Shown in pieces: positions 1 to 64,000 of a DNA stretch of 64,000 bases. The DNA comes from Fundidesulfovibrio terrae. GTDB lineage: Bacteria; Desulfobacterota; Desulfovibrionia; Desulfovibrionales; Desulfovibrionaceae. The translations under genes and the position numbers were made by a program. Every line of letters begins with the position of its first letter. The first letter of the stretch is position 1. The stretch covers positions 310,001 to 374,000 of the forward strand of contig NZ_JAKZFS010000002.1 of NCBI RefSeq assembly GCF_022808915.1. Direction: 5' to 3'. Below the pieces are notes generated by a model, which was not told the origin of the DNA, searched no databases, and worked only from the letters and a program-made list of their open reading frames with translations.

Positions 1-614
1 GAGGCGAACAATGCCGCCCCAGGCGAGGCGGGCGGCCAGCAGGATGAGCACCACGCCGAGCACCCGCATGGTGCGCACGTAGCCCGTGCCGGAGAGAAAG
101 CTCGAGCAGCGCGCCGAGATCCAGGCCACGGCGGCGAACGCGCCGATGAGGCAGACGTAGAATCCGGCCAGGAATCCCGCCCCGGCCGCCACGGACGAGC
201 CAAACGCCTCAAGCACAGTGGGCGCGCCCACCGTGCCCCAGAATATCCACACGTTGGGATTGAGCAGGTTGGTGGCCACGCCCTTGCGCCAGGAGCGTGC
301 GGGCGTGGGCGAGGCCATGATCTCGAGGGGCTTCGTCTTGAAGGAGGCCAGCCCGAAACGGAAGACCACCACGCTTCCGGCCAGGGACAGCGCGCCCATG
401 AGCCACGCCTGTCCGGACAGGGCCGTAAGCACCAGCATGCACAGGCTCATGACCGGCAGGTCGGTGAACAGGGGGGCCATGCCCACGCGCGCGCCCTCGC
501 GGGGGCCGTGGGTGAGGGTCTGCACGCAGACCAGGGCCAGGAGCGGCCCCGGTGAGAGCGCGCCGGTCAGCCCCAGGGCCGCGCCGGTGGCGAGATAGGT
601 CAAGGCGTCGTGCA
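1..614 (-). CDS. LysE/RhtB-family amino-acid exporter (partial, 3' end outside window)
   Basis: The reading frame starts at the ATG complementary to 612-614 and is still open at base 1, giving about 204 residues. The N-terminus (MHDALTYLATGAALGLTGAL, then SPGPLLALV) has the LysE/RhtB hallmark of a first membrane helix followed by an SPGP turn. NLLNPNVWIFW in the middle and several further hydrophobic helices also fit. Members export amino acids or related small metabolites through the inner membrane; the substrate cannot be read here. A GGGAAG ribosome-binding site precedes the start. The gene is divergent from the mechanosensitive channel gene, with 109 bp between start codons. Confidence 0.82.
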
Positions 615-643
615 TATTGGTTTCTTCCCGGACAAGGAGGTGC

Positions 644-672
644 TAGAAAACCTAGTCACGGATACTTGTCAA
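644..672 (-). promoter_or_regulatory. Candidate sigma70 promoter for the LysE-family gene
   Basis: On the minus strand a perfect -35 hexamer TTGACA (672-667) is followed after 17 bp by TTTCTA (649-644), a weak -10. The -10 sits in an inverted repeat CTAG-N5-CTAG (643-655) that could be an operator. It lies about 30 bp upstream of the start codon. The weak -10 match keeps confidence modest. Confidence 0.38.
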
Positions 673-723
673 GGCAGAGAGCCGCCGCAGATGTGGTCCT
701 GGCGGTGAAAAGGGGGATTGCCC

Positions 724-2067
724 ATGGCGAACACGCCCATACTGAACCTCTTGAGAGTGCAAGGCGCCTCGGGCGCATGGTTCAAGGACCACGTCTGGAG
801 CCAGGCCGGACTGCTCGAGACCGCGGCTTTCGCCGGGTCGTTGTTTCTGGCCTACGGGGCCGTCCGATGGCTGCGGGGCAAGCTGCGCGGCAGGATGCTC
901 GCGGGACGGGAAAAATCTCCCGGCGAGGGAGACTGGACCGTTAGCCGCCTCCCGGCGCTCTTCTTCCCCGCGTTCACGCTGCTCTTCATGGAGATCATCC
1001 TGGGGGTCTCCCTGGAGCTGGGCTGGCAGCCGGTGCTCACGCGGGTGTTCATCAAGTTCTGCGAAGCGTGGCTTGCGATCCAGCTGTTCGCGGCGGTGAT
1101 CCTGCCTCCGGGTTGGGCCAGGGGCGTCGCCGTGACGGTGGGTTCGGTTTTCGCCCTGGAGATGTTCGGCATCCTCGACCATCTGATCGGCTACACGGAT
1201 TCGCTGGCGCTCAGCTTCAAGGACCAGCGCATATCCCTGCTGGAGGTGATCCAGGCGGGGCTCATGCTGGCGGTGATGCTGCCGCTCATCAACAGGCTGT
1301 GCCAGTTCATCGAGGGATTATTCGAACGCTCCAGCGGCCTGAACCCGCGCGTGAAGGTGCTGGTCACCAAGATCACCAAGGTCGGGCTGTACGGGCTGGC
1401 CTTCGTGACGGTGCTCAACCTGGTGGGCATCAACCTGCAGATGCTGGCCGTGTTCAGCGGGGCGGTGGGCCTGGGAATCGGTTTCGGCCTGCAGAAGGTG
1501 GTGTCCAACCTGGTGAGCGGGGTGATCCTGCTCATGGACAACTCCATCAAGCCTGGCGACGTGATCGAGGTGGGGGGCGTGTACGGCTGGGTGGAGTCCA
1601 TGAACGCCCGGTTCGCCTCCATGGTGACCCGCGACGGCAAGGCCATTCTCATACCCAACGACGACCTCATATCCAACCAGGTTGTGAACTGGTCCTTCAC
1701 CGGCCCCACGGTGCGCGTGAAGATTCCCGTGTCCGTGGCCTATTCCACGGACCTCACGGTGGCCATGGAGCTCATGCTGGGGGCCTGCGAGGGGGGGGAG
1801 AGAATTCTGGACAACCCCAAGCCGGTGGTGCTGCTCAAGGATTTCGGGGACAACGGCGTCCTGCTGGAGCTGCGGCTCTGGATCCTGCATCCGCAGCACG
1901 GCATGGCCAGCGTGGCCAGCGACGTGCGAAAGGCCATCTGGGGGTCGTTCGCGGAGCACGGTATCGAGCTGCCCTTCCCGCAGCGCGACCTGCGGGTGAA
2001 GGAGCCGGTGACGGTGCGGTTGGAAGAGCCGGAAAAGCCTGGAGGGCCGGAAAAGAAGGACGGATAG
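724..2067 (+). CDS. MscS-family small-conductance mechanosensitive channel
   Basis: This is a 447-residue inner-membrane protein with four or five N-terminal hydrophobic segments. The typical MscS pore helix and beta domain follow around residues 225-290: a glycine/alanine-rich stretch (FSGAVGLGIGFGLQKVVSNL), then GVILLMDNSIKPGDVIEV. The family releases solutes on hypo-osmotic shock by opening under membrane tension. The extra N-terminal helices make it longer than E. coli MscS (286 aa). The ATG at 724 is chosen because AGGGGG lies 7 bases upstream; an in-frame TTG at 718 has poorer spacing. The gene converges with the phosphatase-like gene, leaving only 7 bp between stop codons. Confidence 0.92.
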   Translation: MANTPILNLLRVQGASGAWFKDHVWSQAGLLETAAFAGSLFLAYGAVRWLRGKLRGRMLAGREKSPGEGDWTVSRLPALFFPAFTLLFMEIILGVSLELGWQPVLTRVFIKFCEAWLAIQLFAAVILPPGWARGVAVTVGSVFALEMFGILDHLIGYTDSLALSFKDQRISLLEVIQAGLMLAVMLPLINRLCQFIEGLFERSSGLNPRVKVLVTKITKVGLYGLAFVTVLNLVGINLQMLAVFSGAVGLGIGFGLQKVVSNLVSGVILLMDNSIKPGDVIEVGGVYGWVESMNARFASMVTRDGKAILIPNDDLISNQVVNWSFTGPTVRVKIPVSVAYSTDLTVAMELMLGACEGGERILDNPKPVVLLKDFGDNGVLLELRLWILHPQHGMASVASDVRKAIWGSFAEHGIELPFPQRDLRVKEPVTVRLEEPEKPGGPEKKDG

Positions 2068-2074
2068 GTCCGGG

Positions 2075-2575
2075 TCAGGCCGGCCGGTCGGCGCCGGGCG
2101 GCGGCTGGAACTCGATGGGGCCAAGCCCGTGGGCGGCCAGGACCGCCCGGGAAAATTCCGTCCAGACCTGGTCTGGCTCCCACACGCCCAAGACGTCCTC
2201 CCGGGCCTGGGCCGGGGCGAGCCCTTCGCGGATCACCCGGTACAGGGCGCAGAACATGGAGGCCCGCCAGTTCATGGCGCAGTGCACCAGGGCCTTGCGG
2301 CCACGGTTGGCGTCCAGCCATGCCTCAAAGGTGCGGTAGTCCTCCAGGGAGGGAGCTTTCCAGTCCACGGGCAGCCAGGCGAAGGCAAGCCCCGCCCGGG
2401 CGCACAGCCCGGGTTCGTCGGGCAGGTGGCCGGTGGAAGCCGTGGTCGCCAGGTTGATGAGCGTCTCGAATCCCTCGGCGGCCAGGATCGCGAACTCTCC
2501 GGGCTTGGGCTGGCCCGAGGAGGCCAGCCGCTCGCCCCAGGGCGTGAAGTTCAGGATCGTATCGGCTGCGTTCAT
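2075..2575 (-). CDS. Protein tyrosine phosphatase-like protein with shortened P-loop
   Basis: This 166-residue cytoplasmic protein resembles the DUF442/dual-specificity phosphatase-like families. The strand before the loop reads KALVHC, and the loop HCAMNWRAS (residues 98-106) supplies a candidate nucleophile C99 and an arginine R104. The spacing is C-x4-R, one residue shorter than the canonical C-x5-R, as in the HCxxNxRxS group of uncertain activity. A general-acid aspartate may come from the LPVDW segment near residue 70. Transcription is convergent with the MscS gene. The substrate is unknown, and catalytic activity should not be assumed. Confidence 0.72.
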   Translation of the reverse strand: MNAADTILNFTPWGERLASSGQPKPGEFAILAAEGFETLINLATTASTGHLPDEPGLCARAGLAFAWLPVDWKAPSLEDYRTFEAWLDANRGRKALVHCAMNWRASMFCALYRVIREGLAPAQAREDVLGVWEPDQVWTEFSRAVLAAHGLGPIEFQPPPGADRPA

Positions 2576-2654
2576 GCCGCCTCCTCTTGACGCGGCCGGC
2601 GGCCGTTTCGAGGTTCCGTTCGGGCTTCGGCGCCACGAGGGTCGCCAGGAAGGC

Positions 2655-2682
2655 GGCCGCCCGGACGGTTGTCCGGGCGGCC
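2655..2682 (-). terminator. Strong hairpin between two minus-strand genes
   Basis: A perfect 12-bp stem (GGCCGCCCGGAC / GTCCGGGCGGCC) with a GGTT loop lies 17 bp past the stop of the secreted protein at 2700 and before the phosphatase gene. There is no clear U-tract, so termination efficiency is uncertain. Confidence 0.6.
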
Positions 2683-2699
2683 GGGAATTCGTCTTGAGC

Positions 2700-3194
2700 C
2701 TATTTGCCCAGGCCCGACAGCTTGGCCAAGTCTATCTGGGCGGCGGCGTTCTTGAGAAGCTCGCCGTCCACCGCGTTGTCCAGGTGCAGTGACACCGCGA
2801 AGCGCGAGGGCACCATGATCACCAGGTCGGCCTCGTTCTCCTTGTGGTGCAGGTAGAGCGACCCCTTGAAGCTCTTGACCGTCACCGGCTTCACGGACTC
2901 GTCCGGGCTCTCCATTTCCACGTTGGAAACGGCCGCCATGGCCGCGGCCATGGCCGGGCCGCCGTCGAAGATGGCGATTTCCAGGCGTTTGTCGCCATTC
3001 GAGAATTCCAGCACGGCCTCGCTGGCCTCCACGGGGGCCTTCACGGTCTGGCCGGTGGGTTCGCCGGGGGTCCAGCCGGGGATGGATATCTTCACCAGGG
3101 GGATGAGTTCTTTGAAGTTGACGGGTTCGGCCTGGGCCGAGCCCGCGAAGAGAAGCAGGAAAAGAACGGGAACGAAAAGGGCGCGCATGCGCAT
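2700..3194 (-). CDS. Secreted protein of unknown function
   Basis: The 164-residue product starts with a clear Sec signal peptide (MRMRALFVPVLFLLLFAGSA, cleavage likely after AQA), so it should be periplasmic. The mature part is mixed alpha/beta with a hydrophobic alternating stretch SLYLHHKENEADLVIMVP near residues 115-132. No cysteines or catalytic motifs are visible, and I do not recognise the family. The start at 3194 has GGAGG four bases upstream; the next ATG at 3188 (MRALF) has longer spacing and is a real alternative. It is divergent from glucokinase and ends in front of a strong hairpin, so it is probably monocistronic. Confidence 0.75.
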   Translation of the reverse strand: MRMRALFVPVLFLLLFAGSAQAEPVNFKELIPLVKISIPGWTPGEPTGQTVKAPVEASEAVLEFSNGDKRLEIAIFDGGPAMAAAMAAVSNVEMESPDESVKPVTVKSFKGSLYLHHKENEADLVIMVPSRFAVSLHLDNAVDGELLKNAAAQIDLAKLSGLGK

Positions 3195-3295
3195 GATGCC
3201 TCCGGCGTGTGTCGTGTGCCCGGTTTTTTCCAGAATCCCCCGGTTTTGACAACCTCGGCCTTGCCCCTGGGGACGATTGCCTCTAGAAGACGGAA

Positions 3296-4261
3296 ATGAG
3301 CAAGGATTTCGAGATAATCCTGGCGGCGGATATCGGCGGCACCCGCGCCCGGTTCGCTCTCTTCGAGACAGGCGGAGGCGTCCGCCTCGCGCACCGGGTG
3401 GAGCTGGAGACGGCGCGCCACGCAAGCTTCGCCGGCTTGCTCCAGGCCGCCCTGGAGGCGCTGGCCGGGCACGGCACTGTCCCCTCGGCCGCCGTACTGG
3501 CCGTGGCCGGTCCCGTGGAGCGCGGGCGCTTCTGCCGCCCGCCCAACATCGCCTACGCCATGGATCTGGATACGCTTGAGCCGGGCCTGCTTCCGGCGCA
3601 CAGCGTGCTGATAAACGATTTCGCGGCCCAGGCCCACGGCTGCCGCCTGTTCGGCCAGGAGCGGTCCCAGGAGGTGCTGCCCGGGGCCATGGACCCCTCG
3701 CTGACCCAGGCCGTGCTGGGGCCGGGCACGGGACTGGGCAAGGCGGCGCTGGTTCCGGACGGGCGGGGCGGCTACGTGGTCTGCGGCTCCGAGGGCGGGC
3801 ACGCGGCCTTTCCCTTCAACGGACCCGAGGAACAGCGCTTCCAGGATTTCGTCCTGGAGATCACCGGCGAGCCATACGTGCGGTGGGAGGGCGTGGTGTC
3901 CGGCCAGGGGCTCGCGCTGCTGCACCGGTTCCTCTCCGGGCGCAAGGTCAGCCCGGCGGAAGCGGAGGCCTCGCTCGAAGCGTCCTCGCCCGTGTGCGGA
4001 TGGTTCGCGCGCCTGCTTGGCCGGGCCTGCAGGGACTACGTGCTGGAAGTGATGGCTACAGGCGGGCTCTTCATCTCCGGCGGGGTTGCGGCGCGAAATC
4101 CCGTCCTTCTCGAGCACCCCGAGTTCACGAATGAATTTCGCCTGAGCGCCACCCATGCGCGCCTGCTCGGGAACGTACCGGTGCGGCTGGTGCGCGACCA
4201 GGACGTGGGACTGTGGGGCGCGGCCACCGTGGGAGCGGCGCTTCTCGGCCGGTGTCCGTGA
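3296..4261 (+). CDS. glk: Glucokinase (Glk family)
   Basis: This 321-residue sugar kinase phosphorylates glucose with ATP to glucose-6-phosphate in the cytoplasm. The phosphate-binding motif ADIGGTRARFALFE lies near residues 11-24, and GPGTGLGKAALV near residues 141-152 matches the Glk signature. INDFAAQAHG carries the likely catalytic aspartate, SEGGHAAFPF the glucose-contact region, and the C-terminal GGLFISGGVAARN is typical of the family. Length fits bacterial Glk (about 320 aa) and there is no ROK-type zinc motif. It is convergent with the aminotransferase gene, 7 bp apart. Confidence 0.9.
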   Translation: MSKDFEIILAADIGGTRARFALFETGGGVRLAHRVELETARHASFAGLLQAALEALAGHGTVPSAAVLAVAGPVERGRFCRPPNIAYAMDLDTLEPGLLPAHSVLINDFAAQAHGCRLFGQERSQEVLPGAMDPSLTQAVLGPGTGLGKAALVPDGRGGYVVCGSEGGHAAFPFNGPEEQRFQDFVLEITGEPYVRWEGVVSGQGLALLHRFLSGRKVSPAEAEASLEASSPVCGWFARLLGRACRDYVLEVMATGGLFISGGVAARNPVLLEHPEFTNEFRLSATHARLLGNVPVRLVRDQDVGLWGAATVGAALLGRCP

Positions 4262-4268
4262 AGACGGT

Positions 4269-5411
4269 TCAACGACCGGCTAGGTATTTGCCAAGCCTTG
4301 CAAGCCCCTCCTCGATGTTCTCCACCGAACTGGCGTAGCTGAACCTGAGATACCCCTCCGCGCCGGGGCCGAAGTCGATGCCAGGCGTCACCCCCACCAG
4401 GGCCTTCTCCAGGATGTCCCGGGCCAGGCCCAGGCTGTCGCCGCTCAAGTGCCTGGCGTCCACCAGGGCGTAGAACGCTCCCTTGGGCTCCACGGGCGCC
4501 TTGAGCCCGAGTTTCGCCAGCCCTTCCAGCAGCACCACGCGCCGCCTGGCGTATTCGTCCACCATGCGGGCCACGTCCGTGTCGCACTCGTTTAACGCCG
4601 CAATCCCAGCCCACTGGGCCACGCTGCCCGCGCTTATGAAGAAGTTCTGCTGCAGGCGCTGCATGGCGGGCACGTACCTTTTCGGCGCGATCACCCAGCC
4701 GAGGCGCCAGCCGGTCATGGCCCAGAGCTTGGAGAAGCCATTCAGGACGAAGCAGTCCTCGGTGTACTCCAGGGCGCACCTCGCCTTGGCTCCGCCGTAG
4801 GCCAGGCCGTGGTAGATCTCGTCGGAGACGATGGTGGTCCCCATGCGGCAGATGGCCTCGAAGTCGGCGTCCGGGATGATGGTTCCGGCCGGATTGGCGG
4901 GCGAGTTCACCACCACGGCCCGGGGCGAATCGGCCAAGTGCGGGGCCAGGGTTTCGGGCGTGAACTGGAAACCGTCCTCGGGGCGCGTTTTGGCCCGCCG
5001 CACCCGTCCCCCGGCGTAGGTGATGAAGTTGGGGTAGCAGGCGTAGTGCGGGTCGGTGAGCACCACCTCGTCGCCGGGATGGATGAGGGCCGAGAAGGTC
5101 AGCAGCATGGCAGGCGAGGTGCCCGAGGTGACGATGACCCGGTCCGGCTCCACGGCCACGCCGTAGGTGCGCAGGTAGTAGGCGCAGATGGCCTCGCGCA
5201 GGAGCGGCAGGCCCAGCGAATGGGTGTAGTGGGTGTGGCCGTCGCGGATGGCCTTGACGGCGGCTTCCTTGACGGGCCCCGGGGTGTCGAAGTCCGGCTC
5301 GCCGATCTGCATGTGCACGACGTGCTTGCCCTGGCGCTCCAGGGCGCAGGCCCGCTCCAGGATGTCCATGACCAGGAAGGAGGAGATTTCTTGGCAAAGG
5401 GGGTTCGGCAT
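4269..5411 (-). CDS. Class I/II pyridoxal-phosphate aminotransferase
   Basis: The 380-residue protein has the fold-type I aspartate-aminotransferase layout: a substrate-loop region MQIGEPDFDTP (34-44), a cofactor phosphate/ring segment TSGTSPA, the NSPANPAG motif that binds the PLP ring, SDEIYHGLAY, and the Schiff-base lysine in NGFSKLWAMTGWRLGW. A C-terminal YLRFSYA supplies the carboxylate-binding arginine. It transfers amino groups between an amino acid and a 2-oxo acid; aspartate, aromatic or alanine specificity cannot be decided by eye. The start has a GGAGAG site upstream. No pathway genes adjoin it. Confidence 0.9.
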   Translation of the reverse strand: MPNPLCQEISSFLVMDILERACALERQGKHVVHMQIGEPDFDTPGPVKEAAVKAIRDGHTHYTHSLGLPLLREAICAYYLRTYGVAVEPDRVIVTSGTSPAMLLTFSALIHPGDEVVLTDPHYACYPNFITYAGGRVRRAKTRPEDGFQFTPETLAPHLADSPRAVVVNSPANPAGTIIPDADFEAICRMGTTIVSDEIYHGLAYGGAKARCALEYTEDCFVLNGFSKLWAMTGWRLGWVIAPKRYVPAMQRLQQNFFISAGSVAQWAGIAALNECDTDVARMVDEYARRRVVLLEGLAKLGLKAPVEPKGAFYALVDARHLSGDSLGLARDILEKALVGVTPGIDFGPGAEGYLRFSYASSVENIEEGLARLGKYLAGR

Positions 5412-5630
5412 GGCGGCTCTCCAATTTATGACGAAAGAAGGTCAGATATTGAGAAGTAGGGGAACGGGTCAAGGAAAATGAGGGAAACCCTTGTTGCGGA
5501 GTTCCCGCAGTCAACTATTTCGGATTTGAATGTGTTGTACGAATATATGGTGATGTTTTATATTTATTTTTGAAAGTGGCGACGGCTGAACGAAGGAGTA
5601 CGAATACCATCAAACATGCCGAGGTGAACC

Positions 5631-6932
5631 ATGCTGAGGGAGAAGGCGAATGTGCGCTGGGCATCCTGTTTCGGGACACTTGCATTGGCGTGCGTGCTTG
5701 CTGGCTGCTCCATTAAGAATCATGGTGCGGTGAGTTATGTTGAAGGGAAGTTTCCCTCTCAGTCTTCCTTGGTCCAGCCTGGAGTCACCGATGCCGGGGC
5801 ACTGGTGTTGCCCGGGAAAGACACCGTGTCCATCTTTCTTCGAAAAGCGTACATTAACCGCTTTCCCGAACTGGCCATAAGCCAGAAGAAAAAACGGGGG
5901 GAGATAGCCATCGTAGCCAGGGTCACGGAAATTGGTCCCGGCAGGGATGTGGACTACACGCAGCAGGCCGTCAACAACGGCCGTCTGGTTTTCTATGGAG
6001 ACGACGTCCGCCAGGGACAAGTGCTCAACACGTTTTTTGCTCCGGTCTGCCTTCCCAGGAAATACGAAGGTGGGATGTTGTTGTTGCAAGTGTTCATCCT
6101 CGAACTGGACAAGACGCCTCCATGGGTCAAGCCTCTCTTGCACATGCTTGCTACAGCGGGCGCCTTGAACTCGCCCCAGGCGGCCCCGGCGTTGAAGATG
6201 CTGGATTCACTCGGAAGCACTCTCATCAGCGACAGGCACGACGACACCATCTTCACCTTCACCATGACCTTCTTGCCCGTGGGGGCGGACGAGAGACTGC
6301 ATCCTCCTCTTCTGTCGGCCGGGCATTTCGCGCTGGTGCGCGATGAAAGCCGCGATCCGGCCAAGCATCTGGACAAAAAGCTGGTAGTGGACGAGGGAGG
6401 CGAGTTGGTTTGGAAGGAAAGCTTGCGGGAATACCTGGACGACAGTTTTGTGGTCTTTCAGGTGCAAAAAGGCCTGAAGGCCATGCCGGCCGATTTCAAG
6501 GACACAACCTTTGGCGACTACCTCAAGGTAGTCAAGGAAGCCTACGACGCCGAATCCAAGAAATACGCCGACTTGGTGGATGATTTGCTTGCTCAGTACG
6601 AAACGGCGCAAAACCTCAATCGTGTGAAGAACGAAATGAACGCCCTGGGGGCGGCGTCCAAGGATCAGGTGCAGGCGCGGACGCTTTGGGCCACGGACCT
6701 CGTGGACCAGACTGTCGACTTGATCGCCAAAGAAGAAGCCTGCAAGGCCGCTGCAAGCAAGGCCAAGAAAGGCGACTGTCCCTATTCGAAGCAAGTGGAC
6801 CAGTTGCTATCGGGAATGAAGCGTCTGCTGGCGGGGACGGATTCCGCCACGAGCTTGAGCAGGGCAGACTTCAAGGATTCCGCCAAGGTCAAAGCCATCC
6901 GCGTGGCACTGATTGGTGCTAAAAGCCAATAG
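5631..6932 (+). CDS. Large lipoprotein of unknown function
   Basis: This 433-residue product begins with a lipoprotein signal: a hydrophobic segment ending in LAGC (C26), so it is probably lipid-anchored on the periplasmic side or outer membrane. The first half looks mixed alpha/beta. Residues about 290-430 are charged and helical (for example KEAYDAESKKYADLVDDLLA) and may form coiled coil. A good GAGGTGA ribosome-binding site precedes the ATG. The 219 bp upstream are markedly AT-rich compared with the surroundings, consistent with a promoter or acquired DNA. No family is recognised. Confidence 0.8.
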   Translation: MLREKANVRWASCFGTLALACVLAGCSIKNHGAVSYVEGKFPSQSSLVQPGVTDAGALVLPGKDTVSIFLRKAYINRFPELAISQKKKRGEIAIVARVTEIGPGRDVDYTQQAVNNGRLVFYGDDVRQGQVLNTFFAPVCLPRKYEGGMLLLQVFILELDKTPPWVKPLLHMLATAGALNSPQAAPALKMLDSLGSTLISDRHDDTIFTFTMTFLPVGADERLHPPLLSAGHFALVRDESRDPAKHLDKKLVVDEGGELVWKESLREYLDDSFVVFQVQKGLKAMPADFKDTTFGDYLKVVKEAYDAESKKYADLVDDLLAQYETAQNLNRVKNEMNALGAASKDQVQARTLWATDLVDQTVDLIAKEEACKAAASKAKKGDCPYSKQVDQLLSGMKRLLAGTDSATSLSRADFKDSAKVKAIRVALIGAKSQ

Positions 6933-7030
6933 CTGAGCGGCGGGCGCGACCGGTGCAGTGTCGGGCAAATCGCGCTTGTGGTGTTTCGTGCCCGTGGGGT
7001 AGCCTCTTCCCAGGAGCTGGAGGGCCGCCC

Positions 7031-7591
7031 ATGCACGAAGAATCACTCGGAACCGTCATCCGCGACTACCTCACGGGCGAGGAGCTCGAGGAGACCTCCT
7101 ACGAGGTCTACCGCCAGGCCCTCGCCCGTTTGTTCGTGGAGGAGCGCGGCTATCCCAGGGACAGGGTAATGTCCAAGATCGGAATCCGCTTCCCCGTGGA
7201 CGGCACGGAGTACACCCGCATGGTGGACCTGGCGGTTCTGGGGCCGGGCGGCGAGATCCTCATGTTGGTGGTGTTCTGTTCGGGCGAGCCGGGCAGCTAC
7301 CTGCGCGAATCCCTGGCCGCTGCTCGGCTGCACGATCCCCCCGTGCCGCTTGTGCTGGCCACGGACACCAAGTCCGCCGCGCTGGCCGCAAGCGCTTCCG
7401 GGGAGGTGCTGGGCACGGGCCTGCGGGCCATCCCCCATTGCGACGATCTGGCCGCCTTGGCCGAGGCCCATCCCGCAAGGCCGCTCACGCCCGATCAGGC
7501 CGAGCGCGAGCGGCGCATCCTCTATGCCTATTCCGAGATGCTTTCCGGGGGATGCTGCCAGGGCGCATGCAGGCCAAAGGCGCGCGGCTGA
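7031..7591 (+). CDS. Small protein with type I restriction HsdR N-terminal-like domain
   Basis: The 186-residue protein resembles the stand-alone HSDR_N-type fold: EETSYEVYRQALARLFVEE, then RVMSKIGIRFPVDGTEYTRMVDLAVLGPGGEILMLVV. The latter keeps the D...(E)xh pattern of a PD-(D/E)XK-like nuclease core (D75, then E84 five strands on), although the usual catalytic lysine position is hydrophobic, so nuclease activity is doubtful. The C-terminus is cysteine-containing (GGCCQGAC). Such short relatives are common as orphans in Desulfovibrionales and are not evidence of a restriction system; no methylase or specificity gene is nearby. The start at 7031 follows a GGAG-rich site, while upstream in-frame codons do not. 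Confidence 0.65.
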   Translation: MHEESLGTVIRDYLTGEELEETSYEVYRQALARLFVEERGYPRDRVMSKIGIRFPVDGTEYTRMVDLAVLGPGGEILMLVVFCSGEPGSYLRESLAAARLHDPPVPLVLATDTKSAALAASASGEVLGTGLRAIPHCDDLAALAEAHPARPLTPDQAERERRILYAYSEMLSGGCCQGACRPKARG

Positions 7592-7668
7592 GGAAAGCCG
7601 GCCCGGGGGCTTCGCACAAAGCGCTCCGGGACGTCGGCAGGGCGGCCGCCGGGGCGTGGGAGCCTGCG

Positions 7669-7914
7669 CTACATCCGCTTAAGCAGGCGCACGAGGAAGA
7701 TGAAGACCACCGCGCCCGCCGTGGCCGTGGCGATGGCGCCCAGCAGGCCTCCGGCGATGATCCCCAGCATGCCGAACAGAAAACCGCCGACCACCGCGCC
7801 GACGATGCCCACCACGATGTCCCCGACGATGCCGAAGCCGCCGCCCTTCACCAAGACCCCGGCCAGCCAGCCGGCCACAAGCCCGATGAGAAGAAACCAT
7901 ACGATGGCGTTCAT
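7669..7914 (-). CDS. GlsB/YeaQ/YmgE-family membrane protein
   Basis: An 81-residue, almost wholly hydrophobic, glycine-rich protein with three membrane segments. The starts AIVWFLLIGLVAGWLAGVLV and GFGIVGDIVVGIVGAVVGG are the hallmark of the transglycosylase-associated (YeaQ/YmgE) family of small stress-linked inner-membrane proteins with no established biochemical role. The start at 7914 is chosen for the family's conserved N-terminus; a run of six G lies 8 bases upstream. Confidence 0.85.
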   Translation of the reverse strand: MNAIVWFLLIGLVAGWLAGVLVKGGGFGIVGDIVVGIVGAVVGGFLFGMLGIIAGGLLGAIATATAGAVVFIFLVRLLKRM

Positions 7915-7984
7915 TGGAGGGCCCCCCGTGCGCATTCGCGCATTTTTGCAAATCACCCTAGCATGAATCCCGAGAAAAGAACGA

Positions 7985-8011
7985 AAAAAGCCCCACGGGG
8001 AGGGGCTTTTT
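7985..8011 (-). terminator. Terminator of the amt-glnK operon
   Basis: A 10-bp stem (AAAAAGCCCC / GGGGCTTTTT) with a 7-base loop, about 26 bp past the glnK stop. The A-run on the plus strand supplies a U-tract for minus-strand transcription, and the T-run on the other side would also allow plus-strand termination. Confidence 0.85.
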
Positions 8012-8036
8012 CGTAATACGCTCTTGGTACGGCCGA

Positions 8037-9615
<1,579 letters not shown>

Positions 9616-10137
9616 GGGGTTTCCTCCTGCTGCCTTTTGGCCGACGCCGAGGGGAAAGCACTGTGCGCCCGGAAAAAACGCGAGTGAGGCGTTCTTCCCG
9701 GCATCCTTTTCCCGGAGTGGACAGGGATGTCCGCTCCAGCGGCTGCTTGGCCAAAGTTTACAATGGTTTCGGTGGGATGCCTGATTACAAAAATGTATCC
9801 AGCGCTTGTTGCGAGGACGCTCTTAACAAAATTGTATTGGGCGGGCAAGCGGGAACGACATGAATGTTTTCAAAAATGAAGATTGTCGACAAAAATGTGC
9901 GGAAGTCTGAGCCCGGAGCAGTCCAAATTCTGCCTTTGGATGGCCCGTTTTTCAGTTCGCGGGCGAAGCGGCTGGCGAACAGATCACGCAACCGTCAAAA
10001 TTTCCGTCTTTGGAATTTTGAACCGCTTGGCGTTCCTGCCGGTCGGGGAGGGGGCCGACGTACCGGCGCGGGACACCCGGCGCAAAGGCCTGGGCGCCGC
10101 CGCGCCGGTTTCGGGCGGGGCATGGCTTGAGCGCCGG
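9616..10137 (-). other. Intergenic region upstream of amt
   Basis: No gene is supported here. The part nearest amt (about 9750-9900) is AT-richer than the rest and is the likely promoter region. A minus-strand TGG-N10-GCT match at 9753-9738 keeps only the invariant bases of a sigma54 site. The distal part holds an inverted repeat CGGCGC / GCGCCG (about 10076-10097) nested in further GC repeats, which may terminate the upstream small gene. Confidence 0.4.
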
Positions 10138-10434
10138 TTAGTGAAAGTGCTGGCTGCCGGCATCGAGCCCCCGGGATTCCTGCTGGGGAGAATACTGAAG
10201 CACGGCGAGCACTTCCTGGATTTTTTCAGGGGCGATCTGTTCGCACATGGACAAAAAGCGGTTGAGGTCAATGTCGCAGAACAGGATGAAGTCCTCGTCG
10301 CCTTTCTTGCCCAGGACGCCGACTTTCCTGCTTTCTTCGTCATATGCGTACTTCACGCCTTCGATCTCCACGGCGTAGCCGGAAAGCATGGCCTGAAGCA
10401 CGGTCATCGCGTTGAAGGTGGTTTCTGTCTGCAT
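10138..10434 (-). CDS. Small acidic protein of unknown function
   Basis: A 98-residue product, predicted soluble, with an excellent AGGAGGAA ribosome-binding site 6 bases before the ATG. It is acidic in the middle (GDEDFILFCDIDLNRFL) and has a helical C-terminal half (EKIQEVLAVLQY). The N-terminus MQTETTFNAMTVLQAMLSGY followed by a segment about an ordinary beta hairpin (VEIEGVKYAYDEESRKVGVL) suggests a small compact domain. No family is recognised and no partner gene adjoins it. Coding is supported by the ribosome-binding site and sensible composition. Confidence 0.72.
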   Translation of the reverse strand: MQTETTFNAMTVLQAMLSGYAVEIEGVKYAYDEESRKVGVLGKKGDEDFILFCDIDLNRFLSMCEQIAPEKIQEVLAVLQYSPQQESRGLDAGSQHFH

Positions 10435-10584
10435 GGTATTTCCTCCTGATAAGGTCAGGTTTGTTTTTTACTTTAGCATAAAGCGTGCCGAACTTGACGG
10501 CGTCAAGCCTCGCCCGCGCAAAACGTCCCGCGTCCCCGCGCGTGATGGGCTGATGCCTAAGGCGCACCCGGATGCTCGACGGAC

Positions 10585-10601
10585 CCGGGCCTCCGGCCCG
10601 G
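10585..10601 (-). terminator. Hairpin downstream of the ferredoxin gene
   Basis: A perfect 7-bp stem CCGGGCC / GGCCCGG with a 3-base loop, 27 bp past the ferredoxin stop codon. No U-tract follows. Confidence 0.45.
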
Positions 10602-10627
10602 CTTGCGAGTAAAGGGGGGGGCTTGGA

Positions 10628-10840
10628 CTACTCGTCCGTGGTGATGCAGTCGTTGGGGCAGTAGGCCATGGCCTGGCGGACCGAATCCTCGGGGCCCTCG
10701 GGGGTTTTGAGGAAGGGGCGCTCCACATCCTGGTCCATGCCGAAAAGCTCCGGAGCGATTTCAGCGCAGGCTCCGCAACCGTGGCAGGGGACTAGGTCGA
10801 GGTAGACGGGAACGTTCTTGTCGGACTTGCCGCCGCTCAT
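10628..10840 (-). CDS. Single-cluster [4Fe-4S] ferredoxin
   Basis: A 70-residue electron carrier. Cluster ligands are C19, C22 and C25 (motif C-x2-C-x2-C in VPCHGCGACAEIAPELF) and C61, which is followed by proline (YCPNDC). This is the arrangement of monocluster ferredoxins such as Desulfovibrio ferredoxin I. C65 is extra. The N-terminus is short and charged, so the protein is cytoplasmic. The start at 10840 has a GAGG site at suitable distance. It is divergent from a zinc-ribbon membrane protein gene, and no obvious redox partner is adjacent. Confidence 0.93.
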   Translation of the reverse strand: MSGGKSDKNVPVYLDLVPCHGCGACAEIAPELFGMDQDVERPFLKTPEGPEDSVRQAMAYCPNDCITTDE

Positions 10841-10946
10841 GGCGCGCCTCGCTTTGTGGTTGCCCGCCGCCCGGCGGGGCGGTAGGACGTTACGACAACC
10901 CCATGAATGTATTTCCGGCGGGAATTTTGTCAACGCACCATACGCC

Positions 10947-11264
10947 ATGATCTGCAACCGTTGCGGCCGGGAAAACCCCGACGAAGCCAGAAGCTGCCAG
11001 GAGTGCGGGCACAAGCTCCAGTCCGGGCGCAGGGCCGGCGCGGAGAGCGGCGGCGCAGGCCTGGAGCCTCTGCCCCTTCTCAGGCCCCCCGGTCCGGCCG
11101 CCCGGCGCAAGGTGCGCAAATACGTCGAGGCATGGACCGTGGCTGTCCTGGTCTGGGGGGTCGCCTGCTGGCTGCTGGAAGCGGATTGGTACTGGCCGCT
11201 CTACCCCCTGACGGTGGTGGCGGCGGCCTATGCCTGGATGCGGGGCATGACCTGGAAGGACTGA
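10947..11264 (+). CDS. Zinc-ribbon membrane protein
   Basis: The 105-residue protein opens with a zinc-ribbon: CNRCG (3-7) and CQECG (17-21), ten residues apart. A basic/proline linker leads to two hydrophobic segments (AWTVAVLVWGVACWLLEA and PLYPLTVVAAAYAWM). The ribbon would face the cytoplasm. Zinc-ribbon plus short membrane anchor proteins are widespread, and their role is not established. The ATG at 10947 puts the ribbon at the very N-terminus as is usual, although the ribosome-binding site is weak. Confidence 0.75.
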   Translation: MICNRCGRENPDEARSCQECGHKLQSGRRAGAESGGAGLEPLPLLRPPGPAARRKVRKYVEAWTVAVLVWGVACWLLEADWYWPLYPLTVVAAAYAWMRGMTWKD

Positions 11265-11353
11265 ATGCGGGGGGACGGGCGCCGCCGGCCCGGCAGGAGT
11301 GGGCCGCGAGTCCGATCAGGCTCTTGGTGCGGTTTGGTCCTGGGAGGGCGGGG

Positions 11354-11740
11354 CTAGTCCGATCCGCAGCACTGCACGATCTTGGGGGCGTGGCACTCGG
11401 CCCAGGGCGAGTTCACCGTGGCCGAGATGCATCCCGGCTGGGACTCGAAGCGCAGGCGCGCCGAGGCCATGTTTCCCTGCCAGGCCTTGCAGGTGATGAT
11501 CACGTCCTTGTCGAAAACCTGGCAGTAGAATTCGGTGAATTTTGCCGCATAGTGGGTGTTGAAGACGTAGACCTCGTCGCGCTTGCCCACCAGGCGGAAC
11601 TCGTCCACGCTCTTGCAGGTGACCGAGGCCAGTATTTCCCGCAGGATGCAGCGCATTACCGCCTCGTTGTCCACGGCGTTCGCGGGGCTTGCGCAGAGCA
11701 CGGCCGAAAAGAGCAGGGCGGAGAGGACGGTTTTGATCAT
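11354..11740 (-). CDS. Secreted cysteine-rich protein of unknown function
   Basis: The 128-residue product has a signal peptide (MIKTVLSALLFSAVLCASPA, cleavage likely after ANA) and a mature region with eight cysteines, including MRCIL, VTCKS, YCQVF, ITCKAW, PGCIS, ECHAP and a terminal CCGSD. That suggests a disulfide-stabilised periplasmic or secreted domain. No family is recognised. The nearest ribosome-binding site is poor (AAAAGA); an in-frame ATG six codons upstream is an alternative start. Confidence 0.72.
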   Translation of the reverse strand: MIKTVLSALLFSAVLCASPANAVDNEAVMRCILREILASVTCKSVDEFRLVGKRDEVYVFNTHYAAKFTEFYCQVFDKDVIITCKAWQGNMASARLRFESQPGCISATVNSPWAECHAPKIVQCCGSD

Positions 11741-11974
11741 AATGTCTTTTTCATGCACGGAACGTGCCCGCAAGTCCAGCCCCGGACACGTTTTCTCAAG
11801 CCGCCAGGCGTCCGTCGATCGCTCGTGCAGCCCTCCGCCTTTTTAGCTATCGAATCTGATAATTATTCCTATTGCCAGGGGTGATGCCATAGTGCCCCGG
11901 TCATTGCCACAAGCGATTGGTCCGTCCGGGTCCAGCCGTGCTATATGCTTGAAAATTTCCGGAGAGCAGGCGGC

Positions 11975-12433
11975 ATGGACAACCTCTTCACTCATCTGGT
12001 CAGGGTCTCCCTGGCCCTCGCGTTTCTCGCGGCGGGTGCGGTCAAGCTGGCCCGGCCCGGGGCATTCGCCGTCATCGTCGGCGCCTTCGGCGTCCTGCCC
12101 GAGGCCGCCGTGGGGCCGTTGTCCGTGGCGCTGCCCTGTCTGGAACTGGTGGCGGGCGTCCTGCTCCTGCTGAACCGCGGGGGCGGGCTCGCGCTCACCG
12201 GCGGGCTTCTGGTCCTGTTCGTGGCGGTGCTTCTCTACGCCCTGAAGATGGGCCTGGACGTGGACTGCGGCTGCTACGGCCCCTCCGATCCGGAGCTCGA
12301 GGCCTTCGGCTCCATCCGTCGGGCGCTCTGGCGCGACGGGGCCATGCTGGCGGGGGTGGCCTTCCTGTGCTGGCGGCGGATGCGCACGCTCCGCCCGGGC
12401 CTCTCCTCCCCCAAACGTGCAATTCCAACCTGA
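11975..12433 (+). CDS. MauE/DoxX-like redox membrane protein
   Basis: A 152-residue integral membrane protein with four helices. The pattern RVSLALAFLAAGAVKLARPGAF in helix 1 and DCGCYGP in a loop near residues 100-106 match the MauE family. MauE-like proteins are proposed to help transfer reducing power or maturate disulfide proteins across the membrane. A GGAG site ten bases before ATG 11975 decides the start over the earlier ATG at 11945. The rhodanese-domain protein follows 11 bp later with its own strong ribosome-binding site, so the pair is probably one operon moving sulfur or thiols in the envelope. Confidence 0.78.
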   Translation: MDNLFTHLVRVSLALAFLAAGAVKLARPGAFAVIVGAFGVLPEAAVGPLSVALPCLELVAGVLLLLNRGGGLALTGGLLVLFVAVLLYALKMGLDVDCGCYGPSDPELEAFGSIRRALWRDGAMLAGVAFLCWRRMRTLRPGLSSPKRAIPT

Positions 12434-12444
12434 GGAGGATTCCG

Positions 12445-12972
12445 ATGGCGTTTCGTTTTTCAGTGTCCGCGCTCATGTGCGCCGTGATCATGACGGTCTT
12501 CACCGCCGGGGCTTTCGCCAAGGACATGTTCGAGGAGGAAGTGGACAAGGACGCCCTGTCCGTGAAGCTGGCCCGCGAGACCGTGTCCGGCGGCTACACC
12601 CTGGTCACGGCCGAAGAGCTCAAGAAGATGCAGGACGAGAAGAAGCCCATGCTGGTTGTGGACACCATGCCCTTCGAGGCCAGCTACAAGAAGGAGCACG
12701 TGGCCGGAGCCGTATCCTTCGAGTTCCCCATCGAGCCCATGGAGCAGTGGGACGCCTCCAAGACCGGCGGTAAGACCCCCCAGGATTTCGAGAAGCTGCT
12801 CGGCCCCGACAAGAACAGGCTCATCGTGTTCTACTGCGGCTTCGTCAAGTGTACCCGCAGCCACAACGGGGCCATTTGGGCCAAGAAACTGGGCTACGCA
12901 AGCGTGGTGCGCTTTCCCGGCGGCATCTACGCCTGGAAAGGGGCCAAATACCCCGTGGAAGAGGCGAAATAA
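12445..12972 (+). CDS. Periplasmic rhodanese-like protein
   Basis: This 175-residue protein has an N-terminal signal sequence (MAFRFSVSALMCAVIMTVFT, cleavage after AFA) and a single rhodanese domain: LVVDTMPFEASYKKEHVAGAVSFEF, then the active loop FYCGFVKCTRS and VVRFPGGIYAWKGAKYPVE. The catalytic cysteine should be the one after FY (about C132); a second cysteine four residues on could form a disulfide. Rhodaneses transfer sulfane sulfur, while redox-active variants exist. GAGGAGGA precedes the ATG. It follows the MauE-like gene, and together they look like a thiol-handling unit. Confidence 0.85.
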   Translation: MAFRFSVSALMCAVIMTVFTAGAFAKDMFEEEVDKDALSVKLARETVSGGYTLVTAEELKKMQDEKKPMLVVDTMPFEASYKKEHVAGAVSFEFPIEPMEQWDASKTGGKTPQDFEKLLGPDKNRLIVFYCGFVKCTRSHNGAIWAKKLGYASVVRFPGGIYAWKGAKYPVEEAK

Positions 12973-13054
12973 ATTTCGCCCTGTCCCTAAAGTCCGCCTC
13001 CAGGGTGCCGATATGAGTTTCGAAACGGCGCAGACCGTCTCCTGGAGGTGGGTC

Positions 13055-13300
13055 ATGAGCAGCGACAGCAGCGGCATCTCGGGCATGTCCGGAGTCTCCG
13101 GCATGAACACGATGCAGACGGCGATGGATACCAAGGCCGCGAAGCAGGAATTCGGGGCCGGAGTGGTCAAGACCACGCTCGATTACATGAATTCCGGCTC
13201 TTTCGGCGGGTCGGGCAAGAACTCGGATTACGACTTTCAGACCAAGGTCCTCGAGGGCGGCTTCATGGCCAAGGGGACGATGGTTTCGGGAAAGGTCTAG
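13055..13300 (+). CDS. Small Ser/Gly/Met-rich protein of unknown function
   Basis: An 81-residue soluble protein. The first 20 residues are a low-complexity run of S, G and M (SSDSSGISGMSGVSGMNTM). A short helical segment follows (DTKAAKQEFGAGVVKTTLDYM), then a glycine-rich loop. A strong GGAGGTG ribosome-binding site four bases before ATG 13055 supports the start. A hairpin terminator follows. The composition weakly recalls small motility-associated proteins, but I cannot assign a family. Confidence 0.65.
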   Translation: MSSDSSGISGMSGVSGMNTMQTAMDTKAAKQEFGAGVVKTTLDYMNSGSFGGSGKNSDYDFQTKVLEGGFMAKGTMVSGKV

Positions 13301-13329
13301 AACCGACGGATGCGCCGCATGCAGTACGC

Positions 13330-13361
13330 GCCGGTCCGGCTTGACGCCGGACCGGCGTTTT
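13330..13361 (+). terminator. Rho-independent terminator
   Basis: A 10-bp stem GCCGGTCCGG / CCGGACCGGC with a 7-base loop, followed by GTTTT. It ends the small gene at 13300 and sits against the stop of the convergent dehydrogenase gene. Confidence 0.8.
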
Positions 13362-13364
13362 CGT

Positions 13365-14357
13365 TCATGCGGTTTCGGTCAGGAAGTCGGCGTTGACCAC
13401 GTTCTGGGCTTGGCCGTTCAGGAACCCCCGGATGTTGGCCGCGGTGATGCCCATGAGGCGCTGCCGCGCCGTGAGCGAGGCCCAGGCCATGTGCGGGGTG
13501 ATGAGGCAGTTTCTTGCGCCGAGCAGCGGATTGGCCGGATCGGGGGGCTCCACGCCCAGAACGTCCAGGGCGGCTCCGGCCAGATGGCCTGAATTGAGGG
13601 CCTGCGCCAAGTCCGCTTCGTTGACCAGCTTTCCGCGCGCGGTGTTCACCAGGTAGCCGCCTGGCTTCATGAGCCTGAGCAGCCTCTCGCTCACGAACCC
13701 CTCGTTGCCTTTGGTGAGCGGGCAATGCAGGCTGACCGCGTCCGCTTCCTTGAAAAGTTCCTCCAGGCCGACGAAGGCGAAGAAGGGGGATTTCAGGGGC
13801 TCCTTGGGCCTGGGCGCATGGGCCACCACGCGCATGCCGAAGGCCAGGGCCAGCTCAGCCACGCGCCTGCCGATGGCCCCAAACCCGACCACGCCCAGGG
13901 TTTTTCCCGCCAGCTCGAACTGCGGCGTGGCCCAGAAGGTGAATTCGGCCCGCCTGTTCCATTCCCCGTCGCGCACCAGCGAGTCGTGCAGCTCCACCCT
14001 GCGGGTCAGGGCCAGAAGCTGGGCCATGACGAACTGGGCCACGGACTCGGCCCCGTAGCCGGGCACGTTGGAGACCGGTATGCCTCGCTTGCCCGCGGCG
14101 GAGACGTCCACCACGTCGTAGCCCGTGGCCAGCACAGCGATGAATTCGCAGGCTTTCAAGCCCTCCAGCACCTCGTGGGTGATGCGGGTCTTGTTGGTGA
14201 CGACGATGCGCGCTCCCTTGGCCCGTTCGACGGTCAGCTCGGGCGGGGTCTTGTCATAGAGGGTGAATTGGCCCAGGGCCGCCACCTCGTCCCAGGGATT
14301 GTCTCCCGGGTTGAGGGTGGCGCCGTCCAAGACGACAATGGAAGGCTTCTCGCTCAT
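13365..14357 (-). CDS. D-2-hydroxyacid dehydrogenase
   Basis: A 330-residue NAD(P)-dependent oxidoreductase that interconverts a 2-oxo acid and a D-2-hydroxy acid. The nucleotide-binding motif GVVGFGAIGRRVAEL lies near residues 160-174. Catalytic residues are R in NTARGKLVNE, E in LDVLGVEPP and H in TPHMAWAS, where the family's usual HxxW spacing is kept. The sequence style resembles glycerate dehydrogenase/hydroxypyruvate reductase (HprA), and the substrate is not certain. It starts just upstream of the convergent terminator and precedes no metabolic partner. The two genes upstream on the same strand encode a lipoprotein and an unknown protein. Confidence 0.9.
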   Translation of the reverse strand: MSEKPSIVVLDGATLNPGDNPWDEVAALGQFTLYDKTPPELTVERAKGARIVVTNKTRITHEVLEGLKACEFIAVLATGYDVVDVSAAGKRGIPVSNVPGYGAESVAQFVMAQLLALTRRVELHDSLVRDGEWNRRAEFTFWATPQFELAGKTLGVVGFGAIGRRVAELALAFGMRVVAHAPRPKEPLKSPFFAFVGLEELFKEADAVSLHCPLTKGNEGFVSERLLRLMKPGGYLVNTARGKLVNEADLAQALNSGHLAGAALDVLGVEPPDPANPLLGARNCLITPHMAWASLTARQRLMGITAANIRGFLNGQAQNVVNADFLTETA

Positions 14358-14360
14358 GGC

Positions 14361-14801
14361 TCACATCTGCTGTTTATAGACGTCGAATTTCTGGGAGAGG
14401 GTCTCTCCCTTGTCCGTTTCCACGCGCAGTTCCCAGTGCCCTGAGACCAGTTCCCAGGGCTCCGAGAAGGTGAAGAACACATCGTAGGTCTGGCCGGGGT
14501 CGAGGGTCAACTCCGAGACGTAGTCCGTCTGGACCTTGGATTTGGACGGGTCGATGAGCCCCGGCGTGGCCGTGACGATCCGGGCCTTGACCGGGCCCGA
14601 CTTGCTCTGCGCGACCTTGAAGCGGAATCCGAAGGTGGTGCCGATGGCCATGGGCACTCCGTTCGTCTGCATGTCCAGGCGGCCGTCCTTGAAGATGCCG
14701 TACTCGGTGGTTTCCAGCATGCTGGACGAATCACCCAGGCCGATCATGGAACAGGCGGGCAGGAGAAGGGCCAGCAGAAAAACGGCAAGGAGTCTTTTCA
14801 T
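14361..14801 (-). CDS. Lipoprotein, DUF3859-like
   Basis: The 146-residue product has a lipoprotein signal (MKRLLAVFLLALLLPACSMI, lipid-modified C17). The mature part, with EYGIFKDGRLD near the start and a series of beta strands ending GHWELRVETDKGETLSQKFDVY, matches the DUF3859 pattern of a small extracytoplasmic beta-sandwich of unknown role. Its ATG overlaps the stop of the preceding gene as ATGA, so the two are translationally coupled. Confidence 0.75.
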   Translation of the reverse strand: MKRLLAVFLLALLLPACSMIGLGDSSSMLETTEYGIFKDGRLDMQTNGVPMAIGTTFGFRFKVAQSKSGPVKARIVTATPGLIDPSKSKVQTDYVSELTLDPGQTYDVFFTFSEPWELVSGHWELRVETDKGETLSQKFDVYKQQM

Positions 14802-15289
14802 GATTTCCTCTGGTTGGGGTTGCCGAAGGCCAGGGCGGCAAGAGGCGTCTTGCCTTCGAAGAGGACGTCCGTCCTGCTCCGGTCCGAGTCGAGGATCTTG
14901 AGCCGGGAGACCGACGGCGGCTCCTGCCTCCCCCCGTACAGGACCAGCGCCTGGTCGATGAAGCCCGCCAGGATGAAGCTGGCGGTCACTTCGGCCAGGG
15001 AGCTTCGGCCCTCCTCGAAAACGTGGAGCTTGGCGGTGACGAGGGAATGGGAGGCGTCGGAGAGCATGTTGCCGGTCTTGACCAGGGTGGCCTGCACCCT
15101 CTCGGGGAGCATGCCCGCCCAGCGGCTCAGGTACTTGAGGAACCCCGGCTGGATGGCCAGGTAGTAAAAGGGGTCCACCTTGCAGGCCAGGGACGTTCCC
15201 GGCGTGCCCAGGATGTAGGGCGAATGCTGGTAATTCTCGCCCAGGGCCTTTTGCAGCCTCTCGAGGGATTGCGAGTAGTCGGTGAGCAT
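14798..15289 (-). CDS. Cytoplasmic protein of unknown function
   Basis: A 163-residue soluble protein; the ATG at 15289 is preceded by an AGGGGACAGGAC ribosome-binding site, whereas the longer frame upstream has no good start. Mostly helical, with ALGENYQHSPYILGTPGTSLACKVDP near residues 17-42. It overlaps the DUF3859-like lipoprotein gene by four bases (ATGA). No family is recognised and no catalytic motif is obvious. Confidence 0.65.
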   Translation of the reverse strand: MLTDYSQSLERLQKALGENYQHSPYILGTPGTSLACKVDPFYYLAIQPGFLKYLSRWAGMLPERVQATLVKTGNMLSDASHSLVTAKLHVFEEGRSSLAEVTASFILAGFIDQALVLYGGRQEPPSVSRLKILDSDRSRTDVLFEGKTPLAALAFGNPNQRKS

Positions 15290-15540
15290 GTCCTGTCCCC
15301 TTTGGGCCTGGTCCAGGCAGACCAGGCAGACCGGCGTCTTTGCGCGAGGAACCCGCCACCATCCTACACGGTTACGCGGGTGAGGAAAACCCGTATCTCG
15401 TCCGTGCCGCTGTCCGAGGGCGCGAGCCGGACGCGCACGTGCCCCCGCGCCCGCAGGGGCAGTTTCGCGTTGAACTGCTCTTTCGAACATGCTAAATTTG
15501 CAAAAGATAAATCAGTGATTGGATATATGCGGCAGGCCAA

Positions 15541-16152
15541 ATGAATCTTTCTCCCCAGCAGCTCGACCTCCTCAAAGAGTTGATCAACATCGGTGTCGGC
15601 AAGGCGGCGGGACTCATCAACCAGATGGTGAGCACCCACGTGAGCCTCGACCTGCCCGAGATACTGGTTTTGTCCCCCGCCGAATGCGAGGGAAGGCTCG
15701 GGCACGGCTACGACCAGACGCTCTCCACCGTGCGCCTGGGGTTCCGCGGCCCGTTCTCGGGCTGGGCCGGGCTGGTTTTTCCCAAGCAGAGCGCATCCTG
15801 GCTGGTCTCCCAGATGCTCGGGCAGGACCTGGACGGCTACCCCATGGACCTGGATTCGCTGCGCATAGGCACCATCCAGGAAGTGGGCAACATCGTGCTC
15901 AACGGGGTGATGGGGTCCATCGTCAACGTGCTCGGCGTGGGCGTGGACTACTTTCCCCCGGACTACTTCGAAAGCAACATCGCCGACCTGTTCAAGGACG
16001 GCGGCGAGAACCCTCGGGTGATCATCCTCATCAAGGCCCGGTTCAGCCTCGAAGGGACCGTGGCCGAAGGCGACATCCTCATCTTCTTCCACATGGCCAC
16101 CTTCGAAAACCTTCTGGCCGCGCTGGACAGGCTCCTGAACCCCCAGACGTAG
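15541..16152 (+). CDS. cheC: CheC-type CheY-phosphate phosphatase
   Basis: This 203-residue protein has the CheC/FliY/CheX fold and should dephosphorylate CheY-P. Two complete active-site helices are present: E13-x2-N16-x22-P39 in LKELINIGVGKAAGLIN, and E114-x2-N117-x22-P140 in IQEVGNIVLNGVMGSIVN. Many homologues keep only one. No CheD gene is beside it. It is followed 15 bp later by a PAS-GGDEF gene, and the CheA/CheY pair faces it from the other strand, so the CheY at 18784 is the likely target. Confidence 0.88.
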   Translation: MNLSPQQLDLLKELINIGVGKAAGLINQMVSTHVSLDLPEILVLSPAECEGRLGHGYDQTLSTVRLGFRGPFSGWAGLVFPKQSASWLVSQMLGQDLDGYPMDLDSLRIGTIQEVGNIVLNGVMGSIVNVLGVGVDYFPPDYFESNIADLFKDGGENPRVIILIKARFSLEGTVAEGDILIFFHMATFENLLAALDRLLNPQT

Positions 16153-16167
16153 AGAGCGAGGCCCGAC

Positions 16168-17130
16168 ATGCCGCACAACGGCCCGTTCCACTCCATGGAT
16201 TTCCTGCCCCTGGGGATCATGGTGCTGGACAGGAACTTCGAGATACTCTTCTGGAACGCCTGCCTGGAGTCCTGGAGCGGGCTCGGACGCGGCGTGGCCG
16301 TGGGCCGCGACGCCCGGGAGCTCTTTCCCCAGCTGAACCGCCCCATCGTCACGGACCGCTTGCTGGACCTGTTCGAGGGCGCGCCCCCGGCCGTATTCTC
16401 CTACCATCTGCACAACCACATCATCCCGGCTCCGCTGCCGGGCGGGGCGCTTCGGCTGCAGCATTCCGTGGCCTACGGCGTCCGCGGGCCCGGCGGCACG
16501 GTGGACCATGTGGTGCTCTCGCTCCAGGACGTCACCGAGATACACAACCGCCTGCAGGAGAACCTGCGCATCAAGGCCAGCCTCGAGCGCGAAAACCGCC
16601 TGCGCAAGCGCATCGAGACCAAGCTCAGCAAGCTGGCCTCCTTCGACATGCTCACCGGCCTGGCCAACCGCCGCCATTTCCTGAACCTGCTCATCAAGGA
16701 GATACGCCGCGCCAAGCGCTACGGCCACCCTCTGTGCCTGGTGGGCATCGACGTGGACCACTTCAAGGACGTCAACGACGCCTGGGGGCACCTGGCGGGC
16801 GACGAGCTGCTCAAGGCTTTCGCCCATGTCTGCCAGGACGAGGTGCGCGACGTGGACTCCGTGGGCCGCCTGGGCGGCGAGGAGTTCGGGATCATCCTGC
16901 CCGAAACCGGCGTCGACGAGGCCATGCAGGTGGCGGAGCGCATACGCCACCGGGTGAAGAGCATCGCCATCCTCAAGGAGGGCGGGGTCATATCGGTCAC
17001 GGCCAGCCTGGGCGTGACCTGCCTCTCGGAGAACCAGACCATCGAGGACGTGCTCCATGCCGCCGACCAGGCCCTGTACCTGGCCAAGAGCCGGGGGCGC
17101 GACCGGGTGGTGCAGGCGCCGGGGATGTGA
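16168..17130 (+). CDS. PAS-GGDEF diguanylate cyclase
   Basis: The 320-residue cytoplasmic enzyme has an N-terminal PAS domain (about 8-125, with GIMVLDRNFEILFWN), a helical linker (126-155) and a GGDEF domain. The signature GGEEF is at 236-240, with an intact inhibitory I-site R227-x2-D230 five residues before it, so c-di-GMP feedback inhibition is expected. It makes c-di-GMP from two GTP. It is co-transcribed with cheC (gap 15 bp) and converges with the CheA-like gene (stops 6 bp apart). The arrangement links a chemotaxis-like phosphorelay to second-messenger output. Confidence 0.93.
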   Translation: MPHNGPFHSMDFLPLGIMVLDRNFEILFWNACLESWSGLGRGVAVGRDARELFPQLNRPIVTDRLLDLFEGAPPAVFSYHLHNHIIPAPLPGGALRLQHSVAYGVRGPGGTVDHVVLSLQDVTEIHNRLQENLRIKASLERENRLRKRIETKLSKLASFDMLTGLANRRHFLNLLIKEIRRAKRYGHPLCLVGIDVDHFKDVNDAWGHLAGDELLKAFAHVCQDEVRDVDSVGRLGGEEFGIILPETGVDEAMQVAERIRHRVKSIAILKEGGVISVTASLGVTCLSENQTIEDVLHAADQALYLAKSRGRDRVVQAPGM

Positions 17131-17136
17131 CGCCGC

Positions 17137-18759
17137 TCACTCCGCCAGGACAACCCCCTGGGCCTGCCTCGCCAGGAAGCGGGGGTCCACGATCAGGCAC
17201 ATGGACCCATCCTCGCCCAAGGCCGCCCCGAGAAACGCATCCTGGGCCAGGAGTTTCTTGTCCAGGGCCTTGACCATCACCTGGCTGAGTCCCAGCACCT
17301 CGTCCACCGTGGCCCCGAAACGCACCCCGCCGTGCCGGGCCACCACCAGATGGCGTACGGTCCGGCCCGGGCGCGCAAGCCCGAAGAGCACGTCCAGGTT
17401 GAGGCAGGGCAGAAGCCGCCCGTCCGGGGCGCAGGTGGCGGCCGCCCGACGCGGGGACTGTTCCTCTTGCGGGGGCACGGCCTGCTCCACGCATTGCTCC
17501 ACGCATTCCATGGGCAGGAAGTAGAACTCCTCTCCCACCCGCACCCGTAAACATTCCATCAGCGACATGGACAGCGGGGCGCGCAGGGTGAACACCGCCC
17601 CCTTTCCTGGCGCGGTCTCGAGGCTCACCTCGCCGCCCAGCTCCTCGAGGGAGGCGCGCACCGCGTCCAGGCCTACTCCGCGCCCCGAAACGGCGTCCAC
17701 CTCTCCCGACGTGGACACGCCCGGCAGAAACACCAGCCCGACCATCTCCCGGGGCGTCATGGCCGCGTCGGACGCCACGAGCCCGGCCTGCGCGGCCTTG
17801 TCGAACACCGCCCGGGCGTCGATGCCCGCCCCGTCGTCGGCCACGGTGAGCACGATCTCGCCGCCCTCCTGGCGGACGTCCACCGCGATGGTCGCGGTGG
17901 ACGGCTTCCCGGCCATGAGCCGCTGGGCCTGCGTCTCGATGCCGTGGCGCACGGCGTTGCGCAGCAGATGCACCAGGGGCGTGTTGAGCTTTTCAATGAG
18001 CGACTTGTCCAGCTCGGTCATCTCGCCAGACACCATGAAGTCGATATCCTTGCCCGCCTCGGCGGCCAGGTCGCGCACCATGCGCCGGTATTTGGCAGTG
18101 ACCGCCTGGAAGGGAAGTAGGCGCATCTCCAGGATGGCCTGGCCGAGGCCCGCAAGCTGGCGCTCCAGATCCCCGGACAGGCTCAGGTACTGCCAGCGCC
18201 GCTCGCTGCGGGCCAGGGCGCCGAGCTTGGCGTTGGCCAGCATGATCTCGCCCATGCGGCCGAGCAGATGGTCCAGCCGGGCGGCGCTCACGTTGTAGCT
18301 CAGCTCCAGCGCCTCCGGGGCCTGGGCCTCCTGCGTCTGGGCCAGGGGCTGCAGGGAGCCGGCGGCCTGGGCGCGCCGTCCCGGGGAATCCTGCCACTGG
18401 GCCAGGGCGGCCAGGGCCTGCTCCGCGCCGGTGGCTGGCTCGTCCGGCGCGCACCGGATGGCTTCCCCCAGGGCGTCGAAGGCTGTCAGCAGGGCCGAAA
18501 TCAGCCCGGAGGAGGGCGCAAGCTCGCGCCCGCGCAGCCGGTGCAGCACGGTCTCCATCTCGTGGCAGTGCTGGGATATGCGGGAGAAATGCAGGGTGGC
18601 GGCGTCGCCCTTGATGGTGTGCACGCCCCTGAACACCGCCTCGACGGCCTGGGCGGCGGTGTCGGCGTCCGCGTTCTCCAGGTCCAGAATACGGGCCTCG
18701 GCGCGGGTGAGCTGGTCCAGGGAGCTTTCCCTGAAGATGGCCAACAGGGCCGGATCCAT
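17137..18759 (-). CDS. cheA: CheA-like histidine kinase (Hpt-kinase-CheW)
   Basis: A 540-residue cytoplasmic kinase with the CheA layout but no clear P2 domain. It has an N-terminal Hpt domain with phosphorylated H47 (VHTIKGDAATL), a dimerisation/P3 region (about 150-230), a GHKL ATPase with N-box LLRNAVRHGIE and G-boxes VADDGAGID and GRGVGLDAV, and a C-terminal CheW-like domain (about 405-540). The Hpt motif has GDA where most CheA have GSA or GSS. CheW and receptor genes are absent, so input is unknown; partners may be encoded elsewhere. It follows the CheY gene by 24 bp. Confidence 0.93.
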   Translation of the reverse strand: MDPALLAIFRESSLDQLTRAEARILDLENADADTAAQAVEAVFRGVHTIKGDAATLHFSRISQHCHEMETVLHRLRGRELAPSSGLISALLTAFDALGEAIRCAPDEPATGAEQALAALAQWQDSPGRRAQAAGSLQPLAQTQEAQAPEALELSYNVSAARLDHLLGRMGEIMLANAKLGALARSERRWQYLSLSGDLERQLAGLGQAILEMRLLPFQAVTAKYRRMVRDLAAEAGKDIDFMVSGEMTELDKSLIEKLNTPLVHLLRNAVRHGIETQAQRLMAGKPSTATIAVDVRQEGGEIVLTVADDGAGIDARAVFDKAAQAGLVASDAAMTPREMVGLVFLPGVSTSGEVDAVSGRGVGLDAVRASLEELGGEVSLETAPGKGAVFTLRAPLSMSLMECLRVRVGEEFYFLPMECVEQCVEQAVPPQEEQSPRRAAATCAPDGRLLPCLNLDVLFGLARPGRTVRHLVVARHGGVRFGATVDEVLGLSQVMVKALDKKLLAQDAFLGAALGEDGSMCLIVDPRFLARQAQGVVLAE

Positions 18760-18783
18760 GGGGCGTTTCCGGAAACCGGCGGA

Positions 18784-19146
18784 TCAGGCGGTTGGAAGGA
18801 GCCTGGACAGGACGCCGCGCAGGGCTTCTTCGTCCACGGGCTTGTGGAGGACCTCGCGCGCCCCGAGTTCCAGGCAGCGGGCCTTGGTGGTGTGCTGGAT
18901 GTCCGCCGTGACCACGGCCGTGGTGAAGGCTTTGCCGCTGTCGCGCAGGGCTTCCAGCACCTCCAGCCCGGAGAGCTCCGGCATGTTCAGGTCCATGATG
19001 ATGAGGTCGGGGGCCTTGTCCAGGGCCAGGTCCAGGAGTTCCCTGCCCGTGGCGGCCTCGAGGGGCGCGTGGCCCGTTTCCGTCACGATCTTTTTGATGA
19101 AGAAGCGCTGGAACATGGAATCGTCGGCGATCAGGACAACGGACAT
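18784..19146 (-). CDS. CheY-like single-domain response regulator
   Basis: The 120-residue receiver domain has acidic pocket D8-D9 (LIADDSM), phospho-acceptor D52 in IIMDLNMPELSG, a conserved threonine in VVTADI, and lysine in LHKPVD. There is no output domain. It is the first gene of an operon with the CheA-like kinase and is the presumed partner of the nearby CheC phosphatase. The ATG at 19146 gives the normal receiver N-terminus; a longer frame upstream is arginine-rich and unlikely. Confidence 0.92.
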   Translation of the reverse strand: MSVVLIADDSMFQRFFIKKIVTETGHAPLEAATGRELLDLALDKAPDLIIMDLNMPELSGLEVLEALRDSGKAFTTAVVTADIQHTTKARCLELGAREVLHKPVDEEALRGVLSRLLPTA

Positions 19147-19393
19147 GGCAACCTCGCAAATGATGTCGGCGGGGGACACTACCGCGCGCCGCCTCCGGGC
19201 ACAACGGCAAGTTTTGGGAGAGAGTGGGGAGCTGATGTGCTGATTTCTCGGCATTTTCGTCCCGGCGGTTGCGTCCGGATGGCGTTCCCGTTACAAAGGT
19301 GCCATGTGAGTGGAAAACCCGTCCATTGGGCGGAGGCGGACGGCAGATAAGGCTCCAGGGACGAACCTTTAAAGGATACCAAGGGAGACTGGC

Positions 19394-21472
19394 ATGCTTG
19401 ACGTTCTCAAAAATCAGCGGACCTACGCTCTCATCGGCCACGGCGGTTGCGGCAAAACCTCCGTGGCCGAAATGCTTCTGTATGTAGCCGGGGCGGTGCC
19501 CAAACTGGGAAAAATCGAAGACGGCAACACCGCCCTTGACTACGAGCCCGAGGAAATCAAGCGCCGGGGTTCCGTTCAGCCCGGTTTCGCCACCTTCCAA
19601 TGGAACAAGAACCGCCACTTCCTTATCGACACTCCGGGAGACCTCTCCTTCAACGGCGACCTGGGATACATTCTGGCCGCCGTGGACGCGGTCATCTTCG
19701 TGGTGGACGCGGTCGACGGCGTGAAGCCCTTGACCAGGAAGCTCTGGCAGGAAGTCTCCAAATTTCGCCTGCCCACGATCTTCCTCATCACCAAAATGGA
19801 CCGCGACCGGGCCGACTACGACATGGCCCTCTCCGGCATCAAGAACCAGCTCGGCGTCAAGCCCTTCCTGCAGAACATCCCCATTGGCAAGGCCGACTCT
19901 TTCTCCGGCGTGGTGAACATCGTCGAGAACAAGGCCTACGCTTTCGACGCCACCGGCAAGGTCAGCGAGATCGCCATCCCCGCCGACATGAAGGACGAGG
20001 TCGAGGGCATGCGCGAGACCATGATGGAAGAAATCGCCGTGTGCGACGAAACCCTCATGGAACGCTACCTGGAAGACCCCGAAAGCGTCTCCCTGGACGA
20101 TCTTGTGGCCGCCACCCGCAAGGCCGTGGTCTGCGGCGAGCTCTACCCGGTCATGGTGGCCTCGGGGCTCAAGTGCATGGGCGGCCAGCGCATCCTGGAC
20201 GCGGCCCAGCTCTTCTTCCCCTCGCCCCTGGACACCCCCGTGGGCGAAAAAACCGTCGACGGCGAGGACGAGTCGCTTCTCACGGTCACCCCCAGCGGTC
20301 CGCCCGCCTGCTTCGTGTTCAAGACCATGTTCGACCAGTTCGCGGGACAGCTCTCGGTGATGCGCGTGCTCTCGGGCACCATCGCCCAGGACGCCGCGCT
20401 CCTGAACACCCGCTCCGACGCCAGGGAGCGCTTCGGCTCCATCCTCTATCTGAACGGCGCTCAGAACCAGCAGGTCAAGGAGCCCGTGGGGCCCGGCGCC
20501 ATCATCGCCGTGGCCAAGCTCAAGGAAACCAAGACCGGCGACACCCTCTGCGACGAGAAGAAGCCGTTCACCATGCTGAAGCCCAAGCTGCCCGAGCCCA
20601 TGATCTCCTACGCCATGGCCCCGGCGGAAAAGGGCGACGAGGACAAGGCCTACCAGGCCATGGCCAAGCTCCTGGACGAGGACGTCACCTTGAGGCTCAC
20701 CCGCAACGAGGAGACCGGGGACATGCTCATCTCGGGCATGGGCCAGTCCCACGTGGAGGCCTTGGTGGAAAAGGCCAAGCGGCGCTTCAAGGTGGGCGTG
20801 GTGCTCAAGGCACCCACCATCCCCTACCGTGAGACCGTGCGGGGCAAGGCCGAGGTGCAGGGCCGTCACAAGAAGCAGACCGGCGGGCGCGGCCAGTTCG
20901 GCGACTGCTGGATCAGGATGGAGGGCAAGGCGCGCGGCGAGGGCTACGAATTCGTTGACGCAATCGTTGGCGGCTCCATCCCCCGCCAGTACATCCCGGC
21001 CGTGGACAAGGGCGTGCAGGAGGCGGCCGCGCGCGGGGTGCTGGCCGGATACCCCATGGTGGACTTCCGGGTGGAGCTGTTCGACGGCTCCTTCCACACC
21101 GTGGATTCCTCGGAAATGGCCTTCAAGATCGCCGGGTCGGTGGCCTTCAAGGCGGCCTGCGAGAAGCTCAAGATCGTGCTCCTGGAGCCCATCGCGCTGG
21201 TGAGCGTGTCCATCCCGGACAGCTTCATGGGCGACGTCATCGGCGACCTCTCCAGCCGCCGGGGCAAGGTGCTGGGGTCGGATTCGACGGGAGGCGTCAC
21301 GGAAGTGCAGGCCCACGTGCCCATGAGCGAGATGCAGGAATACGCCAAGACCCTGGGCTCCATGACCGGCGGCCAGGGGGCCTTCACCATGGGCTTCGAC
21401 CACTACGAGGACGCCCCGCCCCCGGTGGCCGAGAAGGTGATCGCCGAGCACAAGAAGGCCAAGGAAGAATAG
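19394..21472 (+). CDS. Elongation factor G-like GTPase (EF-G paralogue)
   Basis: This 692-residue translational GTPase has P-loop GHGGCGKTS (15-23), DTPGD (78-82) and TKMDRD (G4). EF-G domains II to V follow, including YRETV and the domain IV/V boundary HVPMSEMQEYAKTLGSMTGGQGAF. Switch I lacks the canonical RGITI; it reads RRGSVQPGFATF. That divergence and the cysteine in the P-loop mark it as the FusA2-like paralogue group rather than the main factor. Its exact role (ribosome recycling, stress or other) is not established. A GGGAGACTGGC site precedes the start, and a strong terminator follows. Confidence 0.88.
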   Translation: MLDVLKNQRTYALIGHGGCGKTSVAEMLLYVAGAVPKLGKIEDGNTALDYEPEEIKRRGSVQPGFATFQWNKNRHFLIDTPGDLSFNGDLGYILAAVDAVIFVVDAVDGVKPLTRKLWQEVSKFRLPTIFLITKMDRDRADYDMALSGIKNQLGVKPFLQNIPIGKADSFSGVVNIVENKAYAFDATGKVSEIAIPADMKDEVEGMRETMMEEIAVCDETLMERYLEDPESVSLDDLVAATRKAVVCGELYPVMVASGLKCMGGQRILDAAQLFFPSPLDTPVGEKTVDGEDESLLTVTPSGPPACFVFKTMFDQFAGQLSVMRVLSGTIAQDAALLNTRSDARERFGSILYLNGAQNQQVKEPVGPGAIIAVAKLKETKTGDTLCDEKKPFTMLKPKLPEPMISYAMAPAEKGDEDKAYQAMAKLLDEDVTLRLTRNEETGDMLISGMGQSHVEALVEKAKRRFKVGVVLKAPTIPYRETVRGKAEVQGRHKKQTGGRGQFGDCWIRMEGKARGEGYEFVDAIVGGSIPRQYIPAVDKGVQEAAARGVLAGYPMVDFRVELFDGSFHTVDSSEMAFKIAGSVAFKAACEKLKIVLLEPIALVSVSIPDSFMGDVIGDLSSRRGKVLGSDSTGGVTEVQAHVPMSEMQEYAKTLGSMTGGQGAFTMGFDHYEDAPPPVAEKVIAEHKKAKEE

Positions 21473-21510
21473 GGAACGCGGGCCGCACGGCCGAACATGA
21501 TTGAAAGCGA

Positions 21511-21536
21511 AACCCCGGGGCGACCCGGGGTTTTTT
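21511..21536 (+). terminator. Rho-independent terminator
   Basis: A 9-bp stem AACCCCGGG / CCCGGGGTT with a 4-base loop, continuing into TTTT. It ends the EF-G-like gene about 40 bp past its stop. Confidence 0.9.
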
Positions 21537-21549
21537 GCGTTGGGGGGCG

Positions 21550-21999
21550 TTACGCCGCCCTTTGCCTCTCGCGCTCCATCTCCAGCGCCTTGCAGGCCAG
21601 CATCACCACCTTGGGGATGATGCGCGCGCCCTGTTCGTAATAGATCACCGCCCGGCGGGTGATGCCCAGTTCCTTGGCCGTGGCTGCCTGGGTTAGGCCC
21701 AGACGCTTGCGCCACGCCTTGAAGTCCTCCGGGCGCATGGCGTTGCCGAACTGGCGCTCCGACATCCGCCACAGCGCGTCACCGCCTACTTCCAGGCCGA
21801 TGCCCGGCCATTCCACGCTGGCGCCGTATTCGCCGACACGCACGGCGGCGAAGGCGGCCTCGTCACGCAAGACGGCCTTCTTCCCTGTGGCGAATTCCGA
21901 CAGATCGACCTCGCGGACGCCGTCGCGCCCGAAATCCACCTTGAGCCGGGTTTCCCCGCACGCCTCCACGGCCTTGATTCTCGGATACTTGTCGCTCAT
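21550..21999 (-). CDS. DUF2442 protein fused to an XRE-type HTH (likely antitoxin/repressor)
   Basis: The 149-residue protein has an N-terminal DUF2442-like domain (KVDFGRDGVREVDLSEF, then EYGASVEWPGIGLEVGGDALW) and a C-terminal helix-turn-helix: MRPEDFKAWRKRLGLTQAAT, then KELGITRRAVIYYEQG, a typical XRE recognition helix region. DUF2442 usually occurs as a stand-alone partner of DUF4160. The fused HTH suggests it also binds DNA and controls its own operon. The start at 21999 overlaps the DUF4160 stop (ATGA); GGAGG lies 10 bases upstream, whereas the earlier ATG at 22008 is too close to it. Confidence 0.82.
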   Translation of the reverse strand: MSDKYPRIKAVEACGETRLKVDFGRDGVREVDLSEFATGKKAVLRDEAAFAAVRVGEYGASVEWPGIGLEVGGDALWRMSERQFGNAMRPEDFKAWRKRLGLTQAATAKELGITRRAVIYYEQGARIIPKVVMLACKALEMERERQRAA

Positions 22000-22223
22000 T
22001 CGTTCCATTCCTCCCAGGCCGCCATGATGACGTCATGGTTGGCCCTGGCCCATTCCCGCACCTGCCTAAGCACTGCAGGAGGCGCGTCACTCGCCAGCAT
22101 CTCCAACGTCTCCAGGTCCAACGAGCACTGGAATCCCGGCCCGGCAAGATGGAAATGGGCTCTTCCATGCTCTCCGCCGAAAACAGCCAGACGCACCTTG
22201 CCGAACCGCTTGATCGTGCCCAT
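21996..22223 (-). CDS. DUF4160 protein (putative toxin-like partner)
   Basis: A 75-residue protein. The pattern VRLAVFGGEHGRAHFHL is the DUF4160 core with histidines spaced for metal or nucleic-acid contact, and REWARANHDVIMAAWEEWNE is the usual C-terminal helix. DUF4160 and DUF2442 genes are widely found as adjacent pairs that resemble toxin-antitoxin modules; biochemical proof is lacking. Here it is first in a two-gene operon. Its start codon lies 5 bp past a predicted -10 box, so the transcript is probably leaderless. Confidence 0.82.
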   Translation of the reverse strand: MGTIKRFGKVRLAVFGGEHGRAHFHLAGPGFQCSLDLETLEMLASDAPPAVLRQVREWARANHDVIMAAWEEWNE

Positions 22224-22228
22224 GACTC

Positions 22229-22257
22229 CAGATAGTGAACCCTGTTCACTTGGTCAA
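22229..22257 (-). promoter_or_regulatory. Promoter with embedded operator for the DUF4160/DUF2442-HTH pair
   Basis: On the minus strand, -35 TTGACC (22257-22252), a 17-bp spacer and -10 TATCTG (22234-22229) lie immediately before the ATG at 22223. The spacer is occupied by a perfect inverted repeat AGTGAAC-N3-GTTCACT (22234-22250), an ideal repressor site. Transcription would start at or next to the start codon. Confidence 0.68.
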
Positions 22258-22258
22258 G

Positions 22259-22293
22259 TTGAATGGCATTCAATGGGGTGAATGGCGCTCAAT
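22259..22293. repeat. Second inverted repeat and tandem copy, candidate operators
   Basis: TTGAAT-GGC-ATTCAA (22259-22273) is a perfect 6-3-6 inverted repeat, centred 24 bp from the one in the promoter spacer and with the same 3-base spacing. A 15-base unit containing it (22260-22274) recurs at 22279-22293 with 13 of 15 bases identical and 19-bp period. The cluster lies between the putative toxin-antitoxin promoter and the LysR gene's 3' end. Confidence 0.55.
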
Positions 22294-22303
22294 CCTAAAG
22301 CTA

Positions 22304-23167
22304 TCACTTGTTTGCCTCCCGCACCATCGCCGCCAGGGCCCGCACCGCCCCAGTGTCGCCGCCCGCGCGCCAGATGAGCGAGGTTTCGGCCCTGGCCAGT
22401 TCCGGCGGCAACGCGTGCACGCTCACGCCGGAGGTCCCAGACAGCATGTCCGTGACGCTGCGCGGCATGATGGCCACCCCCATGCCCGAGGCCGCGCAGC
22501 CGAGCATGGTCTGGTAGGAGCCGAGCTCCACCGTGCGTCCGGAAGCGCCTCCCCCTGCGGAAAGCCAATCCTCGAGCCGCTTGCGGTAGGCGCAGCCCTG
22601 TTTGAACACCAAAAGCGTGCGCCCCGCGATATCCGCCGGGCCGGTGATCGCCGGCCGTCCGGCCGCGTCCACCAGCACCAGTTCCTCCCGGAACGCCTCG
22701 ATCTTCTCGATGCCCGGTGCGGTCACGGGCTCACTCACGAAGGCCGCGTCCAGCTTGTACCCGGCCACGTCGCGCACGAGGTCGGCCGTGGCCCCGGTGG
22801 ACAGCTCCAGGGCGACTCCCGGGTAGCGCGCATGGTACTCTCCCAGAAGCTTGGGCAACCGCGAGGCCGACGTGCTCTCCATGGCCCCCAGACGGAACGG
22901 CCCCGCGGGCACGTCCCCGCGCACGCAGGCCTTGGCCTCCCCGGCCAGCAGCAGAATTCTGTCGGCGTAGTCCAGCAGCGCCCGCCCGTTTGCGGTCAAT
23001 ACCATGCCCCGCCCCTGCCGGGCGAAGAGTTCCGCTCCCAGTTCGGCCTCCAGGCGCGTCAAGCGCGCCGAAACTCCGGACTGTACCCGGTTGAGCTTTG
23101 ACGCTGCCTGCGTGACGCCGCCCAGACGAGCCACGGTCTGGAATATCTCAAGGTCGGTCAGTTCCAT
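22304..23167 (-). CDS. LysR-family transcriptional regulator
   Basis: The 287-residue regulator has the LysR winged HTH at the N-terminus (LEIFQTVARLGGVTQAASKL, then VQSGVSARLTRLEAELGAELF) and a periplasmic-binding-protein-like effector domain from about residue 90 (FRLGAMESTSASRLP...). The effector is unknown. It is divergent from the EamA transporter gene with 248 bp between starts, the usual position for a LysR target, so that exporter is the leading candidate for control. Confidence 0.9.
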   Translation of the reverse strand: MELTDLEIFQTVARLGGVTQAASKLNRVQSGVSARLTRLEAELGAELFARQGRGMVLTANGRALLDYADRILLLAGEAKACVRGDVPAGPFRLGAMESTSASRLPKLLGEYHARYPGVALELSTGATADLVRDVAGYKLDAAFVSEPVTAPGIEKIEAFREELVLVDAAGRPAITGPADIAGRTLLVFKQGCAYRKRLEDWLSAGGGASGRTVELGSYQTMLGCAASGMGVAIMPRSVTDMLSGTSGVSVHALPPELARAETSLIWRAGGDTGAVRALAAMVREANK

Positions 23168-23415
23168 CGTTCATGTCTCGCGATTATAAATATCATCATT
23201 CATCGTTTTACATGCTTCTTTTCTTCGGTAATCCTTCGCGCGGGTCAAGGCAAGCGGCGCTTGCGGCGCTCGACGGGCAACTCCCGCCCAGGCCGCAAAT
23301 GCACGGACCCCGGCACAATTCCCGCCCCGGCATGGGATTCCAAAGGGGCAAGCCCCTTTGGCCGCCGGAGGCTTCCAAACCTGCGCTTCTCCCATGACTC
23401 CAAAGGTGTACGCTG

Positions 23416-24423
23416 ATGACCGCCTCACCCTCACCATCACCATCACCCTTGCTCTCGCCAGTCCCATCCTCCTCGCGCACCGGCTACCTGGCAGGCTTCG
23501 CCGTGGTCGCCTTCTGGTCGGCCTTCATGCTGGTGAGCAGGCTCGGCCTCACCGGGGCGTCGCCCGTGACCCCCTTCGACATGCTGGCCCTGCGCCTGGC
23601 CACGGCGTCCCTGGTGCTGGCTCCGTTCTGTGGGGACATGGGCCGGGCTGTGTGGTCCTCCTGGCGGCTGTGGACCCTGGCCCTCATCGGCGGGCTGGCC
23701 TACGGTCTTCTGGTGTACGGCGGTTTCAAGCTGGCCCCGGCCACCCACGGAGCGCTGCTCTTTCCGGGGATGCTGCCCTTCGAGACGGCCATGCTGGGCT
23801 GGTGGCTCCTGGGCAGGCGTCCCGCCGGAGCGCAGTGGGGCGGTTACGCGCTCATCGCCTCGGGCCTGGCTCTGATGGCACCGCAGTTCCTGGCAGGCGC
23901 GAGCGGCGCGGACACCCTGGCCGGGGACTCCCTGCTGCTCGGATCGTCGCTGGCCTGGGCCGTGTACGGGGTGCTGGCCAAGCGTTGGAACATGGAGCCC
24001 TGGCTCCTCACGCGTTTTCTGGCCTTGGCTCCGGCCGTGGTGTATCTTCCTGTCTACGCCCTGTTTCTGCCCAAGAACCTGGGCGCGGCCGAGCCCGCGT
24101 GGCTGGCGGCCCAGGGCGTCTACCACGGCGTGGTGACCACGCTTCTGGTCATGTGGCTGTACCTGCGCGCCCAGGACAGGCTTGGCCCGGCCCGGCTGGG
24201 GGCGCTCATGGCCCTGGTCCCGGCGGTATCCGGCGGGCTGGCGGCGCTGATCCTCGGCGAGGACATGACCCCGGCCCTGGCGGTCGCGCTCACGCTGGTC
24301 AGCGCGGGCGCGTGGCTGGCCGCCAAATCGCAACCCAAACTAGGAGGAACCCTCGATGCCCTACGTCAACATCAAGATCACCCAGGAGGGCGCCAGCAAG
24401 GAAGCCAAGGCGCAGCTCATTGA
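23416..24423 (+). CDS. EamA/DMT-family transporter with read-through C-terminus
   Basis: A 335-residue inner-membrane protein with ten predicted helices in two EamA repeats (first about 25-160, second about 175-310). Members usually export amino acids or other metabolites. The N-terminus is an odd Ser-Pro repeat (residues 4-20). The normal protein probably ends near AAKSQPK; the frame continues 68 bases into the tautomerase gene, giving a polar, glutamine-rich tail (from about residue 313). The divergent LysR gene is the likely regulator. Confidence 0.85.
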   Translation: MTASPSPSPSPLLSPVPSSSRTGYLAGFAVVAFWSAFMLVSRLGLTGASPVTPFDMLALRLATASLVLAPFCGDMGRAVWSSWRLWTLALIGGLAYGLLVYGGFKLAPATHGALLFPGMLPFETAMLGWWLLGRRPAGAQWGGYALIASGLALMAPQFLAGASGADTLAGDSLLLGSSLAWAVYGVLAKRWNMEPWLLTRFLALAPAVVYLPVYALFLPKNLGAAEPAWLAAQGVYHGVVTTLLVMWLYLRAQDRLGPARLGALMALVPAVSGGLAALILGEDMTPALAVALTLVSAGAWLAAKSQPKLGGTLDALRQHQDHPGGRQQGSQGAAH

Positions 24424-24559
24424 GGGCGTCACCAACCTGCTGCGGGACGTCTTGGGCAAGAATCCCCAGACCACGGTGGTGGTCATCGAGGAGGTGCCCA
24501 CGGACAACTGGGGCATCGGCGGCGAGACAGTGACGGTGCGCCGTGCCCGGGGGGCGTGA
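24356..24559 (+). CDS. 4-oxalocrotonate tautomerase-like protein
   Basis: A 67-residue small tautomerase. The mature enzyme begins with catalytic Pro (MPYVNIKITQEG), and R/E positions follow the family pattern (KEAKAQLIEGVTNLLRDVLG, then VVVIEEVPTDNWGIGGE). The 4-OT/xylH-like family interconverts enol and keto forms; the native substrate here is unknown. An AGGAGGAA ribosome-binding site lies inside the 3' end of the EamA gene. The two genes are therefore co-transcribed with a 68-base out-of-frame overlap. A strong terminator follows. Confidence 0.92.
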   Translation: MPYVNIKITQEGASKEAKAQLIEGVTNLLRDVLGKNPQTTVVVIEEVPTDNWGIGGETVTVRRARGA

Positions 24560-24575
24560 GCTTCGCCTGCCCATG

Positions 24576-24615
24576 CGAAACGAAAATCCCGGCCTTGGCC
24601 GGGATTTTCGTTTCG
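24576..24615. terminator. Bidirectional terminator
   Basis: A perfect 19-bp inverted repeat (CGAAACGAAAATCCCGGCC with its complement) separated by TT lies between the convergent tautomerase and the Pro/Tyr-rich protein gene. A T-run (ATTTTCG) follows on both strands. Confidence 0.88.
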
Positions 24616-24625
24616 GAGGATCCGT

Positions 24626-24946
24626 TCAGGGGATGGGCAGGGGAATGATGATGTTGAACCCCGGCGGCGGTGGCGGCGGCACAAGCACCACCGGCGGCGG
24701 AGGCGGATAGTAGAACCCCGGGGGCGGCGCGTAGTAGTACCCCGGCGGTGGCGGGGGACGGTAGTACCTGGGCCTGGGGTAATAGTATCCCGGCGGGGGT
24801 ACGGCATAATACGGATAGCCGTGCCCTCCTTTATACCAGCCGAGATGTCTGCCTTGGGCAAGCGCGGGAAGGGCCCCCGCGAATATCAGCGCCACGGCGA
24901 GAGCGATCGCCGATGCTGTTGTCTGGAAAGTCCGCAAGCTGGTCAT
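24626..24946 (-). CDS. Secreted Pro/Tyr-rich protein
   Basis: A 106-residue exported protein with signal peptide (TASAIALAVALIFAGALPAL, cleavage after ALA). A mature region of repeated PPPGYYYPRP, PPPPPGYYYAPPPGFYYPPP-type units ends IIIPLPIP. Such low-complexity proteins are common in envelope stress regions; no function is known. An AGGAGGGG site precedes the ATG at 24946. It is followed on the same strand, in the downstream direction, by the bidirectional terminator. Confidence 0.8.
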   Translation of the reverse strand: MTSLRTFQTTASAIALAVALIFAGALPALAQGRHLGWYKGGHGYPYYAVPPPGYYYPRPRYYRPPPPPGYYYAPPPGFYYPPPPPVVLVPPPPPPGFNIIIPLPIP

Positions 24947-25010
24947 GATGCCCCTCCTTGGAGCGGCGGTTCTTTGGTGACGGGACGGAGGGCCCATCCG
25001 GCGCTACGGC

Positions 25011-25502
25011 CTACCTGGCCTTCTTCTTGCCCCGGTTCATGCGGTTCGCGAACACGTCGTCGGCGGTCTTCTTCTGGTCGTCCGTCATGGACGCGTAGAG
25101 CTTCTCGAAGGCCGGGATGAGCTGGCGCAAGGCCTGGGCGTGCTCATCGGCCATTTCGAGGTGGATCTTCAGGTTCTCCACGGCGGTCATCGCGTCCTTT
25201 TGGGTGGACCACTTGTCCAGGAGCGTCTTCATCCTCGACGCGTTGTCGCGCATCACCTTGGCCAGGTCGTTCCAGGCCGGTTCCTGGGCGGGTGTGATGC
25301 GCAGCTGCTCGCGCAGGTCGGCGATGCGCTTTTCTACCTGCTCCGGCTTGCTGGCGTCGGCCGGGCTGGCCTTTTCCATCTTGGCTTTGGCTTGGGGTTG
25401 CTGAGCCTGGGCCGGGGGAACGGACGTGACAACGGCCAGGACGGCCAGCAGGGCCACGGCGGCGGACGCGCGCGCCGCGCGGATGATCGAGCGTGGGATC
25501 AT
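25011..25502 (-). CDS. Spy/CpxP-like periplasmic LTXXQ-motif protein
   Basis: This 163-residue protein has a signal peptide (ASAAVALLAVLAVVTSVPPA, cleavage after AQA) and an all-helical mature region with ADLREQLRITPAQEPAW and LYASMTDDQKKTADDVF. These two (I/M)T-x2-(Q/E) type segments place it in the LTXXQ/Spy-like family of periplasmic chaperones or metal/envelope-stress proteins. It is upstream of and co-directional with the Pro/Tyr-rich gene (64 bp). Start 25502 is favoured over an ATG four codons upstream. Confidence 0.78.
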   Translation of the reverse strand: MIPRSIIRAARASAAVALLAVLAVVTSVPPAQAQQPQAKAKMEKASPADASKPEQVEKRIADLREQLRITPAQEPAWNDLAKVMRDNASRMKTLLDKWSTQKDAMTAVENLKIHLEMADEHAQALRQLIPAFEKLYASMTDDQKKTADDVFANRMNRGKKKAR

Positions 25503-25651
25503 GTGCTCCTCCATGGTTTCCGGTCCTTCGGAGTGCGCCCGGACAGCGGGCGTTCCATCGGGTCCGGAGGGCATTATGTTCCATTGTAATGGTCAAGCAG
25601 GTGCAGGAAGTCAAGCGTCCTGAATTCCGGAGCGAATTTTCCTGCGTCGCG

Positions 25652-25685
25652 AAAAAAAAGGACCCCGCGCCACGGCGCGGGGTCC
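25652..25685 (-). terminator. Rho-independent terminator
   Basis: A 12-bp stem GGACCCCGCGCC / GGCGCGGGGTCC, 30 bp past the flavodoxin-like gene's stop. The eight A on the plus strand (25652-25659) give a full U-tract in the minus-strand transcript. Confidence 0.92.
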
Positions 25686-25715
25686 TTGCTTGGATGACGG
25701 TCGAAAACGGGGGGA

Positions 25716-26306
25716 TCAGGCGATCATGGCCCCCAGAGCCTTGCCGAATTCGCGGGCCTTGGCAGCCAGGGCCGGGTCCTGGGCGGCCTCCCCGGGGGGA
25801 TAGTGGCACAGCGGGAACAGGCAGGAGAGGAACGGCACGCCGATGCGCTTGGCCGGGATGGACCACTGCTGTTCGAGCACCTCCAGGTTCTCTTCCACCA
25901 CTCCGCCGCCGGTGGCCAGCAGGGCCAGGGGCTTGCCCGCCAGGGGCGAGAGAATTTCGTGGTTCTCCCCGAACTTGATCAGGCTGAACATGCGGTCGAT
26001 GACCATCTTGGCCTGGGACGGGTAGCTGAACCAGTAGACCGGCGTGGCCAGCACCACGGCGTCGTATTCCGGCAGGGTGGCCACGGCCCGGGCCAGCCCG
26101 TCGTCCACGTGGCAGCCGTACTGCTCGCTGCCCTGGCATTTGTAGCAGGCGATGCAGCCGGGATGCTTGAAATCGAGCCGGGCCGCGTCGATCACGTCCG
26201 ACGCGATGCCCATTTCCGCGAGCGCGGCCATAGCCTCCCGGGCCAGGGCCAGGGTGTTGCCCTTCTTGCGGGGGCTGCCGTGTATGAAAACGACCTTCTT
26301 GAACAT
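25716..26306 (-). CDS. Flavodoxin-family NAD(P)H/FMN oxidoreductase
   Basis: A 196-residue protein with the FMN-phosphate loop HGSPRKKGNT (9-18), the ribityl/isoalloxazine region TPVYWFSYPSQAKMVIDR, and a CIACYKCQ motif (51-58) as in iron-sulfur flavoprotein relatives. Those would hold a [4Fe-4S] cluster only if a fourth ligand is present; C65 is close. It probably reduces quinones, metals or other acceptors with FMN in the cytoplasm. It has its own terminator and no metabolic neighbour. Confidence 0.88.
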   Translation of the reverse strand: MFKKVVFIHGSPRKKGNTLALAREAMAALAEMGIASDVIDAARLDFKHPGCIACYKCQGSEQYGCHVDDGLARAVATLPEYDAVVLATPVYWFSYPSQAKMVIDRMFSLIKFGENHEILSPLAGKPLALLATGGGVVEENLEVLEQQWSIPAKRIGVPFLSCLFPLCHYPPGEAAQDPALAAKAREFGKALGAMIA

Positions 26307-26402
26307 GGTTCTCTCCTTGGTGTCGCTCCTGTCTTTCCGGGCGCCTGGACGTTCGCGGCCTGCGCCGCGCGCAAGCCTCGCCGCCGCTTACCGGACCCGG
26401 GT

Positions 26403-28136
26403 TCAGGCCGCAATGGGCGCAAGCACGGCCGTTCCCGGGCGTCCCGCGCCGATGGCCAGGCGCGAGGCGTGGAAGGACTCCAGGGTTCTGCGGTGGCCTA
26501 CGCTGACCACTGCCGCGCGGGGCAGGCGTTCACGTAGCAGGGAATACAGGGCGCGTTCCCCGGCCTCGTCCATGGCCGAGGTGGCCTCATCAAGGAAGAT
26601 CCAGTCCGGGGCCTGGAGCAGGAGCCTTGCGAAGGCAAGTCGTTGCTGCTCGCCGGGGGAGAGCTCCTGGGGCCAGTAGGTCTCGTCGTCCAGGCGGGAG
26701 GCCAGGTGGGCCAGGCCGCAGGCAGTGAGGGCCTCGGTGATGGCCGCATCGCTGATGCCCCCGCTGGCAGTGGGGTAGCTGGCAACGGCGCGAAGCGACC
26801 CGATGGGCAGGTAGGGCTTCTGGGGCAGGAAAGCCACCGCGCCCGTGGCGGGCATCTCGATGACGCCGCGCCCGAAGGGCCACAGCCCGGCCATGGCCCG
26901 CATGAGCGTGCTCTTGCCGCTGCCGCTGGGGCCGCTGACCAGCACGGACTGGCCGGGCTTCACCGTGAGGTCGATGGCGCGCAGCAGGGGCTCGCCGCCG
27001 GGCAGGTCCAGGTCCAGGGAGGCCAGGCGCAGCTCCCCGGCGGTTCCCGTGGCCGGGCGCAGGGCCGTGGGGTTGGTCCGGTCGGCCCGGGCCTGGTCCA
27101 TGGCCTGGCCGAAGGAAGTCAGGCGGTCCACGGTGGCCTTCCAGGATGCCAGTTCGGTATAGGCGTCCACGAACCAGCTGAGGGCCCCCTGCACCCGGTT
27201 GAAGGCCGAGGCAGTCTGCATGAGTCCGCCCAGCTGGATGGCCCCGGAGAAGTAGCGCGGCGCGGCGGCCATGAAGGGGAAGATCACCGCCACCTGGCCG
27301 TAGCCGTTGGTCAGCCAGCTGAGCATCTTGCGCCGCTTCATGATGGACCACCAGTTGCGCACCACGTGGCCGAAACGCTCTCGGAAGATGGCCGATTCGT
27401 CCTTCTCGCCCCGGTACAGGGCCACGCCTTCCACGTTTTCGCGCAGGCGCACCAGGCTGAAGCGGAAGTCGGCCTCGTAGCGCTGCTGGTCGAAATTGAG
27501 CCGGATGAGCGGGCGGCCCACCAGCTTGGTGAGCCAGGTGCCCGCCACGGCGTAGACCAGGGCCACCCAGACCATGTAGCCGGGGATGTCGAAGGCGCGC
27601 CCCGAGACGGTCAGGGCAAGCGACCCCGAAAGGCCCCAGAGGATGCCGATGAAGGACACCAGCGTGACCACGGATTCCAACAGGCCGAGCGTCAGGGCCA
27701 GGGTCTGGGTGACGAAGCTGTGGATGTCGTCGGCGATGCGCTGGTCGGGGTTGTCGGTGGCCGCGCCGCGCATCTGCACTGCGTAGTAGACCTTGTCGTC
27801 AAGCCACCGGTCCAGGAAGGAGTCGGTGAGCCAGCGCCGCCAGCGTATCTGGAGCATCTGGTTCAAGTAGAGCTGGTACACGGCCACCACGATGTAGGCC
27901 GCGGCCAGCACGGTGAACTTGAGCAGCTGCTGGTAAAATCCGTCCAGGTCGTGGTTCTGGAGGGTGTCGTAGAAGTCGTTGTTCCACTTGTTGAGCAGCA
28001 CCGTGATGTACACCAGGGTCAGGCTCATGGACACGATGACCGCCAGCAGTCCGCGCCCGGCCCAGCGGTCCTCGGAGAACCAGTAGGGGCGGGCGATGCG
28101 CCAGATATCCTTGATGAAGGCCAGACGATCTTTCAT
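26403..28136 (-). CDS. SbmA/BacA-like ABC exporter (fused permease-ATPase)
   Basis: This 577-residue protein begins with the SbmA_BacA-type membrane domain (RIARPYWFSEDRWAGRGLLA, KWNNDFYDTLQNHDLDGFYQ, several helices to about residue 330). It ends in an ABC ATPase with Walker A GPSGSGKST, signature LSPGEQQR and Walker B WIFLDEATSAMD. This is the YddA/ABCD (peroxisomal)-like group, which moves peptides, vitamin B12 or fatty acyl compounds. The substrate is unknown. It stands alone, 186 bp after the DUF2939 protein gene. Confidence 0.9.
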   Translation of the reverse strand: MKDRLAFIKDIWRIARPYWFSEDRWAGRGLLAVIVSMSLTLVYITVLLNKWNNDFYDTLQNHDLDGFYQQLLKFTVLAAAYIVVAVYQLYLNQMLQIRWRRWLTDSFLDRWLDDKVYYAVQMRGAATDNPDQRIADDIHSFVTQTLALTLGLLESVVTLVSFIGILWGLSGSLALTVSGRAFDIPGYMVWVALVYAVAGTWLTKLVGRPLIRLNFDQQRYEADFRFSLVRLRENVEGVALYRGEKDESAIFRERFGHVVRNWWSIMKRRKMLSWLTNGYGQVAVIFPFMAAAPRYFSGAIQLGGLMQTASAFNRVQGALSWFVDAYTELASWKATVDRLTSFGQAMDQARADRTNPTALRPATGTAGELRLASLDLDLPGGEPLLRAIDLTVKPGQSVLVSGPSGSGKSTLMRAMAGLWPFGRGVIEMPATGAVAFLPQKPYLPIGSLRAVASYPTASGGISDAAITEALTACGLAHLASRLDDETYWPQELSPGEQQRLAFARLLLQAPDWIFLDEATSAMDEAGERALYSLLRERLPRAAVVSVGHRRTLESFHASRLAIGAGRPGTAVLAPIAA

Positions 28137-28322
28137 GAGGGGAAACGGCTCCTGGGGGCGAGGTTGGGAAGGGGACCGGACCGGGGCAAGCCTCCGCAGG
28201 CCTTAGGGACGAGCCTTTTTGGAATCCCCTTTCGGGTTTGGGTTTCGTTGCGGCGGCGCGGGAACATGGCTGCCCGGGCCCGCCCGGTCCGAACAGGAAG
28301 ACGGGCCGGGCATCGGGTTCGG

Positions 28323-28877
28323 TTACAACGTATCTCCGGCGGCTTTCGAGACGTCTATGTCCGAGAGCTTCCATTGGGTGCCCTGGCGGGCGAAGACCAG
28401 CTTGAGCACGGCGTTGCCCTTGAGTTGCGCGCTGACCACGTAGCGGTCGAACCCGACGAGTTCCGTGCTGGCTCGGCCGAAGAGCCGCTCGGAGGGCGTG
28501 GACGGGGTTTTTCCGGGAACGTCCGGGGCGGCTGCGGCGGCGCCGCGCAGCATGGCCAGCACGCCCTCCGGGGTGGTCACGCCCTGCACCAGCGCGCCGA
28601 TGACGCTGTCGGCCAAAACCTGGCCCAGAAGGCCCAGGAGCCCGCCCGGTCCGCCTTGCCCGGCCGGGGGCATTCCGCCCTGCAGGCGGGCCGCCTCGCG
28701 GCTCTTGATGTTGGAGCGGATGGCCTCGAGGTCCAGCCAGGGGGCCAGCAGGGCCGGGTCATCGCGGTCCATGGAGAGTTGCACGGCTTGATAGGCCTTG
28801 GAAGGCTGGGCGTGCAGCCAGGCCCCGAACACGGCCAGGGCAGCAATGGACACGCAGAGGATGATGGTGGTGCGCAT
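28323..28877 (-). CDS. DUF2939-family membrane-anchored protein
   Basis: A 184-residue protein with one N-terminal membrane segment or signal (TIILCVSIAALAVFGAWLHA). The motif YQAVQLSMDRDDPALLAPWLDLEAIRSNIKSR matches DUF2939, followed by a glycine/leucine-rich linker and a C-terminal beta domain (VLKLVFARQGTQWKLSDIDV). Probably periplasmic. Function unknown. It is divergent from the small membrane-protein gene at 28960. Confidence 0.8.
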   Translation of the reverse strand: MRTTIILCVSIAALAVFGAWLHAQPSKAYQAVQLSMDRDDPALLAPWLDLEAIRSNIKSREAARLQGGMPPAGQGGPGGLLGLLGQVLADSVIGALVQGVTTPEGVLAMLRGAAAAAPDVPGKTPSTPSERLFGRASTELVGFDRYVVSAQLKGNAVLKLVFARQGTQWKLSDIDVSKAAGDTL

Positions 28878-28959
28878 GGTCCCCGTCTAACACGAAGCGC
28901 CCCGGCGCGCCACACCGGACGGTTTGACTTGGCGTGCGCCCGGTACTAGGAGGGGGTTC

Positions 28960-29061
28960 ATGGACCTGGACGCCCTGTTCATGGGCCTGGCGCTCATTGC
29001 GCTCTTCATCGCGCTGGTGGTGTTGGGAAAAAAACCACCCGGCGGCGGACCAAAGCCTTGA
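28960..29061 (+). CDS. 33-residue single-span membrane protein
   Basis: A very short gene: MDLDALFMGLALIALFIALV, then VLGKKPPGGGPKP. It is one hydrophobic helix (residues 7-23) with a short acidic N-tail and basic proline-rich C-tail. A strong AGGAGGGGG ribosome-binding site lies 4-5 bases before the ATG, and the frame ends in a clean stop. It sits 55 bp upstream of obgE on the same strand. TTGACT (28923-28928) upstream is a possible -35, but no clear -10 follows. Too short for most automatic gene calling. Confidence 0.65.
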   Translation: MDLDALFMGLALIALFIALVVLGKKPPGGGPKP

Positions 29062-29116
29062 CGTGGCGGCCCGGGGGCCGTATCGCGGCCCGCTATCCAA
29101 GTAAGGACTATCATCT

Positions 29117-30145
29117 ATGCGATTCATCGACGAAGCAGTCATAACGGTCGTGTCCGGCAAGGGCGGCCGGGGGTGCATTGCCTTCAGGCGCGAGAAGTAC
29201 ATCCCCTTCGGCGGCCCCAACGGCGGCGACGGCGGCAAGGGCGGAGACGTGATCTTCCGCGTCTCCCCGAGCCTGCTCACGCTCTACGACCTGCGGCTCA
29301 AGCGCCGCTACGAGGCCAAGAACGGCCAGATGGGCCTGGGCTGGCAGTGCAACGGCAAGAACGCCGACGACCTGGTGGTGGAGGTGCCCCAGGGCACCCT
29401 CATCTACGAGCTGGACGAGGAGGCCGGGACCGAGCGCCTGGCCGCCGACCTCACCCAGATAGGCGAGGAGTGGGTCGCCGTCCACGGCGGGCGCGGCGGC
29501 AAGGGCAACATGCACTTCAAGACCTCCACCAACCGCGCCCCGCGCTTCGCCCAGCCCGGCGAGCCCGGAGAGGAGAAGCGCCTGCGCATGGAACTCCGGC
29601 TGCTGGCCGAGGTGGGCATCATCGGGCTTCCCAACGCGGGCAAGTCCACGCTCATCTCCGCCGTGTCGGCCGCTCGCCCCAAGATCGCGCCCTATCCCTT
29701 CACCACCCTGGCCCCCAACCTGGGGGTGATCCAGGGCGAGGACGGCGTGCAACTGGTGGCGGCGGACATCCCCGGGCTCATCGAGGGGGCGCACGAGGGC
29801 CAGGGCCTGGGCCACGATTTTCTTAAGCACGTCTCGCGCACGCGGGTGCTGGTGCACCTCCTCGCCGCCGAGGAGACCGAGGGGGACGACCCCTTCGCCG
29901 GGTTCTCCCTGGTGGACGAGGAGTTGGTCCGCTACGATCCTGAACTGGCCAAGCGGCCGCAGCTGCGCGCCGTGAACAAGGTGGACACCCTAAGCCCCGA
30001 GCGCCTGGCCGAACTCAAGGCCGCTGCCCGGGAACGCGGTCTGGACATACGCTTCATCTCCGCCAAGTTCGGGAACGGATTGGAAAAACTGGTGGAAGCC
30101 ATGTGGGCCTTGACCGCCAAGATGAAACAGGAGCAACAAGGATGA
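29117..30145 (+). CDS. obgE: GTPase ObgE/CgtA
   Basis: This 342-residue essential GTPase acts in large ribosomal subunit assembly and the stringent response. The N-terminal glycine-rich Obg fold carries GGPNGGDGGKGGDV and GGRGGKGNMHF, and the G domain has G1 GLPNAGKST, G3 DIPGLIEGAHEGQGLG and G4 NKVD. There is no C-terminal OCT extension. It is translationally coupled to the YajG-like lipoprotein gene (ATGA). No rplU-rpmA genes, which often precede obgE, are next to it. Confidence 0.97.
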   Translation: MRFIDEAVITVVSGKGGRGCIAFRREKYIPFGGPNGGDGGKGGDVIFRVSPSLLTLYDLRLKRRYEAKNGQMGLGWQCNGKNADDLVVEVPQGTLIYELDEEAGTERLAADLTQIGEEWVAVHGGRGGKGNMHFKTSTNRAPRFAQPGEPGEEKRLRMELRLLAEVGIIGLPNAGKSTLISAVSAARPKIAPYPFTTLAPNLGVIQGEDGVQLVAADIPGLIEGAHEGQGLGHDFLKHVSRTRVLVHLLAAEETEGDDPFAGFSLVDEELVRYDPELAKRPQLRAVNKVDTLSPERLAELKAAARERGLDIRFISAKFGNGLEKLVEAMWALTAKMKQEQQG

Positions 30146-30759
30146 AACGCCGTATTGCCGCCCTCGTGGCGATTGTCTCGTTCGTGTGGCTTGCCGGATG
30201 TTCGCCCCTTCCGCCCCAGAGCGTGAGCCTGGCCCCCCACGTGAAGGTCCCCACCGGAAACGTGGGCAAGGGCAAGACCGTGGCCCTGAAGGTCGTGGAC
30301 GGACGCGGCGACAAGATCGTCGGCTACCGCGACACCGACGGCGCCAGGACCGCCCCCATCAAGGTGGAGGGTGAACTCACCAAGTCTGTGGGAGAGGCCG
30401 CCGAGCGCACCCTTTCGGAACTGGGCTTCAAGCCCGTGCCTTTCAAGGATGGCGCTCCCCTGTCCATGACCATCACCATCCGCGAGCTCTCCTATTCGGC
30501 CCAGTCCGCCACGGTGACCCGCAAGGTGGCGGTGAAGTGCGTGGTGTCCGCCCGCGTGGTCAACGGTCCCGGCACCTGGGAAGGATCCTTCCCCGTAGCC
30601 CAGGAAAAGGAAGTGGTCAGCACTCCGGACGAGAACGCCAACGCCCGGTTCGTCAACGACGTGCTGTCCGAGTCGCTCTCCATGCTCCTCTCGGACCCGG
30701 AGATGGTGCAGTATCTGGGCAAGGACACCCTGCAGGGCAAGCCCATCAAGGGGGAGTAG
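30142..30759 (+). CDS. YajG-like lipoprotein
   Basis: A 205-residue lipoprotein with lipobox WLAGC (C20). The mature part has [18 protein letters not shown] and a helical segment [20 protein letters not shown], resembling the YajG family of outer-membrane lipoproteins of unknown role. Its start overlaps the obgE stop (ATGA). Its last 14 bases overlap the 3' end of a convergent histidine kinase gene. Confidence 0.8.
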
Positions 30760-32869
30760 GCAGGGGAAACGTAATCAGCACGGCGGTCCCCCGGGTGCGT
30801 TCCGGGAAATCGACCGCGCCGCCCAGCTGATCCGCGAGCGCCATGATGAGCTCCATGCCGAGCCCATGGCGCTCGCCTTTTTTCACGTCCGGGGAAATCC
30901 CCCGCCCGTCGTCCTCCACCAGGAGCCGCCCCTGTCCGTAGGCCCCCTCGAGGGCCACGCGCACCTCGCCGCTTCCCCCGTCGAAGGCGTGCTTGAGCGC
31001 GTTGGTGGTCAGTTCGTTGGCCAGGAGCGCCAGGGGCATGGCCCGGTCCAGGGGCAGCAGCAGGGCCGGGCCCTGGCATGAGAAATCCACACGCTGACCG
31101 GGCAGGGCCAGGGTGGACGCAAGCGTCCCGCACAGGCTCGACAGGTATTGGGCCATGTTCACGGCCGAGAAATTCTCGGCCGTGTAGAGCAGTTCGTGGA
31201 TGAGCGCGATGGAGCGCACCCGGCCGCGCATGTCCTCGAAAGCTTGCTCCACCTGGGGCGAGGCCAGGAAATCCCGGGATTCGAGGCTCAAGAGGCTAGA
31301 GATGATCTGGAGGTTGTTCTTGACCCGGTGGTGGATCTCCTTGAGCAGCAGCTCCTTTTCCCTGAGCGATCGCACCAGCTGTTCCTCGTAGGTGCGCTGG
31401 GCGGTCACGTCCATGCACACTCCCCGGTAGCCCGCGAAGCGGCCTTCGGCGTCCAGGAGCACCGTGGCGTTGGTGCGCAGGCAGACCTGCCCGCCGCCGC
31501 GGGCCTGATGCCAGGCCTCCACGTCCCTGATGGGGGCCAGGGCGGCGGAGGACATCTCGAACAGGGCCTGGATGCGCTCGCGCTCGCCGGGGATCAGGAA
31601 CTCCCGAAAGTGCCTACCCCGCATCTCCCAGGGCTGGTAGCCGATGATTTCCTCCACACGCCCGGATGACAGGGTGAACCGTCCCCGGGCGTCGAGCTCC
31701 CATATCCAGTCGGAGAGCTTGGAGACGATGTCCTTGAAGCGCCTGCGGCTGGCACGGAGCGCGCTGTGGATGGTCTCGCGGTCCCGGGCGCGTTTTTCCA
31801 GGGACTGGGCCATGGAATCGAACGTCCCGGCTAGCCCGGCCAGTTCGCGAGGCGCGTAGCCCCGACCTGCCCTGGCTCCCAGGTCGCCCCGGGCGATTTT
31901 TCCGGCAGCGGCGGTGATGCGCGTGATCGGCCGGACCACGGTTCTTTCTCCCAGGCCCAGGGCCGCCGCCATGGCCAGGATGGCGGCCACGGTCATGAGC
32001 GCCAGGGACGTGCTCTGCTCGCGGTACGCGGCGGACAGCACGGCCGCTTCGGGCAGCCCGACCATGATGGCGGCGTAGGGCGGCTGGTCCGGGGCCAGGC
32101 GCAGCCGCTTGAAGGCGAAGATCATCCGGACCCCGTCCGAGCTGGTGGTCTCGAAGGTGCCCTGTTCGTCCGGCCCGGAGATGCGCGACAACGCTTCCGG
32201 ACGGATCAGCCCGCCCAGGGGGTTGGTGTCCGGCTTGTCCGGGCTGTGGAACAGGCGTCTGCCCGAACGGTCGACGACGCTCACGACGCTGCCCTTGGGC
32301 AGGGAGAGCTCCGCCAGCAGGCGCGCATAGGATGTCAGGCGCAGGGTGGCCACCAGCACCAGGCGCACATGGCCGTCGGGTCCCAGCACCGGGCAGGCGT
32401 AGGGGAACACCGGCTCGAAGGCCATGCGGCTCACCATGTACTCCCCGGCCGAAAAACTCTTGTGGGAGAGGGCTTCGCGGATGTGCGCCCGGTCGGCCAC
32501 ATTGACCCGCATCGCGGGCAGGGCCGACGCCAGCACGTCACCCGCAGGGGAGACGGCCAGGATGTTGGCGTATTCGGGGTGCTTTTCCAGGAGCGACTTG
32601 AACAGGCTTGTGCACGCGGCCATATCGCCCTCCCGGACTTCGGGCATCTCGGCCAGGGTCTCGGTGAGGGATTGGACCGCGGCGGTCATGTCCTTCTGCA
32701 CGTAGGCGAACCCCGCGGTCAGGTTCAGGGCGCCCTGGCGGGCATTCTCCAGGGCCGCGTCACGCTGGCCCGCCCCTATGTGCCAGATGATGCCCAGGGC
32801 GGGCAGGGTGCTCAGGACGATGAGCCCGATGAGGCAGGCCCTGATGGACACGACATTGGGCGTGACCAT
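30746..32869 (-). CDS. Sensor kinase: dCache-HAMP-PAS-HisKA_2
   Basis: This 707-residue membrane kinase has helix 1 near residues 8-30, a periplasmic double-Cache ligand domain (about 40-290) and a second membrane helix (about 290-312). HAMP ([23 protein letters not shown]), PAS (about 375-500) and a HisKA_2/HWE-like core follow, with phospho-acceptor H in [20 protein letters not shown], then a GHKL ATPase ([18 protein letters not shown]). The stimulus is unknown. It starts 4 bp after the preceding kinase gene, so the two are translated from one transcript, and no response regulator adjoins them. The 3' end overlaps the YajG-like gene by 14 bp. Confidence 0.93.
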
Positions 32870-32873
32870 GGGC

Positions 32874-34478
32874 TCATTCTCCCGGCAGGGCCAAGCTTAC
32901 GGTGGTGCCCCGGCCCGGTTCGCTTCGGATGCTGAGCGAACCGCCGTGCTCCTGCACGGCCCGGTTGGCCTTGGTCAGGCCCATGCCCACGCCCACGGAC
33001 TTGGTGGTGTAGAAGGGGTCCAGCAGGTACTGGAGCTCCGCATCCGCGATGCCCTTCCCCGTGTCGGCCACGAGAAGTTCGCTCCCTTCCCCGGCTGCGC
33101 GCCCCTCCAGGCGGACGCTTCCGCCATCCGGGGGAAGCGCCTCCACGGCGTTGATCGCCACCTCCTTGAGGGCCATGGACAGGAGGTCCTGGTCCCCGAA
33201 CACCGGGACGTCCGCACCCTCGACCTCCCAGCGCACAGGGACGCCCAGGCTGGCGGCGCACTCCCGCCCGGCCGCCAGGGCGTCCTCCAGTATCCGCCCG
33301 GCCGGGGCCGTCCGGGCGAGCCCCAGGTGGATGGAGCTGTACTCCTTCACCGCCGAGGTGATGTGCTCGATGCGGCGGGCGGCGTCGATGATGCCGTCCA
33401 GATAGTCAAGGTAGTGTTCCTTGAGGGTCGGCTTCTTCATGAGAAGCCCGGCCAGCCCTCCGATGATGGTGGTGGGGTTGCGCAGCTGGTGGGCCACGGC
33501 CGAGGATATCTTCTGCAGGCTCTCGATGCGCAGGGTGACCTGGGCCTCCACTTCGCGCCCGGCCTTCTGCACCTCGATGAGCGCCTGCTCGGCCTGGGCG
33601 GCCTTTTCCTCGGCCTCCTCCCGGCGGGCGTGTATCTCCTGGATGTTGCGCCTGAGGATGGCGGTCATGTCGTTGAGGGCGGCCTGGAGGCGCGAGGCTT
33701 CGTCCCTGCCCCGGGCGCTCAGGCTCACGTTCAGGTCCCCGGCCGCGATGCGCTCGGCGGCCATGGTGGCTTCCTCCATGGGCCCGGCCACGCTGTGGGC
33801 GATCATCAGGCACAGGGCGCACAGCACGGCGATCAGGGTCACGGTCAGCACCCCAGACGCAGTCAGGGCCTTTTCGAAGAATTCGTTGATGAAGCTGGCG
33901 ATATGGGCCATCTCCCGGTCCACGTTGTCGATGTAGACCCCGGTTCCCACCCAGAAGTCGGTGCCGGGGATCATCTCGGCGTAGGAGAGCTTGCGCTCCA
34001 CGACGCCCGAGGGCTTGGGGAAGATGTAGCGCACGAACCCGCCCCCGGCCTGGGCCTGGCGGGCCAGCTCGTAGACGTAGCGTACGCCCTCGCGGTCGGT
34101 GAAGGCCCCCAGGTCCGCGCCTTCCAGGTCGGGGCGCGCGGGCAGGGCCACGTTGACGGTGCCGGAGTATACGAAGAAATATCCCGATGCGTCCTCCTCG
34201 AAGCGCACCGGGCCCAGTATATTGCGCATGAACTCGCGCCGCCGGTCGTCCTCGGGCACCAGCTTCAGGGCTTCGCTCAGGGTCAGGGCCATGGAGTGCA
34301 CCGCGGCCTTGATCTTGCTCTTCTCGCTTTCCAGCATGAGCGCCTGGGTATGGTGCACCACGGCATCTTCAAGGCGCATGGAAATGACGGCGGTGCTCAT
34401 GAGCGCAGAGGCCGAGAACAGGATCACGAGGCCCACCAGGCCGAAAAGCCGGGTGGATATGGCGAATCGCCTGAGCAT
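32874..34478 (-). CDS. Cache-domain sensor histidine kinase (DctB/PAS-less, HAMP)
   Basis: A 534-residue membrane kinase. It has an N-terminal helix (10-32), a single Cache domain with the sCache_2 signature [21 protein letters not shown] and [12 protein letters not shown], and a second helix (about 215-238). HAMP, a coiled coil (about 290-330), H-box [15 protein letters not shown] and the ATPase ([17 protein letters not shown]) follow. Cache domains of this kind often bind small carboxylates. It lies downstream of the DASS transporter and fumarase genes on the same strand and 95 bp past the beta subunit, so it may sense C4-dicarboxylates. Start 34478 has GGGGGAAG upstream. Confidence 0.93.
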
Positions 34479-34537
34479 GCTTCCCCCGTCGGGTGAGGCG
34501 GCTTTCCAACGAAAGCATATCACGTTCGCAGGGGGAA

Positions 34538-34557
34538 ATCACCGGTTTTGCGGTGAT
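34538..34557 (-). terminator. Hairpin between fumarase beta gene and the kinases
   Basis: A perfect 7-bp stem ATCACCG / CGGTGAT with a 6-base loop, 17 bp past the fumarase beta stop and before the Cache kinase. It has no strong U-tract and could partly terminate or attenuate the upstream operon. Confidence 0.4.
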
Positions 34558-34573
34558 AATCGCACGATGGCGG

Positions 34574-35131
34574 TCAGGAAAGGGCCGCTCCGAGGTCTGG
34601 CGTGGCGTGGATGTCGCCTCCGTGGCAGTCGCACAGCACCACCAGGGGAAAATCCTCCACCGTGAGGGCGAACACGGCCTCGGGGCCGAGTTCCGGATAG
34701 GCAATGGCGCGCGCGCTCTTGATGCGCAGCGACAGAAGCGCGCCCGCGCCGCCGGTCGCTCCCAGGTAGACGGCGCGAAGCCGGGCCAGGTCGCTGCGCA
34801 GCTCCGGGCTGCGCCTGCCCTTGCCGATGGTGGCCCGCACGCCCGCCGCGTGCAGCCGGGCGGCGAAGGGGTCCATGCGGCTGGCGGAGCTGGGACCGGC
34901 CGCGCCGATGGGGCGGTCCGGGGTCATGGGGCTCGGCCCCACGTAGTAGATCACCGCCCCCTCCAGGGGGAACGGCGGGGAGACGCCCCGGTCCAGGTCG
35001 TCCAGGATGCGTTGGTGGGCGTCCTCGCGGGCCGTGTACAGGGTTCCGGTCAGGTAGACCACGTCCCCGGCGCGCAGGTTCTCCGCGTTGTCTTCGGTCA
35101 GGGGCGTAGTCAGGGCGTGGGTCCTGATCAC
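34574..35131 (-). CDS. Class I fumarate/tartrate hydratase beta subunit
   Basis: A 185-residue C-terminal-type subunit of the two-subunit Fe-S hydro-lyase. Recognised by GDVVYLTGTLYTAREDAHQRI near the start and YYVGPSPMTPDRPIGAAGPSSASRMD, which carries residues of the substrate pocket. With the alpha subunit it hydrates fumarate to malate or dehydrates tartrate. It starts with GTG, overlapping the alpha stop (GTGA), with GGAGGT 6 bases upstream. Whether the complex is FumAB-like or TtdAB-like cannot be settled from sequence alone. Confidence 0.92.
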   Translation of the reverse strand: MIRTHALTTPLTEDNAENLRAGDVVYLTGTLYTAREDAHQRILDDLDRGVSPPFPLEGAVIYYVGPSPMTPDRPIGAAGPSSASRMDPFAARLHAAGVRATIGKGRRSPELRSDLARLRAVYLGATGGAGALLSLRIKSARAIAYPELGPEAVFALTVEDFPLVVLCDCHGGDIHATPDLGAALS

Positions 35132-35964
35132 AGCAGCACCTCCCTCTTCCTGGCGCAGTGGCATTGAATGTACACCGCAAGCGGCATCGCGTCAGGATGG
35201 CAGGGTGCTGACAGGACCTTGACCCCAAGGCATGTCGTCCGTCCGCCCAGGCCCAGGGGGCCGGTGCCGAGCTTGTTGACCGATTCCAGGAGCATGTCTT
35301 CCAAGAGGGCCAGGGCCGGGTCCGGGTGGACGTCGTCCAGCGGGCGCAGCAGGGCCTTCTTGGCGTTCAGCGCCGCCAGCTCGAAGCTTCCTCCCGCACC
35401 CACCCCCACCAGCACCGGCGCGCACACCCCATGGGCTGCCTCGGAAACGCAACCCACCACGAAATCGCGTACGCCCTCGAAGCCCAGGCTGGGACGCAGC
35501 ATGGCCACCTTGGAGGCGTTGTCCGCGCTGGCCCCCTCCGGGGTCATGACGATGCGCAGGCAGTCTCCGGGCACCACGTCGAAATGGATCACCGCCGGGG
35601 AGTTGTCCCCCCGGTTCACCCTGCTGAACGGGTCGCAGGTGGACTTGCGCAGGTAGCCCTCGCGGTATCCGCGCACCATGCCCTCGTTGATGGCCTGGCG
35701 CAGGGGCATGTCCGCCACGCGCACGTCCTGGCCCTTTTCCACGTGGAAGACGGCCACGCCGCAGTCCTGGCACAGGGGCAGCCCCAGGGTGGCCGAAAGT
35801 TCGGCGTTGTCGGAGAGCTGGCGCAGGGATTCGCGCCCCATGGGGGTCTCCTGGGATCGGCGGTGCAGGAAGGCCCGGCGGATGTCCGGCGGGAGGATGC
35901 GGTTGGCGTCGATGCACAGGGCCGCGACCTCGTCGATGACGGTCTGGGCGGCGATGATCCTCAT
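35128..35964 (-). CDS. Class I fumarate/tartrate hydratase alpha subunit
   Basis: The 278-residue subunit holds the [4Fe-4S] cluster. Likely ligands lie in LCQDCGVAVF (near 65-70), VVGCVSEAAHG and the C-terminal IQCHCARKR. NRGDNSPAVIHFDVVPGD and SNxxN-like segments match the Fe-S hydro-lyase alpha family. It acts in the cytoplasm with the beta subunit encoded immediately downstream. The DASS transporter gene is upstream on the same strand, with 79 bp between. Uptake of a C4-dicarboxylate followed by hydration is the natural reading. Confidence 0.93.
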   Translation of the reverse strand: MRIIAAQTVIDEVAALCIDANRILPPDIRRAFLHRRSQETPMGRESLRQLSDNAELSATLGLPLCQDCGVAVFHVEKGQDVRVADMPLRQAINEGMVRGYREGYLRKSTCDPFSRVNRGDNSPAVIHFDVVPGDCLRIVMTPEGASADNASKVAMLRPSLGFEGVRDFVVGCVSEAAHGVCAPVLVGVGAGGSFELAALNAKKALLRPLDDVHPDPALALLEDMLLESVNKLGTGPLGLGGRTTCLGVKVLSAPCHPDAMPLAVYIQCHCARKREVLL

Positions 35965-36043
35965 GCGGACTCCTTGAGGATTGCGCCCCCGCCCCGGAAC
36001 GGGTCCGGGGCGAGGGCGGCGCGAGGAGGAACAGCTTGGGAGA

Positions 36044-37474
36044 TTAGGCCCGGGCCAGGTTCCAGGGGAAGCCGATCAGCAGGAACACGCCCAGGTAGAT
36101 CGCGCCGAACACCAGGCCCAGCACCCAGAAGTCCTTGCCCTTGATGTAGCCCGATCCGTAGTAGATGGGCGAAGGTCCGGTGCCGTAGGGAGTGATCACG
36201 CCCATGATCCCGAGCGTGGAGCACAACAGCATGGACACCAGCGGGATATTGATCCCCGGGACGGCCATGGCCGCGGCCAGCATCACCGGCAGCATGGCCG
36301 CCACGTGGGCGGTGACGCTGGCGAACATGTAGTGGCTCAGGAAGAAAATGACCACCAGTCCGAGCATGGCCGCCGTGGGGGACAGGCCCGCCAGGGAGCC
36401 GGAGATGGACTTGGCGAACCACTCCAGGAAGCCGGTCTTGGCCAGGCCGCCGGCCAGGGTGACCAGGGTGGCGAACCAGGCCAGCACGTTCCAGGCCTGC
36501 TTGTTGCCTACGATGTCGTCCCAGCTGACAACCTTGAACAGGGCCATGAGGCAGATGGCCGCGATGGCCACGGTGGTGCCGTTGATTTCCTTGCCCAGGA
36601 AGATCCAGCAGGCCAGGGCTCCGGCAGCGAGGAGTCCCATGACGATCTCGCGAAAGGAGACGGGGCCCAGCTTGGAAAGTTCCGCGCCAGCCCAGGCCGG
36701 GGCGTCGTCGGAGGACTTCTTGGTGGGCGGGTAGAGGATGTAGGCCAGAAGCGGGGTCACGGCGAAGAGGATCAGGCCCACGGGCAGGAAGCTCATGAAC
36801 CAGTCGTTCCAGCTGAGCGACACCTTGGCGGTCTTCTCAACCAGGGACTGGGCCAGCAGGTTGGGGGCCAGGGCGGTGAGGAACATGGAGGAGGTGACGC
36901 AGGTGGTGGCCAGGGCGGTCCACATCAGGTAGGCCCCCAGGCCGCGCGGGTTGTTCTCCGGGGTGGAGCCGTAGAGCGGGGGGATGTTCTTGATGATGGG
37001 GAAGATGGTGCCGCCGCTGCGGGCCGTGTTGGAGGGCATGAACGGGGCCAGCACCAGGTCGGCCAGGGCCACGGCGTAGCCCAGGCCCAGGGCGCGCCTG
37101 CCCATGAGCTTGATGAGCGACAACGCGATGCGCTTGCCCAGCCCGGTCTTTTCGTAGCCCAGGGCGAACATGAAGGCCGCGAAGATGAGCCACACCGTGC
37201 CGTCGGAGAAGCCGGACAGGGCCCAGCTGATGGACGCGGCGGCCGTGCCGGGCTTTCCCGGGGCGGCGGGGACGAGGTTGAGCACGGCGGCCAGGGACAC
37301 GCCGATCAGGCCGGCCAAGGCCGGAGCGATGGGTTCCAGAACCAGCGCGGCCACCACGGCCACGAACACGGCGAAATACGTCCATGCTCCGCCGGACAGG
37401 CCGGCGGGAGCGGGGATGGCCCAGACGGCCAGCCCGGCGATCACGGGGATCAGGGCCTTCACATTCACTTTCAT
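36044..37474 (-). CDS. DASS-family (SLC13/CitT-like) dicarboxylate transporter
   Basis: A 476-residue inner-membrane carrier with about 12 helices. The carboxylate-binding SNT motif is in APFMPSNTARSGGTIFPI. A second re-entrant region reads ITPYGTGPSPIYYGSGYI. This layout matches the bacterial CitT/TtdT subgroup, which exchanges citrate, tartrate, fumarate or succinate. It is first in the run transporter - fumarase alpha - beta. Start 37474 (MKVNV) has GAGGAGAC upstream; the longer frame has no good site. Confidence 0.92.
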   Translation of the reverse strand: MKVNVKALIPVIAGLAVWAIPAPAGLSGGAWTYFAVFVAVVAALVLEPIAPALAGLIGVSLAAVLNLVPAAPGKPGTAAASISWALSGFSDGTVWLIFAAFMFALGYEKTGLGKRIALSLIKLMGRRALGLGYAVALADLVLAPFMPSNTARSGGTIFPIIKNIPPLYGSTPENNPRGLGAYLMWTALATTCVTSSMFLTALAPNLLAQSLVEKTAKVSLSWNDWFMSFLPVGLILFAVTPLLAYILYPPTKKSSDDAPAWAGAELSKLGPVSFREIVMGLLAAGALACWIFLGKEINGTTVAIAAICLMALFKVVSWDDIVGNKQAWNVLAWFATLVTLAGGLAKTGFLEWFAKSISGSLAGLSPTAAMLGLVVIFFLSHYMFASVTAHVAAMLPVMLAAAMAVPGINIPLVSMLLCSTLGIMGVITPYGTGPSPIYYGSGYIKGKDFWVLGLVFGAIYLGVFLLIGFPWNLARA

Positions 37475-37825
37475 AGCGTCTCCTCGTTGCATGACGGCCC
37501 GGACCACCACTCAGCCTTCCGCTCCGGGCCCAGGCGGAAGGGACTGCCCATTGGAGGCTGGCGAGCGGGGAGCTCGCCAGGAGCCTCGCCCCGAACGACC
37601 ACAGCAGGGAATATGCCAACAACGCTTGAACAGCTCAACAATCTGGAATGAAAAGAGAAAACGACTCTTCCGGGCGTTTTGCGTCCGGCGAAGGGGCATA
37701 ACCTGGGCTATGCCTGGCTTGGCGATATCATGGAAATTTTGAGAAATCGAGGTGTTGCGGCCCATTCCCTGGGGAATGGGCATGAAAACGGTTATGGGGG
37801 TTTGGCGGGCCTGAAGGGGTGAGCG
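37475..37825 (-). promoter_or_regulatory. Regulatory region upstream of the DASS-fumarase operon
   Basis: No gene is supported in these 351 bp. Two inverted repeats stand out: GCATA-N8-TATGC (37696-37713), suited to a dimeric regulator, and a 9-bp stem CCCATTCCC / GGGAATGGG (37761-37780), about 50 bp past the hydrolase stop, that may terminate that gene. No convincing -35/-10 or sigma54 pair was found. Confidence 0.45.
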
Positions 37826-39022
37826 CTACCTGGGCTTGTCGTCAAGCATGACCGGGGTGCAGCCGTCGTTGCCGTTGCTTCTGCAGTTCTCAGTGGCCTT
37901 TTCGAGGGCTTCCTGCGCGGTCCGCTTGCCCGTGGACCAACCGTAGCCGCCGCGCGAGCCCATGACGAAGGCCTTGTGGGGCGGGGCGTCCAGGTAGTTT
38001 TCGAAGGCCTGCCTGCCGCTCTCCGCGAGCTTGCCGGGAGGGGAAACCCTGGTCCGCTCCGCCGGCAGGGGCTTCTCGCGGAGCTTAAGCCCGTGGGCGG
38101 CCAGGAACGCGTCCACGATGGGGGTCCATTGGGGAATGCCCTTGCGCGAGAACAGATGGTGCCCGTCCTCCCCGAAGGCCGGGGCCATGACGAATTCCGC
38201 CCTGCCCCCGGCCGAGTTGAAGGCGGCGTGGAGCTCCCGGGCAAGCCTGGGGCCGAAGAAATGGTCGTTCTCGCTGTAGACGAACAGCACGGGAATGCGC
38301 GCCGTCCGGCCGTATTGCGCGAAGGCGCCCACGAGGTTCGATTCCTTTTTCACCACGTCCGGGGCGGTGGAGCCCTTGCCCCCGGCGAAATTGACCGCCG
38401 CCACCACGCCCTGCGGCGGATCGGCGGCCAGGGCCAGCGTGGCCAGTCCTCCGGCCGACTGCCCCACGCAGACTATCCTGGCCGGGTCCACGTAGGGCAT
38501 GGCCTTCATGATGCGGATGGCCTCGCGGATGTCCTCGGCGGCCGTGCGCCCCGAAGCGGCGTAGTCGGGGTTGTCCCCCGTGCCCACGGTTTCCGCGAAG
38601 CCCCCGGCGGACGCACCGAAGCCCCGGCGCATGAACACCAGCACCACGAAGCCCCGGCGGGCGAACTCCTCGGCCTCGCGCAGCCGCGAGACCGCGTTCA
38701 TGCCCGGCATGTCCTTTTTGTCCCTGGGGGAGCCGTGGCTGATCACCACCAGCGGGTGGCGGCCGGGCTCCCCGGGCCTGACAATCACCGCTTCCAATGG
38801 GGTGGGCTCCTGGCCGGGGCCGAACCTGGCCGGGAGGGCCGTCTCCTCCATCACCAGCGCGGCCAGCGCTCGGGAGACGCCCCCGGGGCACAATCCTGCC
38901 AGCAAGACGGCCAAAAGCAGGATTGCGCGCGAGCGGGAGGTCCGCTTGCGTTGCGGGAACGAGCATGCGGAAAGTGCGGGTATGGGGTCCTCCCTCGAGG
39001 ATGGCGCGGCCGGAAAGGTCAT
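37826..39022 (-). CDS. Secreted alpha/beta hydrolase with C-terminal DUF4189-like domain
   Basis: The 398-residue protein has a membrane segment or signal near residues 33-55 (ILLLAVLLAGLCPGG). A dienelactone-hydrolase-like domain has oxyanion region VVISHGSPRDKKDM, nucleophile elbow GQSAGG, an acidic residue in VLFVYSENDHF and His in EDGHHLF. The C-terminal 70 residues (AFVMGSRGGYGWSTGKRTAQEALEKATENC...) look like the DUF4189/cysteine-pair domain of secreted proteins. It overlaps the sigma54 regulator's stop codon (ATGA), so it is coupled to a two-component system. The substrate is unknown. The long N-terminus before the signal may mean a later true start. Confidence 0.82.
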   Translation of the reverse strand: MTFPAAPSSREDPIPALSACSFPQRKRTSRSRAILLLAVLLAGLCPGGVSRALAALVMEETALPARFGPGQEPTPLEAVIVRPGEPGRHPLVVISHGSPRDKKDMPGMNAVSRLREAEEFARRGFVVLVFMRRGFGASAGGFAETVGTGDNPDYAASGRTAAEDIREAIRIMKAMPYVDPARIVCVGQSAGGLATLALAADPPQGVVAAVNFAGGKGSTAPDVVKKESNLVGAFAQYGRTARIPVLFVYSENDHFFGPRLARELHAAFNSAGGRAEFVMAPAFGEDGHHLFSRKGIPQWTPIVDAFLAAHGLKLREKPLPAERTRVSPPGKLAESGRQAFENYLDAPPHKAFVMGSRGGYGWSTGKRTAQEALEKATENCRSNGNDGCTPVMLDDKPR

Positions 39023-40434
39023 CCGTTCTCAGCGCGGCGGGTGAGCTTGAGGCGCTTGCTGAGTGCCGGCTGGGAGATGCCCAGCAGGCGCGCGGCCAGG
39101 GTCTGGTTGCCGCCGGATCGCTCAAGGGCCTCGTCCACCAGGAACTGGGCGGCCTCGGAGAAGCTGGGCAGGCGCTCGAAGCTCGCGAACGGGTTCACCT
39201 CGGGCGCGGGCTGGGCCAGGGCCTCGGCCTGGCCGATGGCCTTGTGGAAGGTCTCCATGGAGAGCATGCGGTCGCGGTGGACGCTCACGGCGTCGTAGAC
39301 CATGGCCCGCAGCTCGCGCACGTTGCCCGGGAAGGAGTAGGCCGACAGGCGGCGGACCAGTTCGCGCGGCGGGGTGGGCATGCGCTTGCCCAGGGCGCGG
39401 GCGGCCTCCTCCAGGAAGTGGTGCAGCAGGGGCTCGATGTCCTCCTTGCGCTCGCGTAAGGGGGGGACGTGCACGTGGTGGGTGCGCAGCCGGTAGTAGA
39501 GGTCGCGCCGAAAGCCTCCCGCGGCTTCCTTGGCGGCCAGGTTCTGGTGGGTGGCCACCACGATGCGGGCGCTGGTGCGCCGGGGCTGGTCGCTGCCCAG
39601 GGGAAAGTACTCTCCCTCCTGGATCAGGCGCAAAAGCTTCACCTGGGAGGCCACGGAGAGGTCGCCGATCTCGTCCAGAAAGAGCGTTCCGCCGGAGGCC
39701 TCCTCCACCATGCCCTTGCGGGGCGCGTCCGCGCCGGTGAAGGCCCCACGCACGTGTCCGAACAGGGTGTCAGCGAAGACCGCGTCGTCGAGCCCGGCCA
39801 CGTTCACCGACACCAGCGGCCCCTTGCGCCCGCTCAGGCCGTGGGCGGCGCGGACCAGGTTCTCCTTGCCGGTGCCGGATTCCCCGGTGACCAGCAGGGG
39901 CTGCGGACTGTGGGCCACGGCCTCGATGTAGGCGAAAATGGCCTGCATGGCCCGGCTGCGGGTGATGATGGAGCTGAAGGCCCCGGGGTCCAGGGGACCG
40001 CCCGAGGCCAGGCGGCTCAATGCCTGGCGGTTCTCGTCGCGCAGCTCCAGCATGCGCACGGCGCGCAGCACGCCGGTGACGATGCGGTCTTCCTCGTCGG
40101 TCTTCACGAAATAGTCGTAGGCCCCGAGCTTCATGCAGCGCACGGCGCTTTCGAGCTGGTTCAAGCCGCTGACGATGATGCAGGCGATGTCCGGATGGCG
40201 CTCGCCGATGCGGGCCAGCAGTTCCTCGCCGGGGAGGCCGGGCATGGTCAGGTCAAGCAGGGCCAGACCGACGTTTTCGCGCTCGAGCACATCCAGGGCC
40301 TCGCTGCCGCTTCCGCAGGCGACGGTGTTGGTGATTCCGGCCGAGGATTCCAGGGTCAGGGTGAGCGAGCGCAGCCAGGCGGGCTCGTCGTCCACCAGGA
40401 GGATCTTGAAGGAAGGATAGAGGGCGTCGTTCAT
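39019..40434 (-). CDS. NtrC-type sigma54-dependent response regulator
   Basis: A 471-residue activator with a receiver domain (D15, D16, phospho-acceptor D61 in LLDLTMPG, K in YDYFVK), AAA+ core (Walker A GESGTGKE, sigma54 contact loop GAFTGA, Walker B GGTLFLDEIGD) and Fis-type HTH at the end (NQTLAARLLGISQPALSKRL). It activates sigma54 RNA polymerase in response to phosphorylation. The gene overlaps both neighbours as ATGA, with the kinase upstream and the hydrolase downstream. Its own target promoters are not identifiable here. Confidence 0.95.
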   Translation of the reverse strand: MNDALYPSFKILLVDDEPAWLRSLTLTLESSAGITNTVACGSGSEALDVLERENVGLALLDLTMPGLPGEELLARIGERHPDIACIIVSGLNQLESAVRCMKLGAYDYFVKTDEEDRIVTGVLRAVRMLELRDENRQALSRLASGGPLDPGAFSSIITRSRAMQAIFAYIEAVAHSPQPLLVTGESGTGKENLVRAAHGLSGRKGPLVSVNVAGLDDAVFADTLFGHVRGAFTGADAPRKGMVEEASGGTLFLDEIGDLSVASQVKLLRLIQEGEYFPLGSDQPRRTSARIVVATHQNLAAKEAAGGFRRDLYYRLRTHHVHVPPLRERKEDIEPLLHHFLEEAARALGKRMPTPPRELVRRLSAYSFPGNVRELRAMVYDAVSVHRDRMLSMETFHKAIGQAEALAQPAPEVNPFASFERLPSFSEAAQFLVDEALERSGGNQTLAARLLGISQPALSKRLKLTRRAENG

Positions 40435-42143
40435 TGCCGGTGGTCCTCACGGGCTGCGGGCAGGCGCAGGGTCACCACGGTTCCCTGTCCCTGGACCGAG
40501 GAAAATTCAAGAGTGCCGCCAAGCTCCTTGACGATGCCCGCAGACACGGAGAGCCCCAGGCCCGTGCCGCCGCTCTCGCGCTTGGTGGTGAAGAAGGGGT
40601 CGGTCAGGCGGGGCATGTGGTCGGGGGCGATGCCTGTCCCCTCGTCGCGCACCGCCACGAGCACCCCGTCGCCGTCCGCCTGTGTGGATATCTCCACGGC
40701 CCGGTCCTGGTCCGGCAGGGCCTGGCAGGCGTTGAGCACCAGGTTGATGACCACCTGCTCGATGCGCTGGGAGCTGCCAAGGACCTTGGGCAGCTCCGGG
40801 GCGTAGTCCGCCTTGAAGCGTCGCGTGGCCTTGCGGATGGCCGCGTCCACCAGGCGCACGGCCTTGGCGGCGGCCGCGTTCACATCCACGGGCTCGCGCC
40901 CGGCCCCTTCCTCGAAGCGGGCGAAGTCCTTGAGGTCGTTGACGATGCGCTTGATGCGCTGGGCCCCTTCCAGCATCTCGTCGAGCATCACGGGCAGCTC
41001 CTCGCGCATGCGCCGGTAGGGGATGCCCCCCAGGGTGAGGCCGCCGTGCCTTTCGTCGTATTCGTCCAGGATGCGCGTCGTGTCGGCCTGGGCCTTCTTG
41101 AGGATGGGCAGGTTGAGGAGGATCAGCCCGTTGGGGTTGTTGATCTCGTGGGCCACGCCGGACACCAGGATGCCAAGCGCCGCCATCTTGTCGGCCTGCA
41201 CCAGCTGCTGCTGGTTGTTGCGCAGCTGGTCCAGCGCCCCGGTGAGCGAGAGGGTGCGCTCCGCCACCTTCTTGCGCAAAACGTGCGACCAGAAGGCCGT
41301 TCCCAAAAGCAGGGCCACCAGCGGCGCGAGCACCATGGACAGGGCCTTCAGGGCCTGGTCCCACTTGATGGGCCGGTTTTCCAGCACGCCCAGCCACTTG
41401 CGGCGGATTTCCTCGTATTTGCCCGTCTGGTTCAGAATGGCCAGTCCCTCGCTGAAGCGGGCCAGCAGCACCTCGTTGCCCTTCTTGACCGCGAAGCCGT
41501 AGCGCATGGTGGCCACGGTGCCCGAGGCCACCTCCAGGTTGTCCAGCTTGTTCTCCCGGATGATGTACATGCCCGGCAGCATGGCCGTGACGGCGTAGTC
41601 GCACCGGCCCGAGGCCAGCAGGCGCAGGGCGTCGGCCGGGGTGTCGGCGAAGGCGAGGTCATTCTCGAAGCCCATCCGGCGCAGGGTGTCGTGCATGATG
41701 CCGCCCTTGTGCAGGGCCACGATATGCCCCTTCAGGTCCTCCAGGGACGAGACCGGGGGGGAACCCTGGCGGGTGAAGATGGCGTGGTTGACGATGGTGT
41801 GGGGCGGGGTGAAGTCCACCTCGTGCTGGACCCGCTCGTCGGAGTAGGACATGCCCTCGAGGATGTCCACGTGCCCCTCGGCCAGGGCGGTGCGCATCTC
41901 GTTCCAGGCTCCCAGGCGGAACTCCACCTGCATGCCCATGACCTCGGCGATGGCCCGGGAGAGATCCACGTTGTAGCCTGCGGGGTGGCCGTTCTTGTCC
42001 AGGAACTCGTAGGGGGGATAATCGCGGTCGCCGCCCACGATGATGGGGCGGCTCACGCCGGGCACGTCCTGGGCCAGACAGGGGCCCGCCAGCAGCAGGA
42101 GAACGGCCGCAATCCTGGCGGACAGGAATAAGATGTGAAATTT
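40431..42143 (-). CDS. Histidine kinase with periplasmic solute-binding sensor domain
   Basis: A 570-residue kinase: signal/anchor (LKFHILFLSARIAAVLLLLA), then a bacterial type 3 solute-binding domain (about 35-265; VGGDRDYPPYEFLDKNGHPA and DILEGMSYSDER are typical). A membrane helix (about 285-305) and coiled coil lead to the H-box LVSGVAHEINNPNGLILLN and GHKL ATPase (NLVLNACQALPDQDR, DEGTGIAPD). It resembles EvgS/BvgS-type input fused to an NtrB-like kinase. It phosphorylates the coupled sigma54 regulator (ATGA overlap). No ATG is available; TTG at 42143 puts the signal at the N-terminus and is preferred to TTG 42227. Confidence 0.9.
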   Translation of the reverse strand, partial: KFHILFLSARIAAVLLLLAGPCLAQDVPGVSRPIIVGGDRDYPPYEFLDKNGHPAGYNVDLSRAIAEVMGMQVEFRLGAWNEMRTALAEGHVDILEGMSYSDERVQHEVDFTPPHTIVNHAIFTRQGSPPVSSLEDLKGHIVALHKGGIMHDTLRRMGFENDLAFADTPADALRLLASGRCDYAVTAMLPGMYIIRENKLDNLEVASGTVATMRYGFAVKKGNEVLLARFSEGLAILNQTGKYEEIRRKWLGVLENRPIKWDQALKALSMVLAPLVALLLGTAFWSHVLRKKVAERTLSLTGALDQLRNNQQQLVQADKMAALGILVSGVAHEINNPNGLILLNLPILKKAQADTTRILDEYDERHGGLTLGGIPYRRMREELPVMLDEMLEGAQRIKRIVNDLKDFARFEEGAGREPVDVNAAAAKAVRLVDAAIRKATRRFKADYAPELPKVLGSSQRIEQVVINLVLNACQALPDQDRAVEISTQADGDGVLVAVRDEGTGIAPDHMPRLTDPFFTTKRESGGTGLGLSVSAGIVKELGGTLEFSSVQGQGTVVTLRLPAAREDHRQ

Positions 42144-42454
42144 CAAGGTGTTTGTCCGTGGCGGGACGCATCGGGCCTCGGCGCGGCCCCCCGCCTGGGC
42201 GGGGCTATAGCGGAGGCCGGGCCGCAAGCCAAGGGGGCGCTTCCCCTTACGGCAGGCGGGGATTCCCCTTCGCCTGCGTAAAGGGCGGCCACGTATTGCC
42301 GCAGCGGCTCAGGGAAAGTGTTGAGGGAAAATCGTTTGACTCAACGCACGAGGATGGTAATAAAATAAGGTCCTCCTTAAGAGAGTGTTGCAGGCGTCCG
42401 GAGAAGGTTTCTACGTCTTTGTCGTGGCAGTTCATGTACGCCATGGGGAACGCC
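42144..42454 (+). promoter_or_regulatory. Divergent regulatory region with candidate promoter for the HD-GYP gene
   Basis: No gene is supported in these 311 bp. On the plus strand TTGACT (42336-42341) is followed by TAATAA at 16 bp or TAAAAT (42361-42366) at 19 bp, in a locally AT-rich stretch about 90 bp before the HD-GYP start. The minus-strand half is GC-rich, and nothing convincing was seen there. Confidence 0.42.
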
Positions 42455-43537
42455 ATGAAGATTCTCGTGATTGACGATGATCATACCCTGCGGACCTCGC
42501 TCCGCGGATTTCTTGAGGATTGCGGCCGTGACGTCGTTCTTGCGGAACATGGCGCGGAAGGCCTCAAGCTCCTGGGGGAGGACCCGGAGATAGGGATCGT
42601 CCTGGTGGATTTGAACATGCCGGTGCTTGACGGCTACGGGTTCATCTCCTCCGCCCGGAAGCTTCGCCCGCACCTGCCCATCATCGTCCTTTCCGGCGTG
42701 GGCGTGCTTGACGACGCCATCGAGGCCATACGCCTCGGGGCCTGGGACTTCATCTCCAAGCCCGTCATGAACCTCGACGTGCTGCTGCATTCGCTGGATT
42801 CCGCCCTGGAGAAGGCCACGCTCATCGAGGAGAACAAGCGATACCAGGACCACCTCGAAGAACTGGTCCGCATCCGGACGCAGCAACTCGAAAAGGCCAA
42901 CGAGCGGGTGGTGCACTGCCTGGGCAAGGCTGCCGAATTCCGGGACAACGACACGGGCCATCACGTGGTCCGCACCGGAGAGATTTCGGTCATCCTGGCC
43001 ACGGCCCTGGACATGGGGCCGGATTTCACCCGGCTGATCCGCCTTGCGGCGCCCATGCACGACGTCGGCAAGATTTCCATCCCCGACAGCATTCTGCTCA
43101 AGCCTGGGCCGCTGGACGACGCGCAATGGGAGATCATGAAGCGGCACACGGTTTACGGATGCGAGATGCTGCACTTCGACACCAAGGTGGAAAACGGCGG
43201 GTGCACGCTTTCGTTGCTTGAAGTGCTTGCGGGGCAGGACGATCTCATCTCCATGGCCCAGAGGATCGCCCTGTGCCACCACGAACGCTGGGACGGCCGG
43301 GGTTACCCCAACGGCCTGGGAGGGGGCGACATCCCCGTCGAGGCCAGGATCGTCTCCCTTGTGGACGTCTTCGACGCCCTGGGGAGCGCCCGTTCCTACA
43401 AGAAGGCCCTTCCCCAGGAACTCTGCCGCCGCAAGATCCTCGAAGCCCGGGGAACGTACTTCGAGCCGGCCGTGGTGGACGCCTTCGAGCGCCATTACGC
43501 GGAAGTGGTGGACGTGCGCGCCAGGCTCACCGACTAG
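42455..43537 (+). CDS. Response regulator with HD-GYP c-di-GMP phosphodiesterase domain
   Basis: The 360-residue protein has a receiver (D7-D9, phospho-acceptor D52 in VLVDLNMPVLDG, K102), a coiled-coil linker (about 115-155) and an HD-GYP domain. The signatures are HDVGK (202-206) and HHERWDGRGYP (275-285), with CHH and later FDALGSARSYKKALP, all intact. It should hydrolyse c-di-GMP to GMP on phosphorylation. The start at 42455 (MKILVIDDD) has GGGGAA six bases upstream; earlier in-frame ATGs at 42434 and 42443 lack a site. It is divergent from the kinase-regulator operon and may share its signals. Confidence 0.93.
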   Translation: MKILVIDDDHTLRTSLRGFLEDCGRDVVLAEHGAEGLKLLGEDPEIGIVLVDLNMPVLDGYGFISSARKLRPHLPIIVLSGVGVLDDAIEAIRLGAWDFISKPVMNLDVLLHSLDSALEKATLIEENKRYQDHLEELVRIRTQQLEKANERVVHCLGKAAEFRDNDTGHHVVRTGEISVILATALDMGPDFTRLIRLAAPMHDVGKISIPDSILLKPGPLDDAQWEIMKRHTVYGCEMLHFDTKVENGGCTLSLLEVLAGQDDLISMAQRIALCHHERWDGRGYPNGLGGGDIPVEARIVSLVDVFDALGSARSYKKALPQELCRRKILEARGTYFEPAVVDAFERHYAEVVDVRARLTD

Positions 43538-43656
43538 GCGCCGGCCGCATCCGGGCTGCGCATCCGACGGAATCCCCGACACCTGCCGGGCAGCCGAAGA
43601 GGCTTTATGACGGGATTTTCCGTTAATCCTCCGTCTCTGCCAGACAAGGAGAAATC

Positions 43657-44478
43657 ATGAGCACATTCAAAACGAGTGACGGCATCTCTCTCTATTTCAA
43701 GGATTGGGCTGCAGGCCAGCCCGTGGTTTTTTCTCACGGATGGCCGCTCAGCGCCGACGCCTGGGACGCCCAGATGGTATTCCTCGGCGAACGCGGCTAT
43801 CGCGTGGTCGCCCATGACCGCCGCGGGCATGGCAGGTCGGATCAGACCTGGAACGGCAACGACATGGACACCTACGCGGACGATCTGGCCGGTCTGATCG
43901 AATTCCTGGATCTGAAGGACGCCGTGCTCGTTGGGCATTCCACGGGAGGAGGGGAAGTGGCGCGCTACATTGGACGCCATGGCACCTCGCGCGTGGCCAA
44001 GGCCGTCCTGGTGGGAGCGGTCCCGCCGCTGATGCTCAAGACAGGGGCCAATCCCGGGGGATTGCCCATGGAGGTCTTTGACGGCATCCGCAACGCGACC
44101 TTCAACAACCGTTCGCAGTTCTTCAAGGATCTCGCCATTCCCTTCTATGGCTACAACCGCGACGGAGCCAAGTTCTCGCAGGGCGTTCAGGATTCGTTCT
44201 GGCTCCAGGGGATGCAGGCCGGTTTCAAGAGCGCCCTCGACTGCATCAGGCAGTTTTCCGAGACCGACTTTACTGAGGACCTCAAGAAGATCGACGTACC
44301 CACGCTCTTCGTCCATGGCGACGACGACCAGATCGTGCCGATCGGCGCTTCGTCCATTCTCGCCGCCAAGCTGGTGAAGGGTTCGATCCTCAAGGTTTAT
44401 CCGGGCGCGCCGCACGGCCTGGCCATCACGATGCAGGACAGGTTCAACGCCGATCTGCTGGCCTTCATCAAATCCTAG
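43657..44478 (+). CDS. Alpha/beta hydrolase (non-haem haloperoxidase/arylesterase group)
   Basis: A 273-residue cytoplasmic enzyme with oxyanion-hole segment [12 protein letters not shown], nucleophile elbow GHSTGGG (S around residue 97), catalytic Asp in [11 protein letters not shown] and His in YPGAPHGLA. The overall pattern is that of the chloroperoxidase F/arylesterase-type family, of which many act as esterases or perhydrolases. An AAGGAGAA site precedes the ATG. A 30-bp imperfect palindrome follows 8 bp past the stop codon. There is no obvious partner gene. Confidence 0.92.
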
Positions 44479-44486
44479 TATCGCGT

Positions 44487-44516
44487 CCACGAAATCAATG
44501 CACATTTATTTCGTGG
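44487..44516. repeat. 30-bp near-perfect palindrome
   Basis: CCACGAAAT at 44487-44495 pairs with ATTTCGTGG at 44508-44516, and the inner AATG / CATT also pair, leaving one mismatch pair and a 2-base centre. It lies 8 bp past the hydrolase stop and about 310 bp before the hybrid kinase start. It could be a terminator (no U-tract on either side) or a regulator site. Its AT-rich symmetry favours an operator. Confidence 0.5.
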
Positions 44517-44827
44517 ATAATGGTTTGAGTTTATTCTTTTATTTTTGAAATACATGTTCATGTTTATCAAAAGTGCGACGCTAGGTCCGCGATTGCGAAA
44601 GACGCGAAAGAGGTGCTCCCGAATGTCAGGCAACCGTTTCCGGCTGTTGCCGGAGCGGGTTGCATGGCCGGATTTTCCATGAGGCAAGGTCGTCGTGCCG
44701 CGGCGATCTTGAGTGGAATCACGCAAACTCCAGACCGTCCCGGTCTGGATTCTTCTTTCCAAAATCGTTTCGAGCTGTTAGCTTTGGAAGTAGATTTCGA
44801 AACAGTTTCCCGGGCGGGAGAAAGGGA

Positions 44828-47164
44828 ATGCGGGATAGTGGGAAGACAAGGGAAGAACTCATAGCTGAACTGGAATTGTTGAGACAAAGCGAGCTGCGGT
44901 ACCGGACTATCGTCGACACGTCGATTGCAGGAGTCTGGGAGACCGACGAAAAGGGCGTGACCGTATTCAACAATCCGATGATGGCCGTGATGTTCGGTGC
45001 CGGGAATCATGGGCTGGCGGGAAGGCCCTATTGGGACTTCGTGTTCGAGGAGGATCTTCCCCTTGCCCATCAGACGTTCTCCGAACTCCTTCGGGGCCAG
45101 CTCGACAGATTCGAATTCAGGTTCAAACGCACGGACGGCCAACCCATCTGGACCGAGCTGTCCGTCACGCCGCTTTTCAATTTCGGCCGGATTTCCGGAA
45201 TATTCGCAGTGGTTTCCGACATCTCAGCGCGCGTGCGCACCGAACAGGCGTTGAGCCAAAGCGAGGAGTTGAGCCGCAAGATCATTCAGGCCACCCCGGA
45301 TTGCATCAAGATATTGGATGAACACGAGCGGATCGAATACTTCAGCGAGAGCGGCTTGCAGTTGCTGAAACTCGAGAGCCTGACGGGCGTGCTCGGCAGG
45401 CGGTATTCGGAATTCTGGGAAGGCTCGGACAAGCAGGAATGCGCGGCCGCCCTTCAGGCCGCGAGGCGCGGCGAAACCGGCAGGTTCACGGGCTACTGCC
45501 CCGACGCGGAGGGCCGCCCCATGTGGTGGGACGTGATCATCACCCCCCTGGATGCGACCTCGGGGCTCCGCTTCCTGGTCATCTCCAGGGACATCACCAC
45601 CCGCAAGCTGGCCGAGGAGGAACTGCTCCAGGCCAAGGACCAGGCACTGGCCGCCAACCGCGCCAAGTCGGAATTCCTGGCCAAGATGAGCCATGAGATC
45701 CGCACCCCCATGAACGCCATCCTGGGCATGACCGAGCTGTCCCTGCAACTGGCCTCCAACCCCCTCCTGCTGGACTATCTGCATACCGCGCGGGAGTCGT
45801 CGCGCACCCTGCTGGCCATCATCAACGACATCCTGGATTTCTCGAAGATCGAGGAGCTGCGGCTTGCCTTGTCCGAGTCCGATTTCGATCTCCACGAGTT
45901 CATCGATTCCCTGCACAAGACGTTCACCGTCCTGGCCGCGCCCAAGGGCCTTTTCCTGCGGGAAACCCTGGAACCCGGCCTGCCGAGGTACCTGCGCGGG
46001 GACGTCAACCGGCTTCGCCAGATCCTCAACAATCTGTTGGGCAACGCCGTCAAGTTCACCCAGACGGGGGGCGTCGTCCTGTCGGTCTCCATGGGGCGGG
46101 GCCATCCCGGCGGACAAATCCGCTTGCGGTTCGCCGTCACCGACACGGGGCCGGGCATTCCTCCCGGCAAGGAGGAGGCGATTTTCGAGCCGTTCACCCA
46201 GGAGTCATCCGGCCACGCCCCGGCCGAAGGAACAGGACTGGGGCTGGCCATCTCCAAGCGGCTCGTGGAAATGATGGAGGGTGATATTACCGTCGAAAGC
46301 ATCCTGGGAAAAGGCAGCACCTTCACCTTCGAGGTGTCGCTGCACCCGGGTGACGCCGCCGCCTACCGGCGGGGCAGGATCGCGCCGTATGTCTGCGTGG
46401 TCCGGAAGCTGCGGGTGCTGGTGGTGGACGACAACGCCGTCAACCTGAAAGTCGCGCAGGCGCTGCTCGCCCGGATCGGGCATGAATCCAGCGCCGTCCA
46501 AAGTGGAGAGGAGGCCATCGAGATCCTTTCCGCGAACGCTTTCGACACGGTTCTGATGGATCTCGAAATGGCGGGCATGGACGGCCTGGAAACCACCCGG
46601 CGCATCCGGAAGGGAGAGGCGGGCCGGGCGGCGAAGAACGTCCAGATCGTCGCCATCACCGCCCATGCGTTGACCGGCTACCGGGAACGCTGCCTCGAGG
46701 CGGGGATGAACGATTTCATTCCCAAGCCCATGGGGATTACGGATCTGACGAGGGTGCTGGGCTGTGTCGCAGGGAATGCGCCCGGGAGGAGCGGCGCCCG
46801 GCCTCGCCGTTCGTGTCCGGTGGGCATGGAGGCGGCGGTCAAACGGCTCGGGGGGGATGAAAGGCTCTTCGCAGAGCTATACGAAATGTTCGCTGCAAGC
46901 ATACCGGATCGCGCCGAGTCAATCAGGTCGGCTCTCGATTCCGGCGATCTGCGTAAGCTGCGGGGAATAGCCCATGCCATCAAGGGGGTGGCCGTGACCC
47001 TCGGGGAGGATGGTTGCGCCGACTCGGCCAAGGCCCTTGAATCGGCTGCGGGCAAGGGCGACGCCGCTGACGCGCCCGCGCTGGCCGAGCGCCTTCTGGC
47101 GCAATTGGACACGCTCGGCCACGTCCCGCAATGCGGCGTGCGGTCCATGGCCCCCGAGGCCTGA
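44828..47164 (+). CDS. Hybrid histidine kinase: PAS-PAS-HisKA-HATPase-REC-Hpt
   Basis: A 778-residue soluble multi-step phosphorelay kinase. It has two PAS domains (about 20-150 and 150-280), phospho-acceptor H in [18 protein letters not shown], ATPase boxes [21 protein letters not shown] and GTGLGLAI, a receiver (VVDDNAVN, phospho-acceptor D in [10 protein letters not shown] in FIPKPMG), and a C-terminal Hpt domain with H in [13 protein letters not shown]. No membrane helices, so the signal is cytoplasmic. The ATG at 44828 has GGGAG 7 bases upstream; the frame extends further 5' without a good start. The 349 bp upstream are AT-rich and probably carry the promoter. Confidence 0.9.
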
Positions 47165-47486
47165 TCCGCTCCTCCGGGGTGCGAATCCGCTTGCCCCTCC
47201 GTTTCGGCGGCCCGGCCCGGCCGGCCTCGGAAGCCCTCGAGGCAAGGCGGTTTTCTTGACTGGACTCCCGCGGAAAGCCGGGGTAAGAGCCTGCGGTTCC
47301 ATGCGAGCCGCCCCCTGGCGGCGTCCGCTCCATCCGGGGCTGGAATCCCTGTAAAACAATACCATGTCCTCCCTGGGGATTGACCCCGGTGGCCCCTTCC
47401 AGGCCCGCCCGTCTCGATCGCGAGGCCCAGGCGAGGCCGGGACGCCGCCGCCCCGTTTCCCGGGAGGACAGTCACAAGGTGTCGAC
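47165..47486 (+). other. Intergenic region upstream of ychF
   Basis: No gene is supported in these 322 bp. TTGACT at 47255-47260 is a possible -35, but only a GC-rich stretch follows at the right distance. Nothing else was seen apart from the AAGGTG ribosome-binding site of ychF. Confidence 0.4.
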
Positions 47487-48587
47487 ATGTCGCTCTCCAT
47501 CGGAATCGTCGGTCTGCCCAACGTCGGCAAGTCCACGCTGTTCAACGCCCTGACCAGGGCCCAGAACGCCCAGGCCGCCAACTACCCCTTCTGCACCATC
47601 GAGCCCAACAAGGCCGTGGTGGCCGTGCCCGACGACCGCCTGGAGAAGCTGACCAGCATGGCCAACCCCCAGAAGACCGTCCCGGCCACGGTGGAATTCA
47701 CCGACATCGCCGGGCTGGTGAAGGGCGCCAGCAAGGGCGAGGGACTGGGCAACAAGTTCCTGGCCAACATCCGCGAGACCCAGGCCATCCTGCACGTGGT
47801 GCGCTGCTTCGAGGACGACGACGTGGTGCACGTGCACGGCCAGGTGGACCCCGTGGGCGACATCGAGGTCATCGAAACCGAGCTCATCCTGGCCGACGCC
47901 CAGGTGCTGGAGAACCGCATGGACCGCCTGCGCAAGCAGGCCAAGGCGGGCAAGGAGCACCAGGCCAAGCTGGCCGTGGCCGAGAAGCTGCTGGCCCACC
48001 TGATGGAGGGCAAGCCCGCCTCCGCCATGGAGGGCGCGGACGAGGGGGCCATGGCCGAACTGTTCGCGGAGCTGGCCCCCATCACGGCCAAGCCGGTGAT
48101 CTACTGCGCCAACGTGGACGAAGCCGGCCTCACGGAGGACGGCTCCCAGGTTCAGGCCGTGCGCGCCTTCGCCGCCAGGACGGGCGCCCCCGTGGTCAAG
48201 GTCTGCGCCAAGATGGAAGAGGAGATGGCCACCCTGGCCGACGAGGAGCGCCTTGAGTTCCTGGAATCCTACGGCGTGGACAGCTCCGGCCTTGACCAGG
48301 TCATCCGTACCGGCTACGCGGTACTTGGATTGATCAGTTATTTCACCGTGGGGCCCAAGGAAGTGCGGGCCTGGACGATAGAGAACGGCTGGAAGGCCCC
48401 CAAGGCCGCCTCGGTGATCCACACCGATTTCGAGCGCGGCTTTATCCGGGCCGAGGTGATCTCCTACCAGGACTACGTGACCCATGCCTCCGAGGCCGCC
48501 TGCCGGGCGGCGGGCGTGCTCAGGCAGGAAGGCAAGGAATACGTGTTCAAGGACGGGGACGTGGTGCATTTTCTGTTCAACGTCTGA
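47487..48587 (+). CDS. ychF: Redox-regulated ATPase YchF/Ola1
   Basis: A 366-residue Obg-family P-loop protein with G1 GLPNVGKST (8-16), G3 DIAGLVKGASKGEGLGNKFL and the YchF-specific NVDEAGL in place of the guanine-recognising NKxD, which gives ATP preference. A TGS-like C-terminal domain follows (SYFTVGPKEVRAWTIENG, KEYVFKDGDVVHFLFNV). It binds the ribosome and affects stress and translation. The GGDEF-EAL gene begins 7 bp after its stop, with the GAGGA ribosome-binding site overlapping the stop codon, so the two may be co-transcribed. Confidence 0.97.
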   Translation: MSLSIGIVGLPNVGKSTLFNALTRAQNAQAANYPFCTIEPNKAVVAVPDDRLEKLTSMANPQKTVPATVEFTDIAGLVKGASKGEGLGNKFLANIRETQAILHVVRCFEDDDVVHVHGQVDPVGDIEVIETELILADAQVLENRMDRLRKQAKAGKEHQAKLAVAEKLLAHLMEGKPASAMEGADEGAMAELFAELAPITAKPVIYCANVDEAGLTEDGSQVQAVRAFAARTGAPVVKVCAKMEEEMATLADEERLEFLESYGVDSSGLDQVIRTGYAVLGLISYFTVGPKEVRAWTIENGWKAPKAASVIHTDFERGFIRAEVISYQDYVTHASEAACRAAGVLRQEGKEYVFKDGDVVHFLFNV

Positions 48588-48594
48588 GGAGCCC

Positions 48595-51243
48595 ATGAGC
48601 AAGTCCGCCCCCCCGCCGCCGTCAGGCGAGGGGATAAGTCCCCGCCTCGAGGAGTGCGACTCCAGGACGCGCGAGATACTGCGCGCCCTGGGCGAGTCCG
48701 AGAGCACGGCCTGGGCTCTGCTCAACGCCACGCTCGATTCCGCCTTCCTCATGGACCGCGACGGGATCATCCACGCGGCCAACGAGCGCGGCGCGATCAA
48801 GATGGGCGCGCCCGACGCCAGGTCCATGGTCGGCCGCAGCATGGGCGACTTCATTCCCCGCGAGGTTTTCGAGAGACGCCTCGAGTCCATCCGCGTGGTG
48901 TTCGCGTCGGCCAAGCCTTTGCGCACGGAGGACCTTCGCGCGGGCCTGGTCTTCGACAACAATCTGGTGCCGGTGTTCGACGGCACGGGCAAGGTCTCCA
49001 AGGTGGCGATCTTCGCGCGCGACATCACCCAGCGGCGCGAGACCGAGGCCAAGCTTCGCCGCCGGGCCTTCCAGCAGGGCGTGGTGGCCGAGCTCGGGCT
49101 TTTCGCCCTGGGCTCCATGACCCCGTCCGAACTCATGCGCAGGACCTGCCGCCTTCTGTCCACGATCTTCGAAGTCGAGTATGCCGAGGTGCTGGAACTC
49201 TCGCCCGCCCGGGACAGGCTGACGCTGGTGGCGGACGCGGGCTGGAACGCGGATACGCCGATCCAGGTCGGCGTCGAGGGCACCCAGGCGGGCCTGGCCC
49301 TCTCCACCAACGCCCCGGTGGTGGTGGAGAATCTCCTGACGGACAAGCGGATATCGGAACCCGGCCTGCTCGGGCGCCATGGGGTGGCAAGCGGCATAAG
49401 CGTGGTCATCCACGGCACGGGCGGACCCTACGGGGTGCTCGGCGTGCACTCCACCAGGCCCAGGGGGTTCTCCGACGACGACGTCCACACCCTCCAGTCC
49501 GTGGCCAACGTCCTTTCCGACGCGGTGGAGCGCTTCCACGCGCTCAAGGCCCTGGAAAACCTGTCCGAGCGCAATGCCGCCGTGCTCGATTCCGTGGCCC
49601 TGGGCATCTTCGGCGTGGACAAGGCCGGGCACGTCACCTTCGCCAACCCGGCCGTGGAGCGCCTGACGGGGTATTCCTCCGAGGAGCTCCTGGGGGCCCA
49701 TTCCCACCGGCTCCTGCACCACACCCGCCCGGACGGCTCCGCCTACCCCGAGGAGGAGTGCCCCCTGACCCATACCCTCTCCGACGGCAGGCACCGGCAC
49801 GTGGAAGAGGACCTCTACTGGCGCAAGGACTCCACCGGCTTCCCCGTGGACTGCTCCATCGCCCCCCTGTCCGCCGGTGGCGCCGTGCAGGGCGCGGTGG
49901 TGCTCTTCGAGGACATCACCGAGCGCAAGCGCGCCCAGGAGCGCCTGCGCAGGCAGGCATTCTTCGACGAGCTCACCGGCCTGCCCAACCGCGCCCAGCT
50001 CAAGGCCCGCCTGGAGGCCAGCCTGGCCAGGACCCCGGACATCCCCCGGTTCGCGCTGCTCTTTCTGGATCTGGACGACTTCAAGGTGGTCAACGACGGC
50101 CTGGGGCACGATTTGGGCGACCGGCTGCTGCGCTCCCTGGGCGAGCGCCTGAGCGAGGCCGCCGGGCCCGGAAGGATGCTGGCCCGCACCGGCGGCGACG
50201 AGTTCGCCATCCTCATCGACGAGCCCTACGCCCCGGGACTGGCCGGAGACGTGGCCCGGCGCATCCACGAGGAGCTGGCCGCCCCGGAGCGGCTGGACGG
50301 ATACGAGCTGTTCATGTCCTGCAGCATCGGCCTCGTGCTGGACGACCGCTACCAGAGCGTGGACGACGTGCTGCGGGACGCCGACACGGCCATGTTCAAG
50401 GCCAAGGCGCTGGGCAAGGGGGAGACCGCCGTGTTCGACACGGCCATGCACGCCGAGGTGCGCGCCCGGCTGCTCCTGGAGAACGACCTGCGCCGGGCCC
50501 TGGAGCGCGGCGAGTTCTTCCTGGTCTACCAACCCATCGTGGAGCTTGACGGACGCACCCCGGCGGGCTTCGAGGCCCTGCTCCGCTGGCGGCACCCCGA
50601 ACACGGGGTCATCCCTCCCCTGGAGTTCATCCCGGTGGCCGAGGCGTCGGGGCTCATTCTGCCCATCGGGGAGTGGGTGATCTCGGAAGCATGCTCCCAG
50701 CTGGCCCGGTGGCGCGAGCAACTGCCCAGGGCGCAGGGGCTGACCGTGAGTGTGAACCTTTCAGGACGCCAGTTCATCCAGGAAGACCTGACCGGACGCA
50801 TCAGCCGGATCGTCGGGGCTTCCGGCCTGCCGCCCAGGTGCGTGAAGCTCGAGATCACCGAGAGTGTGGTCATGGACAACGCCGAACGGGCCGTGGAAAT
50901 GCTTACGGAACTCAAGGACCTGGGCATCTCCACCATGATCGACGATTTCGGCACGGGCTATTCCTCGCTGGCCTACCTGCGCCGCTTCCCCGTGGACGCC
51001 CTTAAGGTGGACCGGGCCTTCGTTCGCAACCTGCACCAGGACCGGGACAACCTGCATATCGTCAAGGCCGTGGTGCAGCTGGCGGGCAGCCTGGAGATGG
51101 ACGTGGTGGCCGAGGGCATCGAAGGCGAGGACGAGCTCAAGGCGCTCCAGGAGCTCGGCTGCGGCTACGGCCAGGGCTATCACTTCGCCCGGCCCCTGGC
51201 GGCCGGGGCCGCCTTCGAATACCTGCGCCAGGCCTTCGGCTGA
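48595..51243 (+). CDS. PAS-GAF-PAS-GGDEF-EAL c-di-GMP turnover protein
   Basis: An 882-residue soluble sensor. PAS (about 35-145), GAF (about 160-310), PAS (about 320-445), GGDEF with intact TGGDEF, then EAL with EALLRWRHPEHG, NLSGRQF, EITESVVM and DDFGTGYSSLAYL. The EAL catalytic residues look complete, so phosphodiesterase activity is likely. The GGDEF motif is intact but lacks the RxxD I-site. It may be bifunctional or have a regulatory GGDEF. It lies 7 bp after ychF and converges with cbiC. Confidence 0.94.
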   Translation: MSKSAPPPPSGEGISPRLEECDSRTREILRALGESESTAWALLNATLDSAFLMDRDGIIHAANERGAIKMGAPDARSMVGRSMGDFIPREVFERRLESIRVVFASAKPLRTEDLRAGLVFDNNLVPVFDGTGKVSKVAIFARDITQRRETEAKLRRRAFQQGVVAELGLFALGSMTPSELMRRTCRLLSTIFEVEYAEVLELSPARDRLTLVADAGWNADTPIQVGVEGTQAGLALSTNAPVVVENLLTDKRISEPGLLGRHGVASGISVVIHGTGGPYGVLGVHSTRPRGFSDDDVHTLQSVANVLSDAVERFHALKALENLSERNAAVLDSVALGIFGVDKAGHVTFANPAVERLTGYSSEELLGAHSHRLLHHTRPDGSAYPEEECPLTHTLSDGRHRHVEEDLYWRKDSTGFPVDCSIAPLSAGGAVQGAVVLFEDITERKRAQERLRRQAFFDELTGLPNRAQLKARLEASLARTPDIPRFALLFLDLDDFKVVNDGLGHDLGDRLLRSLGERLSEAAGPGRMLARTGGDEFAILIDEPYAPGLAGDVARRIHEELAAPERLDGYELFMSCSIGLVLDDRYQSVDDVLRDADTAMFKAKALGKGETAVFDTAMHAEVRARLLLENDLRRALERGEFFLVYQPIVELDGRTPAGFEALLRWRHPEHGVIPPLEFIPVAEASGLILPIGEWVISEACSQLARWREQLPRAQGLTVSVNLSGRQFIQEDLTGRISRIVGASGLPPRCVKLEITESVVMDNAERAVEMLTELKDLGISTMIDDFGTGYSSLAYLRRFPVDALKVDRAFVRNLHQDRDNLHIVKAVVQLAGSLEMDVVAEGIEGEDELKALQELGCGYGQGYHFARPLAAGAAFEYLRQAFG

Positions 51244-51321
51244 GCCGGGCCACGCTCGCGCGCGGGACCACGCCTCTTCCGTTTTGACGAGTCCGGAATC
51301 CAGGCCGCCCGGAAGCTCCCG

Positions 51322-51975
51322 CTACGACCCGGCCCGCAAGGCCATCTCGGCCAGGGCGTTCACGCAGGCCGCCGCCAGGGGTGAGCCCCCCTTGCGCCCG
51401 GAGATGCAGATGTAGGGCGTGTCCGCGCGCTCCATGAGCAGAGCTTTGGATTCCGCGGCGTTGACGAATCCCACGGGCATCCCCACCACCAGTTCCGGGC
51501 GGACCTTTCCCTCGTCGATGAGTTCCAGGAGCCGCAAGAGGGCCGTGGGCGCGTTGCCGATGGCGAACACCAGCGGCCCCTCGCAGCGCGCGGCCTCCTC
51601 CATGGCCAGCCGGGCCCGGGTCACGCCCAGGTCCCTGGCCCTGGCGGCGAGCTCTGGGTCGCCCATCCAGCAGGCGGTGCGGCATCCCAGGGCGTCCAGC
51701 CGGTGCGACGGAATGCCCGCCTGGCACATGCGGGTGTCGGTGACGATTACCGCACCGGAGCGCAGCGCGTTGATTCCCGCGTGCACCGATCCGGGGGAGA
51801 AGCGGACGATATCCAGCATGTCGAAGTCCGCCGAGGTGTGGATGAGCCTGCGGACCACTTCCCATTCCCCGCCCGTGAACGGACGGGGCTCGGGCACTTC
51901 CGAATCGATTATGGCGAAGCTTTTGCGTTCGATCCCGGCGGGATCGACGGTTTCGCTCAAGGTGACTGTGTTCAT
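51322..51975 (-). CDS. cbiC: Precorrin-8X/cobalt-precorrin-8 methylmutase
   Basis: The 217-residue enzyme moves a methyl group from C11 to C12 of the corrin ring in cobalamin synthesis. The catalytic His46 lies in RRLIHTSADFD, and PGSVHAGINALRSGAVIVTDTRM, then the GMPVGFVNAAESKALL region, are family hallmarks. No other cobalamin genes are adjacent; in Desulfovibrio-like organisms the pathway is scattered. It is convergent with the GGDEF-EAL gene and divergent from the HDOD gene. Confidence 0.96.
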   Translation of the reverse strand: MNTVTLSETVDPAGIERKSFAIIDSEVPEPRPFTGGEWEVVRRLIHTSADFDMLDIVRFSPGSVHAGINALRSGAVIVTDTRMCQAGIPSHRLDALGCRTACWMGDPELAARARDLGVTRARLAMEEAARCEGPLVFAIGNAPTALLRLLELIDEGKVRPELVVGMPVGFVNAAESKALLMERADTPYICISGRKGGSPLAAACVNALAEMALRAGS

Positions 51976-52111
51976 TCCCGCACCCTAGCGCTTCCCGAGG
52001 CCGGAGCCAAGGGCTTGGCTTGACAAACCCGTCTGGAATGGTCTTGAAAGACCGGATGCAGTTTGCTTCTCCGCTTCACGCCGGGGGCTTCGCCATCCCG
52101 GGGGCGCGCTC

Positions 52112-53341
52112 GTGAGGGTGTCCGATCTCCACCCCGGCCTCGTGCTGGCCCGCGACGTGCGCGACGTGAACGGACGCCTGCTCATAAGCGGCGGCACGTG
52201 CCTCAATGACCGCTTCATCGGCGTGCTCAAGGCGTGGGGCGTGGGCGAGGTCCAGGTGGAGGGCGAGAAAGCCAGCGAACCGGGCGAAGCCGGGCTCGAG
52301 GAAGCGCTGGCGCAGGCCGAAGAAATCATGGACGCCCGCCTGGCCCGCAACGATCTTTCCCATGGGTTCGTCCAGGAAGTGTTCCGTCTGGGCGCGGCGC
52401 GCATCGCCGCTGCCATCGAGCGGGGCGAGCCGTGCGCGCCGCCTCCGGTGGAGCTCGGCGAGCCCGAACCCCGGAGCGAATCGGCCCAGGTGCTGGACCT
52501 GGAGGCCCTGACCGCTTCGAACCCCGCGCTTGGGGCCATGCCCGAGGTGCTGGCCCGCCTGGCCCAGGCCATGGAGAACCCTTCCGCCTCGCCGGTGGAG
52601 GTGGCGGGCATCATCCAGAACGATCCGGCGCTCGCGGCCAAGCTCCTCAAGGTGGCCAATAGCGCCCTGTACGGCTTTCCCCAGCGCATCGACACCATTT
52701 CCCGGGCCGTGACGGTCATCGGGGTGCAGCAGCTCTCGGCCCTGGCGCTGGGCGTGTCGGTCATGGACATGTTCAAGGACATCCCCCGCGACGTGCTGAA
52801 CGTCCGGGGATTCTGGCGGCACTGCCTGGCCTGCGCCTGTGGCGCGCGCGCCTTGGCCTCGGCCCTGGGCATGCCCAACACCGAGCGCATATTCGTTTCG
52901 GGGCTTTTGCACGACGTGGGGCTGCTTCTTTTCATCCTGCACGCCCCGGACCGCTTCCGCCAGGTGCTGCAACTGGTGCGCGAACGCGGGGAGAGCCTGA
53001 CCGGCGCGGAACGGCGCGTCCTGGGCGTGGACCACGGGCTGGCCGGGGGCGCCCTGCTGGCAGGCTGGGGGCTGCCGCCCTCCCTGACCGAGGCCACGCG
53101 CCACCATCACGAGCCGCTGGCCTCCCCGGACATCCGCAACGTGGCCATCGTGCATGTGGCGGATTTCCTGGCCGAGGCGCTGGTGGCCGGCTCCGGCGGG
53201 CAGTCCGTGCTCATGCCCCTGCACACGGTGGCCTTCGACATGCTCGACGCTCCGTCCGGCGTGGCCGGGACGGTGGTCTCCCGGGTGGAGGACCAGCTTG
53301 GACAACTCGAATCCATCTTCATGCAGAATGTCTCCCATTGA
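52112..53341 (+). CDS. HDOD-domain signalling protein
   Basis: A 409-residue protein. The N-terminus (VSDLHPGLVLARDVRDVNGR) resembles the leader domain of HD-GYP proteins. A helical linker with a low-complexity segment follows (about 50-130), then an HDOD domain (IIQNDPALAAKLLKVANSALYG, SRAVTVIGVQQL, SGLLHDVGLLLF). HDOD proteins are non-enzymatic or weakly metal-binding signalling modules. The start is GTG 52112. It overlaps the kinase gene downstream by 14 bp, so the two are translationally coupled and probably work together. Confidence 0.88.
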   Translation: MRVSDLHPGLVLARDVRDVNGRLLISGGTCLNDRFIGVLKAWGVGEVQVEGEKASEPGEAGLEEALAQAEEIMDARLARNDLSHGFVQEVFRLGAARIAAAIERGEPCAPPPVELGEPEPRSESAQVLDLEALTASNPALGAMPEVLARLAQAMENPSASPVEVAGIIQNDPALAAKLLKVANSALYGFPQRIDTISRAVTVIGVQQLSALALGVSVMDMFKDIPRDVLNVRGFWRHCLACACGARALASALGMPNTERIFVSGLLHDVGLLLFILHAPDRFRQVLQLVRERGESLTGAERRVLGVDHGLAGGALLAGWGLPPSLTEATRHHHEPLASPDIRNVAIVHVADFLAEALVAGSGGQSVLMPLHTVAFDMLDAPSGVAGTVVSRVEDQLGQLESIFMQNVSH

Positions 53342-54917
53342 CGCGCACAAGACCGGCCAGCCGGACGACAGCCCCCCCCGCGACAGGCTGTCCCACCTGG
53401 AGGAGACCACCCGTTTCGCGCTGGCGGCCCTGGACCAGGCGGCCGCGCTGTCCGATTTTTCCCTGAGCCTGGCCCGTATGGCCGGGCCTGAGCCCATCCT
53501 GGACGCCTGCCTGCAGAAGGTCGGGAAGCTGATGACCTTCGACGCCGTGGGCGTCATGCTGGTGGACGAGGAGGACTCCTCCTTCCATATGGTCCGGACC
53601 GAGCCCGCCGAAGAGGCGCAAAACCTCGACGATTTCGCCCGGGCCTGCATCGAGGACGGCACCTTCGCCTTCGCCCTGCGGGAGAAAAGGGCCGTGCTGC
53701 CCCTGGCCGCCCCCGGCCAGCCCCGCCGCCTGCTGCACGTGATCACCACCGCCTCGCGCACCCGGGGCATGTTCGTGGCCTCGTTCGCGCGACCGCTGCC
53801 GGGGCTGTCGGAAGTTTCCCTGTCGATCCTGTCCATCGTGCTGGGCAACACCGCCCAGGCGTTGGAGAACCTGCACCTGCACCAGCGCATCCAGGCCATG
53901 AACAGCTCCCTGGAGGACAAGGTGTCGAGCCTTGCCAGCTCGGAGTCCGAGCTCATGCGCAACCGGGACAACCAGGACCGGCTCATCGAGGAGAAGACCC
54001 GCGAACTGCAGGCCACCCTGAACCGGCTTGAAGAGGAAGTGCGCCACCGCAAGAAGGCCGAGACCCTGCTGGAGACCCTGAACCAGCGTCTTGAGGCCAA
54101 GGTGGAGGTGCGAACCAAGGCGCTCTTCCGCAAGGTGGCCGAGATGGAGGCGGCCAACAAGCAGCTCAAGCAGCTTGAGCGGCTCAAGTCCTCCTTCCTG
54201 TCGTCAGTGTCCCACGAGCTGCGCACGCCGCTGACGTCCATCATGGGGTTCGCCAAGCTCATCGCCAAGGATTTCGAAAGGTTCTTCCGGCAGAATCCGG
54301 ACAGCCCCCTGTGGGGCAAGGCCGTGCGGATACTGCGCAACCTGGGCATCGTGGAAAAGGAATCCGAACGCCTGACCCGGCTCATCAACGACGTGCTGGA
54401 CCTGACGCGCATCGAATCCGGCAAGATGCCCTGGCGCGACGAGCGCGTGAGCATCGTGGAAGTGGTGGCCGATGCGGTCATGGCGTTGGAAGGTCGCTTC
54501 GAGGCCCGGCCGGCGGTGTCGCTGCGCCTGGACATGCCCAAGCGGCTGCCCCGTGTGGTGGCCGACCGCGACCGCATCCTTCAGGTGCTCATCAACCTGC
54601 TGGACAACGCCCTCAAGTTTACCGAGGAGGGCCAGGTCACCGTGGAGGCGGGGCTCACCGAGGACGGAAGCATGCTGCTGGTCTGCGTGGAGGACACGGG
54701 CCCGGGCATCGCCCCGGAGGAGGCCGAAAAGGTCTTCGACAAGTTCCACCAGCACGACCGCAAGGACACCCTCAAGGACAAGCCCAAGGGCACGGGCCTG
54801 GGCCTGGCCATCTGCCGCCACATAGTGACCCGCCACGGCGGCTTCATCTGGATGGAGCCCGCCAGGGAGCGGGGCAGCGTGTTCTGCTTCACCCTGCCCC
54901 TCGGCACCTCCGAATAG
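53328..54917 (+). CDS. GAF-domain histidine kinase
   Basis: A 529-residue soluble kinase with a GAF-like N-terminal domain (about 50-190), a long coiled coil (about 195-280), H-box SFLSSVSHELRTPLTSIMGF, ATPase boxes NLLDNALKFTEEG, DTGPGIAPEE and GTGLGLAI. The C-terminus lacks a receiver domain, but frameshifted receiver-like sequence follows directly. The start ATG lies inside the 3' end of the HDOD gene (14-bp overlap), indicating coupled expression. Confidence 0.92.
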   Translation: MSPIDAHKTGQPDDSPPRDRLSHLEETTRFALAALDQAAALSDFSLSLARMAGPEPILDACLQKVGKLMTFDAVGVMLVDEEDSSFHMVRTEPAEEAQNLDDFARACIEDGTFAFALREKRAVLPLAAPGQPRRLLHVITTASRTRGMFVASFARPLPGLSEVSLSILSIVLGNTAQALENLHLHQRIQAMNSSLEDKVSSLASSESELMRNRDNQDRLIEEKTRELQATLNRLEEEVRHRKKAETLLETLNQRLEAKVEVRTKALFRKVAEMEAANKQLKQLERLKSSFLSSVSHELRTPLTSIMGFAKLIAKDFERFFRQNPDSPLWGKAVRILRNLGIVEKESERLTRLINDVLDLTRIESGKMPWRDERVSIVEVVADAVMALEGRFEARPAVSLRLDMPKRLPRVVADRDRILQVLINLLDNALKFTEEGQVTVEAGLTEDGSMLLVCVEDTGPGIAPEEAEKVFDKFHQHDRKDTLKDKPKGTGLGLAICRHIVTRHGGFIWMEPARERGSVFCFTLPLGTSE

Positions 54918-54931
54918 CCCCTGGAAGATCC

Positions 54932-55101
54932 CGCATCCCCCTCGTCGCCGTGACCGCTCGCGCCGTTGACGAGCAGGGGCTTTCTTCAAAGATGCCGGCA
55001 TGGGCGACTTTACCGCCAAGCCGGTCTATATCCCCGAAATGATGAACGTCCTGCGCAAATACCGCCCGGTATGGCCTTCCGGCCCGGCTTCGGGCGGATA
55101 A
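54932..55101 (+). pseudogene. Remnant of a response-regulator receiver domain (frameshifted)
   Basis: Frame one from 54932 reads RIPLVAVTARAVDEQG, the beta-4 strand of a receiver with its conserved threonine. Another frame two bases over, from about 54985, reads FFKDAGMGDFTAKPVYIPEM, then MNVLRKYRPVW, the beta-5 strand with the conserved KP, ending in TAA at 55101. The N-terminal half with the phospho-acceptor aspartate is missing. The fragment starts 14 bp past the kinase stop, so the kinase probably once had a receiver as a fused domain or an adjacent gene, now lost by deletion and frameshift. Confidence 0.75.
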
Positions 55102-55122
55102 CTGGGGGCCCCGAAAAAGCGC

Positions 55123-55174
55123 TTGACGGAGGAGGGGGAGTTCAGTAGTTCCTCATATCAACATATCTTGATAT
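55123..55174 (+). promoter_or_regulatory. Promoter and SahR-type operator for the benE-like/sahR/ahcY operon
   Basis: A perfect inverted repeat ATATCAA-N6-TTGATAT occupies 55155-55174, ending 4 bp before the transporter start codon. A -35-like TTGACG lies at 55123-55128, with a poor -10 (TAGTTC, 17 bp on), which would put the transcription start within the repeat. The repeat has the shape of ArsR-family operators, and SahR in Desulfovibrio is known to repress ahcY and SAM-cycle genes from an AT-rich palindrome; the match to its consensus is from memory. The SahR-like regulator is encoded in this operon. Confidence 0.72.
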
Positions 55175-55178
55175 AAAG

Positions 55179-56381
55179 ATGGATGCACGTATGGTCACAG
55201 CAGCACTCAAACACCGCGCTTTCCTAAGCGACTTCTCCCTGTCCGCCGCCGTGGCCGGGGTCATCGCCGTGGCCGTGTCCTTCGGCGGGCCAGCGGCCAT
55301 CATCTTCCAGGCCGCCAAGGTGGCCGGGCTCTCCCCGGCGCAGCTTTCCAGCTGGATATGGGCCATCTCCATCGGCAGCGGGCTCACCGGAGTCTATCTC
55401 TCCTGGCGCTTCCGCGAGCCGGTGATCACCGCCTGGTCCACTCCGGGCGTTGCCTTGCTTGCGGCCGGGTGGGCCGCCTACCCTTACCCCGAGGCCGTCG
55501 GGGCCTTCATCGTCTCCGGGGCGCTCATCACCGTGGCCGGGGCCAGCGGCGTGTTCCAGGCCATGATGGACCGCATCCCCAAGCCCGTGGTGTCGGCCAT
55601 GCTGGCGGGCATCCTGTTCCGCTTCGGCGTGGACGTGTTCGGCTTCCTGAAAAGCGCCCCGGTGCTGGCCGGGGTCATGATAGCCACCTATCTCACCGCC
55701 AAGCGCGTAAGCCCCCGCTACGCCATCGTGTGCACGCTGCTGTCCGGGTTCGCGGCTGCCGGGCTCACCGGGGGGCTCGATTTCTCCTCGGTGCACGCGT
55801 CGCTCGCCGTGCCGGTGCTCACCATGCCTTCCTTCCGGTTGGGGGCCATCGTGGGGCTCGGGCTGCCGCTCTTCCTCGTGACCATGACCGGGCAGAACGC
55901 CACGGGCCTGGGCGTCATGCGCGCCAGCGGCTACCACACCCCGGCGACGCCCCTGGTGACGCTCACCGGATTGTTCTCCACGGCGCTGGCTCCCTTCGGC
56001 TGCCACGGGGTGAACCTGGCGGCCATCACCGCGGCCATCTGCACCGGCCCCGAGGCCCACGCCGATCCGTCCCGGCGCTACGTGGCCGGCATCGTCTGCG
56101 GGCTGTGCTACCTGGCCGTGGGAGTGTTCGGCGCGGCCCTGGTGGGCGTGTTCACCTCGCTGCCCGGCGCGCTCATCGCGGTGGTGTCGGGTCTGGCCCT
56201 GTTCGGGGCCATCGCCTCGGGGCTGACCCAGGCCATGGAGGACGCGGGCAGGCGCGAGGCCGCGCTGGTGACGCTTCTCATCACCGTTTCCGGCGTGAGC
56301 TTCTTCGGCATAGGCTCGGCCTTCTGGGGCCTGGCCGGCGGACTTCTGGCCGACCGGGTGCTGCACGCGAGGCGCGCGTGA
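55179..56381 (+). CDS. BenE-family (benzoate/H+ symporter-like) transporter
   Basis: A 400-residue inner-membrane protein with about 12 helices. SFGGPAAIIFQAAKVAGLSP near residue 32 and the region TMTGQNATGLGVMRASGYHTPA are BenE family hallmarks, and SGxFGCHGVNLAAITAAICTG is nearby. It is first in an operon with the SAH-responsive regulator and ahcY and overlaps the regulator by GTGA. The substrate is therefore more likely linked to the SAM cycle (for example adenine, adenosine or homocysteine-related) than to benzoate, but this is inference. No ribosome-binding site is seen at 55179; ATG 55191 is an alternative. Confidence 0.85.
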   Translation: MDARMVTAALKHRAFLSDFSLSAAVAGVIAVAVSFGGPAAIIFQAAKVAGLSPAQLSSWIWAISIGSGLTGVYLSWRFREPVITAWSTPGVALLAAGWAAYPYPEAVGAFIVSGALITVAGASGVFQAMMDRIPKPVVSAMLAGILFRFGVDVFGFLKSAPVLAGVMIATYLTAKRVSPRYAIVCTLLSGFAAAGLTGGLDFSSVHASLAVPVLTMPSFRLGAIVGLGLPLFLVTMTGQNATGLGVMRASGYHTPATPLVTLTGLFSTALAPFGCHGVNLAAITAAICTGPEAHADPSRRYVAGIVCGLCYLAVGVFGAALVGVFTSLPGALIAVVSGLALFGAIASGLTQAMEDAGRREAALVTLLITVSGVSFFGIGSAFWGLAGGLLADRVLHARRA

Positions 56382-57304
56382 GCTGTCCGCCGCTGTCCGC
56401 CTTCAAGGCCCTGGCCGACGAAACCCGGCTTCGGCTTCTGCGGCTGCTGACTCGCTTCGAGCTGAACGTGGGCGAGATCGTGGGCGTGCTGAACATGGGC
56501 CAGTCGCGCATCTCGCGCCATCTGCGCATCCTGGTGGAGTCGGGGCTTCTGGAGGCCCGGCGCGACGGCCTGTGGGTGTTCTACGCCGCGCGCAAGACGG
56601 ATTTTCTTGCATCCATCGCTCCTCATATCACAGGCTGCGGCCCGGACGAGGACCTCGTCGCCGCCCGCGCCGCCCTGGACGCCCGCAACAGCGAAACGCG
56701 CCGCTTCTTCAACGCCATCGCCCCGGACTGGCAGGCCATGCGCCGCGAGGTGTTGGGCGACCTGGACCTGGACGCGCTGATTCTTGAGCGCCTCCCCGAC
56801 TGCGAGATCGCCGTCGACCTGGGCTGCGGCCCGGGGGAGCTGCTTTCGGCCCTTTCCGCCAAGGCGCGCGGGCTTATCGGCGTGGATGCCTCGCCCGCCA
56901 TGCTCGATCTGGCCCGACGCAAGGTGAAGTTGGCCGGGGCGAGCCTTCGCGTGGGGGAGCTCGAGCATCTGCCCTTGGCCGACTCCGAGGCGCAGACCGC
57001 CGTGCTGAGCCTGGCCCTGCACCACCTCTCCGATCCGCTGGCCGCCCTCAGGGAGGCCCGGCGCGTGGTGGCTCCCGGCGGCACGCTTGTGGTGGTGGAC
57101 TACCTCAAGCACGCAAACGAACTCATGCGCGAGCGCTTCGGCGACCGCTGGCTGGGCTTCGAAGCGAAAGAAATGTCCGGCTGGCTTGACCAGGCCGGAT
57201 TCATCCTGGATACGGTCGAAACAACACCCGTCAAACTGGGCCTGGAGCTGGGCGTCTACACCGCCCGCAGGCCCTCAATTCCCCAAGTGGAGGACTCCAA
57301 ATGA
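56378..57304 (+). CDS. sahR: SahR: ArsR-family regulator with SAM-methyltransferase-like domain
   Basis: A 308-residue fusion. An N-terminal ArsR winged HTH ([20 protein letters not shown], then [20 protein letters not shown]) joins a class I methyltransferase-like domain: [49 protein letters not shown]. In Desulfovibrio this architecture is SahR, which senses S-adenosylhomocysteine through the methyltransferase domain and represses SAM-cycle genes. It starts with GTG overlapping the transporter stop (GTGA) and ends overlapping the ahcY start (ATGA). That gene order and the operator upstream strongly support the name. Enzyme activity is not expected. Confidence 0.9.
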
Positions 57305-58725
57305 GCGTTACGCCTCTTGACCTGAAGCTGCCCTACAAAGTCGCCGACATGTCCCAGGCCGAATGGGGCCGCAAGGAGATGATCATCTCCGAGAACGAGA
57401 TGCCCGGCCTCATGGCCGTGCGCGCCAAGTACGGCCCGCAGAAGCCCCTCAAGGGCCTGAAGGTGGCCGGCAGCCTGCACATGACCATCCAGACCGCCAT
57501 GCTCATCGAAACCCTGTACGAGCTGGGCGCGGACATCCGCTGGGCCAGCTGCAACATCTACTCCACCCAGGACCACGCCGCTGCGGCCATCGCCCAGGCC
57601 GGCACCGCCGCCGTGTACGCCTGGAAGGGCGAGACCCTGGAGGAGTACTGGTGGTGCACCGAGATGGCCCTGACCTGGCCTGACGGCTCCGGCCCGGACC
57701 TGATCGTGGACGACGGCGGCGACGCCACCCTGTTCATCCACTACGGCGTCAAGGCCGAGAAGGACCCCTCGATCCTCTCCAAGCCCACCGACAACAAGGA
57801 ATTCGCCATCATCCTCGCCCGCCTGGCCGAGTCCGTGAAGTCCTCCAAGACCCGCTTCACCGAGTGGGTCAAGAAGATCAAGGGCGTGTCCGAGGAGACC
57901 ACCACCGGCGTGCACCGCCTCTACCAGATGATGAAGGACGGCGAGCTGCTGTTCCCGGCCATCAACGTCAACGACTCCGTGACCAAGTCCAAGTTCGACA
58001 ACCTCTACGGCTGCCGCGAGTCCCTGGCCGACGGCATCAAGCGCGCCACCGACGTGATGGTGGCCGGCAAGGTGGTGGTCGTGGCCGGATACGGCGACGT
58101 GGGCAAGGGCTGCGCCCAGTCCATGCGCGGTTTCGGCGCCCGGGTGATCATCACCGAGATCGACCCCATCTGCGCCCTCCAGGCGGCCATGGAAGGCTAC
58201 GAAGTGACCACCATGGACGAGGCCTGCTCCCAGGGCGACATCTTCGTCACCGCCACCGGCTGCTCCGACGTGGTCACCGGCGCGCACATGGAAAAGATGC
58301 GCGAAGGGGCCATCATCTGCAACATCGGCCACTTCGACTCCGAGATCGCCATGCACTACCTGGAGAACTCCAAGGAGTGCAAAAAGGACGTGATCAAGCC
58401 CCTGGTGGACAAGTGGACCATGAAGTCCGGCCGGTCCATCCTGGTGCTGGCCGAGGGCAGGCTTGTGAACCTGGGCTGCGCCACCGGCCACCCCAGCTTC
58501 GTCATGTCCAACAGCTTTACGAACCAGGCCCTGGCCCAGATCGACCTGGCGCTCAAGAAGTACGAGATCGGCGTATATACGCTGCCCAAGCTCCTGGACG
58601 AGGAGGTCGCCCGCCTGCACCTGGAGCGCCTGGAAGTGAAGCTGGACAAGCTCACCCCCGACCAGGCCAAGTACCTGGGCATCAAGCCCGAGGGGCCGTT
58701 CAAGCCGGATCACTACCGCTACTAG
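57301..58725 (+). CDS. ahcY: Adenosylhomocysteinase
   Basis: A 474-residue NAD-dependent enzyme hydrolysing S-adenosylhomocysteine to adenosine and homocysteine in the SAM cycle. [16 protein letters not shown] is the first family signature, and [13 protein letters not shown] the NAD-binding loop. The C-terminus KPDHYRY supplies the lysine and tyrosine that reach the partner subunit's NAD, and it is intact. It is the third gene of the transporter-sahR-ahcY operon (ATGA coupled). The 3' end is the apparent integration point of the AT-rich island that follows. Confidence 0.97.
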
Positions 58726-58728
58726 GCC
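58699..58728 (+). repeat. Left copy of the ahcY 3'-end repeat (candidate attachment site)
   Basis: These 30 bases, the last codons of ahcY plus the stop and GCC, recur at 60574-60603 with 26 of 30 identical. The last 12 bases (CGCTACTAGGCC, 58717-58728) are identical. The differences are concentrated upstream of this core. Confidence 0.8.
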
Positions 58729-58760
58729 ATTGGCCGCCTTCGGCACCTGAGAATACACGG

Positions 58761-58787
58761 AGCGCCCGGAGAAATCCGGGCGCTTTT
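58761..58787 (+). terminator. Rho-independent terminator after ahcY
   Basis: A 10-bp stem AGCGCCCGGA / TCCGGGCGCT with a GAAA tetraloop, followed by TTTATT, 36 bp past the ahcY stop. It would stop transcription from the operon before it enters the AT-rich genes. Confidence 0.93.
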
Positions 58788-58810
58788 ATTAGTCTCTGTA
58801 GAACCTACGT

Positions 58811-58839
58811 TTGACAGCAAAGAATTGCCCTTATAAAAT
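58811..58839 (+). promoter_or_regulatory. Near-consensus sigma70 promoter of the island genes
   Basis: TTGACA (58811-58816), 17-bp spacer and TAAAAT (58834-58839), five of six with TATAAT. It is followed by a GGAGGGG ribosome-binding site (58862-58868) and ATG 58874. It is much closer to consensus than host promoters in this window. Confidence 0.82.
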
Positions 58840-58873
58840 AATTATTGAATACATTTGGCATGGAGGGGTTCAT

Positions 58874-59872
58874 ATGGACAGGGTAGAATATCAATCGCTA
58901 ATAATTCAAGATATAATTAATTTGAAACGGTCGGATGAACTGAATTTATCGCCCTGGTATCAACGACGTTCAGTGTGGTCTAATTCGCAAAAATCATATT
59001 TAATTAATACAATACTCGAGCAAAAGCCTATACCTGCCATATATGTGCGCCACTCAATTGATCTTGAAAAAGGGAAAAGCATGCGTGAAGTTGTTGACGG
59101 TCAGCAGCGAACGCGAACAATAATAGAATATTCTGATGGAGAGTTTGCTGCAAGGCATCCAGAACATGCTAGAAAGGTGAAATTTAATCAGCTAAGCAGG
59201 GCGCAACAACAAAAATTTCTTATGACGTCGATTCCTGTTGGGTATTTGCTTGGAGCTTCTGATTACGATGTGATAGATATATTCGGTAGAATTAACTCTG
59301 TTTCTAAGACATTGAATGCACAAGAAAAAAGAAACGCAGCTTACAGTGGGGAGATGAAGCAATTCTGTCTTCACCAGGCAGCGAATAGAGTTTCATTTTG
59401 GAGGAATTATAATATTTTTTCTTCAAACGATATTGCAAGAATGATTGAGATACAGTTTGTTTCAGATGTTGTTTATAATATATTACACGGGCTGTCTGAT
59501 TTTAGCAATCAAGAGATTGACAATATGTATGGGAAGTACGATGAGGATTTCCCCTTGGCCGAAAACGTTGAAGCACGTTTAAATAGGGTTTTTAACTTTA
59601 TTGTTGGATTGGATCCAGATGTAGTTAAGGAGACTATCTTTGCGCGCCAACCACTTTTTTTCTCATTGATCATTGCGTTGGATTCGTTAGATACATTGAG
59701 TGCCACTGTTGTTGAAAGGGCTTTGCGCGAAATTGATTCGCGGTTTGTAACTATGGAAAATAGAATGTTGGCCGACGTGCAATTCTATAATGCGAGTAAT
59801 TCAACTACGCAGCGAATTGCGCAGAGAACTGTGAGGCATCACTATATCATTCATTACTTGACAAATGCCTAG
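58874..59872 (+). CDS. DUF262 (ParB-like/GmrS-type) protein without nuclease domain
   Basis: A 332-residue protein. The N-terminal DUF262 core is clear: NLSPWYQRRSVWSNSQKSYL (about 24-43), ILEQKPIPAIYV (48-59) and VVDGQQRTRTI (73-83), a ParB-like motif set that in GmrSD and other defence proteins binds or hydrolyses nucleotide. The rest is helical, and no C-terminal DUF1524 (HNH, His-Ala-Arg-type) nuclease is visible. It overlaps the next gene by 8 bases, so the nuclease role may be supplied by that HEPN-like partner. AT-rich codon use unlike the flanking host genes indicates transfer. Start 58874 has GGAGGGG upstream; an ATG-like upstream extension has none. Confidence 0.85.
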   Translation: MDRVEYQSLIIQDIINLKRSDELNLSPWYQRRSVWSNSQKSYLINTILEQKPIPAIYVRHSIDLEKGKSMREVVDGQQRTRTIIEYSDGEFAARHPEHARKVKFNQLSRAQQQKFLMTSIPVGYLLGASDYDVIDIFGRINSVSKTLNAQEKRNAAYSGEMKQFCLHQAANRVSFWRNYNIFSSNDIARMIEIQFVSDVVYNILHGLSDFSNQEIDNMYGKYDEDFPLAENVEARLNRVFNFIVGLDPDVVKETIFARQPLFFSLIIALDSLDTLSATVVERALREIDSRFVTMENRMLADVQFYNASNSTTQRIAQRTVRHHYIIHYLTNA

Positions 59873-60476
59873 GCCGCTTCTTTCAAATACTTTCCGAGGT
59901 GCATCCACTTCACTTGCGAGGCTTGTTTCAATAAGAAGTGATTCTGTACACCTCCCGGCAAAATACCAGCAATTTGTTGCTGAAATGATTATGCTCCGGT
60001 TATTTTCAGTTCTCGAAAAAACAATAGCAGAGATTGCTTACAAAATATGCTGTGGTGCAGAATATATTAACGGGAATGTTCCTGTCTTGTTGTATCGTGC
60101 TTGTAGTATTCAAGATGCTCGGGCTGCTATGTTGTCACGCGGCAGGGCTAGGATTGCTAGCGAGTTAAAGTGGACAAAGTCGAAATATATAGCTGATAGT
60201 ACAAAGTATACTATTGATGGTCACGAGAAATTTATATTCTTTGCAAGAACGCATGGAGGGATGTTGGATGAGATGCGGAAGGTTAGAAACCATATTGCAC
60301 ATAACAACTCCTCGACGCGATTAAATTACAAGCAAGTAGTTAGAATGAGTTATGGTGCTGATGTGAAAACACCAGTTGGTGTTTTTTTAACTTCTACGAA
60401 GCGGGTCCCTGTCTCGAAAATTGATGAATATCTTGTATCTACTCGAATCATTATCAATGATATGGTGAGTGGATAA
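59865..60476 (+). CDS. HEPN-like protein (putative RNase), partner of DUF262
   Basis: A 203-residue protein, mostly helical. The motif RNHIAH at 141-146 (preceded by DEMRKV) matches the R-x4-H catalytic pattern of HEPN ribonucleases such as the MAE_28990 and RiboL-PSP groups, which are often encoded next to DUF262 genes. The N-terminal 60 residues include a helix pair (EMIMLRLFSVLEKTIAEIAY) typical of HEPN bundles. The start ATG lies inside the DUF262 stop region (8-bp overlap). Likely a toxin or defence effector. The assignment rests on the motif and context, since the rest is not recognised. Confidence 0.72.
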   Translation: MPRPLLSNTFRGASTSLARLVSIRSDSVHLPAKYQQFVAEMIMLRLFSVLEKTIAEIAYKICCGAEYINGNVPVLLYRACSIQDARAAMLSRGRARIASELKWTKSKYIADSTKYTIDGHEKFIFFARTHGGMLDEMRKVRNHIAHNNSSTRLNYKQVVRMSYGADVKTPVGVFLTSTKRVPVSKIDEYLVSTRIIINDMVSG

Positions 60477-60573
60477 TGTTTGTTCTCTTGATTGTCTAAG
60501 GGCCAAATCAAAACTGAATCAGATCAAGTGGGCGAGCAGCGGAATATTCTAGCTTGATGGATCTTGGCTTACT

Positions 60574-60603
60574 TACAAGCCCGATCATTATCGCTACTAG
60601 GCC
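60574..60603 (+). repeat. Right copy of the ahcY 3'-end repeat (candidate attachment site)
   Basis: In one frame this reads YKPDHYRY-stop, the AhcY C-terminus, without the gene in front. It matches 58699-58728 at 26 of 30 positions. The identical 12-base core CGCTACTAGGCC is at 60592-60603. The codons for D-H-Y-R differ from the left copy in third positions, as expected for a copy from another strain or species. Confidence 0.82.
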
Positions 60604-60627
60604 GCAACCGGCATCATGGATCGCACG

Positions 60628-60659
60628 GGCCGGAGGGACGAAAGCCTCTCCGGCCTTTT
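60628..60659 (+). terminator. Terminator beyond the right repeat, probably the original ahcY terminator
   Basis: An 8-bp stem GGCCGGAG / CTCCGGCC, extendable to about 10 bp, followed by TTTT, 28 bp past the stop codon of the duplicated ahcY end. In the absence of the island it would sit at the normal terminator distance from ahcY. Confidence 0.78.
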
Positions 60660-60763
60660 CGCGTCTTCCCGGACTGGACGGGATGCGGGGCGGCGGCGTA
60701 TTGGTCCTGCGGCTGCCGGGCCAGGCTCGCGCCTGCAATCATCCGGCAGATTCAGAGAACACC

Positions 60764-61129
60764 ATGGCCCTTCGCAGCACCAAGAATTCCAGCCTCGTCT
60801 ATTCCACGGAACTTGGAGGCTCCTGCCCGAAATGCGGCAAACCCCTGGCCTCGTGCGCCTGCGGCAAGAAACCGTCCGCCCCGAAAGGCGACGGCGTGGT
60901 GCGTATCATGCGCCAGACCAAGGGGCGAAAGGGCAGCGGCGTCTGCCTGATCACCGGGCTGCCCCTGGCCGGGGCGGAACTCGAGAAGCTGGCCAAGCAG
61001 CTCAAGCAGCGCTGCGGCTCGGGCGGCACGGTCAAGGACGGGGTCATCGAGGTCCAGGGCGACCACCGAGAGACGCTTCTCGCGGAGCTGAAAAAGCTCG
61101 GCTACACGGTGAAGCTCGCGGGTGGGTGA
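60764..61129 (+). CDS. SUI1/YciH-family translation initiation factor-like protein
   Basis: A 121-residue protein. The N-terminal part has a zinc-ribbon-like CPKCG...CACG (21-35). The C-terminal SUI1 fold reads GVCLITGLPLAGAELEKLAK, CGSGGTVKDGVIEVQGDHRE and LKKLGYTVKLAGG, typical of bacterial YciH/eIF1 homologues that bind the small ribosomal subunit and probably improve start-site fidelity. It is monocistronic, the first host gene after the island, and convergent with the secreted protein gene at 61182. Confidence 0.93.
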   Translation: MALRSTKNSSLVYSTELGGSCPKCGKPLASCACGKKPSAPKGDGVVRIMRQTKGRKGSGVCLITGLPLAGAELEKLAKQLKQRCGSGGTVKDGVIEVQGDHRETLLAELKKLGYTVKLAGG

Positions 61130-61136
61130 AGAGGTT

Positions 61137-61177
61137 GCCTTCAGCCTGGCCGCGATATCGCGGTAGAGTCTGAAGGC
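61137..61177. terminator. Nested palindrome between convergent genes
   Basis: The outer arms GCCTTCAG (61137-61144) and CTGAAGGC (61170-61177) enclose a perfect 14-bp palindrome CCGCGATATCGCGG (61150-61163). It fills the gap between the SUI1 gene stop and the convergent gene's stop (61182), so a bidirectional terminator is likely, though U-tracts are short. Confidence 0.62.
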
Positions 61178-61181
61178 TCAA

Positions 61182-62327
61182 TCATTGCTGGACCAGTTCA
61201 ATTTCCTGCTCCATGCGAATCGTCTTCTTCCCTATGTTGTCGCTCATCGTGACGAGGAATTTGTATTTTCCAAGAGCGTCATTGTTGTCAAATGTAATGT
61301 CGATATATGACTCTGGATTGTGTATCATGAATCGTGCGGGAAATTTGTGTTTGACGGGCTTCAGTTGGTCCTTCCCGACTGGGTCACTTTCTCCGTTTGG
61401 CTTGATGAGCGTTATCGTATAGGATACGTCGCCGCTCAAGTCTTCGTTGAGTTCCATTCCGGTGAAGAGTATGTTCAGAATCACAGGATCGCCGCGCTTG
61501 ACGGATTTGATCTGGGTGAAGTTCATCTGCTGTTTGCTTGGTTTTTGAAACTCCTTCAGTTGGTCCGGCCCAGTCAGTATCAGGAGGGCGGAGAAATCAC
61601 CGGCAGCATTGGGAAGGCGAGTCAACTTGGCCTTGTTGTCGGCGATGATCTCGTCGATACGCGTTTTCGTCTGGCCGGTTCTCGTTTTGGACTCCCGAAC
61701 CAGCAGTCGGTTCACGGTTTCATGCTGTCGCATGTTGCTCGAAAGCGACCATGCCGCAGCCTTCCGGGTGATTTCATCCAGCTTGGCGTCGCCGGTCAGG
61801 GCGTACCCGTCATCCAGGACGTTCACGATCTTGGCCGGGAACGCATCGTTTCCGGAAGCGAAGAATGCCCCCCAGAGGAAGTCCAGGTCGCCTGGCCGCG
61901 TTGGGTTGATGTCCTGAATCCTTTTGGGCGGCTTCGCGACGAATTCCGGATTCTCATGAAATATTTCCTGAATCATTTTGGAATTTCCCGACAGCCACAA
62001 AGCCCTTTCGATAACCTCTTTCGTTTTCCCCGTGAATGCGGCGCTGGAGGCCCAGGCCGAAACCTTGGACGGGTTGTCGGAGAAAATGACCGCCAGAAAC
62101 CCCATCATGCCGGGGAGTGCACTGGTCCGGTTGTCCAATACCTGGGAGTTCTGAAGTTGTTGCAAAAACATGGGGACCATGGCGGAGTTCTTGCTCAGGT
62201 AGTAGTAGCTCATCCAGTCGGAGGATAAATCCTGGCTTGGCGGTGTATCCGGACCGGCGGCGGTTGCACTGCGCGAGGTACACAAAAGAGCGATCAAGAG
62301 CCACGACATTAAGCGCAACAGGGGCAT
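61182..62327 (-). CDS. Large secreted protein of unknown function
   Basis: A 381-residue product with a signal peptide (LRLMSWLLIALLCTSRSATA, cleavage after TAA). The N-terminal two thirds are helical (for example SKVSAWASSAAFTGKTKEVI). The C-terminal third is beta-rich with DVSYTITLIKPNGESDPVG and YIDITFDNNDALGKYKFLVT, resembling an extracellular Ig-like or beta-sandwich domain. Codon use is less GC-rich than the surroundings. No family is recognised. A strong terminator lies 100 bp upstream, isolating it from the lipoprotein gene. Confidence 0.78.
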   Translation of the reverse strand: MPLLRLMSWLLIALLCTSRSATAAGPDTPPSQDLSSDWMSYYYLSKNSAMVPMFLQQLQNSQVLDNRTSALPGMMGFLAVIFSDNPSKVSAWASSAAFTGKTKEVIERALWLSGNSKMIQEIFHENPEFVAKPPKRIQDINPTRPGDLDFLWGAFFASGNDAFPAKIVNVLDDGYALTGDAKLDEITRKAAAWSLSSNMRQHETVNRLLVRESKTRTGQTKTRIDEIIADNKAKLTRLPNAAGDFSALLILTGPDQLKEFQKPSKQQMNFTQIKSVKRGDPVILNILFTGMELNEDLSGDVSYTITLIKPNGESDPVGKDQLKPVKHKFPARFMIHNPESYIDITFDNNDALGKYKFLVTMSDNIGKKTIRMEQEIELVQQ

Positions 62328-62421
62328 GGGGGCTCCTTGAGGTTATTGGATTTAATGCTCGATAAGTGTAGCATCGCGATTTATCAGTCGCAATATTTGT
62401 TTCGCATGATCGATTCAAATT

Positions 62422-62464
62422 AAAAAAAATGAAAGGCCCGGTCCATGTGGGCCGGGCCTTTCAT
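62422..62464 (-). terminator. Rho-independent terminator
   Basis: A 13-bp stem ATGAAAGGCCCGG / CCGGGCCTTTCAT with a 10-base loop, 17 bp past the lipoprotein gene's stop. The eight A at 62421-62428 provide a U-tract on the minus strand. Confidence 0.92.
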
Positions 62465-62480
62465 GTTGCTCGCGCGGGGT

Positions 62481-62819
62481 CTAGCGCCAGTAGCCGCTGA
62501 TCCAGACCCAGCCCCCGCCGTGGCGCTCCCAGTGGCCGGGCACCCAGGCTGCGTGGGGGTGGGGCTTCACGCGCCAGTGGCCGGGCTCCCAGATCCATTC
62601 CCCGTGCCATACCCAGTGCCCGGGCACCCAGACGTGGCGCGGGCTGGGCGCGGTTTCCACGATGACCTCCTCGCGCGGGGCGGGCGGAGGCGGAGCCTGG
62701 ATGACGATCCGCTCCGCGGGGGGCGGGGCAGGGGCCACGCGCACGGCGCAGCCGGAAAACGCGGCGGCCAGGGCCAGGACGGCCAGCATCGAGACAATGG
62801 TTTTCTTGCCGAACTTCAC
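62481..62819 (-). CDS. YXWGXW-repeat lipoprotein
   Basis: A 112-residue lipoprotein with lipobox FSGC (C24). A proline-rich linker (about 28-60) leads to four repeats of the W-x-PGHW type: VWVPGHWVW, IWEPGHWRV, AWVPGHWER and VWISGYWR. These match the YXWGXW-repeat family, an envelope group of unknown function. A good AAGGAGTGATCC site precedes the ATG. The strong terminator follows. Confidence 0.88.
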   Translation of the reverse strand: MKFGKKTIVSMLAVLALAAAFSGCAVRVAPAPPPAERIVIQAPPPPAPREEVIVETAPSPRHVWVPGHWVWHGEWIWEPGHWRVKPHPHAAWVPGHWERHGGGWVWISGYWR

Positions 62820-63084
62820 GGATCACTCCTTTGCGGGACGTTCATGGCACCACCTAATTGCCGCGCGGCCGCGCTGTCCAGCATGCGAGGATTACCCTTT
62901 TGAAAGCGGCCGCGCTGCGCATCCTCCCGGCTGGCACGTCCGTTGCTCATTCCCCTTCACGCCGCGTGGGCCGGTCCCCTCAAAACCGCGCGCCTGCCCG
63001 CTCGCCGGGGGGCCGGCCCCCATAAGGCGTTACAAAAATGGAGACCTTTCGTACAAATTTGCGGCCATCCGCCAAAGGGGAACC

Positions 63085-64000
63085 ATGAAAGCTCTCGACG
63101 ACCTGATGCGCAGCGTCCAGGCCATGGGCCAGGAGGACGAGGCTCCGGCCCTGCCCGATACCCCGGTCGATCTGCTCCTCTACGCGCCCTGCCCGGTGAA
63201 GCTGGTGATGAAGGACGGAGTCGACGCCATCATCGCCGCCCACGCCGCGCAGGGCCTGGAACTCACCGCCCACATCCCCATGGGCTGCACCTCCATCGAC
63301 CCCTACGACCCGGTGTACCGCGAGCCCGATCCGGCGAAGCTTCCGGGCATCATCGGTTCCATCGGCTTCGGGGACTTCTGGCGCAGGGAGTTCGTGGACG
63401 CCCACGTGCGCGCCGGGGTGTTCGAAGCGGCGCTCCCTGAGCGGGTAAGCCCGCTGCACGAGAAGGCCGGGCTCGTGGACCCGCGCGGGGCCTACACGGT
63501 CTACGGGGCCACGCCCTACGTCTTCATGGTGGACACCCGCCGCCTGGGGGACAAGCCAATCCCCCGCCGCTGGGAGGACATCCTGCATCCGCGGTATGCG
63601 GGCGAGGTGGTCATGTGCGGCGACGGCGACGACATGGCCGACGCCGTGGTGCTGAACCTCTACAAGGATTTCGGCATGCAGGGCCTGGAGGCCCTGGCAA
63701 GCGTCAGCAAGGGCCTCATGCACTCGTCCTCCATGGTGAAGTCCGCCGGGAGCCGGGACGAGGACGCCGGGGCAATCTACGTGATCCCGGCCTTCTTCGC
63801 CTTTTCCACCCGCCCGCCCGAGCACATCAAGGTCATCTGGCCCCAGGACGGCGCGGCGGCCAGCCCCCTCTATTTCCTGGCCAAAAAGAGCGAGCGGAAG
63901 CGCCTTGCGAGCCTGGCCGGATTCTTCGGGAGCGGGTTCGCGTCCATCGAGAGCGCGTCGTGGTTCGCGCCCATGGACGGTTCCGTGCCTTCCAGGCTGC
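63085..64000 (+). CDS. Extracellular-solute-binding-protein homologue lacking a signal peptide (partial)
   Basis: The frame is open to the window's end (at least 305 residues). It resembles iron/polyamine-type periplasmic binding proteins: CPVKLVMKDGVDAIIAAHAA near residue 36, GATPYVFMVDTRRLGDKPIP, RRWEDILHPRYAGEVVMCGD and GAIYVIPAFFAFSTRPP. The N-terminus MKALDDLMRSVQAMGQEDEA is charged and lacks any signal peptide, so the protein is predicted cytoplasmic, unlike ordinary ABC-transporter partners. An AAAGGGG ribosome-binding site precedes ATG 63085. It may bind a small ligand as an intracellular sensor or enzyme part. The next genes are outside the window. Confidence 0.82.
   Translation, partial: MKALDDLMRSVQAMGQEDEAPALPDTPVDLLLYAPCPVKLVMKDGVDAIIAAHAAQGLELTAHIPMGCTSIDPYDPVYREPDPAKLPGIIGSIGFGDFWRREFVDAHVRAGVFEAALPERVSPLHEKAGLVDPRGAYTVYGATPYVFMVDTRRLGDKPIPRRWEDILHPRYAGEVVMCGDGDDMADAVVLNLYKDFGMQGLEALASVSKGLMHSSSMVKSAGSRDEDAGAIYVIPAFFAFSTRPPEHIKVIWPQDGAAASPLYFLAKKSERKRLASLAGFFGSGFASIESASWFAPMDGSVPSRL

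Follow-up and report, generated by a model that had tools for sequence, protein, structure and literature searches.

What does a CheA kinase with a lone CheY do next to a CheC phosphatase and a predicted diguanylate cyclase? The question is raised by four neighbouring genes in a 64-kb window of Fundidesulfovibrio terrae (the window being the whole stretch of DNA analysed). In Bacillus and Thermotoga, CheC, CheY and CheA serve the flagellar motor, and CheC acts there together with CheD and MCPs; CheC outside chemotaxis has reportedly been treated by Muff and Ordal and by Wuichet and Zhulin. A sequence-only reading of the window took the four genes for a chemotaxis-like core (a minimal phosphorelay plus phosphatase plus cyclase) devoid of receptor, adaptor, CheR, CheB and CheD, wired to c-di-GMP, that may regulate something other than flagellar rotation. 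The features of the locus are as follows:

15541..16152, + strand: cheC, predicted two-site CheC phosphatase (203 aa; domain matches, active-site residues, AlphaFold model)
16168..17130, + strand: PAS-GGDEF protein, predicted diguanylate cyclase (320 aa; Pfam PAS_4 at 13-124, GGDEF at 157-313)
16177..16554, + strand: CheC-linked PAS domain ('triPAS'; 166.3 bits to profile A4; subfamily test)
16846..16887, + strand: I-site RDVD and active site GGEEF of the cyclase, RDVDSVGRLGGEEF
17137..18759, - strand: cheA, Hpt (P1), short P3, HATPase (P4) and CheW-like (P5) domains (540 aa)
18784..19146, - strand: cheY, stand-alone receiver with TADIQ (120 aa; Pfam Response_reg 3.2e-23, signature comparison)

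Gene Organization and Catalytic Residues

The coordinates of the four genes and their tail-to-tail arrangement were confirmed as first read, with domain matches far above chance. The CheC stop lies 15 bp before the cyclase start, 24 bp separate CheA from CheY, and the convergent cyclase and CheA genes meet with 6 bp between them. CheC matches the Pfam CheX family (1.2e-7) and the NCBIfam model CheC_Thtogales (6.6e-15, a match well under the equivalog cut-off of the model), and keeps both of its active sites, as had been proposed: D9, E13 and N16 form site one and E114 and N117 site two, each with a Glu-x-x-Asn motif. Among 55 CheC sequences thinned at 80% identity, E13 is found in 54 and N16, E114 and N117 in all. 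The AlphaFold model of the protein (pLDDT 87.2) has the CheC of T. maritima (1xkr, TM 0.84) as its best PDB match, so that two E-x-x-N sites in a modelled CheC fold place it among the putative CheC phosphatases.

The cyclase gene encodes a GGDEF domain (Pfam, 2.8e-46) preceded by a PAS_4 match (2.4e-8), and a helix at residues 123-158 joins both domains in a model of pLDDT 92.1. With its GGEEF motif and an RxxD I-site, which was indeed found intact, the protein is predicted to be an active diguanylate cyclase; R227, D230 and G236-F240 are invariant in ten aligned sequences, that of the window included.

The assignment of Hpt, kinase and CheW domains to CheA stood for Hpt (4.3e-14), HATPase_c (4.9e-15) and CheW (1.1e-14), all over the Pfam cut-off, but the H-kinase_dim match at 157-212 reached 20.6 of the 23 bits required; the protein is thus of the CheA type (P1, P3, P4 and P5) with its P3 below cut-off, and no P2 was reported in the domain searches. 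Its histidine box reads HTIKGD, with H47 and K50 invariant in nine aligned CheAs. Four other CheAs are encoded in the same genome. Within the genus, the CheA of the module shows identities of 0.53 in P5 and 0.60 in P4, a P5/P4 ratio of 0.88 that compares with 0.95 and 0.99 in two other CheAs of the genus. These values do not allow receptor independence to be concluded from a degenerate P5, since this CheA evolves fast as a whole and its P5 just slightly faster. The tree of the CheAs of the module is too weak, with long branches that meet, for a common origin to be claimed.

When some 9.5 kb to each side of the locus (L107) were scanned with home-made profiles, neither CheR nor CheB nor any further two-component gene was detected, in agreement with the initial reading, and inspection of the neighbour genes by eye revealed no CheD. 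The claimed lack of receptor and adaptor holds for the 64-kb window, where no further CheW-domain or MCP match was found, but not for the genome, which yielded 16 CheW-domain and 42 MCP-domain matches in all, so that the absence is only local. Neither a c-di-GMP riboswitch nor any other RNA reached the gathering threshold between positions 12000 and 22000 of the window.

A Conserved Core with Exchangeable Parts

Five further genomes of the genus retain the cassette, which sits there in three different genomic settings, and in other genera its four parts occur codirectionally in one cluster; this supports the idea of a unit wired to a cyclase. For a wider view we analysed the neighbours of the best 80 of 203 CheC relatives, counted with home-made profiles and without thinning (Pfam checks of relatives covered 15 proteins); this set includes repeats of loci fetched earlier (L123, L124, L126, L132, L138, L160, L177 and L184), identical CheCs (L144/L147 and L145/L146) and many near-identical Microcoleus entries. 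A receiver is directly upstream of CheC or fused to it in 75 of these best 80 loci (73 stand-alone receivers and two receiver-CheC fusions). The next downstream gene on the same strand encodes a PAS-GGDEF protein in 33 of them, a PAS-histidine kinase (PAS-HK) in 20 and a PAS with no output found in its reading frame in four, the remaining neighbours being CheA (four), Hpt (one) or none (18). In relatives, the place of CheA is taken by a hybrid kinase carrying an Hpt or by a lone Hpt, or no substitute is seen nearby. The label of minimal chemotaxis core was not supported by the comparison: the constant unit is CheY-CheC-PAS, with a CheA that is swapped or absent nearby. An MCP, CheR or CheB lies within 7 kb in 16 of the best 80 of 203 relatives, and CheA, CheW, MCP and CheB adjoin the module together in only six of the 80, so embedding in a complete chemotaxis operon is not the usual situation.

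Examples of the module were found in Fundidesulfovibrio agrisoli SG106, Calothrix sp. PCC 7103, Oscillatoria sp. PCC 10802 and Microcoleus vaginatus HSN003, and CheC with its PAS subfamily recurs in six phyla. The distribution is patchy, with a CheC match in 24 of 149 genomes of the family, its own included, and none in at least one genome of the same genus (G094). On a CheC tree of 55 rows, thinned from 90 at 80% CheC identity, the output switches between GGDEF and HK at least nine times.

A PAS Subfamily Linked to CheC

The PAS domain of the cyclase, encoded directly downstream of CheC, shows a signature that roughly reads PxG...WNxCLExW...G[AG]PPxxFSxxLHxxIIP...QDVT[ED]. The PAS of the window scores 166.3 bits to profile A4, the next best PAS of the same genome reaching 23.4 bits. 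Applied to 57 CheC-adjacent PAS domains from other loci (L123, L124, L138, L160 and L177 left out), a profile of ten CheC-linked PAS domains of Desulfovibrionaceae PAS-GGDEF proteins gave a median of 121 bits, with 56 of the 57 over 90 bits and a single low score (52 bits) for a domain cut by a contig end; the PAS of L105 scored 98.8 bits, and those followed by a kinase output 103-152 bits. These proteins have 33 additional PAS domains, which did not exceed 12.6 bits, and the median for the 86 remaining PAS domains in the same stretches was below detection. Only three of the latter exceeded 40 bits, and their genes lie right after the CheC gene (L170), right before it (L188) and two receivers before it (L201). 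Judged by these scores, the PAS domains next to CheC make up a single, distinct subfamily, irrespective of the output attached to them. A named family for it was considered and rejected, since Pfam returned generic PAS families and NCBIfam a generic PAS model below its cut-off, and the best match in a PDB search was only 3mxq (2.6e-5).

Reverse searches with the PAS retrieved CheC within about 1.5 kb for 19 of 21 matches in 297 Desulfobacterota genomes and for 29 of 30 fetched matches in 21 module-holding genomes, that is, for 48 of 51 copies in two genome sets that may overlap. The three copies with no CheC in view are L237, L243 and L297, and four of the 48 are separated from CheC by a receiver (L245, L246, L248 and L249). 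Moreover, plain identity matrices of the 55 thinned rows, uncorrected for shared ancestry, gave CheC-PAS correlations of 0.90 (GGDEF set, n=24) and 0.79 (HK set, n=21), those between CheC and output being 0.37 and 0.35, and those between PAS and output inside one protein 0.40 and 0.27, respectively; receiver and CheC also correlated highly (0.61-0.82). At E<=1e-12, the CheC-linked PAS is absent from three Solidesulfovibrio genomes with a hybrid HK-REC-Hpt, CheY and CheC and from one cyanobacterium with CheY-CheC-CheA, and 18 of the best 80 of 203 loci have none within 4 kb. Such loci indicate that CheC also does something without that PAS.

The Probable Partner Receiver

A [TS]A[DE]IQ signature is present in 89 of 105 CheC-adjacent receivers versus eight of 116 other receivers (unthinned rows). 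Those eight rows correspond to six distinct CheYs, two of them fetched twice, all from the genus of the window. The CheY of the window itself bears the signature and lies about 3 kb from CheC, on the opposite strand and behind CheA, a position also found in its genus; as the exceptions are the CheYs of its own genus, it is marked as the probable CheC partner. The signature is absent from the other receivers examined in the same genome, namely two other CheYs and a WspR-like receiver.

Proposed Mechanism and Alternative Explanations

With a probability of roughly 0.6, we interpret the locus as a detachable response regulator, whose core would be formed by CheY, a two-site CheC and the dedicated PAS port of an output enzyme, and in which both the kinase charging CheY and the enzyme behind the PAS would be exchangeable. 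In this genome, a soluble CheA without P2 would act as phosphodonor, and a predicted diguanylate cyclase with its I-site intact as the output. CheA would autophosphorylate on its Hpt and transfer the phosphate to CheY, CheC would bind the resulting CheY~P, and the PAS would read the CheC/CheY~P state to switch the GGDEF domain via the connecting helix. Hydrolysis of CheY~P by CheC would then end the signal, and the c-di-GMP synthesized may limit its own output by binding the I-site. We infer that CheC or CheY~P touches the PAS, and likewise the direction of this control. Against the interpretation stand the loci whose CheC has no such PAS, the patchy distribution, the PAS copies with no CheC in view or with a receiver in between, the location of CheY behind CheA in the genus, and the high receiver-CheC correlation.

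A rather unlikely alternative is that CheA works within receptor arrays through distant MCPs and CheWs, in an ACF-type pathway with unlinked receptors and a c-di-GMP output. The genome holds the 42 MCP-domain and 16 CheW-domain matches referred to above, among them a CheW on contig C7 that stands alone, no che gene being visible next to it, and since the CheW-like P5 is kept, with an identity little below that of P4, CheA may couple to remote arrays. Furthermore, six cyanobacterial loci and that of G178 (L264) have CheA-CheW-MCP genes adjoining the module, L262 has an MCP some 1 kb off on the opposite strand, and a CheW gene precedes the CheY of L094. However, the six genomes of the genus show no MCP, CheR, CheB or separate CheW closer than 7 kb to the cassette, the codirectional quartets L092, L100 and L260 have no such neighbours either, and the replacement of CheA by a hybrid kinase or a lone Hpt in relatives also argues against this possibility, as does, weakly, the lower P5/P4 ratio. 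A genome that has the CheA form but is free of receptors was looked for and not found, all 13 genomes searched giving MCP and CheW matches.

We find it doubtful, and more so, that the PAS is an input which binds a small molecule of its own, sets cyclase or kinase activity and tunes CheC, leaving CheY~P/CheC as a parallel or downstream branch. A free sensor would need no CheC nearby, yet 48 of the 51 copies have one (with the overlap between genome sets already mentioned), and it would not be expected to co-vary with CheC above its own output domain. PAS domains commonly bind ligands, many of which sit after the long PAS helix, around the next strand, where secondary structure prediction locates the G[AG]PPxxFSxxLHxxIIP stretch, and the PAS-HK protein could itself be the CheY kinase. 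The cysteine of WNxC is missing in L193, L195 and L265, so an obligate thiol chemistry is not indicated. As for an ordinary accessory of flagellar chemotaxis, with CheC and CheY serving the motor as in Bacillus and Thermotoga and the cyclase as an accidental neighbour, it seems very improbable: CheC and the PAS subfamily recur together across six phyla, the CheY signature is absent from the other receivers examined in the genome, G094 has no CheC yet 37 MCP matches, and a CheA-CheY-CheR-CheB cluster and a flagellar-linked CheA exist elsewhere in the genome. A flagellar role as the main one was rejected, the module being patchy and linked to PAS-output genes.

Comparison with Known Systems

The detachable regulator proposed here shares with the Wsp system a CheA-type kinase and a c-di-GMP output. 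WspR, however, is a REC-GGDEF protein, whereas the receiver of the window is separate and its cyclase is a PAS-GGDEF with no REC; moreover, the locus has a CheC and no linked MCP, CheW, CheR or CheB. A Wsp-like cluster is present on contig C1 of the same genome (MCP, CheW, CheR, CheW, CheA, CheB and a REC-led regulator, assigned by eye, with the CheW and CheA parts also found in the genome searches), and CheR/CheB-like genes were seen by eye in other clusters. The CheC fold and both active sites are the same as in the CheC-CheD systems of Thermotoga and Bacillus, but no CheD-like gene was seen by eye beside the CheC of the window, where a PAS-output gene is found instead. In the SiaABCD system of Pseudomonas aeruginosa, a kinase, a phosphatase and a small switch protein also govern a stand-alone diguanylate cyclase; the switch protein is not a CheY and the chemistry is of the serine/threonine type, at variance with the locus described here. 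A precedent for a CheY controlling a separate cyclase is offered by CheY3 of Shewanella oneidensis, which, according to passages of PMC7666153, is required as stand-alone CheY~P for biofilm formation, interacts with several cyclases and is phosphorylated in that biofilm independently of CheA3. CheY3 differs in being the chemotaxis regulator itself, and the main text of that publication contains no word beginning with 'PAS' (PMC7666153).

Concluding Remarks

Altogether, CheY-CheC-PAS is apparently a widespread and undescribed bacterial signalling module: no description of it was recognised among the titles and abstract openings that searches of an open-access paper library gave; passages of PMC2577667, PMC10782961, PMC9239204, PMC5812497, PMC3447774, PMC3944678 and PMC7666153 were consulted. 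More tentatively, and at somewhat less than even odds, CheC could be more than a phosphatase, namely the subunit through which a split response regulator is read, with the active CheY~P-CheC complex docking on a dedicated PAS family that would act as a universal plug. Across six phyla or more, the receiver would in this way control cyclases, histidine kinases or no enzyme whatsoever, with an equally exchangeable kinase side. Textbook two-component systems mostly combine receiver and output in one protein; the module analysed here appears to distribute receiver, phosphatase and output over three proteins, connected via a specialised PAS. Such a three-protein design would explain how simple gene exchange can place cyclases or further kinases behind a CheA, a hybrid kinase or a lone Hpt, and it gives CheC a likely role outside chemotaxis, together with a short list of testable conserved surfaces.

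The four-gene locus and the other Che clusters of the genome

The four genes proposed by the sequence-only reading within the window (G000:C2:310001-374000, from a genome of 3.9 Mb) were confirmed with coordinates and strands as written:

15541-16152, plus strand: cheC, with both Glu/Asn sites present
16168-17130, plus strand: PAS-GGDEF gene (cyclase), with GGEEF and RxxD present
17137-18759, minus strand: cheA, with the phospho-accepting His box HTIKGD
18784-19146, minus strand: cheY, a receiver gene

The stops of the PAS-GGDEF gene and cheA converge, 6 bp apart. The predicted structure of CheC (pLDDT 87.2) has as its top structural match the CheC of T. maritima (1xkr, TM 0.84), and the model of the cyclase places a 36-residue helix between PAS and GGDEF.

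This core had been described as lacking receptor and adaptor, which holds inside the 64-kb window, where no further CheW or MCP match occurs, but not genome-wide, given 42 MCP-domain and 16 CheW-domain matches. The roughly 9.5 kb to either side of the four genes showed neither CheR nor CheB. The genome encodes five CheAs, the window CheA included. As judged by eye, an MCP-CheW-(short gene)-CheA cluster adjoins flagellar genes, a CheA cluster carries CheY, ParA-, CheR-, HEAT- and CheB-like genes, another comprises MCP-like, CheY, CheA, CheR and CheB genes, and a Wsp-like cluster is found at C1:607000-626900 (L111). The genome may thus hold, in L111 and the window locus, two CheA-type routes to c-di-GMP. 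Also by eye, two neighbouring MCP-CheW pairs at C4:105000-124900 (L112), with near-identical CheWs and closely similar MCPs, are likely a tandem duplication.

Gene neighbourhoods in the family and in distant relatives

Of 149 family genomes searched at E<=1e-8, 24 have a CheC match, the window's own genome being one of them. Up to 20 kb of sequence per stretch was taken from 22 of the 23 others, and the remaining one (G097) was examined as short loci only. The CheC-cyclase/CheA-CheY cassette is unchanged in all five other CheC-positive genomes of the genus. Its surroundings are of three kinds, one with an EF-G gene alongside (the own genome and L089), one shared by L087 and L088 and one by L090 and L091; G094, of the same genus, gave no CheC match at E<=1e-8. 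The EF-G-like protein adjoining cheY (692 aa, window 19394-21472) is 87% identical to its L089 counterpart and absent from the remaining genus stretches fetched. A Cache-HAMP-PAS histidine kinase gene directly 5' of cheC in L087 (10369-12597; Pfam) and L088 (7420-9648; home-made profile) is a candidate extra sensor.

Elsewhere in the family the arrangement varies. Loci L092 and L100 read CheY-CheC-CheA-PAS-GGDEF, all codirectional; L094 reads CheY-CheC-CheA and then PAS-PAS-histidine kinase, with a CheW gene upstream of CheY; and L103 and L104 read CheY-CheC-Hpt-PAS-GGDEF, with an Hpt of 101-103 aa. Genomes g25 and g41 carry a hybrid kinase ending in REC-Hpt upstream of CheY-CheC and no adjoining PAS-output gene. 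In L105 and L106 CheC is followed by a PAS-PAS-GGDEF gene and no upstream receiver was seen (L105 offers only 0.5 kb of upstream sequence), and in L093, L118 and L119 CheC stands without any of these partners.

In a wider scan, 203 named relatives were found, and the best 80 of them were analysed: 44 Cyanobacteriota, 15 Thermodesulfobacteriota, 12 Nitrospirota, two each of Chloroflexota and Acidobacteriota, one Myxococcota, one Bacteroidota and three unassigned. By domain coordinates, the 5' neighbour of CheC in these best 80 is a stand-alone receiver in 73, a receiver-CheC fusion in two, a HATPase in one, a CheC in one and none in three. Downstream, taking the next gene on the same strand within 900 bp of CheC, the same 80 show PAS-GGDEF (33), PAS-histidine kinase (20), PAS (3) or PAS-PAS (1) with no output domain found in that frame, CheA (4), Hpt (1) or no neighbour (18). 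Within 7 kb, MCP, CheR or CheB occurs in 16/80 and CheA in 14/80. As CheA, CheW, MCP and CheB come together in only six loci of the best 80 (L165, L182, L183, L187, L192 and L195), near-complete chemotaxis operons adjoin the module in a minority, which answers the question of whether relatives usually embed these genes in such an operon. Receiver-CheC fusions, in open frames of about 320-350 aa, occur in L154, L155, L170 and L176; the fusion is the CheC nearest to that of the window in the first two, and an extra copy near another CheC in the others.

A PAS subfamily linked to CheC

Ten PAS domains, taken from PAS-GGDEF proteins encoded near CheC in Desulfovibrionaceae, served to train a profile, which was scored against every PAS domain found in the loci. 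In other loci the first PAS of the companion gene (n=57) reached a median of 121 bits, with 103-152 bits in kinases and 145 bits in the held-out L094 kinase; all but one exceed 90 bits, the exception being L149 (52 bits), which a contig end cuts. Where these proteins carry further PAS domains after the first, those scored no higher than 12.6 bits (n=33), and the other 86 PAS domains in the stretches had a median below detection. Only three of the latter exceeded 40 bits, the next being at 38: one directly 3' of the receiver-CheC fusion (L170), one directly 5' of CheC (L188) and one two receiver genes before CheC (L201). For the window PAS the score is 166 bits, against 23 for the runner-up in its own genome. 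The alignment gives the signature WNxCLExW...G[AG]PPxxFSxxLHxxIIP...QDVT.

Among the best 80 of the 203 relatives, this PAS lies within 4 kb of CheC in 62 loci from six phyla: Cyanobacteriota 38/44, Nitrospirota 10/12, Thermodesulfobacteriota 7/15, Chloroflexota 2/2, Acidobacteriota 2/2 and Bacteroidota 1/1, with unassigned 2/3 and Myxococcota 0/1.

The reverse search, with the PAS profile against 297 Desulfobacterota genomes (E<=1e-15), gave 21 matches in 19 genomes, including a second, more distant branch of 56-74 bits. With about 1.5 kb of flank fetched on each side, CheC was found in 19/21; none was seen beside L237, on a 5.9 kb contig, or within the fetched flanks of L243, whose PAS is at a contig end. 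Loci L240/L262 and L253/L260 read REC-CheC-PAS-GGDEF-CheA, with CheA 3' of the cyclase. A receiver separates PAS from CheC in L245, L246, L248 and L249, and in the last three the PAS protein (open frame of 213-222 aa) has no detected output domain, a possible output-free form. The same order of a short output-less PAS protein followed directly by receiver and CheC was also observed in L266 and L267.

A second set comprised 25 genomes behind named loci; as these were picked for holding the module, only their extra PAS copies count as independent tests. PAS matches occurred in 21 of the 25, and 29 of the 30 copies fetched (four weaker matches left out) lie beside CheC. The exception, L297, follows CheB-CheR, and the CheC of that genome (L153) is on another contig. 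The other four genomes have CheC, and no CheC-linked PAS was found in them. In G455 (Candidatus Magnetocorallium, the genome of L202) there are six CheC-linked PAS matches, and all three fetched adjoin CheC.

Co-variation and exchange of partners

Thinning at an 80% cut-off on CheC identity left 55 rows. On their CheC tree the output switches between GGDEF and histidine kinase at least 9 times and the presence of CheA at least 7 times, many forks being weak and two rows long. In the same rows E13 of CheC is kept in 54/55 and N16, E114 and N117 in 55/55 each. RxxD...GG[DE]EF is present in 26 of the 29 GGDEF domains inspected (two have GGEEL and one match ends before the motif does).

Pairwise identities, uncorrected for shared ancestry, correlate at 0.93 for CheC-PAS (n=50) and 0.74 for CheC-REC. 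With the PAS protein's own output domain as control and again no ancestry correction, the values were 0.90 (CheC-PAS), 0.82 (CheC-REC), 0.37 (CheC-GGDEF) and 0.40 (PAS-GGDEF) in the GGDEF set (n=24), and 0.79 (CheC-PAS), 0.61 (CheC-REC), 0.35 (CheC-HATPase) and 0.27 (PAS-output) in the kinase set (n=21). By these correlations, the PAS keeps in step with CheC and CheY, and far less with its own fused enzyme.

The receivers also carry a mark, [TS]A[DE]IQ, present in 89/105 CheC-adjacent receivers versus 8/116 others (unthinned). Those eight are CheYs of the window's genus, the window CheY included (six distinct, two fetched twice), and of the 16 CheC-adjacent receivers without the motif, eight have TADVQ, SADVQ or TADTQ. 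Two other CheYs of the own genome that were examined both lack it.

Proposed mechanism and relation to known systems

From the known chemistry of these families, the Hpt domain of CheA would pass phosphate to CheY, CheC would hydrolyse CheY~P at two sites, and the PAS would control the GGDEF domain. Either CheC or CheY~P may contact the PAS, and CheC may end the signal or pass it on. The window CheA, which keeps P5 (CheW-like), could be either free or joined to remote arrays. Within the genus, mean identities over P1/P4/P5 are 0.55/0.60/0.53 for the window-type CheA (six sequences), and 0.83/0.79/0.75 and 0.96/0.94/0.93 for two other CheAs (five sequences each).

The locus resembles a chemosensory pathway in its CheA, but it is without the receptor, adaptor and adaptation genes that define that pathway; nor is it a Wsp system, because its receiver is not fused to GGDEF. 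The nearest precedent found is Shewanella CheY3, which interacts with cyclases (PMC7666153). A survey of CheA architectures describes P2 as dispensable and CheC/CheX as occurring fused to CheA in Leptospirae (PMC10782961). Three CheA loci have been described in D. vulgaris, and in the main text of that paper no word starting 'CheC' occurs (PMC3944678). We recognised no description of a receiver-CheC-PAS module in searches of an open-access paper library.

The module is made of known domains, widely distributed, in a combination for which no description was found. The initial view of a chemotaxis-like core wired to c-di-GMP stands in part, and is better framed as a widely distributed CheY-CheC-PAS unit: the comparative sequence data support that CheY, CheC and this PAS may act as one unit.
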